A stretch of 40,758 nucleotides of DNA from Candidatus Babeliales bacterium (GTDB taxonomy: Bacteria > Babelota > Babeliae > Babelales > UASB340): NCBI GenBank assembly GCA_023133515.1, contig JAGLWI010000007.1, forward strand, positions 1 to 40,758, given 5' to 3'. A program made the position numbers and the translations under genes. The notes under the pieces are model-generated. The model searched no databases. It was not told the origin of the DNA and worked only from the letters and a program-made list of their open reading frames with translations. Of this stretch, positions 1 to 40,758 are shown in pieces. Numbering within the stretch: position 1 is the first letter of the stretch; the number at the start of each line of letters is the position of its first letter.

Positions 1-2
1 TT

Positions 3-2942
3 TGTACAGATTTTTTTGATTCAGTTACATGGATAAAAGATGGCGGAAATTATGGTCTTGATCTTTCATGGAGTCCAGATGGAAGATTTTTAGCTATGGG
101 AGCAAGGGTTGATACGCCAACAAGTGAGTTAGAGGATTTAACAATTTACGAATGGGATGGTTTTAAGCTTGCTTATAAAGATAAAATAGCATTTCCTTCT
201 CGGTGTTATGCTGTGGATTGGAGCCCAGATGGAAGATTTTTGGCAGCTGGTGGGAATGTAGGTACTCCAACAGGTGAGTTGAATGATCTTGTAATTTATG
301 AATGGAATGGTTCTTCTCTTATTTATAAAACGCAAAAAGCGCATGGGACTCAAGTTATGGGGTTATCATGGAGTCCAAATGGAATTTATTTGGCTGTTGC
401 AGGACTTAATGGAACTGATGATTTAATAGTTTATGGATGGGATGGTTCTTCTCTTACTCAATTAGATACAAAAGATGCAACAACAAGTTTTAATAAATTG
501 TCATGGAGTTTAGATGGAAAATATTTGGCTATTACAGGAAATAATGATCCAAAGGATTTGATAGTTTATGAATGGAATGGATTAATTCTTACTGAAAAAG
601 ATACAAAAAATTATGCAAATTATGCTGAATCTGTTGATTGGAGTCCAGATGGAAGATTCTTGGCTGTTGGTGCATATGATGGAACTGATGATTTGATAGT
701 TTATAGTTGGAACGGTTCTTCTCTTGCTCAACTAGATACAAAAGATTTTAGTGGAAGATGTAGATCGGTTTCATGGAGCCAAGATGGTAAATATTTGGCA
801 GCAGGTGGATTAAATGATCCTAATGATGTGATAGTTTATGAATGGAATGGTTCTTCTCTTACTCAATTAGATACAAAATATCATGGAGGTCAAGTTATTT
901 ATTTATTATGGAGTCCAGATGGAAAATATTTGGCTGTTACAGGATTGAATGGAACTGAGGATTTTATTCTTTATAGAAGATTTGGATGTATAGATGGCAC
1001 AAAAAAAGTACGACAATTTTATAATAATTTTACTTTCGATGATTGTGGTTCTGTTGGCGGAATAATAAATTTTGAAAATGGAATTGAAGTTGGGCAAAGC
1101 AAAACAGTTGTTTTAAATTTGCAAGTACCTATTAAAGGTAAAATAGACCTTAATAATTCAGCAACAATAGAATTAGAATCTGATTTATATTTAGGTTCAG
1201 ATGCATATTTTTATGATGGTGGAAAAATTTATGGGAATGGAAATGCTTTATTTTTATCTGGAAATTTTACCACATCAACAGATTCAGTTATTCATATTTC
1301 AGGTGATACAATAATTGATGGTCAATATAATAATTTTGAACTTGGAAAATGGAGTCAGATTTTTGTTGATACAGATGTTACATTAACGTTAAGAAATTTG
1401 ACATTAAAAAACATGAGAAACAATCAAGGTTTTCCCCCAGTAAGATTAGCAGCACATGGAAGCAAGTTGGCACTTGATAATGTTGTTATTGCACCAAATT
1501 GTGATTTTTATTTTCCAGAAGGACAACTTTTTATTTACAACGATGTATCATTCACAGGAACTCACAGATTTATTTACAACTCAACACAACCAAGTAGAAT
1601 AATGTCACAAGCAACATGGAGTTTTGAGCCAAATACATCTTTTTATTATGATACGGCAAGTTCTTATTCAACAGATATAAATCTACCATCATCTACATTA
1701 GAAAAACCATTACACAATGAATTAATGATTATGGAAGATGATACATCTTCTTTATATCTAAATGATTGTACTTTTCAAATGTCACACACTGGTCTTAGAT
1801 TGACAAAAGGAAGAATGTTTATTGATGATAATGTAATAATTAAAAATGATGAAACATATACATTTTCATATTTAACAACACAGACAAGTTTTCATTTAGG
1901 GGATTATCTTTATGATGTTGCGTGGAGTTTAGATGGAAGATATTTGGCTATTGCAGGAGAAAATGGAACTCAAGATTTAATGATTTATGAATGGAATGGA
2001 TTAATTCTTACAATAACAGATTCAAAAAATTCGGCAAATTATTTTGTAGGAGTTTCATGGAGTCCAGATGGAAAATATTTGGCGGTAGGAGGAGATAATG
2101 GAACTGAAGATTTAATAGTTTATGGATGGGATGGTTCAAGTCTTACCTCATTAGATACAAAGAGTCATGGAAATTATGCTAAATCTGTTGATTGGAGTCC
2201 AGATGGAAAATATTTGGCGGTAGGAGGATATAATGGAGTTGAAGATTTAATAGTTTATGGGTGGGATGGTTCAAGTCTTACCTCATTAGATACAAAAAAT
2301 TATGGATTTTATATTAAATCTGTAGATTGGAGTTCAGATGGAAAATATTTGGCGGTAGGAGGAGATAATGGAACTGAAGATTTAATAGTTTATGGATGGG
2401 ATGGTTCAAGTCTTATCTCATTAGATACAGAAAATCATGTTCATTGTGTAAGAGACGTATCATGGAGTCCAGATGGAAGATATTTGGCTATTGGTATATA
2501 TAATGGAAATGAAAATTTAATAATTTATGAATGGAATGGATCAAGTCTTTCAAAATTGATAATAGTATCTTTAACAAATTTTTCAAATGTAGTATGGAGC
2601 CCAGATGGAAAATATTTAACAGTTGTTATATATGGTGGTTTAATAATTTATGAATGGGATGGTTTAAGTCTTACAGAATTAGCTACAAAAAATCCAATAA
2701 ATGTTTTTTTTGATGTTTTATGGAGTTTTGATGGAAAGTATTTGGCGGTTATTGGAAATAATGATAATCAAGATGTGATAATTTACAACGTTAACTATTT
2801 AACAGAAAATTATGCACCTTCATACAAAAATGGATTTATAATTGGAGATTCTTCAAAAGGTTTAGAATATGATTTGGATGTTTTTATTCTTGGCGGATCT
2901 AATTTAGATATGCGAGGTACAGTTTTTTATGATGATGTATAA
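3..2942 (+). CDS. WD-like (beta-propeller) repeat protein, 5' end outside window
   Basis: The frame is open from base 3 to the stop at 2942, so the ATG at 96 is internal and the true start lies left of the window. Two arrays of a repeat with core W-S-P-D-G-[KR]-[YF]-L-A are visible. Seven cores lie before about base 970 and seven after about base 1900, each followed by a D-L-I-V-Y-x-W-D/N-G strand. This is the layout of WD40/TolB-like propeller blades, and seven plus seven suggests two propellers. Between them sit about 310 residues rich in short beta strands and Asn/Gly/Thr, perhaps a beta-helix. The last 45 residues resemble the start of another such segment. Three blades (2071-2430) are near-identical at the DNA level with an exact 135-bp spacing, implying recent internal duplication. 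It is probably exported or surface-bound, but no signal peptide can be seen. Function unknown; likely a binding scaffold. Confidence 0.85.
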   Translation, partial: CTDFFDSVTWIKDGGNYGLDLSWSPDGRFLAMGARVDTPTSELEDLTIYEWDGFKLAYKDKIAFPSRCYAVDWSPDGRFLAAGGNVGTPTGELNDLVIYEWNGSSLIYKTQKAHGTQVMGLSWSPNGIYLAVAGLNGTDDLIVYGWDGSSLTQLDTKDATTSFNKLSWSLDGKYLAITGNNDPKDLIVYEWNGLILTEKDTKNYANYAESVDWSPDGRFLAVGAYDGTDDLIVYSWNGSSLAQLDTKDFSGRCRSVSWSQDGKYLAAGGLNDPNDVIVYEWNGSSLTQLDTKYHGGQVIYLLWSPDGKYLAVTGLNGTEDFILYRRFGCIDGTKKVRQFYNNFTFDDCGSVGGIINFENGIEVGQSKTVVLNLQVPIKGKIDLNNSATIELESDLYLGSDAYFYDGGKIYGNGNALFLSGNFTTSTDSVIHISGDTIIDGQYNNFELGKWSQIFVDTDVTLTLRNLTLKNMRNNQGFPPVRLAAHGSKLALDNVVIAPNCDFYFPEGQLFIYNDVSFTGTHRFIYNSTQPSRIMSQATWSFEPNTSFYYDTASSYSTDINLPSSTLEKPLHNELMIMEDDTSSLYLNDCTFQMSHTGLRLTKGRMFIDDNVIIKNDETYTFSYLTTQTSFHLGDYLYDVAWSLDGRYLAIAGENGTQDLMIYEWNGLILTITDSKNSANYFVGVSWSPDGKYLAVGGDNGTEDLIVYGWDGSSLTSLDTKSHGNYAKSVDWSPDGKYLAVGGYNGVEDLIVYGWDGSSLTSLDTKNYGFYIKSVDWSSDGKYLAVGGDNGTEDLIVYGWDGSSLISLDTENHVHCVRDVSWSPDGRYLAIGIYNGNENLIIYEWNGSSLSKLIIVSLTNFSNVVWSPDGKYLTVVIYGGLIIYEWDGLSLTELATKNPINVFFDVLWSFDGKYLAVIGNNDNQDVIIYNVNYLTENYAPSYKNGFIIGDSSKGLEYDLDVFILGGSNLDMRGTVFYDDV
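2071..2430 (+). repeat. Tandem 135-bp coding repeats (three near-identical WD-like blades)
   Basis: The 10-mer gaaaatattt followed by ggcggtagga recurs at 2071, 2206 and 2341, exactly 135 bp (45 codons) apart. Long stretches after each copy are almost identical. The first and third copies differ at only a few bases over about 90 nt. Other blades in the gene are more diverged, so these three are the youngest duplicates and a likely site of copy-number variation. Confidence 0.85.
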
Positions 2943-3124
2943 AAAATAAAAATTTATTTTAAAGATACAGTATCTTAAAGTTCATATGAAAATTATTTTT
3001 TACTTAAATTTGTTTATATTTTTGTATAAGCTTTTAATTTAATTATTTCTTCTTCAATGTTTTGTTAATATTGATAAACTATAGAAAAGCTGTAATTTTA
3101 AAAATCAATAATTTTTTATTTATC

Positions 3125-3727
3125 ATGACAGAAAAAAATTCTTTTTATAATCAGATTTTAGAAGACAAAAAATTTTTTACTCTTTCAAATGGTTTAACAT
3201 TTTTAAGAATTTTATTAACGCCAGTAATTGTGATTGGTATTTTTTATGAAAAATGGACTTTAGTTTTTTTGCTGATTTTGTTTGCAGGTGTAACAGATGT
3301 TTTGGATGGTTATGTGGCGCGTGCTTTTAATCAAATTACGAATTTGGGTAAAATTTTGGATCCTATTGCGGACAAAATTTTGTTGATTTGCTGTTTTGCT
3401 GCGTTAGCTTTTTTACAATCTCCATCTTTTCCTATTCCAAAATGGTTTGTATTATTTATTGTTTGTAGAGAATCAATTATAATTTTTGGTTCATATGTAA
3501 TTGTAAAAACTGGCAGAAAATTTAAAGTTGAGCCAACATGGAGTGGAAAACTGACAACACTTTTTCAACTTATTTTTATTTTGTGGCTTTTTATTTGTTA
3601 TTTTTTTGGGTGGGTTCCTGCTCGTACATATCATACGCTTTTAGTTTTATTGCCCCTTTTTTCTATTTTATCTTTGTTGCAATACATAAAAATTGGAACA
3701 GGTTATTTTAATAAAAAAAATTATTGA
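3125..3727 (+). CDS. pgsA: CDP-alcohol phosphatidyltransferase, probably PgsA
   Basis: This is a 200-aa integral membrane enzyme. It carries the full CDP-alcohol phosphotransferase signature D-x2-D-G-x2-A-R-x8-G-x3-D-x3-D at residues 58-83, whose four Asp bind the catalytic metals. Several hydrophobic helices follow. The N-terminal S-N-G-L-T-F-L-R-I-L-L-T-P block is typical of PgsA, which makes phosphatidylglycerol phosphate from CDP-diacylglycerol and glycerol-3-phosphate. Phosphatidylserine synthase is less likely given that N-terminus and the length. I chose the ATG at 3125. An upstream TTG at 3062 would add 21 residues outside the family's usual start. Neither start has a clear Shine-Dalgarno sequence. 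Confidence 0.85.
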   Translation: MTEKNSFYNQILEDKKFFTLSNGLTFLRILLTPVIVIGIFYEKWTLVFLLILFAGVTDVLDGYVARAFNQITNLGKILDPIADKILLICCFAALAFLQSPSFPIPKWFVLFIVCRESIIIFGSYVIVKTGRKFKVEPTWSGKLTTLFQLIFILWLFICYFFGWVPARTYHTLLVLLPLFSILSLLQYIKIGTGYFNKKNY

Positions 3728-3751
3728 AAAGCGTTGCATTTTTATATATTT

Positions 3752-3778
3752 TTGGCAAACTAGCGTTTAGTTTATGAT
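3752..3778 (+). promoter_or_regulatory. Candidate promoter for the 3913 gene
   Basis: A TTGGCA hexamer at 3752-3757 and TATGAT at 3773-3778 are separated by 15 nt, slightly short for a sigma70-type promoter. They lie just after pgsA and would give a transcript with a leader of about 130 nt before the start at 3913. Prediction from sequence pattern only. Confidence 0.3.
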
Positions 3779-3792
3779 GGTTTTAAAAATTA

Positions 3793-3817
3793 AAGGAGGA
3801 TTTAATACATGTTTTAG
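3793..3817 (+). promoter_or_regulatory. Strong Shine-Dalgarno followed by a two-codon ORF in a leader
   Basis: A consensus aaaggagga ends about 8 nt before an ATG at 3809, but the frame is ATG-TTT-TAG and stops at once. It lies 96 nt upstream of the real start at 3913, in a different frame. It may be a ribosome-loading or start-stop regulatory element, or the remnant of a decayed gene. Confidence 0.4.
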
Positions 3818-3912
3818 AAATACTTGTTTTGTGGAAATTTGTATTTGGGTGGGGAAGAGATTTTGATAGGATTTAAAAATTAGGTTTTGTTAACAGACGA
3901 AAAGGTTGATAA

Positions 3913-4563
3913 ATGAATATTAAAAAATATTTGGCTAGTATTTTAGCTGTTGCATTTGTTGTTGGAATTCAGGCTGAGACAAATGAGCGTGGAAGAAAAG
4001 CAAAAAAGAATAATATGAGTCAGATTTTGGAAGCACATAAAGAAGCTATCATTACTGGTGCTGCTGCAACAGCTGTTGGACTTGGTTTGGCTATGGGAAC
4101 ATATTATAAAGGAAAAAGCAAAGGTAAAAACATTGGAATTGGAGCAAGACTTTTTGAAAAATTGTCATATTATCTTAACAAAATAGATAAAGATTATGAC
4201 AACGCTGCTACAAGCGAAAAGAAAAAGTATTTGAATGATGAAATTGAAAAACTTAATACCGATAGAAAAAAATTAGTAAAATCAAACGCAAAGTTGGAAA
4301 ACGATAAAGAAAAAAATGCTGATTCTATAATTACAAATAATAAAGATATTAAAGTTATTGACATGGAATTAAAGTATAATGAAGATCTTAAATTAGTAGA
4401 CCAAAATAATCGTGAAGATAAAAAACTTGTTGCTATGAAAGAACTTGAATTATATTATTATAAAAATATAAGAAAAGAAGTTAAGAGTCGCATAGACAAC
4501 ATTCATAATAAAGTTGTTCCTCAAGCAGAAAAAGTAGATGATAGCAAAAAGGAAACAAAATAA
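3913..4563 (+). CDS. Exported protein: Gly/Ala-rich helix plus coiled coil, unknown function
   Basis: This is a 216-aa protein I do not recognise. Residues 1-21 look like a signal peptide ending at an Ala-rich cleavage site (G-I-Q-A). A second hydrophobic Gly/Ala-rich helix spans roughly 46-64 and is followed by Lys-rich residues. From about 80 to 200 the sequence is highly charged (K, E, D, N) with heptad-like spacing, so a long coiled coil is likely. The layout (signal, short linker, Gly/Ala helix, charged tail) matches the products at 6356 and 7578. The start is fixed by the signal peptide. A hairpin terminator follows at 4616-4670. It probably sits in the inner membrane with a periplasmic or cytoplasmic coiled-coil tail; the role is unknown. 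Confidence 0.75.
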   Translation: MNIKKYLASILAVAFVVGIQAETNERGRKAKKNNMSQILEAHKEAIITGAAATAVGLGLAMGTYYKGKSKGKNIGIGARLFEKLSYYLNKIDKDYDNAATSEKKKYLNDEIEKLNTDRKKLVKSNAKLENDKEKNADSIITNNKDIKVIDMELKYNEDLKLVDQNNREDKKLVAMKELELYYYKNIRKEVKSRIDNIHNKVVPQAEKVDDSKKETK

Positions 4564-4615
4564 AAAATAACTTTTAATTTTTTATTTCATTATAAAAATT
4601 AAAGTTGTTAAAATG

Positions 4616-4679
4616 TAATGGAATCACGCTAATTTTAAGTTTGTAAAAGAATAAAGGCGTGATTCCATTATATTTTTTA
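4616..4679 (+). terminator. Rho-independent terminator
   Basis: A perfect 14-bp inverted repeat (taatggaatcacgc at 4616-4629, its complement at 4657-4670) encloses a 27-nt loop and is followed by a T-rich stretch. It separates the 3913 gene from the 4708 gene. Confidence 0.75.
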
Positions 4680-4707
4680 GTTTTATTCCATAATCAATTT
4701 TATAAAT

Positions 4708-5133
4708 ATGAAAAAATTTAATTTAATTTTATTTTTCGTAATAGTTTTTATTTCATATGAATTGCATCTTGAAACAAAAGATGAAAATTTTATAATTTCA
4801 AAAAATAAGAAAACAAAAAAACTTTCAAAAAATAGATTAAAAGAAAAAATCGGAGAGAATGTAAAAAAATTACTTTATAATTTTGTAGAGCTGAACAAAA
4901 GAGTTGGAAAGTTGCAACAAGAAGTTTCGGAAATAGAAAAGCATATGTTTGAAAAGGCTGAACAGTTAGTTGATAATAAAAAGCCATTTAAAAAGGCTGG
5001 AAAGAATGATTTAGCTGATGCTTTAAAAATTATGCTTGATGTTAACAGTGAACTTTTAGTTCAATTGAATTCGTTGACAAAAATAAGAGAAAAAATAAAT
5101 AAAAACGATTGTCTAAAAAAAACAACAGGATGA
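4708..5133 (+). CDS. Small exported coiled-coil protein, unknown function
   Basis: This is a 141-aa protein of no recognised family. Residues 1-20 are a hydrophobic signal peptide or anchor starting M-K-K-F. The rest is Lys/Glu/Leu-rich, with a predicted coiled coil over about 45-125 (repeated L and V at heptad spacing). It has no second membrane helix, unlike its neighbours at 3913 and 6356. It ends 7 nt before lpxB, so the two are probably co-transcribed and its product may act at the envelope. It could be an OmpH/Skp-like periplasmic coiled-coil chaperone, but I see no specific Skp motif and do not claim it. Confidence 0.7.
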   Translation: MKKFNLILFFVIVFISYELHLETKDENFIISKNKKTKKLSKNRLKEKIGENVKKLLYNFVELNKRVGKLQQEVSEIEKHMFEKAEQLVDNKKPFKKAGKNDLADALKIMLDVNSELLVQLNSLTKIREKINKNDCLKKTTG

Positions 5134-5140
5134 TTTATTT

Positions 5141-6253
5141 ATGAAAAAAATCTTTATCTCATGTGGGGAGGTTTCTGGAGATAAAACAGGTTCATGGTAT
5201 TTAGAACGATTAAAAAAAGATTATCCAGATTTATCTGTAGAGGCGGTTGGTGGAAAATTTTTAAAGGAATCTGGGGTTAAAATTTATGAGTCTATCGAAA
5301 AATTAAATGTTGCAGGAATTTTTGAAATAATAGGTAAACTAAGATTTATATTAAATTTTTTAAAAAAACTTACTGATTATATTTTAGAAAATAATTTTGA
5401 TGAAATTATATTGGTAGATTTTCCTGGTTTTAATTTAAGGCTAGCAAAAAGATTAAAAAAAAAGAATCCAGCCATACGTATTACATATCTTTCTCCTCCG
5501 CAAATTTGGATATGGGGAGAATGGCGTATTAAAACTTTAAAAAAGTTTTGTGATAAGCTGATTGTTTTGTATCCATTTGAAGTTGATTGGTATCAAAAAC
5601 GGGGGCTTAAAGTTGAATTTTTTGGAAACCCTCTTTGTTCAGAATTTTCGTCTATTTTTAAAAAAAAAGAGTTTGATTTAAATAGTATTGCATTATTACC
5701 AGGGTCTAGAGAATATGAATTAGATTATCTTTTGCCTATCTTTGTTGATGTTGTTAAAAAGTTTAATCTGGCTTTTCCTAAAATAAAATTTATTTTGCTA
5801 ATCGCCGAGTCTTTTTCCGTTAAAAAAGTAGAAGGACGTTTGAAAAAATTAGGTTTTTTTAAATTTGGAAGAGATGTTTCTATTGTTCAATCAAAAGATG
5901 AAAAATTTAAAGCTCTGAGTAAATGTTGTATGGCAATTACAAAACCTGGTACTATTTCACTCGAGTTATCATTGTTGTCAATTCCTGCTTTGTCGATTTA
6001 TAAAACTTCGTGGCTTAGTTATTTGTTGGCAAGAATTTTTGTAAAAGTAAAATATATGTCTTTACCTAATATAATTTTATCAAAACCTGTTTATCCAGAA
6101 TTTATACAGGGAAATTGTAAGTTAGATTTAATTTTTAAAGAAGCAAAAAAGTTATATTATAGTATTATTCAAAAAGATAAGAGATATAAAAATCTTAAAA
6201 GTGATTTTGAAAAAATAAGAAACATTCTTTGTTCTGATGATATTGAATGTTAG
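5141..6253 (+). CDS. lpxB: Lipid-A-disaccharide synthase LpxB
   Basis: This is a 370-aa GT19 glycosyltransferase. It condenses UDP-2,3-diacylglucosamine with lipid X to give lipid A disaccharide phosphate at the cytoplasmic face of the inner membrane. Family blocks appear in order: G-E-V-S-G-D at residues 9-14; V-D-F-P-G-F-N-L around 92-99, holding the conserved Asp; L-S-P-P-Q-I-W-I-W at 117-125; L-L-P-G-S-R at 185-190; and S-L-P-N at 307-310. Length is normal. The start has an acagga ribosome-binding site inside the end of the preceding gene. It uses the product of LpxI, encoded about 18 kb away in this window, so the pathway is split between loci. Confidence 0.96.
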   Translation: MKKIFISCGEVSGDKTGSWYLERLKKDYPDLSVEAVGGKFLKESGVKIYESIEKLNVAGIFEIIGKLRFILNFLKKLTDYILENNFDEIILVDFPGFNLRLAKRLKKKNPAIRITYLSPPQIWIWGEWRIKTLKKFCDKLIVLYPFEVDWYQKRGLKVEFFGNPLCSEFSSIFKKKEFDLNSIALLPGSREYELDYLLPIFVDVVKKFNLAFPKIKFILLIAESFSVKKVEGRLKKLGFFKFGRDVSIVQSKDEKFKALSKCCMAITKPGTISLELSLLSIPALSIYKTSWLSYLLARIFVKVKYMSLPNIILSKPVYPEFIQGNCKLDLIFKEAKKLYYSIIQKDKRYKNLKSDFEKIRNILCSDDIEC

Positions 6254-6287
6254 TTAATATTTTTATAATATAAAATTTATATAAAAT

Positions 6288-6315
6288 TTGTATAAAGTCT
6301 TTTTTTTGTTATAAT
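6288..6315 (+). promoter_or_regulatory. Candidate promoter for the 6356 gene
   Basis: TTGTAT at 6288-6293 and a perfect TATAAT at 6310-6315 are separated by 16 nt, about 40 nt upstream of the 6356 start. The long AT-rich run upstream could act as an UP element. Confidence 0.45.
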
Positions 6316-6355
6316 ACAGCCTAATTTTGATTGGTTTATTTTATTATTTAGAAAA

Positions 6356-6847
6356 ATGGAAAAGAAGATTATGTTTATGAAATTTTTTGTCTCGCTATTA
6401 ATGTTTTTTTCTTTTTTTGTTAATTGCGATGTTTGTTTTGGAATAGATAATCAGCAGGCTAAAGATGATTACAAAACGGTTGAATTAGAGGTTTCTTCAT
6501 CTTATGTTACAAATACTGTAAAGTTGTTGGTTGCAGGTATTGCAGGAACGGTTTGTGGAGGTGCAGTAATTGCTTTTTTTTTAAAATATAATGATGATAA
6601 AAATGATGATAAAAATGAAAAAAATGAGGAGATTAATAAGAAAATAGTTGAGAGTACTAATGAATTAGATGAGAAGATAAAAAAGTTAGCGGGTTTTAAA
6701 ACTTTTAGTAAAGATGATCTGATAAATATTGTTTGTAACCATATGAGTAAAAAATATATTGAATTGAGAGATGAATGTGATTGTTTAAGAGATAAATATA
6801 ATTGTTTGGATGAAAAATATAAAAAATTACTTGAAAAAAATAAATGA
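6356..6847 (+). CDS. Exported protein: Gly/Ala-rich helix plus coiled coil, unknown function
   Basis: This is a 163-aa protein of no recognised family. A signal peptide covers about residues 1-29. A Gly/Ala/Val-rich helix lies at about 56-77, followed by a repetitive Asp/Lys/Asn run and a coiled coil to the C-terminus with a C-D-C-L-R-D-K-Y type repeat. Starts at residue 6 or 8 (ATG at 6371 or 6377) are also possible, since the Met-rich N-terminus has no decisive ribosome-binding site. It has the same plan as the products at 3913 and 7578, between lpxB and ssb. A good promoter match lies upstream. Role unknown. Confidence 0.7.
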   Translation: MEKKIMFMKFFVSLLMFFSFFVNCDVCFGIDNQQAKDDYKTVELEVSSSYVTNTVKLLVAGIAGTVCGGAVIAFFLKYNDDKNDDKNEKNEEINKKIVESTNELDEKIKKLAGFKTFSKDDLINIVCNHMSKKYIELRDECDCLRDKYNCLDEKYKKLLEKNK

Positions 6848-6969
6848 AATTTAACATTGTTTTTAAGTTGCGTTTGATTTTAAAATTTTATGTTTTTTGA
6901 ATAACGTCAAATTGAAAAATTATGGGTTGGGAATTTTAAATATAAGAACCTAATAGATGAGGTAAGATA

Positions 6970-7491
6970 ATGGCAAGTTACAATCGTGTAATAATGATGG
7001 GAAATTTGACAAGAGATCCTGATCATAGACAATTGGCTTCTGGACAATCGGTTTGTCGTTTAAGTTTGGCATCAAATAGACAGTTTAAAAATAGACAAAC
7101 CGGAACACTGATTCAAGAGGTTTGTTTTGTAGATATTGATGTTTGGGGAGTTCAGGGTGATAGTTGTGCTCAGTATTTAAAAAAGGGCGGAGGTATTCTT
7201 GTTGAAGGTAGGTTGAAATTTGATTCTTGGCAAGATAATGATGGGCAAAAGAGAAGCAAGCATTTTATAGTTGCAGATAGGGTAACTTTTTTACCATCTT
7301 CTTCTTCTGTTCAAACTGGTGAGTTTTCACAAACATTGTCAAATAATGTAGATAATAAAAGTGAAAATGTTTCTAAAGATTTTTCTTCAAATAATAATCA
7401 AGAATCTTTAAGTCAGGATGGACAAAAGCCATCTACAGGAGAAATAAATTTTAAAGACAAACCTCCGTTTGAAGACGATTTGCCTTTTTAA
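6970..7491 (+). CDS. ssb: Single-stranded DNA-binding protein
   Basis: This is a 173-aa Ssb. Residues 1-108 form the OB fold, with the family start (Y-N-R-V-I-M-M-G-N-L-T-R-D-P), the V-D-I-D-V-W-G strand, and the G-G-G-I-L-V-E-G-R-L block. Residues 109-160 are a low-complexity Ser/Asn/Gln linker. The C-terminus ends in D-D-L-P-F, the acidic tip that recruits replication and repair partners. A gaggt ribosome-binding site precedes the ATG. Ssb coats single-stranded DNA in replication, repair and recombination. It sits between two unrelated exported-protein genes, so no functional operon is evident. Confidence 0.97.
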   Translation: MASYNRVIMMGNLTRDPDHRQLASGQSVCRLSLASNRQFKNRQTGTLIQEVCFVDIDVWGVQGDSCAQYLKKGGGILVEGRLKFDSWQDNDGQKRSKHFIVADRVTFLPSSSSVQTGEFSQTLSNNVDNKSENVSKDFSSNNNQESLSQDGQKPSTGEINFKDKPPFEDDLPF

Positions 7492-7577
7492 ATTAATGTT
7501 GATAAATTACATTCTTTGAATATTTTAACCTTGGTGTGTTTTTATATTATTTTATTTTTTTATAGGAGTTTTTTATT

Positions 7578-8027
7578 ATGAACAAGAAAGTTTTAAGCCT
7601 GATTTGTATTGTTGGTATTGGTATGCAAGTTAACATAGCTTATTCGGATAACGCTGTGCTAACGAATGAAGAATTAGTTCAAGAAGAATTTGATACTGTG
7701 GTTGAAGAGAATTTACAAAAGAAAGGTTTAAAACAAGATCAAAAATGTTTTAATTGGGAGACATTTTTGGAAGGTGCTGGAGCTGGAGTTGTTGTTGCAG
7801 CTGTTCCTTTGGCAATTTTAAGTGTGTATTTTAAATCTTGTATTAATGAATTAAAATCTATAGTTAAATCGGATAAAGAATTTCATGAAGAATTAAAAGA
7901 AAAATGTTTGATAAAGAATGCTGGTCATAGAGGTAGCGTATTGAAGATTGCTATAATGAAACAACTTGAAGAAGTTATAAATAAAGTGATCCCTAAAAGT
8001 ATTGAACCTGAAATTATTGAAGATTAA
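7578..8027 (+). CDS. Small exported membrane protein, unknown function
   Basis: This is a 149-aa protein of no recognised family. A signal peptide covers about residues 1-22, ending A-Y-S. An acidic linker follows, then a Gly/Ala/Val-rich helix at about 66-86, then a charged tail of about 60 residues with helical character. Two Cys flank the membrane helix (C-F-N-W before, K-S-C after). An aggag ribosome-binding site fixes the start. It is the third member of the signal, Gly/Ala helix, charged tail set in this region, and a strong hairpin terminator follows it. Confidence 0.7.
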   Translation: MNKKVLSLICIVGIGMQVNIAYSDNAVLTNEELVQEEFDTVVEENLQKKGLKQDQKCFNWETFLEGAGAGVVVAAVPLAILSVYFKSCINELKSIVKSDKEFHEELKEKCLIKNAGHRGSVLKIAIMKQLEEVINKVIPKSIEPEIIED

Positions 8028-8064
8028 AATTAACTTCATTGAAAAACAGTAGATATTTATAAAT

Positions 8065-8112
8065 AAAAAAAGCATTAACCAATAAAAATTCATTATTGGT
8101 TAATGCTTTTTT
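8065..8112. terminator. Bidirectional rho-independent terminator
   Basis: A perfect 14-bp stem (gcattaaccaataa at 8072-8085, complement at 8093-8106) has a 7-nt loop and is flanked by seven A on the left and six T on the right. It would terminate transcription in either direction and here ends the 7578 gene. Confidence 0.85.
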
Positions 8113-8115
8113 ATA

Positions 8116-8148
8116 ATCTCTTATTGAATTGTAAATACAATAAGAGAT
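8116..8148. other. Second hairpin between the 7578 gene and rplU
   Basis: An 11-bp perfect inverted repeat (atctcttattg at 8116-8126, complement at 8138-8148) has an 11-nt loop and lies 3 nt after the terminator. No T-run follows on the plus strand, so it is not a classic terminator. It begins the otherwise featureless AT-rich stretch of about 200 nt before rplU and might be part of its leader. A perfect TATAAT at 8269-8274, with only a poorly spaced -35, is the best promoter candidate for rplU. Confidence 0.45.
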
Positions 8149-8318
8149 AAATTTAGTATATAAATTAAAATAAATTAACATTATGTAATTGTGTGACCAA
8201 GAGTATTAAAATAAAAAGTGTTCCTGGACATGAAAATCATTTTTGGTACAATATAAATACTATTTCAGTATAATATTTTCTTTATCATATTTTCGAATTT
8301 TTAAAAAAGGTTTTTAAG

Positions 8319-8660
8319 ATGGAAAAAGGCACAAAAGAAGGTATATTTAAAAAATACGTTATTTTTCAGACTGGTGGTAAGCAATATCAAGCTATTCCGG
8401 GTAAGACTTTAGCTGTTGAAAAGCTAAATGGAAATATTGGGGATTCTTTAGAATTTTCAGAAGTTTTATTTCGTAAAACTTCTGAAGGTAAATTTGAGTT
8501 TGGAAAACCATACTTAAAAGATGTGGTACTTAAAGCAAGTATTGTAAAACAGACCAAAGGTCCAAAAATTATTGTTTTTCGACATAAAAGACGTAAAAAA
8601 CAGAGAACTAAAAAAGGCCATCGTCAACCATTGACAGTTATAAGGATTGAGAGTATATAA
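8319..8660 (+). CDS. rplU: 50S ribosomal protein L21
   Basis: This is a 113-aa L21, which binds 23S rRNA in the large subunit. The family start Y-V-I-F-Q-T-G-G-K-Q-Y appears at residues 13-23 after an 11-residue charged extension. The C-terminal R-R-K-K-Q-R-T-K-K-G-H-R-Q-P block is the diagnostic rRNA-binding signature. No alternative start exists between the extension and the core. It is normally followed by rpmA (L27), but here the next gene is convergent ktrA, so the usual pair is broken. Its stop codon lies inside the terminator palindrome. Confidence 0.96.
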   Translation: MEKGTKEGIFKKYVIFQTGGKQYQAIPGKTLAVEKLNGNIGDSLEFSEVLFRKTSEGKFEFGKPYLKDVVLKASIVKQTKGPKIIVFRHKRRKKQRTKKGHRQPLTVIRIESI

Positions 8661-8692
8661 AGAAGAAAAAATTAATTTTTTCTTCTTTATAT
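8655..8692. terminator. Shared bidirectional terminator, perfect 38-bp palindrome
   Basis: Bases 8655-8673 are the exact reverse complement of 8674-8692 (19 bp per arm). The A-rich left arm and T-rich right arm make it a terminator in both directions. It contains the rplU stop codon and abuts the ktrA stop codon at 8693, so both convergent genes end on one compact element. Confidence 0.85.
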
Positions 8693-9340
8693 CTATTCAA
8701 CTTCTTCTGCTATATCTGCAAGTCTTTCATTTGATCCTGCTAAAAGCAATTTATCGCTTTCTATTATAACATAATCAGGATTTATAAGAGTTATCTCTTC
8801 TTCTTTTTTTATTCCAATGCAGGTTACTTGCCAAGTTTTTCTTAATTGTAATTCAGAAATTGTTTTTCCAATAAAATTTTTTGGTGGTTTGATTTCTGCA
8901 ATTGCAAACTTTTCTGATACTTGTACAAATTCCATTAAAGCGAAGCTAAGTGTATTGGCGAGTTTAATAGCAGTATCCCTTTCAGGAAATATTACTTTGT
9001 CTGCTCCAACCAACATTAAAATGTTTTCATGAACTTTAGTTACAGCTCTTGCAATAACTTTTGGAACATTTAGATGCTTTTTTAAAAGAGCAGTAACTAA
9101 AATTGATTGAGAAAATTCTTCTCCCATAGCAACTATAACAGTATCCATATCTTCTATTCCAACCGCTTTTAGCGATTCTTCATTTTCAACGTTCATACAT
9201 ATGGCTTGAGTTACTTTGTCTCTTATAGAAGCGATGATTGATTCGTTACGATCTATGGCCAAAACCTCCATACCTTTTTCGGCCAATGTTTGTGCAAGTT
9301 TGTCTCCAAATCTGCCTAAGCCTATTACACAAAATTTCAT
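8693..9340 (-). CDS. ktrA: Potassium channel regulatory subunit KtrA (TrkA family)
   Basis: This 215-aa RCK protein is a cytoplasmic ring that gates the KtrB channel in response to nucleotides. The RCK_N Rossmann domain starts with G-L-G-R-F-G at residues 7-12 and has an acidic residue at D30 for the ribose. The RCK_C domain covers about 135-215. Length fits KtrA/KtrC, which have one RCK pair, rather than TrkA, which has two. It lies 22 nt after ktrB as the last gene of a four-gene minus-strand operon that ends at the palindrome terminator. Confidence 0.92.
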   Translation of the reverse strand: MKFCVIGLGRFGDKLAQTLAEKGMEVLAIDRNESIIASIRDKVTQAICMNVENEESLKAVGIEDMDTVIVAMGEEFSQSILVTALLKKHLNVPKVIARAVTKVHENILMLVGADKVIFPERDTAIKLANTLSFALMEFVQVSEKFAIAEIKPPKNFIGKTISELQLRKTWQVTCIGIKKEEEITLINPDYVIIESDKLLLAGSNERLADIAEEVE

Positions 9341-9362
9341 TTTTTTCCTATCTATTTTTTTT

Positions 9363-10712
9363 CTAACCTATAACTACTCGTTCTTCTGGGTAACTATACA
9401 ATTGTTCTTCTTTTCTGGTTGTTAATGCCAAAACTAAAGTTAGTGATCCTATTCTTCCTGTTAACATTGTAACTACAAGTAATGTTTTGCCAGCTTGTGA
9501 TAAATAAGGAGTTATTCCTGTAGAAAGTCCAGATGTTGAAAAAGCCGATACTGATTCAAAAAGTATTTGAATAAAGCTAAAATTGCTGTCTGTAATAAGT
9601 AGGAAAAATGTTGCTATTCCTATCCAGCATAGAGCTAAAGCTACCACGACAGTTGTTTTGTATATTTGGCTTGCTGGTATTTTTCTTCCAAATATTTCAA
9701 TGGAGCTTTTATTTTTTGCAAAGCTTACGATTGTTAAAATAAATAATGCAAATGTGGTTGTTTTTATTCCACTACCGGTTGAAGTTGGACTTGTTCCTAT
9801 AAACATTAAAATGATAAAAATAAAAAGAGTTGGTATTGAAAGATGGGCGACATTTGTTGTGCTAAATCCTGCTGTTCGTGTTGTAACGGACATAAAAATT
9901 GAGTTTATTATTTTATGAAAAGCTCCTAGATTTCCTAGAGCATTATTTTTTTCTAAAAACATAAAGAAAATTCCACCAATAAGAATGAGGATAAATGAAG
10001 TACTCAAAACTATTTTTGTGTGTAAAGAGAATTTTAGTTTTTTTGTTTCAGTCTTTGTTTTTTTTATTCGATTAAGAATATGAGTTCCTATTTCATACCA
10101 TACTATAAATCCTATTCCACCAAAAAATATTAGTGTTGACATTGGGATTAATACAGAAGCGTTTCTAATATAAGAAGACATGCTATTATCTAGAAGACAT
10201 GTACCGGCATTGCAAAAAGCAGAGATAGAGTGAAACACTGCATGAAAGATTGCTTGTTTGGTAGAGAATATTTTGCTTAAAGGAAAGTATAGTGCTACGG
10301 CTCCTATCAATTCTGATAAGAAAGTCAATCCAATAATCAAACTGAGAAATGTTTTAATTTTGTTGTAGAATTCAAATTCTAATAGTTGAACAGCAACGAG
10401 TTTGGTTATAAATCGTAAATTCATAATCAATGAGACGAGGAAGAAGGATAAGGTCATTAAGCCGAGTCCACCTATCTGGATTAATGAGAGAACTACACAT
10501 TGTCCAAAGAAAGTAAAGTATGACATTGGAACAACCTGCAATCCTGTTACACATGTTGAAGAAGCTGCTGTAAAGAGAAGATCTATAAATGAAATGTTAA
10601 CAATTCTTGCTTGAGGAAGACTTAATAGAATTGTTCCTATGGCTATGACAAATAAAAATGAACCTATTAATATCCTTGCTGGGGATATATTCTTAATTTT
10701 TGCTGTTGGCAT
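9363..10712 (-). CDS. ktrB: Potassium uptake channel subunit KtrB (TrkH family)
   Basis: This is a 449-aa polytopic membrane protein of the SKT superfamily, with four membrane-pore-membrane units. The selectivity-filter loops are visible: C-V-T-G-L-Q near residue 55, C-N-A-G-T-C near 167, T-R-T-A-G-F-S near 278, and T-S-G-L-S-T-G near 392. The intramembrane loop P-T-S-T-G-S-G after the third pore helix is also present. KtrB imports K+, often with Na+ dependence, and is controlled by KtrA, encoded immediately downstream. Length matches KtrB rather than the longer TrkH. Confidence 0.92.
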   Translation of the reverse strand: MPTAKIKNISPARILIGSFLFVIAIGTILLSLPQARIVNISFIDLLFTAASSTCVTGLQVVPMSYFTFFGQCVVLSLIQIGGLGLMTLSFFLVSLIMNLRFITKLVAVQLLEFEFYNKIKTFLSLIIGLTFLSELIGAVALYFPLSKIFSTKQAIFHAVFHSISAFCNAGTCLLDNSMSSYIRNASVLIPMSTLIFFGGIGFIVWYEIGTHILNRIKKTKTETKKLKFSLHTKIVLSTSFILILIGGIFFMFLEKNNALGNLGAFHKIINSIFMSVTTRTAGFSTTNVAHLSIPTLFIFIILMFIGTSPTSTGSGIKTTTFALFILTIVSFAKNKSSIEIFGRKIPASQIYKTTVVVALALCWIGIATFFLLITDSNFSFIQILFESVSAFSTSGLSTGITPYLSQAGKTLLVVTMLTGRIGSLTLVLALTTRKEEQLYSYPEERVVIG

Positions 10713-10734
10713 AAATTTATTCCTAATTTATTGT

Positions 10735-11310
10735 TTATTTTAGTAACAAAAAACTAAGTATTAATATCACAGTAAACAATATTATCAGCTGATTGAAATA
10801 TTGGTCAATAAAATTCTTAATTCGTGCGCCCCAAATGCGAATTATTCCTGCAAGAATAAAGAATCTGGTTCCACGAGATAAAAGAGAGAAAAAGAGAAAT
10901 GGGATTAATGGTAGGTTGCAAAATCCAGCAGAAATGGTTACTGCTTTGTATGGGAGTGGAGTGAATCCTGCAATAAGAACAGCCCAATTTTGGTAAAGTT
11001 TATATTTTGCTACTACATTATTAAATGTGTTTTGTGATATTATCCAACTTACAAGTTTTATTCCAATGCTTTTCCACATTACTGCTCCAATCATGTATCC
11101 TACAAAGCCACCGATTACAGAAGAAATTGTTGCAACTGAGGCATAAAAGATTGAACGTTTATTGTTTTGGATACAAAAAAGAATTAAAAGAGGATCGACA
11201 GGAAAAAAAAAGAATGCTTCTATGAAAAATAAAAAAGATAGCCAAAATGTTGAATATTTTGAATTAACCTTTTTGCCCATCCAATCGTATATTTTTCTTA
11301 TAATTTTCAT
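10735..11310 (-). CDS. YqaA/DedA-like VTT-domain membrane protein
   Basis: This 191-aa protein has about five hydrophobic segments. The block F-T-P-L-P-Y-K-A-V-T-I-S-A-G around residues 115-128 is typical of the YqaA branch of the VTT/SNARE-associated (DedA) family. Members are thought to flip or transport lipids such as undecaprenyl phosphate or phosphatidylethanolamine, but the substrate here cannot be told. The gene starts 6 nt after glyS and ends 22 nt before ktrB, so it is in the same operon. Confidence 0.8.
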   Translation of the reverse strand: MKIIRKIYDWMGKKVNSKYSTFWLSFLFFIEAFFFFPVDPLLILFCIQNNKRSIFYASVATISSVIGGFVGYMIGAVMWKSIGIKLVSWIISQNTFNNVVAKYKLYQNWAVLIAGFTPLPYKAVTISAGFCNLPLIPFLFFSLLSRGTRFFILAGIIRIWGARIKNFIDQYFNQLIILFTVILILSFLLLK

Positions 11311-11316
11311 ATTTTT

Positions 11317-12636
11317 TTATTTATCTAGTAAATCAGTCAAATAATTTTCTAACTGATCAATAGATATTCTTTTTTGTTCCAAAGTATCTCGATTTCTTGC
11401 TGTTACTTTTTGATCTTTAAGACTATCAAAATCATATGTAAAACATACAGGGGTTCCAATTTCATCTTGTCTTCTGTACCTTTTTCCAATAGAGCCACTT
11501 TCATCAAATTGAACTTTGAAATTTTTATTTTTAAGATTAGTATAAATTTTTATTGTTTGTTCAGAGAGCTTTTTTGTTAAAGGCAGTATTGCTGCGTTTA
11601 TTGGAGCAAGTTTAGGATTTAATTTTAAACTTATTCTTTGCTCTCCTTCAATGATATCTTCATTGTAAGAATCAAATAATAATGTTAAAAAAATACGTTC
11701 AACTCCAGAAGAAGATTCAATTACATGTGGAATAAAGGATTCATTTGTATTAGGATCAAAAACTGAAAGATCTTTACCAGAAATTTTAGAATGTTGTATA
11801 AGATCATAATTTGTTCTGTAAGCAATTCCTTCAAGTTCTTTAAAACCAAATGGGAAATTATATTCAATGTCCATGCATCTTTTTGAATAGTGAGCAAGTT
11901 CATCTTTTTCGTGTTCACGAAATTTTATTTTTTTTGGATTGAGACCAATTTTAAGATAAAAATTTTTTCGTCTTTGTATCCATTCTTCAAAATATTTATC
12001 TGAGTTTTTTTCTTTACAGAAAAATTCTAATTCCATTTGTTCAAATTCACGGATGCGAAATAGGAATTGTTTTGGGGTGACTTCGTTTCTGAATGCTTTT
12101 CCAATTTGTGCTATGCCGAATGGAATTTTTACTCTAGTACTGGATAAAACATTTTTAAAATTTATAAAAATACTTTGGGCTGTTTCTGGGCGTAGATAAG
12201 CAATAGATGACTTATCGCTTACAGCTCCTACATTGGTTTCAAACATTAATTGAAACTGCCTTGCTTCTGTCCATTTTTTTATTCCGCATGATGGACATGG
12301 TTTTTCCAACTTTATTTCATCTACTCTGAATCTTTTTTTACAATTTTGACAGTCAACCATTTGGTCACTAAAATGTTCAGTATGTCCAGATGCTTTCCAG
12401 ACATTTTGTGGTCCAAGAATTGAGCCGTCCAATAAAATGACTTCTTCTTCAAAACTTTGAATATTTTTAAGCCAGATTTTTTTGATATTATTTTTTAATA
12501 TTGTTCCAATTGGACCAAAATCGTATACACCATTTAGTCCTCCGTAGATTTCTGCTGTAGGATAAACAAAACCTCTTCTTTTGCATAAAGAGACTATTTT
12601 TTCAAGAGAAACTGTATCTTGATTGGTACCAGACAT
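11317..12636 (-). CDS. glyS: Glycyl-tRNA synthetase, single-subunit dimeric type
   Basis: This 439-aa class II synthetase is of the alpha2 type, not the alpha/beta tetramer. It charges tRNA-Gly with glycine. The N-terminus has R-R-G-F-V-Y-P-T-A-E-I-Y-G-G and Y-D-F-G-P-I-G. An insert with two Cys pairs (C-x2-C around 96 and C-x2-C around 114) resembles a zinc ribbon. Motif 2 is A-F-R-N-E-V-T-P-K and motif 3 is G-V-E-R-I-F-L. The C-terminal anticodon-binding domain starts near 345. It is first in the operon with the YqaA-like gene, ktrB and ktrA. The symbol for this type varies (glyS, glyQS). Confidence 0.95.
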   Translation of the reverse strand: MSGTNQDTVSLEKIVSLCKRRGFVYPTAEIYGGLNGVYDFGPIGTILKNNIKKIWLKNIQSFEEEVILLDGSILGPQNVWKASGHTEHFSDQMVDCQNCKKRFRVDEIKLEKPCPSCGIKKWTEARQFQLMFETNVGAVSDKSSIAYLRPETAQSIFINFKNVLSSTRVKIPFGIAQIGKAFRNEVTPKQFLFRIREFEQMELEFFCKEKNSDKYFEEWIQRRKNFYLKIGLNPKKIKFREHEKDELAHYSKRCMDIEYNFPFGFKELEGIAYRTNYDLIQHSKISGKDLSVFDPNTNESFIPHVIESSSGVERIFLTLLFDSYNEDIIEGEQRISLKLNPKLAPINAAILPLTKKLSEQTIKIYTNLKNKNFKVQFDESGSIGKRYRRQDEIGTPVCFTYDFDSLKDQKVTARNRDTLEQKRISIDQLENYLTDLLDK

Positions 12637-12904
12637 TTTTAGAATCCTTTGAATAAAATTTTAGTATTATTTATTAATACATATTTTCAAAAGAATATTA
12701 TATCATTGTTGAAAGAAATTAAAAATCATTCAATAGTTATGATTAAATTTTTGCTTGAATCCTTATTAAATTGGTTAGAATGCCACTTTATTTTTTACAT
12801 TGTTTATGGTAAAATCTTTACATAATGTAAGAATAATTAGTCTTTGTTGGGGGATTAATTTAAAATTGTTTTTATTTTGTCATTTTTTTGAAAAAGATTA
12901 AATT
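12637..12904. other. Divergent intergenic region, glyS / yhhQ
   Basis: This 268-nt AT-rich region lies between two divergent genes and must hold promoters for both. The best plus-strand candidate is TTGTTT followed 17 nt later by TAATGT, near 12800-12828. A GGGGG tract occurs at 12849-12853, about 50 nt before yhhQ. I found no riboswitch-like fold, no preQ1 riboswitch signature and no small gene. Confidence 0.4.
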
Positions 12905-13579
12905 ATGAATGAATTACTGTTTTTTTTGCATATTATGATTGTTGTGTTTTTTACATTATCCTCGCTTGCTTTGGGGCGTAATGCGCTTGTTGCTGTTGTG
13001 TGTTTGCAGGCGGTATTGGCAAATTTTTTTGTTTTGAAGCAGATATCACTTTTTGGTCTTAATGTTACTTGTGGTAATGTTTTTGTTGTTGGTAGTGTGT
13101 TAGGTTTAAATTTATTGCAAGAGTATTTTGGGAAAAGTATTACAAAAAAAACCATATGGATTAGTTTTTTTTTATTATTTTTTTATCTTGTAATGACACA
13201 AATTCATCTTTTATATATTCCTAATTCTTATGATAATACTCAGAGTTTGTTTTCTGGACTTTTGGGTTTTATGCCAAGAATTACTATTGTTTCAATCTTT
13301 GGCTATTTTGTAGCTCAAAAAACAGGATATTTTTTATATGGTTTTTTAAAAAAGATGTTTTCTGAAAATTATCTTGTATTAAGAAACATTTTGACAATTT
13401 CTTCTACTCAGTTTTTAGATACAGTTTTATTTACATTTTTTGGCCTTTATGGAATTGTAGAATCTGTTTTAAACGTGATGATTTTAAGTTTTGTTATCAA
13501 GATGGTTATTATTTTGGTCTCATCTCCTTTTGTATCTTTTTCAAAAAAAATTGTAAACCGATTTAATCAAGATTTATAG
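12905..13579 (+). CDS. yhhQ: Queuosine precursor transporter, YhhQ/VUT family
   Basis: This is a 224-aa membrane protein with about six helices. The blocks V-L-K-Q-I-S-L-F-G-L-N-V-T and G-L-N-L-L-Q-E-Y-F-G-K are characteristic of the VUT (vitamin uptake transporter) family that includes YhhQ, which imports queuosine precursors (preQ0, preQ1 or queuine, depending on species). The gene ends 9 nt before tgt, the enzyme that inserts such bases into tRNA. That strongly supports the function. The substrate is inferred to be host queuine from the features of the neighbouring Tgt. Confidence 0.9.
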   Translation: MNELLFFLHIMIVVFFTLSSLALGRNALVAVVCLQAVLANFFVLKQISLFGLNVTCGNVFVVGSVLGLNLLQEYFGKSITKKTIWISFFLLFFYLVMTQIHLLYIPNSYDNTQSLFSGLLGFMPRITIVSIFGYFVAQKTGYFLYGFLKKMFSENYLVLRNILTISSTQFLDTVLFTFFGLYGIVESVLNVMILSFVIKMVIILVSSPFVSFSKKIVNRFNQDL

Positions 13580-13588
13580 AGTTTAATT

Positions 13589-14719
13589 ATGGAAAAGTTT
13601 AAATTTGAAGTTTTATACAAATCAAAAAAATCTCGTGCTAGAGTTGGACGAATTTATACTTCACATGGTGTAATTGATACACCCAGTTTTGTGGCTGTTG
13701 GAACTAATGGAACATTAAAAGCAGTAGACAACAAAATAGTTGATTTTTTAGGATTACAACTTATGTTTTGTAATACATATCATCTTTTGTTACATCCAGG
13801 AGTTGATTTAATAAAAAAAGCTGGGGGAATTCATAAGTTTGCAAGTAGAAATGGCCCAATTATTACAGATTCTGGTGGATTTCAGGTTTTTAGTCTTGCT
13901 TATGGAAGTGTTTGTGAAGAATTGAAAAGCAAGGGTACAAAAAAGCATAATGGAGGAGTTCTAAAAATAAATGAAGATGGAGTTTTGTTCCGTTCATACA
14001 GAGATGGTTCTAAAATTTTATTAACACCTGAAAGTTCTATAGAAGCACAAAAGAAGATTGGTGCAGATATTATTGTAAGTTTTGATGAGCTTCCTCCTTA
14101 TCATATTGATAATAAGAAATTACAAGAATCTTTAGATCGAACACATCGTTGGGAAAAACGTTCTTTGGATGCGCATTTGAAAAATAAAAATAATCAAGCT
14201 TTGTATTCTGTAATTCACGGTGGAGTTGATAAAGAGTTGCGAAAAAAAAGCTGTGAGTATTTAAAAACGTTACCGTTTGATGGTTTTGCAATTGGAGGGA
14301 GTGTTGGTAAGGATCGTCAAGAAATGTTGCAAATGCTTAAATTTTTAATGCCAATTTTGCCAGAAAACAAACCAAATCATCTTTTAGGAATTGGAGATAT
14401 TGAGTCAATTAAAGGAATAATTCCTTTTGGTGTAGATACTTTTGATAGTTCGCATCCAACAAGATGTGCACGTCATGGTCTTTTGTTTACAAAAAAGGGA
14501 ACACTACGAATTTTAAAGAGTGGTAATTCACAAGTTTTTAGGCCAATAGAGGATGATTGTTTATGTTCTACATGTCAAAATTATACTCTTTCTTATATTT
14601 ATCATCTTTTTAAAGCAAATGAATTGAGTGCATTGACTCTTGCTACTATTCATAATATTCATTTTATGATTGAACTTTTAAAAGAGTATCAAGGTAAAAT
14701 TCTTCGTGATGAGATTTAG
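13589..14719 (+). CDS. tgt: Queuine/preQ1 tRNA-ribosyltransferase, Chlamydia-like
   Basis: This is a 376-aa Tgt. It swaps guanine 34 of GUN-anticodon tRNAs for a deazaguanine base. Catalytic D94 (T-D-S-G-G-F-Q) and D286 (T-F-D-S-S-H-P-T-R) are present, as are zinc ligands C324, C326, C329 and H355. Pocket residues differ from the preQ1-using Zymomonas enzyme (numbering from memory): Cys158 is L168 (F-D-E-L), Gln203 is H210 (I-H-G-G-V), and Val233 is G240 (G-G-S-V-G-K). Eukaryotic queuine enzymes also lack the Cys and have Gly at 233. The F-D-E-L, V-I-H-G-G and G-G-S-x-G-K blocks and an insert near residues 105-123 recall Chlamydia Tgt. The stop overlaps that of the convergent gene. Confidence 0.96.
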   Translation: MEKFKFEVLYKSKKSRARVGRIYTSHGVIDTPSFVAVGTNGTLKAVDNKIVDFLGLQLMFCNTYHLLLHPGVDLIKKAGGIHKFASRNGPIITDSGGFQVFSLAYGSVCEELKSKGTKKHNGGVLKINEDGVLFRSYRDGSKILLTPESSIEAQKKIGADIIVSFDELPPYHIDNKKLQESLDRTHRWEKRSLDAHLKNKNNQALYSVIHGGVDKELRKKSCEYLKTLPFDGFAIGGSVGKDRQEMLQMLKFLMPILPENKPNHLLGIGDIESIKGIIPFGVDTFDSSHPTRCARHGLLFTKKGTLRILKSGNSQVFRPIEDDCLCSTCQNYTLSYIYHLFKANELSALTLATIHNIHFMIELLKEYQGKILRDEI

Positions 14720-15627
14720 TTTTCAATTGTATAACTTAATTCTGGAATTATTATATTTTGATATATATTATCTCGTTCTTTATTTTTTACAAAAATTGTT
14801 GTTTTAAATGTTTGAGATGGTTGTATTATAATTTGTTTTAGTTTTGTATTTTTGTTTTTTATTTTTTCTATAATCTCTAATGTTTTTTGAATTGTATTTA
14901 ATGTAATTATTGGCACAAAATAATTTATAAATCCTTTATTTGTGTGATTTTGTAGTAATATTTTTTCATAAAGTTTAATTAGTTTATTTGGAGTTAGATA
15001 TTTTAGCGTTAAGAAAAGTCCTGTGGTGCAACTTGCAGGAATTGCGAATGGTAGTGAAAATATTTTAGAAAAAATTGTTGGAGTTTTTTTTAATCCATAA
15101 AAAAACATTTTTGCAGCCTTAATTCCACTTGGTGCTAAATAATAACTTAACATTCCCGTTGGGATGGTTAGCATTATTGGAAAAATTGAGGAAATTATGC
15201 GAGTGGCTCTTTTTTTGTTTAAAAGTTTTTCTTTTATTATTTTTAAAGAATATTGTTTTGATAAACAAAGTTTATTTTCAAGAAAAAAATTAGAATTGAG
15301 AATAATTTTTTCTTGAGAATTATTTTTTATATGAATATCCATAGGAATAATTTCTATGTTTTCAAATTCATTTTTGCATTCAAGAGTCATTTTTTTTGTT
15401 TTATCTATAAGAGAACATATAATTTGTGGATTGTTTGTAATAACTTTTTTTTCATATGGTTTTATTGATATGTGATATACATCCTTTTCTTTTTTTATAG
15501 TTGTATCATTTTCTTTGGTTTCGGTTATTTTTATGTGAATTGGTATTTCTGATGATGGATTAAGATTTAAATTTATGGTGGAAAAAAGTGTTATTAAAAG
15601 AAGATAATGCATTCTAATTTTATTCAT
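14716..15627 (-). CDS. Exported membrane protein of unknown function
   Basis: This 303-aa protein is not recognised. The N-terminus (about 1-20) is a hydrophobic signal peptide. Residues 25-135 look beta-rich, with many Ile/Thr/Lys strands. One or two hydrophobic helices follow, at about 143-165 and 190-208 with Pro and Gly. The tail returns to charged, beta-like sequence. It may be an inner-membrane protein with a periplasmic beta domain. The start is preceded by a G6 tract (15633-15638 on the minus strand) in Shine-Dalgarno position. A TTGTCA/TATTAA pair lies upstream on the minus strand as a weak promoter candidate. Its TAA stop overlaps the tgt TAG stop. Confidence 0.65.
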   Translation of the reverse strand: MNKIRMHYLLLITLFSTINLNLNPSSEIPIHIKITETKENDTTIKKEKDVYHISIKPYEKKVITNNPQIICSLIDKTKKMTLECKNEFENIEIIPMDIHIKNNSQEKIILNSNFFLENKLCLSKQYSLKIIKEKLLNKKRATRIISSIFPIMLTIPTGMLSYYLAPSGIKAAKMFFYGLKKTPTIFSKIFSLPFAIPASCTTGLFLTLKYLTPNKLIKLYEKILLQNHTNKGFINYFVPIITLNTIQKTLEIIEKIKNKNTKLKQIIIQPSQTFKTTIFVKNKERDNIYQNIIIPELSYTIEN

Positions 15628-15769
15628 AATGGCCCCCCATTTTTATGTATTTTTATTAACTTTAATATTAAGTATTATTGATTTTTGACAACAATGCAAA
15701 AGGGTGTGCTGGTTTAGTTGGAGTACTATAATTATTGATCTGAACTAAAGAATTAGATGAATATTTAAT

Positions 15770-16714
15770 TTATTCAAATTGAAATAATGGGTATTTTTTA
15801 AACCCGATAAGTTGACATTCTGGTTGTGGTATTATTCCGTATTTTTTGAATGTGAGTTTTTGAATTTTTTTTGCGAGATTTATAACATCTGAGCTTTTTG
15901 TGTTTTTTAAAGTTACAATCATATTTGAATGTTTTTCTGAAACAATAGCATTTTTATATCTTAATTCTCCTTTAATTCCTATTTTATCAAGATAATAAGC
16001 TACAAATAATATTTTTTTGTTGTGGATTTTAAAATTAATTTCTTTTTCATTAAAATTTCTAAAAAAGCTTCCACAGGTATTTGAGGTTGGATATCTTCTT
16101 GTTCGTTGTCTGATTATTTCATCTCTACGGCCTTTGCAATAAGCTGTTTCTATATCATTCGCTTTTTTTAATTTAAATGTCGCATTTATTAAAAAATGTT
16201 CTTTGTTTTGTAACTTTGATTTATCATATCCAAAATTGAACCAATTTTTATCAACACAATAAGATTTATCAGTTTTTTTGTTTATAATAGTTGCAGAATA
16301 TAAAAAATCACTTAGAAAATAATCAAAATAGTGAATGTTTATATAAATAGAACCACCTACTGTTCCTGGAATATTTGAGAATTCTTCTAATCCAATAATA
16401 TTGTTTTTTATACAATGATCAATAAGATCTTGAATGGTAACACTGCATTCTGATTGAACTAAACAATAATTTTTTTTCGTAATTATATTTATTTTTTTCA
16501 TATCAGGCTTTGTCACAAGCCCATCAAAACCATAATCGCTAATTAAAATGTTGGCTCCACCACCTAATACGAATATTTCTAAGTTATTTTTTTGTGCAAA
16601 TTCAAGAGTAATTTTAAATTCGTTTATATTTTTGGGTTCAGCAAAATATTTTGCTGAACCTCCCGTTCTAAACCAATTTTTATTTTTTAAACTTATATTT
16701 TTTTTAATTTTCAT
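15770..16714 (-). CDS. murB: UDP-N-acetylenolpyruvoylglucosamine reductase MurB
   Basis: This is a 314-aa FAD enzyme. It reduces UDP-GlcNAc-enolpyruvate to UDP-MurNAc with NADPH in the cytoplasm, the second committed step of peptidoglycan synthesis. FAD-binding blocks R-T-G-G-S-A-K-Y-F and G-G-G-A-N-I-L-I-S-D are clear, as is I-P-G-T-V-G-G-S. The catalytic Ser lies in C-G-S-F-F-R-N and the C-terminal catalytic Glu in P-E-C-Q-L-I-G. The usual N-A-G-A-Y-G that follows G-T-V-G-G is replaced by an aromatic-rich segment (N-I-H-Y-F-D-Y-F). Length is normal. It is near but divergent from the amidase, murD and ftsW genes. Confidence 0.94.
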   Translation of the reverse strand: MKIKKNISLKNKNWFRTGGSAKYFAEPKNINEFKITLEFAQKNNLEIFVLGGGANILISDYGFDGLVTKPDMKKINIITKKNYCLVQSECSVTIQDLIDHCIKNNIIGLEEFSNIPGTVGGSIYINIHYFDYFLSDFLYSATIINKKTDKSYCVDKNWFNFGYDKSKLQNKEHFLINATFKLKKANDIETAYCKGRRDEIIRQRTRRYPTSNTCGSFFRNFNEKEINFKIHNKKILFVAYYLDKIGIKGELRYKNAIVSEKHSNMIVTLKNTKSSDVINLAKKIQKLTFKKYGIIPQPECQLIGFKKYPLFQFE

Positions 16715-16847
16715 AATACAATATCCAATTTTTTTAATAAACAGAGATAAATTATAACTTTTTAAGATTAAAAATGAAACTTGATACTAATAAGCAGTAA
16801 AAAGAAAGTCTTTCTGAAATATAATTTTTGATGTAATTTTATTTTAA

Positions 16848-16877
16848 TTGACAATTTGAAATCAATATTGATAGAGT
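16848..16877 (+). promoter_or_regulatory. Candidate promoter for the amidase gene
   Basis: A perfect TTGACA at 16848-16853 is followed after 18 nt by TAGAGT at 16872-16877, about 50 nt before the start at 16931. It lies in the 216-nt divergent gap between murB and the amidase gene, where I see nothing else. Confidence 0.45.
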
Positions 16878-16930
16878 GGAGGTGAAAGAGAAAGAAATTA
16901 AAAATTATATAGATTTTGTGGGGGAAGATT

Positions 16931-18160
16931 ATGAAGAAAGTATATTTTTTTTCGTTTATTTTTGTTTTGAGTTTATTTAATTTTTGTGCTGGAATTCAAA
17001 AAAATAAAAGTATTAATAAATTAAATTGGATAGAGATTTCTACTAAAAATTTTTTTCCTCAGGTTATTGTTGATTTTGATCATCCTTTTTATTTTGAAAG
17101 AAGAATTCATAAAGATAAATTGTGTTTGGAGTTAGCATTTCCAGGAATGACATTAAAGGCTTTTAATACAAAGAAGGTAATTGAAAAACTTAAAGCTTTA
17201 AAAAATATTGTAAAAAATGTTGAGATATTTTACAAAAAAACTCCAAGTCCACGAGTTATTCTTCTTATGTCTTTTGTAAATAAAAATGATGTTTTAATTC
17301 GATGGAGCAAAATGGAAGATCCAAATAGATTAATTCTTGATATTTTTTCAAAAAAATTTTTGAATAATATTGAAAGTAAAGATGATATTCTTTTATATGC
17401 TCAAAATGATATGAGTATTTATGGTGCCAATAAATTTTTAGGTAATGTTATAAATTTAGGGCAGCCTTTAAATTTTAATTCTGTTAAAAAAAAAATACGT
17501 ATTTTAATAGATGCTGGTCATGGCGGAGAGGATTGTGGGGCTAAGGGTTTTTTTGGACTTAAAGAGAAAGATATTTCATTAGATATAGCCAGACGAGTAA
17601 AATTTTTATTAAAAAAGAATGGATATAATGTTTATTTAACTAGAAATAAAGATAAAACTCTTTCTCTTATTGAAAGATGTGAACTTGCGGGTCAGCTTAA
17701 AGCGAATTTGTGTGTATCTGTACATGTTAACGCAGTTGGAGGGATAGAAAAAGTAAATGGAATCGAAAGTTATTATTTAAATGCTAAAAATCTTTTACCT
17801 CCTTTTAGGAAGGGAGGTTTTTTATTTGTTTTTAATAAAAAAGATAAAAAATGTGCAAAAAAGGCCGATAGATTGCTATATGAGCATGTAAAACTATCAA
17901 AAAAACTGGCTATTGTAATTCAAAATAGTATTTTGAAAGTGGCTAAAAACAAAAAAATTAATATTTTTAATAGAGGGATAAAAAAAGAAGAATTTCGTAT
18001 TTTACTTAGCTGCCAAATACCTGTAGCTTTAATAGAAGTAGGTTTTTTGACAAATAAAAAAGAGGCAAAAAGATTATCATTACCATTTTATCGTAAAATT
18101 TTAGCTGAAGGGATTGGTAAAGGTATTATTGAATATATTAATTTGCGGTATTATAAATAA
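16931..18160 (+). CDS. amiC: N-acetylmuramoyl-L-alanine amidase, AMIN plus Amidase_3
   Basis: This is a 409-aa exported zinc amidase that cuts the amide bond between MurNAc and the stem peptide, usually during cell separation. The signal peptide covers about 1-20. An AMIN-like envelope-targeting domain spans about 30-140. The Amidase_3 domain spans about 188-405 with zinc and catalytic residues H197 (D-A-G-H-G-G), E212, H265 (S-V-H-V-N-A) and E369 (A-L-I-E-V-G-F-L-T-N). I start at the ATG at 16931, because it begins the signal peptide and follows a GGGGGAAG ribosome-binding site. An upstream in-frame TTG at 16916 overlaps that site. AmiA/B/C type cannot be separated with certainty. Confidence 0.93.
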   Translation: MKKVYFFSFIFVLSLFNFCAGIQKNKSINKLNWIEISTKNFFPQVIVDFDHPFYFERRIHKDKLCLELAFPGMTLKAFNTKKVIEKLKALKNIVKNVEIFYKKTPSPRVILLMSFVNKNDVLIRWSKMEDPNRLILDIFSKKFLNNIESKDDILLYAQNDMSIYGANKFLGNVINLGQPLNFNSVKKKIRILIDAGHGGEDCGAKGFFGLKEKDISLDIARRVKFLLKKNGYNVYLTRNKDKTLSLIERCELAGQLKANLCVSVHVNAVGGIEKVNGIESYYLNAKNLLPPFRKGGFLFVFNKKDKKCAKKADRLLYEHVKLSKKLAIVIQNSILKVAKNKKINIFNRGIKKEEFRILLSCQIPVALIEVGFLTNKKEAKRLSLPFYRKILAEGIGKGIIEYINLRYYK

Positions 18161-18222
18161 TTGATATTGGTTAGTATAAGTAAGAATAACTCAGAAGTAG
18201 ATTAATGAGGAGTTAATTTATT

Positions 18223-18726
18223 ATGTTAGTAGGATTTTTTGGTTCTATATTTAGGCCTTTTCAAGGTATTTTTGGTATGAAAAAGATTGCAAGCATCGAG
18301 GGAGCAGCAATACAAACTCTTGAAAATATAAATTTTTTTCTTTTGTTTTATGAATTCGTGTTAGCTTTTTTTGTTATTTATGCATTACTGACTTCTATAA
18401 CAAAAATTCATTTATTATGGATGAGAAAGAGATTAAAAAAAGTATTTGGTTTTATTTGTCGTGCTAAAAATGAAATTTTGTTGCTTGAGAATAGTGAAAA
18501 TCTTTCAGATGAAAAAAAATTGGAAATTCAACTTTCTTTTCAAGAAACAATAGGTTTAATTTGTAAACTTATTGAACAAAGACTTTTTATGAAAAAAATA
18601 GGTGAACATAACTATAAAAGAATATTGGATGGTCTTAATTCTATAAAAGAAAAAAAAGTTGATGTTAAAACTCAAATGTTGTTGTTGGATAATTTGATAG
18701 TTTTGATAAAATCTTTTTTAAAATAG
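18223..18726 (+). CDS. Small membrane protein of unknown function
   Basis: This 167-aa protein is not recognised. The N-terminal 35 residues are amphipathic and Gly/Phe-rich. One strong transmembrane helix lies at about 38-60 and is followed by a basic stretch (M-R-K-R-L-K-K), so the remaining 105 residues are probably cytoplasmic. That tail is predicted all-helical, with Leu-rich heptads. A gaggag ribosome-binding site supports the start. It lies between the amidase and murD, so a link to cell-wall synthesis or division is possible but unproven. Confidence 0.65.
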   Translation: MLVGFFGSIFRPFQGIFGMKKIASIEGAAIQTLENINFFLLFYEFVLAFFVIYALLTSITKIHLLWMRKRLKKVFGFICRAKNEILLLENSENLSDEKKLEIQLSFQETIGLICKLIEQRLFMKKIGEHNYKRILDGLNSIKEKKVDVKTQMLLLDNLIVLIKSFLK

Positions 18727-18770
18727 ATTCTTTTTTAACATTTTTTCATATAAATTTGTCAAAACAATAA

Positions 18771-18815
18771 ACCTTCGCTATTGCTTCGAAGAACAGGCTG
18801 GCGTAGGCGGGAGTT
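18771..18815. repeat. GC-rich intergenic element, REP-like
   Basis: Within a 108-nt gap this 45-nt segment is far more G/C-rich than its surroundings. It contains a CTTCGAAG palindrome and the string ggctggcgtaggcgggag. It resembles short dispersed intergenic repeats I recall from other bacterial genomes. Its opening ACCTTCGC recurs in a degraded relative at 24060. It codes for nothing and separates the 18223 gene from murD. Confidence 0.5.
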
Positions 18816-18834
18816 ATGATTTATAAATAAAAGC

Positions 18835-20265
18835 ATGGAAAAAAAACTGGGTATTTGGGGTTTTGGTGTTGTTGGTAAGTCGGCATTAAAATTTTTTAGT
18901 CTACAATTTAAAAATTGCGATATTGGAATTTGGGATCAAAGGAGACTTAGTAATCAAGAAATTAATCTTATTAAATCTTTTAATGCATCATTTTTTAATC
19001 ATATTAATATTGATTTGAAAACATTTTTTAATCGATATGATCATATTCTTGTTAGTCCTGGTATTGATATAAAAAAAATTATTGGAAAACATTATTCTTC
19101 TTGTTATACAGAAAAATTTTTTTGCGAATTGGATATTTTTTCTGATTATTTTGAAAAAAAGACTGTATCGATTACAGGAAGTCTTGGAAAAACAACCATT
19201 ATAACCTTGTTACATAGTCTTTCAAAAGGAATTGGTTTAAAATCTGTAATTGGTGGTAATATTGGAACAGGAATGTTGAATTTGATTCATGATCAATTAA
19301 AGACAGAGATTGCTTTTTTGGAATTATCAAGTTTTCAGCTTGAAGACAGTAAAAAATTTTCTCCGCATATTGCTGTATGCAACAATTTTTATCCAAACCA
19401 TCTTGATCGCCATATTAGTTTGCAAGATTATTTTTTTGCAAAATTTAAAATTTTTAAATACCAAACTAAAGTAGATTTTGCTTTATTAAATGCAGATTTT
19501 CTTTTTATGGAGCAAGGTTTTGTAGGAAAAATAAATGATATTAAATCAAAGAAATGTTTTGTAACATTTGATTTTGAAAAAACTTTAAATCAAATTAAAA
19601 AATTAAAATTAAAATCATATGCTATTTTTTTTGTTAAAAATAATAGCCTTTTTGTTTCCATATATCCGTTTATTTCGTTTATTTGCATATTTAATTTTTC
19701 ATTTTTGCCTGAAATTACATTTAAAGAGAATTGGGCATTTATTTTAGCAATTTTATATTTATTAAATATAGATTTACAATTTTTTGAAAAATATTTTTTA
19801 AAAAATAAACATAGATATTTTATAAGAAATTATGAAAATGTTCTTGAACATCGCTTAGAAAAATTTGTTAGCATTAATGGAGTAGAATTTTATAATGATT
19901 CTAAAGCGACAATTGTAGAGGCAACATATTCTGCATTAAAAATATTAGATAAAAAAGAAAGGCCGATAATTTTAATTTTGGGAGGATTGAATAAAGGAGT
20001 TGATCGAAAGCCTTTTATAAAGAAATTGCCTTTGATTAAAAATCTAAAATATGTATTTTGTTTTGGTAAGAAATTTAAAGATTTTGATCTTTTTCCACAA
20101 TATTCTTCTCTTAAGCAACTTTTGATTGTTATTATCAAATTGTCTAAATCAGGTGATATTGTGCTTTTTTCTCCTGGAGGTGCAAGTTTTGACTTGTTTG
20201 ATAATTATAGACATAGAGGCAAGGTTTTTAAGGATTTGGTATTATCCTTGGCTAAAAATAATTAA
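18835..20265 (+). CDS. murD: UDP-N-acetylmuramoylalanine--D-glutamate ligase MurD
   Basis: This is a 476-aa Mur ligase that adds D-Glu to UDP-MurNAc-L-Ala with ATP in the cytoplasm. The N-terminal Rossmann domain has G-F-G-V-V-G-K-S. The ATP loop at residues 114-121 is T-G-S-L-G-K-T-T, where the family usually has T-G-T-N-G-K-T/S-T. The N-H-L-D-R-H block follows. The C-terminal domain carries N-D-S-K-A-T-I and L-G-G-L-N-K-G-V-D. The F-S-P-G-G-A-S-F-D block replaces the common S-P-A-x-A-S-x-D. It lies 17 nt upstream of ftsW, the usual order in the mur/fts cluster, but murG and murC do not follow. Confidence 0.94.
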   Translation: MEKKLGIWGFGVVGKSALKFFSLQFKNCDIGIWDQRRLSNQEINLIKSFNASFFNHINIDLKTFFNRYDHILVSPGIDIKKIIGKHYSSCYTEKFFCELDIFSDYFEKKTVSITGSLGKTTIITLLHSLSKGIGLKSVIGGNIGTGMLNLIHDQLKTEIAFLELSSFQLEDSKKFSPHIAVCNNFYPNHLDRHISLQDYFFAKFKIFKYQTKVDFALLNADFLFMEQGFVGKINDIKSKKCFVTFDFEKTLNQIKKLKLKSYAIFFVKNNSLFVSIYPFISFICIFNFSFLPEITFKENWAFILAILYLLNIDLQFFEKYFLKNKHRYFIRNYENVLEHRLEKFVSINGVEFYNDSKATIVEATYSALKILDKKERPIILILGGLNKGVDRKPFIKKLPLIKNLKYVFCFGKKFKDFDLFPQYSSLKQLLIVIIKLSKSGDIVLFSPGGASFDLFDNYRHRGKVFKDLVLSLAKNN

Positions 20266-20282
20266 AAATTTTTAAGGAAGAG

Positions 20283-21392
20283 ATGGAAGTTGTAGAAAAT
20301 AAATTAAAAAGTGATTTTAGATTTTTAATGTCAATTGTTGGTTTTTTAATATTGATAGGTTTAATTTTTATTTATTCTTCAAGTTCTGTTTTTGCTTTAG
20401 AAAAGTTTGGAGTTGCTTCATATTTTTTGAGAAAACAATTATTTTTTCTAATTCCTTCAATTGTAGGTTTTATAATTTTTGCAATAATTCCTATATCATT
20501 TTTAAAAAAATATTCTCCTATTTTTTTTGTGTTGGCATTGATTTTTAATTTATTAACATTTATACCATTTGTTGGTTTAAAAATTCATGGTTCTTCTCGA
20601 TGGCTAAGTATTTTTGGTTTTAGTATGCAACCAAGTGAGATATTAAAACTTTTTTTATTTATTTATGTGGGCTTTTTTTTAGAGAAAAAACATAGAAAAG
20701 TTGCTTCTTTTATCCATTCTTATTTACCATTTTTGACAGTTCTTGGCATAACATTTTTTATTCTTTTAAAACAGCCTGATTTTGGAACGGCTGTTACAAT
20801 ATTTATAACAGCATTTTTTTTGCTTTTTGTGGCTGAGTTTAAGTTATTCTATTTGTTTGCTACTATCATTGTTACAATTCCTGTAGGTATTTTTTTGATT
20901 GTTTCAAAAGCGTATCGTCTTCATAGAATTTTGATATTTATGGATCCTTGGATAGATCCTCAGGGTAGGGGTTTTCAGATCATACAATCTTTAATAGCTA
21001 TAGGCTCTGGTCATTTGTGGGGTGTAGGGATTTCTAATTCATCTCAAAAATTTTTCTATCTTCCAATGCAGCATACAGATTTTATATTTCCGATCATAGC
21101 TGAAGAGACAGGATTTGTTGGATCTTTTTTGATTGTAGCGCTTTATTTTTTATTTTGTTATTTTGGCTTGCGTTTAGCATTAAGACTTGAAAGTTCTTTT
21201 GCATTTTTTACAACTTTAGGTTTTATCATTTTGATAAGTTTGCAAGCGGCAATTAATTTAATGGTTACTACAGGTTTATTGCCTACTAAAGGCTTTGGAC
21301 TTCCATTTATTAGCTATGGTGGAAGTGCTTTATTATCTCTTTTTTGTATGATGGGTCTTATTGCCAATTTTGTTAGAAGGCAAAAAGTTTAA
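20283..21392 (+). CDS. ftsW: SEDS peptidoglycan polymerase, FtsW/RodA family
   Basis: This 369-aa protein has about ten membrane helices. SEDS motifs are present: H-G-S-S-R-W-L after the third or fourth helix; the catalytic Asp in L-K-Q-P-D-F-G-T; Q-H-T-D-F-I-F with E-E-T-G-F-V-G; and L-P-T-K-G-F-G-L-P-F-I-S-Y-G-G. SEDS proteins polymerise lipid II glycan strands together with a class B PBP. I name it FtsW from its position directly after murD, but RodA has the same motifs, so the division or elongation role is not settled. The ribosome-binding site is aaggaaga. A weak AT-rich hairpin with a T tail follows (21391-21425). Confidence 0.9.
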   Translation: MEVVENKLKSDFRFLMSIVGFLILIGLIFIYSSSSVFALEKFGVASYFLRKQLFFLIPSIVGFIIFAIIPISFLKKYSPIFFVLALIFNLLTFIPFVGLKIHGSSRWLSIFGFSMQPSEILKLFLFIYVGFFLEKKHRKVASFIHSYLPFLTVLGITFFILLKQPDFGTAVTIFITAFFLLFVAEFKLFYLFATIIVTIPVGIFLIVSKAYRLHRILIFMDPWIDPQGRGFQIIQSLIAIGSGHLWGVGISNSSQKFFYLPMQHTDFIFPIIAEETGFVGSFLIVALYFLFCYFGLRLALRLESSFAFFTTLGFIILISLQAAINLMVTTGLLPTKGFGLPFISYGGSALLSLFCMMGLIANFVRRQKV

Positions 21393-21423
21393 AATTCTAA
21401 TTAAAAATAAATTGAATTTTTTA

Positions 21424-21453
21424 TTGACACTATACAAAAAACTGACATACTAG
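21424..21453 (+). promoter_or_regulatory. Candidate promoter for the 732-aa exported protein
   Basis: A perfect TTGACA at 21424-21429 is followed by CATACT (16-nt spacer) or TACTAG (18-nt spacer) around 21446-21453. It lies about 55 nt before the GTG start at 21508 and just after the weak hairpin that may end the ftsW transcript. Confidence 0.45.
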
Positions 21454-21507
21454 TAACTTCATTTTTGCAGTTATGATGTGGATATTTGGGTCTTTGGGGG
21501 AAGCTTT

Positions 21508-23706
21508 GTGATTAAAAAAAAGTTTTTTTTTGTTTCTATTTTTTTCTCAATAGTTTTACTATTTCAGGTTGAACTTTTTTCTCAAAATATATTGGATATT
21601 TCTCAAAATGCAGATTGTGATTTTAAAGGTGAAATTGATAAAAGTCTTAATAATCAGGCTAATCAAATTGTATCTGAAGTTAGCAAAGAACAAGGTTCTT
21701 TTGATCAGCAACCTGTTGATTTTTCTTTTTTTAACAAACCTCAAAAAATGCTTGCAAAACTTCCAGAGCAGTGTAGGAAGAATGTTTCTGATGCTTTAGA
21801 AGCATGTAATCAATTAAGAATGAATTCTCAAGATCCTTTATTATTTTTATTTGAGCTAATTTCTAGACTGAAATTTAAGTTAACAGAATTTGTAGAAAAA
21901 AAAGAATTAGATAATTCTAAAATAACTTTGTTTTTGGAGATTTTAAGTAAAGTTGAAGATTTTTTAAAAGATCAAAATAATCTTTTTGCAATACAACTTG
22001 GAATTGTTGATAAAAATATTGAGGATAGATTAAAGGAGATATTAGAGGGACTGAATAATTTTTTAAGCATAGTTAGTAATTTTGAAAATAATGATGATGT
22101 TAAAGATGATTTAGAAATATTACAAAAATCTATTGCAGGAATAAAAAACAAAAAATTAAATGTTCTTATAGAAAATAATATCAAATATTTAAATCATTTA
22201 TCTCAAGAAGTTTTGGAAAAAATAAAAATTGCTCAAGATATATTAGGTGAATTTGAAAATACTTTGAACGAGAGCGATAAAGAAAACGAGGAAAATGTAA
22301 AAGAAGCGGTAGATTTTTGGAGTGGCACTCTTAAAGAATTGAATAAAGGAATGTCAGAAGAGATGATGTTTCTAAAAGGAGGTTTTGATCGAGAACCTGG
22401 TGTTCAATCTAAAATTTTTAAAATTTTAAATGGTTTAGGGAAAAGTGCTAAATTTATTGTTCCAGCATATGCTTTTTATCGTAAACTTATAGAATTATAT
22501 TGGCTTGATCCGTGTAACAAAGATAAGTTGACTTTAAAAAAATGGTCCAATTTGCCTCTTTTATTAGGGGATAAGGTGATTAGAGCTTTGATGATTCCTT
22601 TTTATTTTTTAAAAAAGGCAATAGAAATTAACAATTCTAATATTAATCCTATGGCTAAACAGAAGTTATTTCAGAATGCTTTATTTTCATCCTTGTGGAC
22701 ATATTCGGATCCTAATTTTTATGTTATGGGACAGATTTGGCCAGCCAGGGCTTTGTATAGAATGGCTCCAGCTTATTTATATCATTATATTTTTCATAGG
22801 TTAAGAAAGCCTGAAGACGATCATGAAGATTTAGGTAAATGTGAGCAGTTTAAACAAGCTGCATGGTTTTCTTTTAAAGATGGTTATAGATCATTTTCTA
22901 ATTTTGTAGATATTAAGATGCAACAAAAATTGGGACCAGGAAGATTAGAAAGTTTGAAAAAAAATTCTTTAGGTATTATAAAACCTGGTTTATTGAAGTT
23001 TATTTTTGATACTTCAATGCCTGTGTTGGCTGAAAAGGGTACAGAAAAGTATACACGAGATTTTTTTTCTTTGACAAAAAATAATGTTTTTAAAAAGGAG
23101 GATGATTTGTCTTATTTTTTGGATTGGAATTATGTTGGAAATACAGATTTTGAAAATATAAAATCTTCTGAATTTATACAAGGAAGAATTGTAGGTTATC
23201 TTGCAATTAGTCTTGGTGCACATTTTGGAAAAGTATTTACTCGAGCAAATAGACGTGGCATTAGGTCTTTGATGTCAAAAGCAGGTAATGGTTTATATAA
23301 AGTTATTGAAAAATTAGGCTTTTTATCTACTGAATCTTTAAACTTGATTGAAGATTTAAAGCTTGATATAAAGGATGTAATGAAAGAATTTTTTTTAGAC
23401 GCGCAAGATCCGTCTTTAATGATGGGACGTAAAGGGTTTTTTTCTTTGCTTTTACAATTTGGATATATAGATGAGAAAAGTATTTTAAATATTGAAGAAA
23501 AAATAGATCGAGGTCAATTAAATGAAAAGTTAGTTGATGAAATTATAGATAAGATTATTACCACTATTACAGATAATATTTTAATTTATATGGGTGGTTT
23601 AATTGGAATGGGAACTTCATGGTATACAGCAAATTATATTATGAAAAAATATGTATATCCAAAACCGAAAAAGAATATTGAACGTCAGTTGGTTCTAGCT
23701 AAATAA
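21508..23706 (+). CDS. Large exported protein of unknown function
   Basis: This is a 732-aa protein of no recognised family. I start at the GTG at 21508, because it follows a GGGGGAAG ribosome-binding site and begins a clear signal peptide (I-K-K-K-F-F-F-V-S-I). A GTG at 21478 would put ten residues before it. Residues about 40-270 are Lys/Glu/Asn/Leu-rich and probably helical or coiled coil. Residues about 300-560 are more globular, with Trp/Tyr/Pro-rich stretches. A Gly-rich hydrophobic helix near the C-terminus (I-Y-M-G-G-L-I-G-M-G) is followed by a basic tail. It may be a periplasmic or membrane-anchored structural protein. Its last 12 nt overlap the convergent gene at 23695. Confidence 0.75.
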   Translation: MIKKKFFFVSIFFSIVLLFQVELFSQNILDISQNADCDFKGEIDKSLNNQANQIVSEVSKEQGSFDQQPVDFSFFNKPQKMLAKLPEQCRKNVSDALEACNQLRMNSQDPLLFLFELISRLKFKLTEFVEKKELDNSKITLFLEILSKVEDFLKDQNNLFAIQLGIVDKNIEDRLKEILEGLNNFLSIVSNFENNDDVKDDLEILQKSIAGIKNKKLNVLIENNIKYLNHLSQEVLEKIKIAQDILGEFENTLNESDKENEENVKEAVDFWSGTLKELNKGMSEEMMFLKGGFDREPGVQSKIFKILNGLGKSAKFIVPAYAFYRKLIELYWLDPCNKDKLTLKKWSNLPLLLGDKVIRALMIPFYFLKKAIEINNSNINPMAKQKLFQNALFSSLWTYSDPNFYVMGQIWPARALYRMAPAYLYHYIFHRLRKPEDDHEDLGKCEQFKQAAWFSFKDGYRSFSNFVDIKMQQKLGPGRLESLKKNSLGIIKPGLLKFIFDTSMPVLAEKGTEKYTRDFFSLTKNNVFKKEDDLSYFLDWNYVGNTDFENIKSSEFIQGRIVGYLAISLGAHFGKVFTRANRRGIRSLMSKAGNGLYKVIEKLGFLSTESLNLIEDLKLDIKDVMKEFFLDAQDPSLMMGRKGFFSLLLQFGYIDEKSILNIEEKIDRGQLNEKLVDEIIDKIITTITDNILIYMGGLIGMGTSWYTANYIMKKYVYPKPKKNIERQLVLAK

Positions 23707-24006
23707 AAAATAAGAAATTAAAATTGATGAAGTAAGAATAATTGCCAACATTTCCAATTCTGATAATAGTAAATCATCTTGTATTATTTCCAGATTATTT
23801 TTATTAAAAATTTGATTTTGAAGTTTTAATAATAGATCTTTATTAATTTTGTAAGATTTTATTTTTTCAAGGATTTCTTCGTAATCTTTTTTATCATACT
23901 CATTTGATTCAATCATTATGACATTATTTATTTGAGTGTCTTTTGAATTTAGGGAAAAAAAGAATTGAAAAATTATTAAAATTAAAAATATATATGATTT
24001 TTCCAT
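23695..24006 (-). CDS. Small exported or tail-anchored membrane protein
   Basis: This is a 103-aa protein of no recognised family. A hydrophobic signal sequence covers residues 1-20. A charged helical middle (about 25-80, with repeated L-L/K-K) follows. The C-terminal 20 residues are hydrophobic (A-I-I-L-T-S-S-I-L-I-S-Y-F-L-F-S), so the product likely spans or anchors in the membrane at its C-terminus. A ggagaaggg-like ribosome-binding site precedes the ATG. It overlaps the 3' end of the convergent 21508 gene by 12 nt. The signal, helix and membrane segment recall the other small exported proteins here, with the membrane helix at the end instead of the middle. Confidence 0.6.
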   Translation of the reverse strand: MEKSYIFLILIIFQFFFSLNSKDTQINNVIMIESNEYDKKDYEEILEKIKSYKINKDLLLKLQNQIFNKNNLEIIQDDLLLSELEMLAIILTSSILISYFLFS

Positions 24007-24058
24007 AATTTCCCTTCTCCTTTTTGAATTAGATTTTATTTATGAATCGTAGGTTTTT

Positions 24059-24103
24059 ACCTTCGCAGTAGCTTTATATAGGAGAGTTGGTTATAGCGAA
24101 GAT
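24059..24103. repeat. Degraded intergenic repeat with inverted ends
   Basis: This segment of the 148-nt gap between lpxI and the 24006 gene starts ACCTTCGC and ends GCGAAG. CTTCGC at 24061-24066 pairs with GCGAAG at 24096-24101, giving an imperfect hairpin. It shares its opening and several scattered bases with the GC-rich element at 18771, so it looks like an older, AT-eroded copy. No gene is present here. Confidence 0.35.
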
Positions 24104-24154
24104 TTATTACCTTATTTTAATGATACACAAATTCTTTTTACAAGAGATAGGTTT

Positions 24155-24958
24155 TTAGATTGAGATTAGTGTGATATTGAGTTCTTTTGCTTTTTTTATA
24201 AATTCTTCTTTTTCCGATATAAATGTATGACTTGATTTCCAAGCTATTGCCTTTACTTGGTCCTTTTTTAATCCTTTTAATGAATTTGGGCCTAGAGTAG
24301 GAAGATCATATTTTTGATTTTGTTTTTCATGAGCTGATTTGCATATTACAAGATTATTTTTGCCTAGCTCTATTCCTCGTTTTATGCAGTCATCAGTTCC
24401 TTCTATGGCTTCTATTGCTATTACCATTTTATCTTTTATGACAACAGTTTGTCCAATATCGCATTGTGAAATATTTTGAGCGATATTCATACCAAATTTT
24501 ATATCAACTTCTATTTTATCAGTGATGCTTCCAGTAAGTATTCCAGGTTTTACTATAAGTGATTTAAGAATTTCATTTTGTTTAATAATTCCGATTCCTT
24601 TCTTTTTTAATACAGACAACAGTTTTTCCATGATTGTTTTGTCGCTTTTGCATGCCATACTTGCAAGAATCTTTATTGCTAACCAGTCTAATTTGATATT
24701 TTTTAATAGATTTTTTTTATCGACTTTTCCTATGAATAAAACATTTTTTGTATTTTCGTTTTTTAATAGATTTAAAATTTTTCCTGCTTTGTAAAATTTT
24801 TCTGCAAAAACAGTAGCTTTGTTTTGGCAAATTTTTTTTAATGATCTTATATTATTTTGCGGGAAGAGTGATATTACGAAAAATTTTTTATTAGATGCAA
24901 GTAGATTTTTGCATGCTTGTAGTGGTAGGTTTCCTGTTCCAGATATGACCGCAATCAT
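24155..24958 (-). CDS. lpxI: UDP-2,3-diacylglucosamine pyrophosphatase LpxI
   Basis: This 267-aa LpxI (DUF1009) hydrolyses UDP-2,3-diacylglucosamine to lipid X and UMP, the fourth lipid A step, replacing LpxH. The N-terminal I-S-G-T-G-N-L-P-L block and the C-terminal A-I-E-A-I-E-G-T-D-D and Y-D-L-P-T-L-G-P blocks are diagnostic; the Asp of the last is the likely catalytic residue. A ggtagagg ribosome-binding site lies inside the 3' end of the upstream gene. The first 68 nt overlap that gene in another frame, so translational coupling is likely. It completes a minus-strand lpxA, dehydrogenase, lpxI operon. Confidence 0.94.
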   Translation of the reverse strand: MIAVISGTGNLPLQACKNLLASNKKFFVISLFPQNNIRSLKKICQNKATVFAEKFYKAGKILNLLKNENTKNVLFIGKVDKKNLLKNIKLDWLAIKILASMACKSDKTIMEKLLSVLKKKGIGIIKQNEILKSLIVKPGILTGSITDKIEVDIKFGMNIAQNISQCDIGQTVVIKDKMVIAIEAIEGTDDCIKRGIELGKNNLVICKSAHEKQNQKYDLPTLGPNSLKGLKKDQVKAIAWKSSHTFISEKEEFIKKAKELNITLISI

Positions 24959-25904
24959 TAAATTGTTCCTCTACCATTTTTTCTATCTTTAATGTTAAAC
25001 TTAATGCAGTAATATCGTTTTTGATATCATAAAGTTTTTTTCCTGTTTTTATTGATTTTATAAAATTTTCTATCTCTAATTTTAATGGGTTATCTTTATA
25101 GACAAAAAGTCTTTCTATTGTTCCTTCTTGCTTATATTTTAACTGATTTGTTCCGATTTTGACACTGTCACTTGTGTTTTTATAAATAGAGATATCTTGA
25201 GTTGTGAAGTCTAATTTTATAAAAGAATTTTTTTGATGAATAAGCATTGTACGTTGTTTTGTTTGAGAAATTCTACTTGATATGATATTTGCAATTGTTC
25301 CATTTTCAAAACCAAGTTGTACTACTCCAAGGTCGCTCTTTTCGGTTTGGATTTTATTGGCAATAACATTTATTATTTTTACATTAGAATTTACAAGATT
25401 AGTTATTAGATCTAGATCATGTATCATTAGATCTAAAATAACGCTATCTTTTTGTACTCTGCTTGCAAATGGTCCTACTCTATAACATTCTATTAAAAAA
25501 GGGTTTTGAATAATTTTTTTCAATTCTTGAATTGCTCCATTAAATCTTTCAACATGTCCTATATGAAGTGCTCTTTTTTTATCTTGAGCTATTTTAAAAA
25601 GTGTTTTTGCTTCTTGAAGATTTTTTGTTATTGGTTTTTCAACAAGAACGTGTTTTGAGCGTAAAAGACAATCTTTTGTTATTGAAAAATGAAATTGTGT
25701 TGGAACGGCTATAATTACACCATCAACTTTATCAATCCAGTCCTGATAATTATGTGCTTTTAATACATTTGATTGTTTTACTTTTTTCCAGTTTTCTTCA
25801 TTTGGATCTGCAATTGCAACAAGTTCTAGGCTTGTTATCAATTTACTTGCAGAAAGGTGATATCCACCCATATGACCTAATCCAATTATACCTAATTTAA
25901 CCAT
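24891..25904 (-). CDS. Gfo/Idh/MocA oxidoreductase in the lipid A operon (GnnA-like)
   Basis: This is a 337-aa NAD(P)-dependent dehydrogenase. The Rossmann motif G-I-I-G-L-G-H-M-G is at residues 5-13. E-K-P-I-T-K-N, which holds the catalytic Lys, is near 94-100. H-V-E-R-F-N and L-D-L-M-I-H-D-L-D are typical of the subgroup found beside lpxA. Some members (GnnA) oxidise the 3-OH of UDP-GlcNAc so that the aminotransferase GnnB can make UDP-GlcNAc3N for amide-linked lipid A. No GnnB gene is in this window. The gene overlaps lpxA by 8 nt. Its last 22 codons run 68 nt into lpxI and look like an extension (C-G-H-I-W-N-R-K) beyond the usual family end. Confidence 0.85.
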   Translation of the reverse strand: MVKLGIIGLGHMGGYHLSASKLITSLELVAIADPNEENWKKVKQSNVLKAHNYQDWIDKVDGVIIAVPTQFHFSITKDCLLRSKHVLVEKPITKNLQEAKTLFKIAQDKKRALHIGHVERFNGAIQELKKIIQNPFLIECYRVGPFASRVQKDSVILDLMIHDLDLITNLVNSNVKIINVIANKIQTEKSDLGVVQLGFENGTIANIISSRISQTKQRTMLIHQKNSFIKLDFTTQDISIYKNTSDSVKIGTNQLKYKQEGTIERLFVYKDNPLKLEIENFIKSIKTGKKLYDIKNDITALSLTLKIEKMVEEQFNDCGHIWNRKPTTTSMQKSTCI

Positions 25905-26736
25905 CTATATGTTCCTTTGAATTTGATTTTCTAGAAACACCTCGTTTACTATTTTGAATAAATTCCAAAAATTTTTGAACATTTTCATCTTTACCCCAGC
26001 TTGCTTCTGAGTTTTTTTGTGATAATTTTTTTATGTCATTTAATAAAACTTTATTTTGAAAGAAAAGTTTAGTTACATGTTTTAATGAATTTATATTATT
26101 TTGATTTAAACCAGCTCTTTTTAGTGCTACTACGTTTAATCCATAAAATTTTGCTGGTAATCCACTAAAAAGGCAGAACGGTGCAAGATCTTGTCTTGTA
26201 GCACTAAATGGGGCAAGAGCGCAGTATTGACCAATTCTGCAAAATTGATGAGAAGCGCAGTTTGCCATTAAAAATGCATTTTTTCCAATAAAAACATGTC
26301 CACCTAAATTGACATTATTTATTAAGGTGACATTATCTTGCAATATTACATCATGTGCTATATGGCAGTAACTCATGATATAGCAATTATTACCAATGTT
26401 AGTTGTACCATTTTCATATTTTGAGGAACCAATTGATACAAATTCTCTAATTGTACAGTTGTTGCCAATTATAATTGAGCCGAGACTTTTGTATGTATCA
26501 AGACTTTGAGCAGGAAAACCTATTGAAACATTAGGGTAGATTCGAGTATTTTTATGTATTTTTACTTTGCCAATTATTGAACAGAATGGGCCTATTTTGA
26601 CATTATGATCAAGTTCTACATTTGGACCTAAAATAGATGTTTTATGGATATATGTTTGATTTGTGTTGAAAAAATTTTCTTCAAACCTAAAATTAATTGA
26701 TTTTGTTATTGATTTAGGTTTACTTGATGTTTTCAC
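25897..26736 (-). CDS. lpxA: Acyl-ACP--UDP-N-acetylglucosamine O-acyltransferase LpxA
   Basis: This is a 279-aa left-handed beta-helix acyltransferase, the first enzyme of lipid A synthesis. Hexapeptide repeats (I-G-x-x-x) run from about residue 30 to 190. The catalytic His lies in C-H-I-A-H-D. The G-L-P-A-K-F-Y-G-L-N block and the helical C-terminal domain (A-L-K-R-A-G) are as in LpxA. About 24 residues precede the usual family start (Y-I-H-K-T here) and no other ATG lies between, so this extension seems real. It is first in the lpxA, dehydrogenase, lpxI cluster and lies 45 nt downstream of tRNA-Gln. Confidence 0.95.
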   Translation of the reverse strand: MKTSSKPKSITKSINFRFEENFFNTNQTYIHKTSILGPNVELDHNVKIGPFCSIIGKVKIHKNTRIYPNVSIGFPAQSLDTYKSLGSIIIGNNCTIREFVSIGSSKYENGTTNIGNNCYIMSYCHIAHDVILQDNVTLINNVNLGGHVFIGKNAFLMANCASHQFCRIGQYCALAPFSATRQDLAPFCLFSGLPAKFYGLNVVALKRAGLNQNNINSLKHVTKLFFQNKVLLNDIKKLSQKNSEASWGKDENVQKFLEFIQNSKRGVSRKSNSKEHIDG

Positions 26737-26781
26737 TTTACTTGACTCAACTTTCTAATTTTTTGAAATTTACATTTATCT

Positions 26782-26856
26782 TGGCTGGGGTGGAAGGATT
26801 CGAACCTCCGTATGGCGGTACCAAAAACCGCTGCCTTACCACTTGGCTACACCCCA
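26782..26856 (-). tRNA. tRNA-Gln (anticodon UUG)
   Basis: On the minus strand this 75-nt gene folds into a standard cloverleaf. The 7-bp acceptor stem is TGGGGTG/CACCCCA with discriminator G and an encoded CCA end (26782-26784). The D stem is GCC/GGC. The anticodon stem GCGGT/ACCGC has the loop TTTTGGT, so the anticodon is UUG. The T arm is GGAGG-TTCGAAT-CCTCC. It sits between spoVG and lpxA and may be co-transcribed with them. Confidence 0.97.
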
Positions 26857-26909
26857 ACTATGATTTTAAAGATTTCTAAATTAAAGTTTATTACATTTAT
26901 TCTTTATTT

Positions 26910-27173
26910 TCAAATTGATTCTATAGCTTTTTTATATTCTTCTATAATTCTTTCTTCTATTATTTTGCGTGTTTCAGCATTTAGAGGATGGACTATATCT
27001 TTAAAAGAACCATCTTTTTTTCGTCTTGATGGCATGGAGACGAACAGTCCTTTGTTGTCGCTTTTTATAATTTTCATATCTCGTATAATAAAACAACCAT
27101 CTATAACCATGGTTGCATAACCCTTAAGCTTTCCTTCATTTGCAAGATATATTTTTACTTCTGTGATTTCCAT
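26910..27173 (-). CDS. spoVG: SpoVG family RNA/DNA-binding regulator
   Basis: This is an 87-aa SpoVG, a small nucleic-acid-binding protein known from Firmicutes sporulation and virulence control and from Borrelia. The start E-I-T-E-V-K-I-Y and the blocks L-K-G-Y-A-T-M-V-I-D, F-I-I-R-D-M-K-I-I, and M-P-S-R-R-K-K-D-G followed by D-I-V-H-P-L-N are diagnostic. I chose the ATG at 27173 because it matches the family start and has an aagga ribosome-binding site; an upstream alternative at 27230 would add 19 residues. This organism shows no sign of sporulation, so a role in global regulation is more likely. Confidence 0.93.
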   Translation of the reverse strand: MEITEVKIYLANEGKLKGYATMVIDGCFIIRDMKIIKSDNKGLFVSMPSRRKKDGSFKDIVHPLNAETRKIIEERIIEEYKKAIESI

Positions 27174-27305
27174 TGATACATCCTTACTTGTAGTGATTTT
27201 TTTGATTAAACTCACCTTTCTTTGCAACATTATTTATTATGTATGCTAAGTGCTGTAAATTTAAATATTGGATGATAATTTGTCAATGATTGTATTTTTA
27301 AATAT

Positions 27306-28235
27306 CTATATTTTTTCTGCTGTTCTTAATTTAGCCGATCTAGATGATGCGTTTTCTTTTATTTCTTTTTGAGTTGGTATTATTGGTTTTGGTGTTATTA
27401 TTTTTAGTTCTTCTTTTTTTTCTTTAAAAAAGTTTTTGATGATTCGATCTTCTAATGAATGAAAGCTTATGCAGACTATTCTTGATTTAGGCGTTAAAAA
27501 TTTTATAGAGGTTGAAAGAAATTGTTGCATATTTTCGAGTTCTTTATTTACAAATATTCGTAGTGCTTGAAATACTTTTGTAGCAGGGTGGATATAATAT
27601 CTTCTTTTTGCCATTTTATATTTTGGAATCACTTCCTCTACAAGATTTGTTAGTTGTCCTGTTGTTTTAAATTTTTCTTTTTTTCTGTATTCGACAATTT
27701 TTTTGGCAATTTGTCTTGCATATTTTTCTTCACCTAAATCAAAAAATATTTTTGTTAGATTTTTTTCACTATATCTATTTAAAATGTCTGATGCTTTAAA
27801 GTAATAGTGTGCTTTTGATATACGCATATCAAGTGGAGTATCTTTTTGAAATGAAATTCCTGGGGTTTGTTCAATTTGAATCTGAGATATTCCAAAATCC
27901 GCCAAAATTCCATCTACTTTTATTATTTTTTCTTTTTTAAAGATTTTGTGTATTAAAGCAAAATTTCCCCATAAAACTTTTAGACGTTTTCCATATTTTT
28001 TTTGAAGTGGTGGAGCGTTTTTTTCGATCGTTTTTTTATCCCAATCGAATGCAATAACTTTGCATGTTTTTACTTTTTCTAGGATGGCTTTTGTATGACC
28101 ACCGCCACCAAATGTTACGTCAAGATATGTTTTATTAGGTTCAATTTTCAGATATTTTAATACCTCTGCTACCATTACTGGCTTATGGATTACTTTTTTT
28201 TCTTGATTTATCTTTTCATTAATTTTTTTATTCAT
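27306..28235 (-). CDS. rsmH: 16S rRNA (cytosine-1402-N4)-methyltransferase RsmH
   Basis: This is a 309-aa SAM-dependent enzyme that methylates C1402 in the ribosomal P site. A 16-residue Lys/Asn-rich extension precedes the family start H-K-P-V-M. SAM-binding D-V-T-F-G-G-G-G-H-T follows, then D-W-D, D-G-I-L-A-D-F-G-I-S, P-L-D-M-R, and the C-terminal I-S-F-H-S-L-E-D-R-I block. It usually sits in the mraZ-rsmH-ftsL-ftsI cluster, but here it stands between an unknown putative lipoprotein and spoVG, so that cluster has been broken up. Confidence 0.96.
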   Translation of the reverse strand: MNKKINEKINQEKKVIHKPVMVAEVLKYLKIEPNKTYLDVTFGGGGHTKAILEKVKTCKVIAFDWDKKTIEKNAPPLQKKYGKRLKVLWGNFALIHKIFKKEKIIKVDGILADFGISQIQIEQTPGISFQKDTPLDMRISKAHYYFKASDILNRYSEKNLTKIFFDLGEEKYARQIAKKIVEYRKKEKFKTTGQLTNLVEEVIPKYKMAKRRYYIHPATKVFQALRIFVNKELENMQQFLSTSIKFLTPKSRIVCISFHSLEDRIIKNFFKEKKEELKIITPKPIIPTQKEIKENASSRSAKLRTAEKI

Positions 28236-28281
28236 TGATAGCTCTTTTAATTATTTTTTGCCAATTTTATATGTTATAAGA

Positions 28282-29202
28282 TTAAAAAATTATTTTATCT
28301 TTTTGTATTGGTTGTATCGAGAAATCAATTAAATCTCCTTTTGTACCATATTGCTCTATTTCTAATACAATTTTTTTATTTTTTATAGCAGCAAGCCTGC
28401 CAATGTCAATTTTGTTACTTGGGTTTAATAGTTCAAAAGTTATTTTTTCAGCCAAAGCTTGTTCATTTTCTTCAAAGATTGCTAGTGTTCCTCTTGCATA
28501 TTTTCTATTATAATCTTTTATTATTGTGTCTGCATCGATTAGTGCATGTTTTCCCGGTTTAAGTTTTTTTATTGGTGTTTTATCATATTTCCATATGGAT
28601 GTTTCTTCTTTTATTTGATATATAAAACAACACAAATATATTGTTTTACCTGTTTTATTTTCAACAATAAAATCTAATTCTGGATGTTTAATTTTTAGAA
28701 GTTTTTTTGGTATGATATCAAAATCTAAAGATTTTCCCTTGAAGCCGTATTTTTCTATTTGAATTATGACCATTTTATTTTTTAATTTATAAAGTTGATC
28801 AAGATCTATTTTATGTTTATTATTTAATAATGCATATGTGGAGTCTTCAGCATCTTTTCTATTTTCGAATATACCTAGTGCGCCATATACGTTTTTTCTA
28901 TTTTGTTTATCTTTAATTGTATCTATATCAATTTGGATTGTTTGATTGTTCTTTAGCTCATATATATTAGATTTATCCCATCTCCATTGAGCAAAAGATT
29001 GTGTATCAAGAAGAAGTTGTTTTTTTATATAAGAAAAACATGTGATATAAATTGTGTGACCAGTAGAATTTTTTACGCAAAAATCAATCTCAGATTTTTT
29101 TTCAAAAGAAAGCTGTGATTTTTTAACGCATCCGCAAGTTAATAAAAATATAATAATTATTGTTATAGATATTAATACTGAAAAAATATTTCTTGGTTTC
29201 AT
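28282..29202 (-). CDS. Putative lipoprotein with two tandem copies of an unknown domain
   Basis: This is a 306-aa exported protein of no recognised family. Residues 1-25 form a hydrophobic signal ending L-L-T-C-G-C, a possible though not canonical lipobox. The mature part is two copies of one domain of about 125 residues, at roughly 39-164 and 176-298. Paired landmarks are T-G-H-T-I-Y-I-T-C-F and T-G-K-T-I-Y-L-C-C-F; G-A-L-G-I-F-E and G-T-L-A-I-F-E; and E-K-Y-G-F-K-G-K-S-L-D-F and E-Q-Y-G-T-K-G-D-L-I-D-F. The domain looks beta-rich and may be a periplasmic or surface binding module. The gene lies between dnaA and rsmH with no functional link. Confidence 0.75.
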   Translation of the reverse strand: MKPRNIFSVLISITIIIIFLLTCGCVKKSQLSFEKKSEIDFCVKNSTGHTIYITCFSYIKKQLLLDTQSFAQWRWDKSNIYELKNNQTIQIDIDTIKDKQNRKNVYGALGIFENRKDAEDSTYALLNNKHKIDLDQLYKLKNKMVIIQIEKYGFKGKSLDFDIIPKKLLKIKHPELDFIVENKTGKTIYLCCFIYQIKEETSIWKYDKTPIKKLKPGKHALIDADTIIKDYNRKYARGTLAIFEENEQALAEKITFELLNPSNKIDIGRLAAIKNKKIVLEIEQYGTKGDLIDFSIQPIQKDKIIF

Positions 29203-29307
29203 ATTAATTCTCCCAAGCTTATAAAGTTTTGTTGTTTTTACATGTTGATATTATCAGATTTATTTTACAATCTAAATGATTTATCAAATTACAGTGAGTT
29301 TTAAAAT

Positions 29308-30720
29308 TTAAGCCATTAATATTTTTTGTTCTATGACATTCAGTTTTTGTGCAAAAGATTTGTCTAAATCCAATATTTTTTCTACTTTCGATATTGCATG
29401 AAGTACAGTTGAGTGGTCTCTTTTGCCAACAAATTCTCCTATGGTTTGTAAAGAGCAAAAGGTTAATTTTTTCATCATGTAAAATGCTACTTGGCGAACC
29501 GTTGAAATATTTTTATGTCGTTTTTTTGATTTTAGGTCGTTTATTGAAACTGAATAATGTTTAGCGATGATTTTTAAAACCTTATCTAGCATTATTCCTT
29601 CTTTCTTTTTCTCATTCAAATTTAATAAAACACGTTTTGCCATATCTAAAGTTACAGGTTGATTTGTAAGTGTTGAAAAGGCTCCGACTCTAATTAATGC
29701 ACCTTCAAGTTCTCTTATATTTGATGTGATTCGAGAGGCAATAAAATTTGCTACCTCATCATCTAGTTTTATTGAATGCATTATAGATTTTTTTTTCAGG
29801 ATTGCTATTTTGGTTTCCAGATCAGGGATTTGAATATCTACTACTAATCCCCATTCTAATCTTGATCTAAGACGATCTTGTAAACCGGTAATTTCTTTTG
29901 GAAATGTATCGCTTGAAAGAATTATATGTTTTTGCTGTTCATATAGTGAATTAAATATGTGAAAAAAACTTTCTTGTGTTTGTTCTTTATTTGATAGAAA
30001 TTGAATATCATCTACCATGAGAATATCAATTTTTTGATATTTTTCTCGAAATTGATGTGTTTTGTCAAATCTTATAGAATTTATAAACTCATTTATAAAA
30101 CGGTCAGATGTAATATATCCTATTTTGGTAAAAGGATTTTTTGTTTTTAATTCATTACCAATGGCATAAAGTAAATGTGTTTTTCCAAGGCCTGTTCCGC
30201 CATAAATGAAAAGTGGATTATATACCTTTCCTAGATTTTGACAAACAGCATAGGCTGCAGCATGAGCAAGAGAATTATTAGGGCCAACTACAAAAGAATC
30301 AAATGTGTAGATTTCATTAATATTGCATGTTTTGTTTTTTTGACTTTGTATGGGTAACTTAGTTAATGTTACTTTACTTTTTTCTTGATTAGAAATATTT
30401 TCTTCTTTTTGTGATTTATTATCTTTGTGTACTATGTAGGCAGGAATTATATCTTTTTTTTGATTTGAATCTGTAATATTACATTTAAACAATACATCAA
30501 CACTGTTTGTGTTTAAAAGTCTGCTTATATGAGTTTTTATAAGTGTAAGATAATGTTCTTGAAGCCATTTTCTTACAAATTGATTTGGGACTTTTAAGTA
30601 AATTGTTTTTTCTTTTTGATCCCATTTTTCTAATGCTACAGCTTTAAACCAAGTTTCTACTACTTGACTTCCAGCCTCTTCTTTGATGATTTTTAAAAAT
30701 TCTTCCCAAATAAGTTGCAC
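29308..30720 (-). CDS. dnaA: Chromosomal replication initiator DnaA
   Basis: This 470-aa AAA+ initiator binds DnaA boxes and unwinds oriC. Domain I (about 1-80) has the W-F-K-A helix. A variable linker follows to about 135. The AAA+ domain has Walker A G-G-T-G-L-G-K-T at 174-181 and Walker B I-L-M-V-D-D near 233-238. Domain IV ends with the DnaA signature G-K-R-D-H-S-T-V-L-H-A. The usual neighbours dnaN and gyrB are absent. I see no cluster of TTATCCACA-like boxes in the flanking gaps, so oriC is probably elsewhere. Confidence 0.97.
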   Translation of the reverse strand: MQLIWEEFLKIIKEEAGSQVVETWFKAVALEKWDQKEKTIYLKVPNQFVRKWLQEHYLTLIKTHISRLLNTNSVDVLFKCNITDSNQKKDIIPAYIVHKDNKSQKEENISNQEKSKVTLTKLPIQSQKNKTCNINEIYTFDSFVVGPNNSLAHAAAYAVCQNLGKVYNPLFIYGGTGLGKTHLLYAIGNELKTKNPFTKIGYITSDRFINEFINSIRFDKTHQFREKYQKIDILMVDDIQFLSNKEQTQESFFHIFNSLYEQQKHIILSSDTFPKEITGLQDRLRSRLEWGLVVDIQIPDLETKIAILKKKSIMHSIKLDDEVANFIASRITSNIRELEGALIRVGAFSTLTNQPVTLDMAKRVLLNLNEKKKEGIMLDKVLKIIAKHYSVSINDLKSKKRHKNISTVRQVAFYMMKKLTFCSLQTIGEFVGKRDHSTVLHAISKVEKILDLDKSFAQKLNVIEQKILMA

Positions 30721-30859
30721 GAATGCCTCGTTTTTATTGTTTGATTTTTGTTAAAAGTTTATTAAAATTAATATTGCTGAATATATTTTAAATTATATCA
30801 AAGTACTTTTTTGTTGAACATTAAATTTATTTAACTGCAAAAATTGTTATTTTTGGTTT
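30721..30859. other. Divergent intergenic region, dnaA / TPR lipoprotein
   Basis: This 139-nt AT-rich gap lies between two divergently transcribed genes, so both promoters should be here, but no hexamer pair stands out. No DnaA box close to TTATNCACA is present on either strand, so autoregulation by DnaA boxes is not visible. Confidence 0.35.
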
Positions 30860-31567
30860 ATGAATAAAATTTTTTTCTTAAATTTTTTATTTTTAGAGTT
30901 TCTTATAATTACATTTTTTTTTGGTTGCTCAAAAAAGAAAAATGTAAATTTGGCTCGTACTTATTATAAATTAAGTTTATTGGATTTGAGTAGTGAAGAT
31001 AAATTGGGAAAGGCGCCTTCTCAAAATTCTTATAAAAAGGCTCTTTGTAATATAGAAAAAGCAATTGAACAGGAAGCAAGAGCGGAATATTTGGCTATTA
31101 AGGGAACAATTTTATTTAAATTGAATAAAGAGGAAGAGGGATATGAATTTTTTCAGAAGGCTTTGCATGTAAAGTCTGACCCTCAAATAAAAACTGAAAT
31201 TTTGAATAACAAAGCTTGCCTTTTAGCTCAACTTGGAATGAAAAGTAATCAGGATGAAAAGATAGAGAAAGCTTTGCAGATTTGGTTAGATTTGCAGGAT
31301 AATAAAGATTATTTAACTCCAGAAGTTGCATTTTTTAATCAAAGTAAGGTTTGTTTTTATAAAAAAGAGTTTGAAAAAGCCAAAGAAAATCTTGTTGAGG
31401 CTGTATCTTTGGAACCAGATTATCTTGATGCTCATTATTATTTATCATTTATTGCCTATAATTTAAATGATTTTAATCTTGCTAAAGATCATATTGAAAC
31501 TGTTTTGTTACTAGAACCAACACACAAAGGTGCGCAGCAACTGAAATTTCTTTTGCAAAAACAGTGA
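30860..31567 (+). CDS. TPR-repeat lipoprotein
   Basis: This is a 235-aa exported protein. Residues 1-23 form a signal peptide ending F-F-G-C, a lipobox-like site, so the product is probably lipidated at C23. The rest is helical, with tetratricopeptide repeats at about 40-75, 76-110, 140-175 and 180-215. TPR cores such as Y-L-A-I-K-G-T-I-L-F-K-L and A-V-S-L-E-P-D-Y-L-D-A-H-Y are clear. TPR lipoproteins act as protein-interaction adaptors in outer-membrane assembly, cell-wall machinery or secretion. The partner cannot be told. It is followed about 100 nt later by the thioredoxin-like protein in the same direction. Confidence 0.8.
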   Translation: MNKIFFLNFLFLEFLIITFFFGCSKKKNVNLARTYYKLSLLDLSSEDKLGKAPSQNSYKKALCNIEKAIEQEARAEYLAIKGTILFKLNKEEEGYEFFQKALHVKSDPQIKTEILNNKACLLAQLGMKSNQDEKIEKALQIWLDLQDNKDYLTPEVAFFNQSKVCFYKKEFEKAKENLVEAVSLEPDYLDAHYYLSFIAYNLNDFNLAKDHIETVLLLEPTHKGAQQLKFLLQKQ

Positions 31568-31673
31568 TTTGTTGATACTACGTTATCTTTTTTTTTAAAA
31601 TAAAACTGAAGTTAGTTATAAATCTTAATTGGATTTTTTACTTGTATTATCTTTTAGCTTGGGGGAGTTAGGG

Positions 31674-32384
31674 ATGAAAAATTTTTTCAGTATTTTTTTA
31701 ATTTTCATTTTTTCAATCTTTTATAGTCTTTTTTCAAGTCAGCCTCCAGAATATGGTCTTATTTTTGGTAGCAATAATAAAAAAAATGTTGTTGCTAGGT
31801 ATTTAAAAGGGAGAAAAAAACAATCTTTTTCTATTGATATTAGTAATATGCGTGAAAAGAAAATGGATAAGTCTGAGAGTGAAGTTTTTAAAGTTAAAAA
31901 TTTACCAGAGTTTTTATATCTTTATTCAAAAAATCTTAAACCTATAATAATAAAAATATTTTACGGTAACGATGCTTTTAAGAATGAGTTTCATGATTTG
32001 GCTGATCAAATGAAAAATAAAGCATTTTTTATCTCCATTGATGCAAACAATAATCCTCCACTTGTTCAACTTTTTACTTTAATACTTACTTCAAAAGGCA
32101 TATCATTTCCTAATGGACTTGAACGATTTCCTATGTTTTTATTTTGTAATAGTGGATTTATAGAGATTCAAAAAAGGGGAATTTTAAACTTTAAAAAAGA
32201 AAGTTTAGAGCTTTTAATTTCTCCAGGACCGGGTTCTTTCAAGAAAAATGAGATTATTATTGCAATAAACAAAAAAGTTGAAAAACAAGATAATTATGGC
32301 ATAAAAGCATTGCAAGAAGAAAATTCTTTATGGCAAAGACTTAGAAAGTGGTTAGGCTCAAGATTTAAGATTAAAAACCCATAA
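31674..32384 (+). CDS. Exported protein with possible thioredoxin-like fold
   Basis: This is a 236-aa protein. I start at the ATG at 31674 because it begins a signal peptide (about 1-21) and follows a GGGGG tract in Shine-Dalgarno position. A frame opening at 31629 would add 15 residues and read through that tract. Residues 95-180 suggest a thioredoxin-like fold: a strand I-I-I-K-I-F-Y, a helix, a strand F-I-S-I-D-A, and an F-P-M-F-L-F-C segment where thioredoxins have a cis-Pro strand. The active-site C-x-x-C is absent, so redox activity is unlikely. Fold assignment is tentative. Confidence 0.65.
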   Translation: MKNFFSIFLIFIFSIFYSLFSSQPPEYGLIFGSNNKKNVVARYLKGRKKQSFSIDISNMREKKMDKSESEVFKVKNLPEFLYLYSKNLKPIIIKIFYGNDAFKNEFHDLADQMKNKAFFISIDANNNPPLVQLFTLILTSKGISFPNGLERFPMFLFCNSGFIEIQKRGILNFKKESLELLISPGPGSFKKNEIIIAINKKVEKQDNYGIKALQEENSLWQRLRKWLGSRFKIKNP

Positions 32385-32552
32385 AAATGGTCCAAGTTGC
32401 ACTTTTTCTAGAAAAACAGCTAAAAAATGCCTTTTAATTTCTATTTTTGATAAAAAATATGATTTTTAATACCTATTTTACAAATATAAATATTTATTTA
32501 TACTTAGGTTTAGTATTTAGTGTTTTTAAGGCATTTGAAATATAAAAATTAT

Positions 32553-32585
32553 TTGTTCAAACTAAGTATTAGTTATTTTGAACAA
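32553..32585 (+). promoter_or_regulatory. Bulged hairpin or operator upstream of the 32650 gene
   Basis: TTGTTCAAA at 32553-32561 pairs with TTTGAACAA at 32577-32585. Inner CTAA/TTAG pairs could extend the stem across a small bulge to a 3-nt loop. No T-run follows, so it is not a terminator. It lies in a 265-nt gap, with a direct repeat GAGGTTATC nearby, the second copy of which forms the gene's ribosome-binding site. It could be a repressor site or a leader structure. Confidence 0.4.
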
Positions 32586-32649
32586 GGGAAATGTGAGGTT
32601 ATCGTTTTTTTTATTTTATTAACGTTTTTTAATTAAGGAGGTTATCATT

Positions 32650-33270
32650 ATGAAACGTTTGTTAATTATTTTAACTATTGCTTTTGGTTTAGTTTTTGGT
32701 AATGGTTATGCAGGAAAACAACCAGTTAAGCAAAATAGTAAGTCGCCAGCTAGGAAAAAACTATCTAAGAAAAGGCGTTTGAGTTGTGGTAGGATTCATG
32801 GTGTAGATCAAACAGAAAATAAAGCAGTTCAAACAGAAAATGAAGCAGTTCAAACAGAAATTGAAAATGTTGATCAGGAGTATGATAATTCTGATAATCA
32901 GGAAATGCAAATAGAAATGCCACTTGAAAGGGTAGAAGGTAAACATGTAATAAAAACTTTATTTAATAAGGGTAAGAATGTTTTTGTTATACTTGGAATA
33001 GGACATTTTCTAGCCTTATGTGGGATAACAAATCCTTATTTTTATGTCATTGTTACATTAAATGGGGTTGTTACTATTTTTGTTCCAGAAAGTGCAAAAA
33101 AACATGCATATGAGTTTGTTGTTGATAAAACATCTCAATCGTATAAATACATAATGAATCTTGTAAAAAACAGAAAATCTTTTGAAAATTGTAAAAATCT
33201 TTTTGATAATTTTTTTAGCAGAAAAGATGATTTAGATAAAGATGGAAATGGTAGTGGTAGTTTGGTGTAA
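32650..33270 (+). CDS. Exported protein with heptad repeat and membrane segments, unknown
   Basis: This is a 206-aa protein of no recognised family. The signal peptide covers about 1-21. A basic stretch (K-K-L-S-K-K-R-R) follows. Then come three short repeats, V-D-Q-T-E-N-K / A-V-Q-T-E-N-E / A-V-Q-T-E-I-E, encoded by near-identical 21-bp units around 32803-32865. Two hydrophobic segments lie at about 110-130 and 132-148. The tail is charged and helical. A perfect AAGGAGG ribosome-binding site precedes the ATG, and a strong terminator follows, so it is probably a single, well-expressed gene. Confidence 0.7.
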   Translation: MKRLLIILTIAFGLVFGNGYAGKQPVKQNSKSPARKKLSKKRRLSCGRIHGVDQTENKAVQTENEAVQTEIENVDQEYDNSDNQEMQIEMPLERVEGKHVIKTLFNKGKNVFVILGIGHFLALCGITNPYFYVIVTLNGVVTIFVPESAKKHAYEFVVDKTSQSYKYIMNLVKNRKSFENCKNLFDNFFSRKDDLDKDGNGSGSLV

Positions 33271-33332
33271 TCTTTAGTTACTATTTCATAAAAAAAATAA
33301 CTAAGTAATTTTGAAAATCTTTATTTAGTGAT

Positions 33333-33373
33333 AAAAAAAGAGCCGCTGTTTTAAAACAGCGGCTCTTTTTTTT
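33333..33373. terminator. Strong rho-independent terminator
   Basis: A perfect 13-bp GC-rich stem (gagccgctgtttt at 33340-33352, complement at 33353-33365) is flanked by seven A and eight T. It is the most GC-rich terminator of the window and would work in both directions. It ends the 32650 gene. Confidence 0.92.
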
Positions 33374-33456
33374 GTCTTTTTAATATTTTCTTATTGTGGT
33401 ATATAAAAAAAGAAAATGTTTAAAAAGGCAATATTTTTTTAGAAGGGCTTATTTTT

Positions 33457-34164
33457 ATGAAAATAGGATGTAGTATTTTTTTGTTTTTTTCAATTATTTT
33501 TTTTCAAAGTTTATTGTCAAAAGAAATTTTGGTTGATGCTTCATCTAGTGTAAATCAGATAAAATTTGTAGTGAAATCAGGTGATTTAGTTTTTACAGAA
33601 AAATATCAAAATATAAATGGTAAAATTACTCATACCTGGTATATAAATAATGATTCTGTATCTAAAGATGATTATTTTAATCGAATGTCTAAGGCAGAAC
33701 AAGAAGAGAAAGATATAACAAGAGAAGATGAACAAAGTAAAAAAGAAGAGGAGGAGAGGAAAAAACGAGAAGAAGAGGAGGAGAAAAAAAGAGAGCAAGA
33801 AGAATTTTTAAATGAGGTTCGTGTTCAGGCTTTAAAGAAAATGGTAAAACTTGAGTTGGATGGAGTTGAGAATAGTTTCGCTAAGTTAGAAAAGTATAAG
33901 TTGGATGAACATTTTATTTTTGAAGAGGAAACTTTTTCTTCACTATATAGTTTTGAACAGACAAAGGTAAGCCTTATAAATAATGCGCGAGAGATTGTTA
34001 TAAGGTCAAAAGATAAGTCTTCTCAAAATGAGCTTAAAGAAATGTTGGCAAAACTTGAGCCTGTTCCAGCAAAGATAGAAAGATTTTTTCGCAAATCAGT
34101 AAAGTTTGCGATTGATAAATGTAATGATACGAAACGGCTCAAAGAGCTTCTTGCTTTAATCTAA
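33457..34164 (+). CDS. Exported coiled-coil protein of unknown function
   Basis: This is a 235-aa protein of no recognised family. The signal peptide covers about 1-21. A small domain (about 22-75) with F-V-V-K-S-G-D-L-V and H-T-W-Y-I-N-N looks beta-stranded. An almost pure Glu/Lys/Arg stretch (about 80-115) then forms a long charged helix, and a helical C-terminal domain follows (about 116-235). The charged stretch is encoded by a purine-only run and may be a single alpha helix rather than a dimeric coil. It is convergent with the ankyrin gene, 36 nt apart. Confidence 0.7.
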   Translation: MKIGCSIFLFFSIIFFQSLLSKEILVDASSSVNQIKFVVKSGDLVFTEKYQNINGKITHTWYINNDSVSKDDYFNRMSKAEQEEKDITREDEQSKKEEEERKKREEEEEKKREQEEFLNEVRVQALKKMVKLELDGVENSFAKLEKYKLDEHFIFEEETFSSLYSFEQTKVSLINNAREIVIRSKDKSSQNELKEMLAKLEPVPAKIERFFRKSVKFAIDKCNDTKRLKELLALI

Positions 34165-34200
34165 TTTTTGTGTAGTTTTGGGAAAAAAATTTACTCAGTT

Positions 34201-35037
34201 TTATTTTTTGATGAACTTTTTAGGGATTTCTCTTATTTTTTCACTAATTTGAAGAGGTTTTATGTAAAGTTTTTTGCCATAAAGTTTACGATAAATTTGT
34301 GTTTTTTTAAGAAATCTGACTATTTCTTTGTAGTAAAAAAACTTAAAAAAATCTTTTTCTCTATATTTGGACTTTTTCATATATTCTCTAAAAGGGTTTT
34401 TGAGGTGTGAAAATCCAGAGACTTTGATTGTTGATTTACATTTCTTTTCGTATCTTTTTAAAAGGGTTTTTGATATTTGAAGAGCAGTTTTGCCATCTTT
34501 TTTGACCATTATATTTGCGCCTTTGTAAACAATAAGTTTTACGATTTTAGGATTTCCTATATTAATGGCTTTTATAAGAGGGGTGTTACCGTCTTTATAT
34601 TTGGTATTAACATTGGCGCCTTTTTTAACTAGAAATTCTATTACCTGTGTTTGTTTTTTAGGTGGAATTTTGTATACATCTTGTTCCCAATCTTCTATAT
34701 TAATTTGTCTTTTTTTTCCAAACTTTTCTACATATTTCAAAATTTTGTTGAATCCTTTAGTAAATGCTAAAAAAAGAGGTGTGTTTCCATTTTTATTTTT
34801 TTTATTTATATCTTTAATTCTGGCTTTGATTTCATCCATAATTATTTTTGCTTCATATACTTTGTAATCTTCATAACGACTCGTAGGATTTTCCTCTGTA
34901 TGGGTGTATTTTTTAGGAACTTTATATTTGAATTCTGGATTAGAAACAGCTTGATGAAGTTCATTTTTTGAAATTATCTTTGAATAAATAAAAAACATTA
35001 CTAATAATGAGGTGATTGTAAATACTTTTTTATTCAT
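34201..35037 (-). CDS. Exported ankyrin-repeat protein
   Basis: This 278-aa protein has a signal peptide (about 1-23) and at least three ankyrin repeats. They are N-K-K-N-K-N-G-N-T-P-L-F-L-A near 80-93, K-Y-K-D-G-N-T-P-L-I-K-A-I near 146-160, and a shorter K-K-D-G-K-T-A-L-Q-I near 178-190. V-K-K-G-A-N-V-N and V-Y-K-G-A-N-I cap two of them. The C-terminal 75 residues are very basic and Tyr/Phe-rich and are not ankyrin. Ankyrin proteins are common in amoeba-associated bacteria, often as host-interaction factors, and the signal peptide allows that here, but no secretion system is seen nearby. Confidence 0.82.
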   Translation of the reverse strand: MNKKVFTITSLLVMFFIYSKIISKNELHQAVSNPEFKYKVPKKYTHTEENPTSRYEDYKVYEAKIIMDEIKARIKDINKKNKNGNTPLFLAFTKGFNKILKYVEKFGKKRQINIEDWEQDVYKIPPKKQTQVIEFLVKKGANVNTKYKDGNTPLIKAINIGNPKIVKLIVYKGANIMVKKDGKTALQISKTLLKRYEKKCKSTIKVSGFSHLKNPFREYMKKSKYREKDFFKFFYYKEIVRFLKKTQIYRKLYGKKLYIKPLQISEKIREIPKKFIKK

Positions 35038-35183
35038 TTTTCTCTCCTAAATACATAAGTTATAATTTACCATATTGTATTCATAATATATGTGATGTTT
35101 ATTTTGCTTTACAATATTATTATGAAAAAGTAACATAATTTATATTGGTCGTTGTTATTGTGGTGATAAAAAAGGAGAATATA

Positions 35184-35381
35184 ATGATATTTATAATGAA
35201 TTGGATTGCTTATTTTTTATCTTCTATTGGGGCTATCAATTGGGGTTTAGTAGCTTTTTTTAATTTTAATTTAATAGATTATTTTTGCAATTTGGCTGGA
35301 CGATCTAATTTGAATAAACTTTTTTATGCAATTATTGCTATTGCTGGTTTTTATTCATTGATTTCTCTTTTTAGAGGATAA
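35184..35381 (+). CDS. DUF378 family small membrane protein
   Basis: This is a 65-aa protein of the DUF378 (YuzA-like) family. It has two membrane helices, at about 5-25 and 45-62. The G-A-I-N-W-G-L-V-A-F-F block in the first helix and N-L-I-D-Y after it are characteristic. The start at 35184 is chosen for its AAAGGAG ribosome-binding site and the family start; a frame open from 35145 would read through that site. The function of the family is unknown. Two conserved helices suggest a small inner-membrane accessory protein. Confidence 0.85.
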   Translation: MIFIMNWIAYFLSSIGAINWGLVAFFNFNLIDYFCNLAGRSNLNKLFYAIIAIAGFYSLISLFRG

Positions 35382-35432
35382 TTTTATTTAAAAAGTAATT
35401 GAATTTTTATTTTTTAAATAAAGTAGGATGTA

Positions 35433-37874
35433 ATGAAGCCGAGAAATTTTTTTTTATCTTTTCTTTTTGTTTCATTTTTATTTGTATCAAATTTTAACAG
35501 TCTTATTTCTAAGTCAAATGAAACAACAGGATTGTCTAAATTTAGTAGGAATATTCAAGAGAAGATTGATGAAATTACATCATTATTTACAGATATTTCA
35601 AAGCAGATTGGAAAACAACTTAAAAGTCAGCTTATTGATCCTATTTTACCTGAAAATATTCCTGTTACAATTAAAAAAACTTTAGAAAATATTGACTATG
35701 ATGAATCAGAAGAGATTTTTTTAGGGATAAAGAATTTTACTATTAAAATAGAAAAAAAGGGTAAAAAAAAGAGATTTGGGCCTGTTGATCTTGGAATTTC
35801 TCTTGCTATGCAAAAGCCAGATATTGATGAAGGTTATAAGCAAGGTGAATGGTTTTTTAGAGAAGTAACGATTGGAATTTTGTATAAATTTTTTATTGGC
35901 TCTGATATTCCAGCAGTTTTTAAAGATTTAGGAAAAATAGGTTTATTAAGTGTGATTTTTGGTAAATTTGGAGAATTTAAGGATCCAATTAAAACTGTTG
36001 TTACTAATATACGAAATGCTTTTCTAGGTTTGATTGATCAAAAAAAATTATTTAGGAATTCATTAAAAGGGATTAATAAATTTCTTTTACCTAAAGGGGA
36101 TGAAGTATTTTTGATTATGAATATTGTTGCAACAAATACTTATTTAACAATTCCAATTGTGAATAAAAAAGCTCCAAAGATTGTTGATTTTATGTTTGCT
36201 ATTGGACGAATGACTGCTTCTTTAAATAAAACTATTTTATGGGAAGAAACCCTTAAGAATGTAAACAAAGTATATTCTAATATAAAAACAAAGAAGGATT
36301 TGAGTCGAGCTATATCTAGTCATAGTAAGGATCCCCAAAAAAATTATCCTAAAATTCTTAAATTGATTATTAGATTTCAAGATGTAGGTTCTAGAGTTTG
36401 GATAAAAAGACTTCCTAAATTTATTAAAAATATTTTATCTAAAGTTCCATTTCCAATTCCACTAAATTTTGAGTATTTGCAAGAATGGCAGGATCGTAAG
36501 AATCTTTCAATAGGAGAAGATTTATTTATTATAAATATTATAAGAGATATAAGAGAATATAAAGGTTATGATATTAAAATTATTAAAGCTAAAGAAAATG
36601 TTTTTCCAAGAGTGAAGGATGATATTACATTTACTGAGGTTAAACGGATTTTTTATTTTCTTCAGAGACTTGTTGATGAATTAGAGGATTCTAAGTACAA
36701 GTTAAAATCTGCTGTTATTTTAAAAAAGATTATTAAAGATTTTTTTAAATATTATTCCGTAAAAGGTGATGAATTTGTTAGTAGGCTTAATTATGAGTTA
36801 CTTGACAAAAAAATAAAAAATTTATTATTTAAAATAGAAAAAATAATAGATAGTTTGAAAAAAGTAGAAATAGTAAAAGATAAAAAGAAATCTTTTACTA
36901 GCGTTTATCAAGTTCTAGCAGATAAAATTAGTTTTCTTCCTTTTTATAAAAATGATGGGCAAGATTTTTTATCATTTGGATTATGGTTTATGAAGTATTA
37001 TAGTCTTGAACCGCAGCCTTTTGATTTAAAGTATTTGTATGATGATTCTCTTTTGCCTTCTCATATTATTATTATAAAGCTTGGTTTTTTACTTAATAGA
37101 GAATTATTAATTGAACTTCCAAAGGTTGTTAATAGATTGAAAAGAGTTAAGGATATTACTATTACAGATGAGAATGAAAAAAAGGAAAAGGTAGGCAAAA
37201 GTACTTACGAAAAGCTTATTAAAAAGTCAAAAGCTGAATATACAAAATTAAAAAACTCTTACAAAGTTGTAAAAAAAGCTTATGAGACGGCAAAAGGCTT
37301 AGAGAGATTTGGTGTTGTAGAGGAATTAAAAAGTAAAATGATTAAAGCAAAAAAAGATTATAATTCTAAAAAGAAAAATTATATAGTTAATAAATTAAAA
37401 TTTTTTCATAGAGCTTTATTTGTTAAGGCTTTTTATGATGAATATGAACAAGCTGATAAGTTAAAAGATTGGATTATAGAATCAGGGGGAAAAGTTCCAA
37501 AAACTTATGATAGTATATATGGTTTGAAGATGGTATATAAAAAAGTTGAAAAAGATAGTGAAAAGTATAAAGAACGAGAAAAAGAGCTTAAAAAATATAA
37601 GAGAAATATATTTGATTCTATATTAAAAGGGATTTCTGTATTACTTTTTGTTAGATCAAGTGAAGGTAAAAAGATTGGAGAGAAATTTATTAAGATTACA
37701 AAACAATTTGGACTTAATTTGAAAGCTCAATTGGATTTATTTAGCAGGAAATCAGAAAAAGTTGATGAAATTATATCTGATATTCAGGATAAGAAAGAAC
37801 CTTCTTCTTCGTTATTAGAAATAGAATTAGATAAAATTATTGAAGAATTTAAATTAGGGCAAGAGGCCGTATAA
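35433..37874 (+). CDS. Very large exported protein of unknown function
   Basis: This is an 813-aa protein of no recognised family. A signal peptide covers about 1-26, starting M-K-P-R-N-F-F, much like M-K-P-R-N-I-F of the 29202 putative lipoprotein. Residues about 30-75 are amphipathic. Residues 100-420 are globular with many aromatic and Gly residues. Residues about 420-810 are Lys/Glu/Leu-rich helices, probably coiled coils (repeats of K-K-A-Y and K-K-D-Y type near 620-650). No transmembrane helix follows the signal, so it is likely periplasmic or secreted. It resembles the 21508 product in size and composition, but I cannot align them by eye. The ribosome-binding site is aggatg. Confidence 0.75.
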   Translation: MKPRNFFLSFLFVSFLFVSNFNSLISKSNETTGLSKFSRNIQEKIDEITSLFTDISKQIGKQLKSQLIDPILPENIPVTIKKTLENIDYDESEEIFLGIKNFTIKIEKKGKKKRFGPVDLGISLAMQKPDIDEGYKQGEWFFREVTIGILYKFFIGSDIPAVFKDLGKIGLLSVIFGKFGEFKDPIKTVVTNIRNAFLGLIDQKKLFRNSLKGINKFLLPKGDEVFLIMNIVATNTYLTIPIVNKKAPKIVDFMFAIGRMTASLNKTILWEETLKNVNKVYSNIKTKKDLSRAISSHSKDPQKNYPKILKLIIRFQDVGSRVWIKRLPKFIKNILSKVPFPIPLNFEYLQEWQDRKNLSIGEDLFIINIIRDIREYKGYDIKIIKAKENVFPRVKDDITFTEVKRIFYFLQRLVDELEDSKYKLKSAVILKKIIKDFFKYYSVKGDEFVSRLNYELLDKKIKNLLFKIEKIIDSLKKVEIVKDKKKSFTSVYQVLADKISFLPFYKNDGQDFLSFGLWFMKYYSLEPQPFDLKYLYDDSLLPSHIIIIKLGFLLNRELLIELPKVVNRLKRVKDITITDENEKKEKVGKSTYEKLIKKSKAEYTKLKNSYKVVKKAYETAKGLERFGVVEELKSKMIKAKKDYNSKKKNYIVNKLKFFHRALFVKAFYDEYEQADKLKDWIIESGGKVPKTYDSIYGLKMVYKKVEKDSEKYKEREKELKKYKRNIFDSILKGISVLLFVRSSEGKKIGEKFIKITKQFGLNLKAQLDLFSRKSEKVDEIISDIQDKKEPSSSLLEIELDKIIEEFKLGQEAV

Positions 37875-37898
37875 GAAAAATTTTGGATGAATTTTTCT
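37874..37898 (+). terminator. AT-rich hairpin after the 813-aa gene
   Basis: The 9-bp arms agaaaaatt (37874-37882) and aatttttct (37890-37898) enclose 7 nt, directly at the stop codon. The stem ends in a T-rich arm, so it may terminate weakly. A better hairpin follows at 37953. Confidence 0.4.
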
Positions 37899-37938
37899 CG
37901 TATCCTTCGATACACGCCTACGGCGCATTCAGGACGAG
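37897..37938. repeat. GC-rich REP-like palindromic element
   Basis: This 42-nt segment is strikingly G/C-rich against its AT-rich surroundings. It forms an imperfect hairpin: CTCGT at 37897-37901 pairs with ACGAG at 37934-37938, and CGCC/GGCG pair around the centre. The strings TCCTTCGATAC and TCAGGACGAGC match a type of dispersed intergenic repeat I recall from many bacterial genomes. It is probably a mobile or REP-like repeat, different from the 18771 element. Confidence 0.5.
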
Positions 37939-37952
37939 CATATTATTTAGAA

Positions 37953-37976
37953 GGGCATGTTTTCATGCCCCTTTTT
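37953..37976 (+). terminator. Rho-independent terminator
   Basis: A 7-bp GC-containing stem gggcatg (37953-37959) / catgccc (37964-37970) with a 4-nt loop is followed by C and five T. It ends the 35433 transcript before the M3 peptidase gene. Confidence 0.7.
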
Positions 37977-38031
37977 ATGGTATAATTATTTTTTATAAAC
38001 TTTATATTTTTGATTAAAAAGGATTTGTTGA

Positions 38032-40137
38032 ATGATAAAAAATTATATTATTTTATTTTTTATTTTATTGGTTTTAGGTATTGGATTTTTTTTTGTAAAA
38101 AGTAAAAAGGTAATATCGGTGAAAGAGTTTGAAAAAATGTCTGATGGTAAATTTAAGAATATTTCTGAGATTTTAAATCTTTTTCCGAAAAACGTTGAAG
38201 ATATTAAAAGGAGATTGAATCTTGCAATAAGGATGGCCGATGAAGGACTTGATGAAATTATCTCGATAAGTCCTATGGAGCGAACTTTTGATAATACTGT
38301 TTATGCTTATGACAGGGTTAAGGCAAGGTTTTCAGTGGTAACGGATTCACTTGAAGTTTTTGAAATGATTAGTCCAAATGATGATATTAGGAAGGTATGT
38401 CATGATGCTTGCATAAAGCTTAATGAGTTTATAGTTGATGCATTTTTTAATAAAGATTTGTACAGTGCATTTAAAGAGTACTTGGAATGTGAGAAATATA
38501 AAGAAGAAAAATTGACTGAAGAAGAAAATAACTTTTTAGATGAAAGTATGTATGATTTTGAAAGATTGGGATTCAATTTGCCTGATGAAGAATTTAAAAA
38601 AATAAAAGAGTTACGAAAAAATATATATACGATTGGTTTTGAGTTTGATAAGAATATTAATACTGATAATAGTTATATTGAGGTGACAAAAGCTGAATTA
38701 AAGGGACTTAAAGATGATTTTATAAATAATTTAGAGAAATCTAAAGATGGAAAATATATTTTAAAATGTGATTATCCTACACATTTTCAGGTAATGAACA
38801 ATTGTGAAGTGGAAAAAACACGTAAAAATTTTTATTTTAAATTTGCAAATAGGGCTTATCCTGAAAATAATAAACTTTTAGATCAGATAATTGAAAAGCG
38901 TGATGAAATGGCAAAAAAATTAGGGTTTAAAAGTTATTCTCATTATGATCTAGATAATCAGATGGTAAAAACTCCTACAAAGGCGAGAGATTTTCTTATG
39001 TTACTTTCGAAAAAGACTTTGCAAAAATCATATAAAGAATTTGAAGAGCTTTTTAAGGAGTTGCCGGAAGGTATAACCCTTGATAAAAATGGAAAATTAT
39101 CTGCATGGGATGTTTCCTATGTAAAAGATCAATATAAAAAAAAGCATTTTAATATTGATGAGCTTGAGATTTCAAAATATTTTCCGGTGGAACATACTAT
39201 TTTAAAAATGTTTGATATTTATCAGAAATTTTTGGGTCTTGATTTTAAGTTTGTTTCCATTGATGGATTGTGGCATAAAGATGTAAAAGTTGTTCAGGTT
39301 TATGATAAGGGTACTAATACATTGCGGGGGACCTTGTTTTTGGATCTTTATCCAAGAGATAATAAGTATTCTCATGCTTGCATGGCAAAAATTGTTTCAG
39401 CAACAAAATATAAAAATAATGTTGTACCAGCAATAATATTTGTAATAGCAAACTTTCCAAAACCAACTAAAGACAGGTCTGCTTTATTAAAACATTCTGA
39501 TGTTACAACATTTTTTCATGAATTTGGTCATGCTATGCATGGTGTTATTGGTCAAACGGCAATGAATTCTTTTTCTGGAACTTCTGTTAAGCGTGATTTT
39601 GTAGAGATGCCATCTCAAATGTTCGAGGAATGGATGTGGGATAAAGATATTATTAAGATGGTAAGTTCTCATTATAAAACTGGAGAATCTTTACCTGATG
39701 AATTGATTGAAAAAAAGATTAAGCTGAAAAAGTTTAATTATGGGTATTTTGTAATAAGACAATGCATGTTATCATTTCTTGCTTTGGATTATTTTGATGA
39801 AGGAAAAAATAAAAATACTGATAAAATTGCAAAAGACTTATATGAATATTATATAAAACACATTAGATTTGAGCCTGAAACACATTCTCAGGCTTCTTTT
39901 GGTCATCTTACAGGCTATGGTGCAAAATATTATGGTTATATGTGGTCAAAGACATTTTCTCTTGATTTATGGTCTTTAATTAAAAAGAAAGGAATTTTGG
40001 ATCAAAATATTGGAAAGAAATTTTCGGAAAGTATTTTGGCTAAAGGTGGAAGTGTTCATCCGAATATTTTGTTAAAAAACTTTTTGGGAAGGGAGCCTAA
40101 GATTGAAGCGTTTTTAGAAGAGATTGGTGTTTCGTGA
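38032..40137 (+). CDS. M3 family metallopeptidase (oligopeptidase) with N-terminal membrane anchor
   Basis: This is a 701-aa zinc peptidase of the thimet oligopeptidase group. The zinc site H-E-F-G-H is at residues 496-500, and the third ligand is E525 in V-E-M-P-S-Q-M-F, 29 residues after the first His as in thimet oligopeptidase. The C-terminal Y-G-A-K-Y-Y-G-Y-M-W-S block is also typical. M3 enzymes cut short peptides inside an enclosed channel and are usually cytosolic. Here residues 4-22 form a strong hydrophobic segment followed by K-S-K-K, so it is probably anchored in or exported across the inner membrane. It could degrade peptides imported from the host. A terminator precedes it. Confidence 0.94.
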   Translation: MIKNYIILFFILLVLGIGFFFVKSKKVISVKEFEKMSDGKFKNISEILNLFPKNVEDIKRRLNLAIRMADEGLDEIISISPMERTFDNTVYAYDRVKARFSVVTDSLEVFEMISPNDDIRKVCHDACIKLNEFIVDAFFNKDLYSAFKEYLECEKYKEEKLTEEENNFLDESMYDFERLGFNLPDEEFKKIKELRKNIYTIGFEFDKNINTDNSYIEVTKAELKGLKDDFINNLEKSKDGKYILKCDYPTHFQVMNNCEVEKTRKNFYFKFANRAYPENNKLLDQIIEKRDEMAKKLGFKSYSHYDLDNQMVKTPTKARDFLMLLSKKTLQKSYKEFEELFKELPEGITLDKNGKLSAWDVSYVKDQYKKKHFNIDELEISKYFPVEHTILKMFDIYQKFLGLDFKFVSIDGLWHKDVKVVQVYDKGTNTLRGTLFLDLYPRDNKYSHACMAKIVSATKYKNNVVPAIIFVIANFPKPTKDRSALLKHSDVTTFFHEFGHAMHGVIGQTAMNSFSGTSVKRDFVEMPSQMFEEWMWDKDIIKMVSSHYKTGESLPDELIEKKIKLKKFNYGYFVIRQCMLSFLALDYFDEGKNKNTDKIAKDLYEYYIKHIRFEPETHSQASFGHLTGYGAKYYGYMWSKTFSLDLWSLIKKKGILDQNIGKKFSESILAKGGSVHPNILLKNFLGREPKIEAFLEEIGVS

Positions 40138-40148
40138 AATAAAAATAT

Positions 40149-40313
40149 TCATTTAAAGAAATTTTTATTTTCGGCACACTCTTTTTTTTCTTCTTTTTCA
40201 CATTTTCTATTGTGTTCACATTTACATTCTGTTAAAAGTTGATTGCATTCGTCACACACGTCATTGTTTACTAAGTTCTCTTTTATTATTTCGATTATTC
40301 TTTTTAATTTCAT
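40149..40313 (-). CDS. Very small Cys-rich protein, unknown
   Basis: This 54-aa reading frame is supported by an aggaga ribosome-binding site ahead of its ATG and by tight packing 22 nt after the lipoprotein gene. The N-terminal 18 residues are a basic amphipathic helix (K-L-K-R-I-I-E-I-I-K). The rest holds six Cys in the pattern C-x2-C-x7-C-x1-C-x6-C-x7-C, with one His (C-K-C-E-H-N). This suggests a metal-binding or disulfide-rich domain. There is no signal peptide, so zinc binding in the cytoplasm is more likely than disulfides. An AT-rich hairpin that overlaps its 3' end (arms 40137-40146 and 40161-40170) could serve as a terminator for this gene and for the M3 peptidase gene. Confidence 0.6.
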   Translation of the reverse strand: MKLKRIIEIIKENLVNNDVCDECNQLLTECKCEHNRKCEKEEKKECAENKNFFK

Positions 40314-40335
40314 TTTTGTTGTTCTCCTAGTGTGC

Positions 40336-40488
40336 TTATTTTTTTGTTTTTATTTGTGTTGTTTTTGTAGTATTAACCTTTTTATTATCTTGTTTGTTTT
40401 TTTTATTGTTAAAACACCCTGAAAGGATAATGATTGTTATTACAGCAGGTGCGATTAATATTAATCGTACTTTATTTTCTGGCTTCAT
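40336..40488 (-). CDS. Very small lipoprotein
   Basis: This 50-aa reading frame has a perfect AGGAGG ribosome-binding site and a textbook lipoprotein signal: basic start (M-K-P-E-N-K-V-R), hydrophobic core, and lipobox L-S-G-C with the lipidated Cys at residue 25. The mature part is only 26 residues, almost all Asn, Lys, Thr and Gln. Such tiny lysine-rich lipoproteins can be toxin-release entericidin-like peptides or cell-wall linkers, but no family match is claimed. A promoter candidate (-35 TTAACT, 17-nt spacer, -10 TAGAAT on the minus strand) lies at 40525-40553. Confidence 0.7.
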   Translation of the reverse strand: MKPENKVRLILIAPAVITIIILSGCFNNKKNKQDNKKVNTTKTTQIKTKK

Positions 40489-40524
40489 AGATTCCTCCTT
40501 TTTTTATGGGTTTAAAACTTTTAA

Positions 40525-40553
40525 ATTCTATATATTTTTTTTATAAAAGTTAA
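40525..40553 (-). promoter_or_regulatory. Candidate promoter for the small lipoprotein gene
   Basis: On the minus strand TTAACT (40548-40553) and TAGAAT (40525-40530) are separated by 17 nt, about 40 nt before the ATG at 40488. The gene pair 40488-40149 would be transcribed from it. Confidence 0.45.
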
Positions 40554-40583
40554 GCTTTGTGTTTTTATGTCCATAGAAAAAAT

Positions 40584-40620
40584 AAAAAACCCAACTTTTA
40601 GATAAAAAGTATGGTTTTTT
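40584..40620. terminator. Bidirectional AT-rich terminator
   Basis: The arms at 40584-40599 and 40605-40620 match at 14 of 16 positions, with a 5-nt loop, an A6 run on the left and a T6 run on the right. It lies upstream of the small lipoprotein gene, so it may end a minus-strand transcript entering from beyond the window. Bases 40621-40758 show nothing I can support. Confidence 0.65.
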
Positions 40621-40758
40621 ATTTTTGTAATATATTTAAGATTATTTTACCATTTTTAAGTTTGATTATGTCAATAGTAAATGATTTAGTAAAAATATGT
40701 TGGATTAAAAAGGTTTTTTTGTTTCATTTATAGAGATTCGGATATAAAAAAAGCTACA

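Follow-up and report, generated by a model that had tools for sequence, protein, structure and literature searches.

A linked transporter and tRNA-guanine transglycosylase gene pair in Dependentiae as a probable route of direct queuine salvage from the host

In a 40,758-nt stretch of DNA from a Candidatus Babeliales bacterium (contig 11 of the source bin; hereafter the window), we describe two adjacent genes of the phylum Dependentiae, one encoding a queuosine-precursor transporter (QPTR; YhhQ/COG1738) and the other a tRNA-guanine(34) transglycosylase (Tgt), which, judged from their sequences and from the genomes around them, very likely make up a minimal route for the direct salvage of queuine from the host. 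On this reading, direct queuine salvage by an intracellular bacterium, which is known from experiment in Chlamydia, would hold for nearly an entire phylum that parasitizes protists, and a phylum-wide dependence on host queuine is predicted.

The QPTR gene, the proposed queuine importer, occupies 12905..13579 on the + strand and encodes 224 aa that match TIGR00697 with 132 bits (curated cut-off 51) and Pfam Vut_1 (PF02592) with 88 bits (cut-off 27). By direct reading, a spacer of 9 nt (13580..13588, + strand) separates it from tgt (13589..14719, + strand), whose 376-aa product, which we assign to a putative queuine-salvage type, scores 393 bits against TIGR00430 (curated cut-off 307). The close yhhQ-tgt arrangement described in the first-pass annotation is thus borne out by the ORF coordinates, the shared strand and scores above curated cut-offs, and co-transcription of the pair is probable. 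Of the 90 genomes that carry both genes, 57 have QPTR immediately ahead of tgt, and in a further 16 the two are at most 6 kb apart on the same strand, a count that leaves out one genome (G097, QPTR offset -39771). The nearest named relative of the window Tgt, found in a scan of a contig collection, is from a Candidatus Dependentiae bin (68% identity). The AlphaFold model of the protein (pLDDT 85.8) has a normal TGT fold, with Z. mobilis TGT giving the best PDB matches at a TM of about 0.9, and the zinc ligands C324, C326, C329 and H355 are intact. The catalytic residues Asp94 (D102), Asp166 (D156) and Asp283 (D280) are invariant in all 90 Dependentiae Tgts that were compared. No preQ1 riboswitch was found in the window.

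The biosynthetic pathway was sought by profile searches at curated cut-offs, covering QueA, QueC, QueD, QueF, QueG and QueH. The sample comprised 101 Dependentiae genomes, 68 of them at least 90% complete, and the 100 phylum relatives of the source bin all fell in one order. QueA, QueD, QueF, QueG and QueH had no match in the source genome (1.03 Mb, 84.6% complete), and across the 101 genomes QueD had no match, while QueC, QueF, QueG and QueH nowhere exceeded the cut-off. The control genomes matched each of these six models, albeit only 2 of 14 for QueH, so the absences of the Que proteins are meaningful. QueT gave no match over its cut-off, and the Qng1 model matched none of the control genomes. 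QueA exceeded the cut-off in 1 of the 101 genomes, a 66%-complete bin (G052) where it sits on the margin of a contig of only 3.4 kb; we regard it as doubtful, as the contig carries unrelated ORFs and is probably a contaminant. A complete de novo queuosine pathway, which would speak against salvage, is absent from the searched genome, with QueC appearing as a sub-threshold match only. Judged by these searches, the Dependentiae have evidently lost queuosine synthesis over nearly the whole phylum and have kept the transporter and the insertion enzyme.

Two QueC-like genes were considered and set aside. The QueC-like ATPase of the source genome (G000:C7:139154-140020; 2655-3521 of locus L109) was rejected as a biosynthetic QueC because it reached 34.5 bits where the cut-off is 150, also matched ThiI and has a signal-like start. 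It adjoins a gene resembling 2-thiouracil desulfurase (3542-4072 of the same locus; 28.5 bits, below the cut-off), and its product is possibly a secreted or sulfur-related enzyme. The other, in genome G057 (C16, L110), was rejected as a queuosine gene by its neighbours, which are dGTPase-, kinase- and DNA-glycosylase-like genes together with an McrBC-like restriction pair and not queuosine genes; the neighbourhood looks like a defence island.

Tgt itself was found in 99 of the 101 genomes and QPTR in 90. G036 and G074, which are 95% and 97% complete, have neither gene, an apparent joint loss, and in nine genomes with Tgt the transporter was not detected. Among the genomes in which QPTR was not detected is a subgroup of family f2 (G013, G014, G015, G016 and G008; loci L112, L113, L108, L114 and L105), where Tgt is missing two or all three of the zinc Cys residues, so that a changed or decaying system is possible there. 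Irrespective of whether QPTR is present, tgt is followed in many Dependentiae by a SpoU-type methyltransferase gene, with an amino-acid permease gene nearby (e.g., L112, L113, L114, L172, L175, L177, L179, L180 and L184); in the window these genes do not adjoin tgt. The permease as a substitute for QPTR in the genomes without it is a weakened proposal, as the same tgt-spoU-permease order is found in genomes that bear QPTR.

The Tgts retained by these genomes share an unusual pocket. Residue numbers 158, 203, 233 and 235 follow Z. mobilis Tgt, and the window protein was aligned with the Tgts of Z. mobilis, T. maritima and E. coli. Two of the substitutions read in the first-pass annotation, Cys158 to Leu168 (codon 14090..14092, + strand) and Gln203 to His210 (codon 14216..14218, + strand), were unambiguous against all three references, and each residue is present in 89 of 90 Dependentiae Tgts, the one remaining enzyme being unreadable at the leucine position; the reference Tgts have Gln at 203. 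Among the 22 reference Tgts, Leu at 158 occurs only in the four from Actinomycetes, the Acetoanaerobium row being discounted for residue counts as not the Tgt ORF. The third substitution, Val233 to Gly240, stood under one gap placement and failed under the other. The loop at residues 236-241 (14294..14311, + strand) reads GG-SVGK in place of GGLAVGE, and since one residue is deleted, the identity of position 233 hangs on where the gap is placed: a gap before Ser puts Val239 there, and a gap after Gly puts Gly240 there, which is also how PMC12301720 reads the chlamydial group. Neither the deletion nor the replacement of Glu235 by Lys241 is mentioned in the first-pass annotation. G236, G237, S238 and G240 are present in 90/90 Dependentiae Tgts and K241 in 85/90, such that the loop reads GGS[VLIMF]G across the 90 near-complete enzymes and GGSVG in the window. 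Human QTRT1 retains the Glu equivalent to Glu235. The insert noticed earlier near residue 110 does exist, with the segment from F101 to R135 being 34-35 residues long in Dependentiae as against 16 in most bacteria and 41-48 in Actinomycetes; by this segment length it adds some 18 residues downstream of FSLAYG (approximately 105-123; 13901..13957, + strand), and it is poorly resolved in the AlphaFold model, with pLDDT below 50 at 106-112 and 114-121. Given their near-invariance across the phylum, the pocket changes are not a matter of chance.

Positions 158 and 233 are those to which mutational and structural studies attribute the choice of substrate (PMC3660597, PMC6165067), and Glu235 secures the guanine/preQ1 peptide switch (PMC3660597). 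In Z. mobilis Tgt, Cys158Val raised the Km for preQ1 more than tenfold, and Cys158Val combined with Val233Gly gained no use of queuine (PMC3660597); since this graft failed to confer queuine use, the pocket residues are insufficient and by themselves no proof. The published motif for a queuine-type pocket, GG[LS][AS]G (PMC11570991), is not fully fitted by the GGSVG of the window, with Val, Leu, Ile, Met or Phe standing across the phylum where Ala or Ser is expected.

Taken together, the missing pathway and the altered pocket allow a simple route to be proposed. Through QPTR, the bacterium would take across its membrane the free queuine that its protist host releases or stores, and Tgt would swap the wobble guanine of tRNAs with GUN anticodons for queuine in one step, which would make QueA and QueG/H dispensable. 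Leu158, the shortened GG-S-x-G loop without Glu235, and His203 would leave room for the cyclopentenediol and disfavour preQ1. We infer, then, that queuine is the base carried by QPTR and preferred by Tgt and that the host supplies it. The source bin has the candidate target tRNAs for Asn(GUU), His(GUG) and Asp(GUC), each with U33-G34-U35; none of the 34 tRNAs detected was tRNA-Tyr(GUA), a gap that probably reflects the incompleteness of the bin (84.6% complete). Eukaryotes are generally unable to make queuine, and host and parasite would therefore compete for a scarce, food-derived micronutrient. As to the setting, the phylum has been described as strictly intracellular in protists (PMC12172432), and Chromulinavorax imports most of its metabolites (PMC6561590). 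The import of host queuine and its direct attachment to tRNA, as first proposed for this locus, are supported by the missing pathway in the genome and the phylum and by pocket changes that match, for Gly233 under one gap placement, the published type of C. trachomatis and the related BL-TGTs.

With QueA and QueG/QueH missing, preQ1 could not be converted to queuosine, and it follows that either queuine is inserted directly or the tRNA stops at preQ1. The latter would be the case if the pair salvaged preQ1 (or preQ0), for instance from the bacterial prey of the host, and left the tRNA at preQ1 in the manner of Bartonella henselae. A genome with tgt and QPTR and without QueA/QueG can indeed operate in a preQ1 mode (PMC11570991), and membership in the QPTR family does not by itself distinguish preQ1 from queuine. 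However, Bartonella has retained the E. coli-type GGLAVG pocket, whereas Dependentiae have changes at Cys158, at Glu235 and in the length of the loop that are all fixed phylum-wide, and the more than tenfold higher preQ1 Km of Z. mobilis Cys158Val (PMC3660597) also argues against this explanation, which we regard as very unlikely. That the enzyme is a relic with no queuine role, exchanging only guanine or some other 7-deazapurine, seems highly improbable. Queuosine-type pathways do decay in reduced genomes, and the five genomes of one family without zinc-ligand Cys residues and QPTR would fit such a decay; yet the catalytic Asp residues are kept in 90 of 90 enzymes, the zinc Cys/His ligands of the window protein are intact, its gene is open, and tgt is linked to QPTR in most genomes. 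Direct salvage of queuine is the preferred account of the function of the pair.

A further question concerns the origin of the gene and not its function. The first-pass annotation had considered tgt as acquired from, or shared with, Chlamydiae, and in a review, Manna and Harman (2016) are given as concluding a chlamydial origin for the TGT of Babela massiliensis, inside Acanthamoeba (PMC13305018). The C. trachomatis pocket is also common to BL-TGTs (PMC12301720), and the part of the claim that speaks of a shared type accords with the literature. The part that would have Tgt recently acquired from Chlamydiae inside an amoeba is opposed by its presence in 99 of the 101 genomes and by the trees, and we hold it to be quite unlikely. 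In a tree of 31 sampled Dependentiae and 22 reference Tgts, from which the pocket and insert columns had been removed, the Dependentiae enzymes formed one group with respect to the references (support 100/100). The tree of the 90 Tgts within the phylum tracked the GTDB families, with 13 changes against a minimum of 10 and a shuffled mean of 52.9; being family-structured and phylum-wide, it argues against recent acquisition. The trees indicate that tgt is old and vertically inherited in Dependentiae, and argue that any transfer would predate most of the radiation of the phylum, a pattern that corrects the idea of a late transfer into Babela within an amoeba. Without the pocket and insert columns, the Actinomycete Tgts were sister to those of Dependentiae (99/96); as the alternative splits around this grouping were not rejected in AU tests (p-AU 0.46 and 0.48) and both branches are long, the relationship is suggestive only. 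It can be envisioned that the bacterial Tgts of queuine type go back to a single ancient origin and were inherited or exchanged among Dependentiae, Actinomycetes and Chlamydiae, such that the 'chlamydial' Tgt of amoebae, algae and other protists could come from Dependentiae-like parasites and not from Chlamydiae, but we consider this scenario unlikely. Homologue scans returned one Dependentiae and one Clostridia locus and no Chlamydiae from the contig collection, no Tgt from viral contigs, and other bacterial Tgts only, again with no Chlamydiae, from the plasmid and phage collections. One Klebsiella plasmid carries a divergent Tgt-like gene (325-1410 of locus L134) immediately ahead of rmtD1, which encodes a 16S rRNA methyltransferase.

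Among known systems, Chlamydia trachomatis is the closest in kind. According to the published accounts, its Tgt and QPTR use queuine without QueA, QueG or QueH (PMC11570991, PMC11130926; PMC12301720 too cites Yuan et al. 2019), and together with related BL-TGTs its enzyme has Leu at 158 and Gly at 233 (PMC12301720). Like the Dependentiae, it has tgt and QPTR, is missing QueA and QueG/QueH and lives within a eukaryote; by the published residue reading it shares Leu158, and Gly233 is shared under one gap placement. This comparison follows the published description and covers gene content, positions 158 and 233 and the intracellular habit. For Actinomycetota, salvage of queuine has been predicted (PMC11130926), and like the Dependentiae enzymes their Tgts (Nocardia, Arthrobacter and Tsukamurella; L126, L129, L131 and L132) have Leu158, carry an insert in the corresponding position and lack Glu235 in a GG loop that is shortened, but the loop is two residues shorter still (GG-AL--EK), Gln203 is kept and the insert is longer. 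Bartonella henselae resembles the Dependentiae in that only tgt and QPTR are retained, but it differs in its E. coli-type GGLAVG pocket and preference for preQ1 (PMC11570991). The eukaryotic QTRT1 likewise has no Cys158, has Phe at 106 and has small residues around the cyclopentene, but it carries Val161 at 158 and Gly232-Gly233 in an undeleted loop and works with QTRT2, whereas the window Tgt has Leu, a one-residue deletion and Lys for Glu235, and the gene pair shows no second subunit. The near-invariant pocket of the 90 enzymes (Leu158, the loop deletion, Lys for Glu235 and His203) suggests a way of achieving specificity for queuine that differs from the eukaryotic one and can be tested. Our literature search found no paper joining Dependentiae and queuosine. 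The mechanism in C. trachomatis and a chlamydial-type TGT in Babela are already known, and what is new here is that the system extends across the phylum, that tgt has been passed on vertically and that the loop has lost one residue as well as Glu235.
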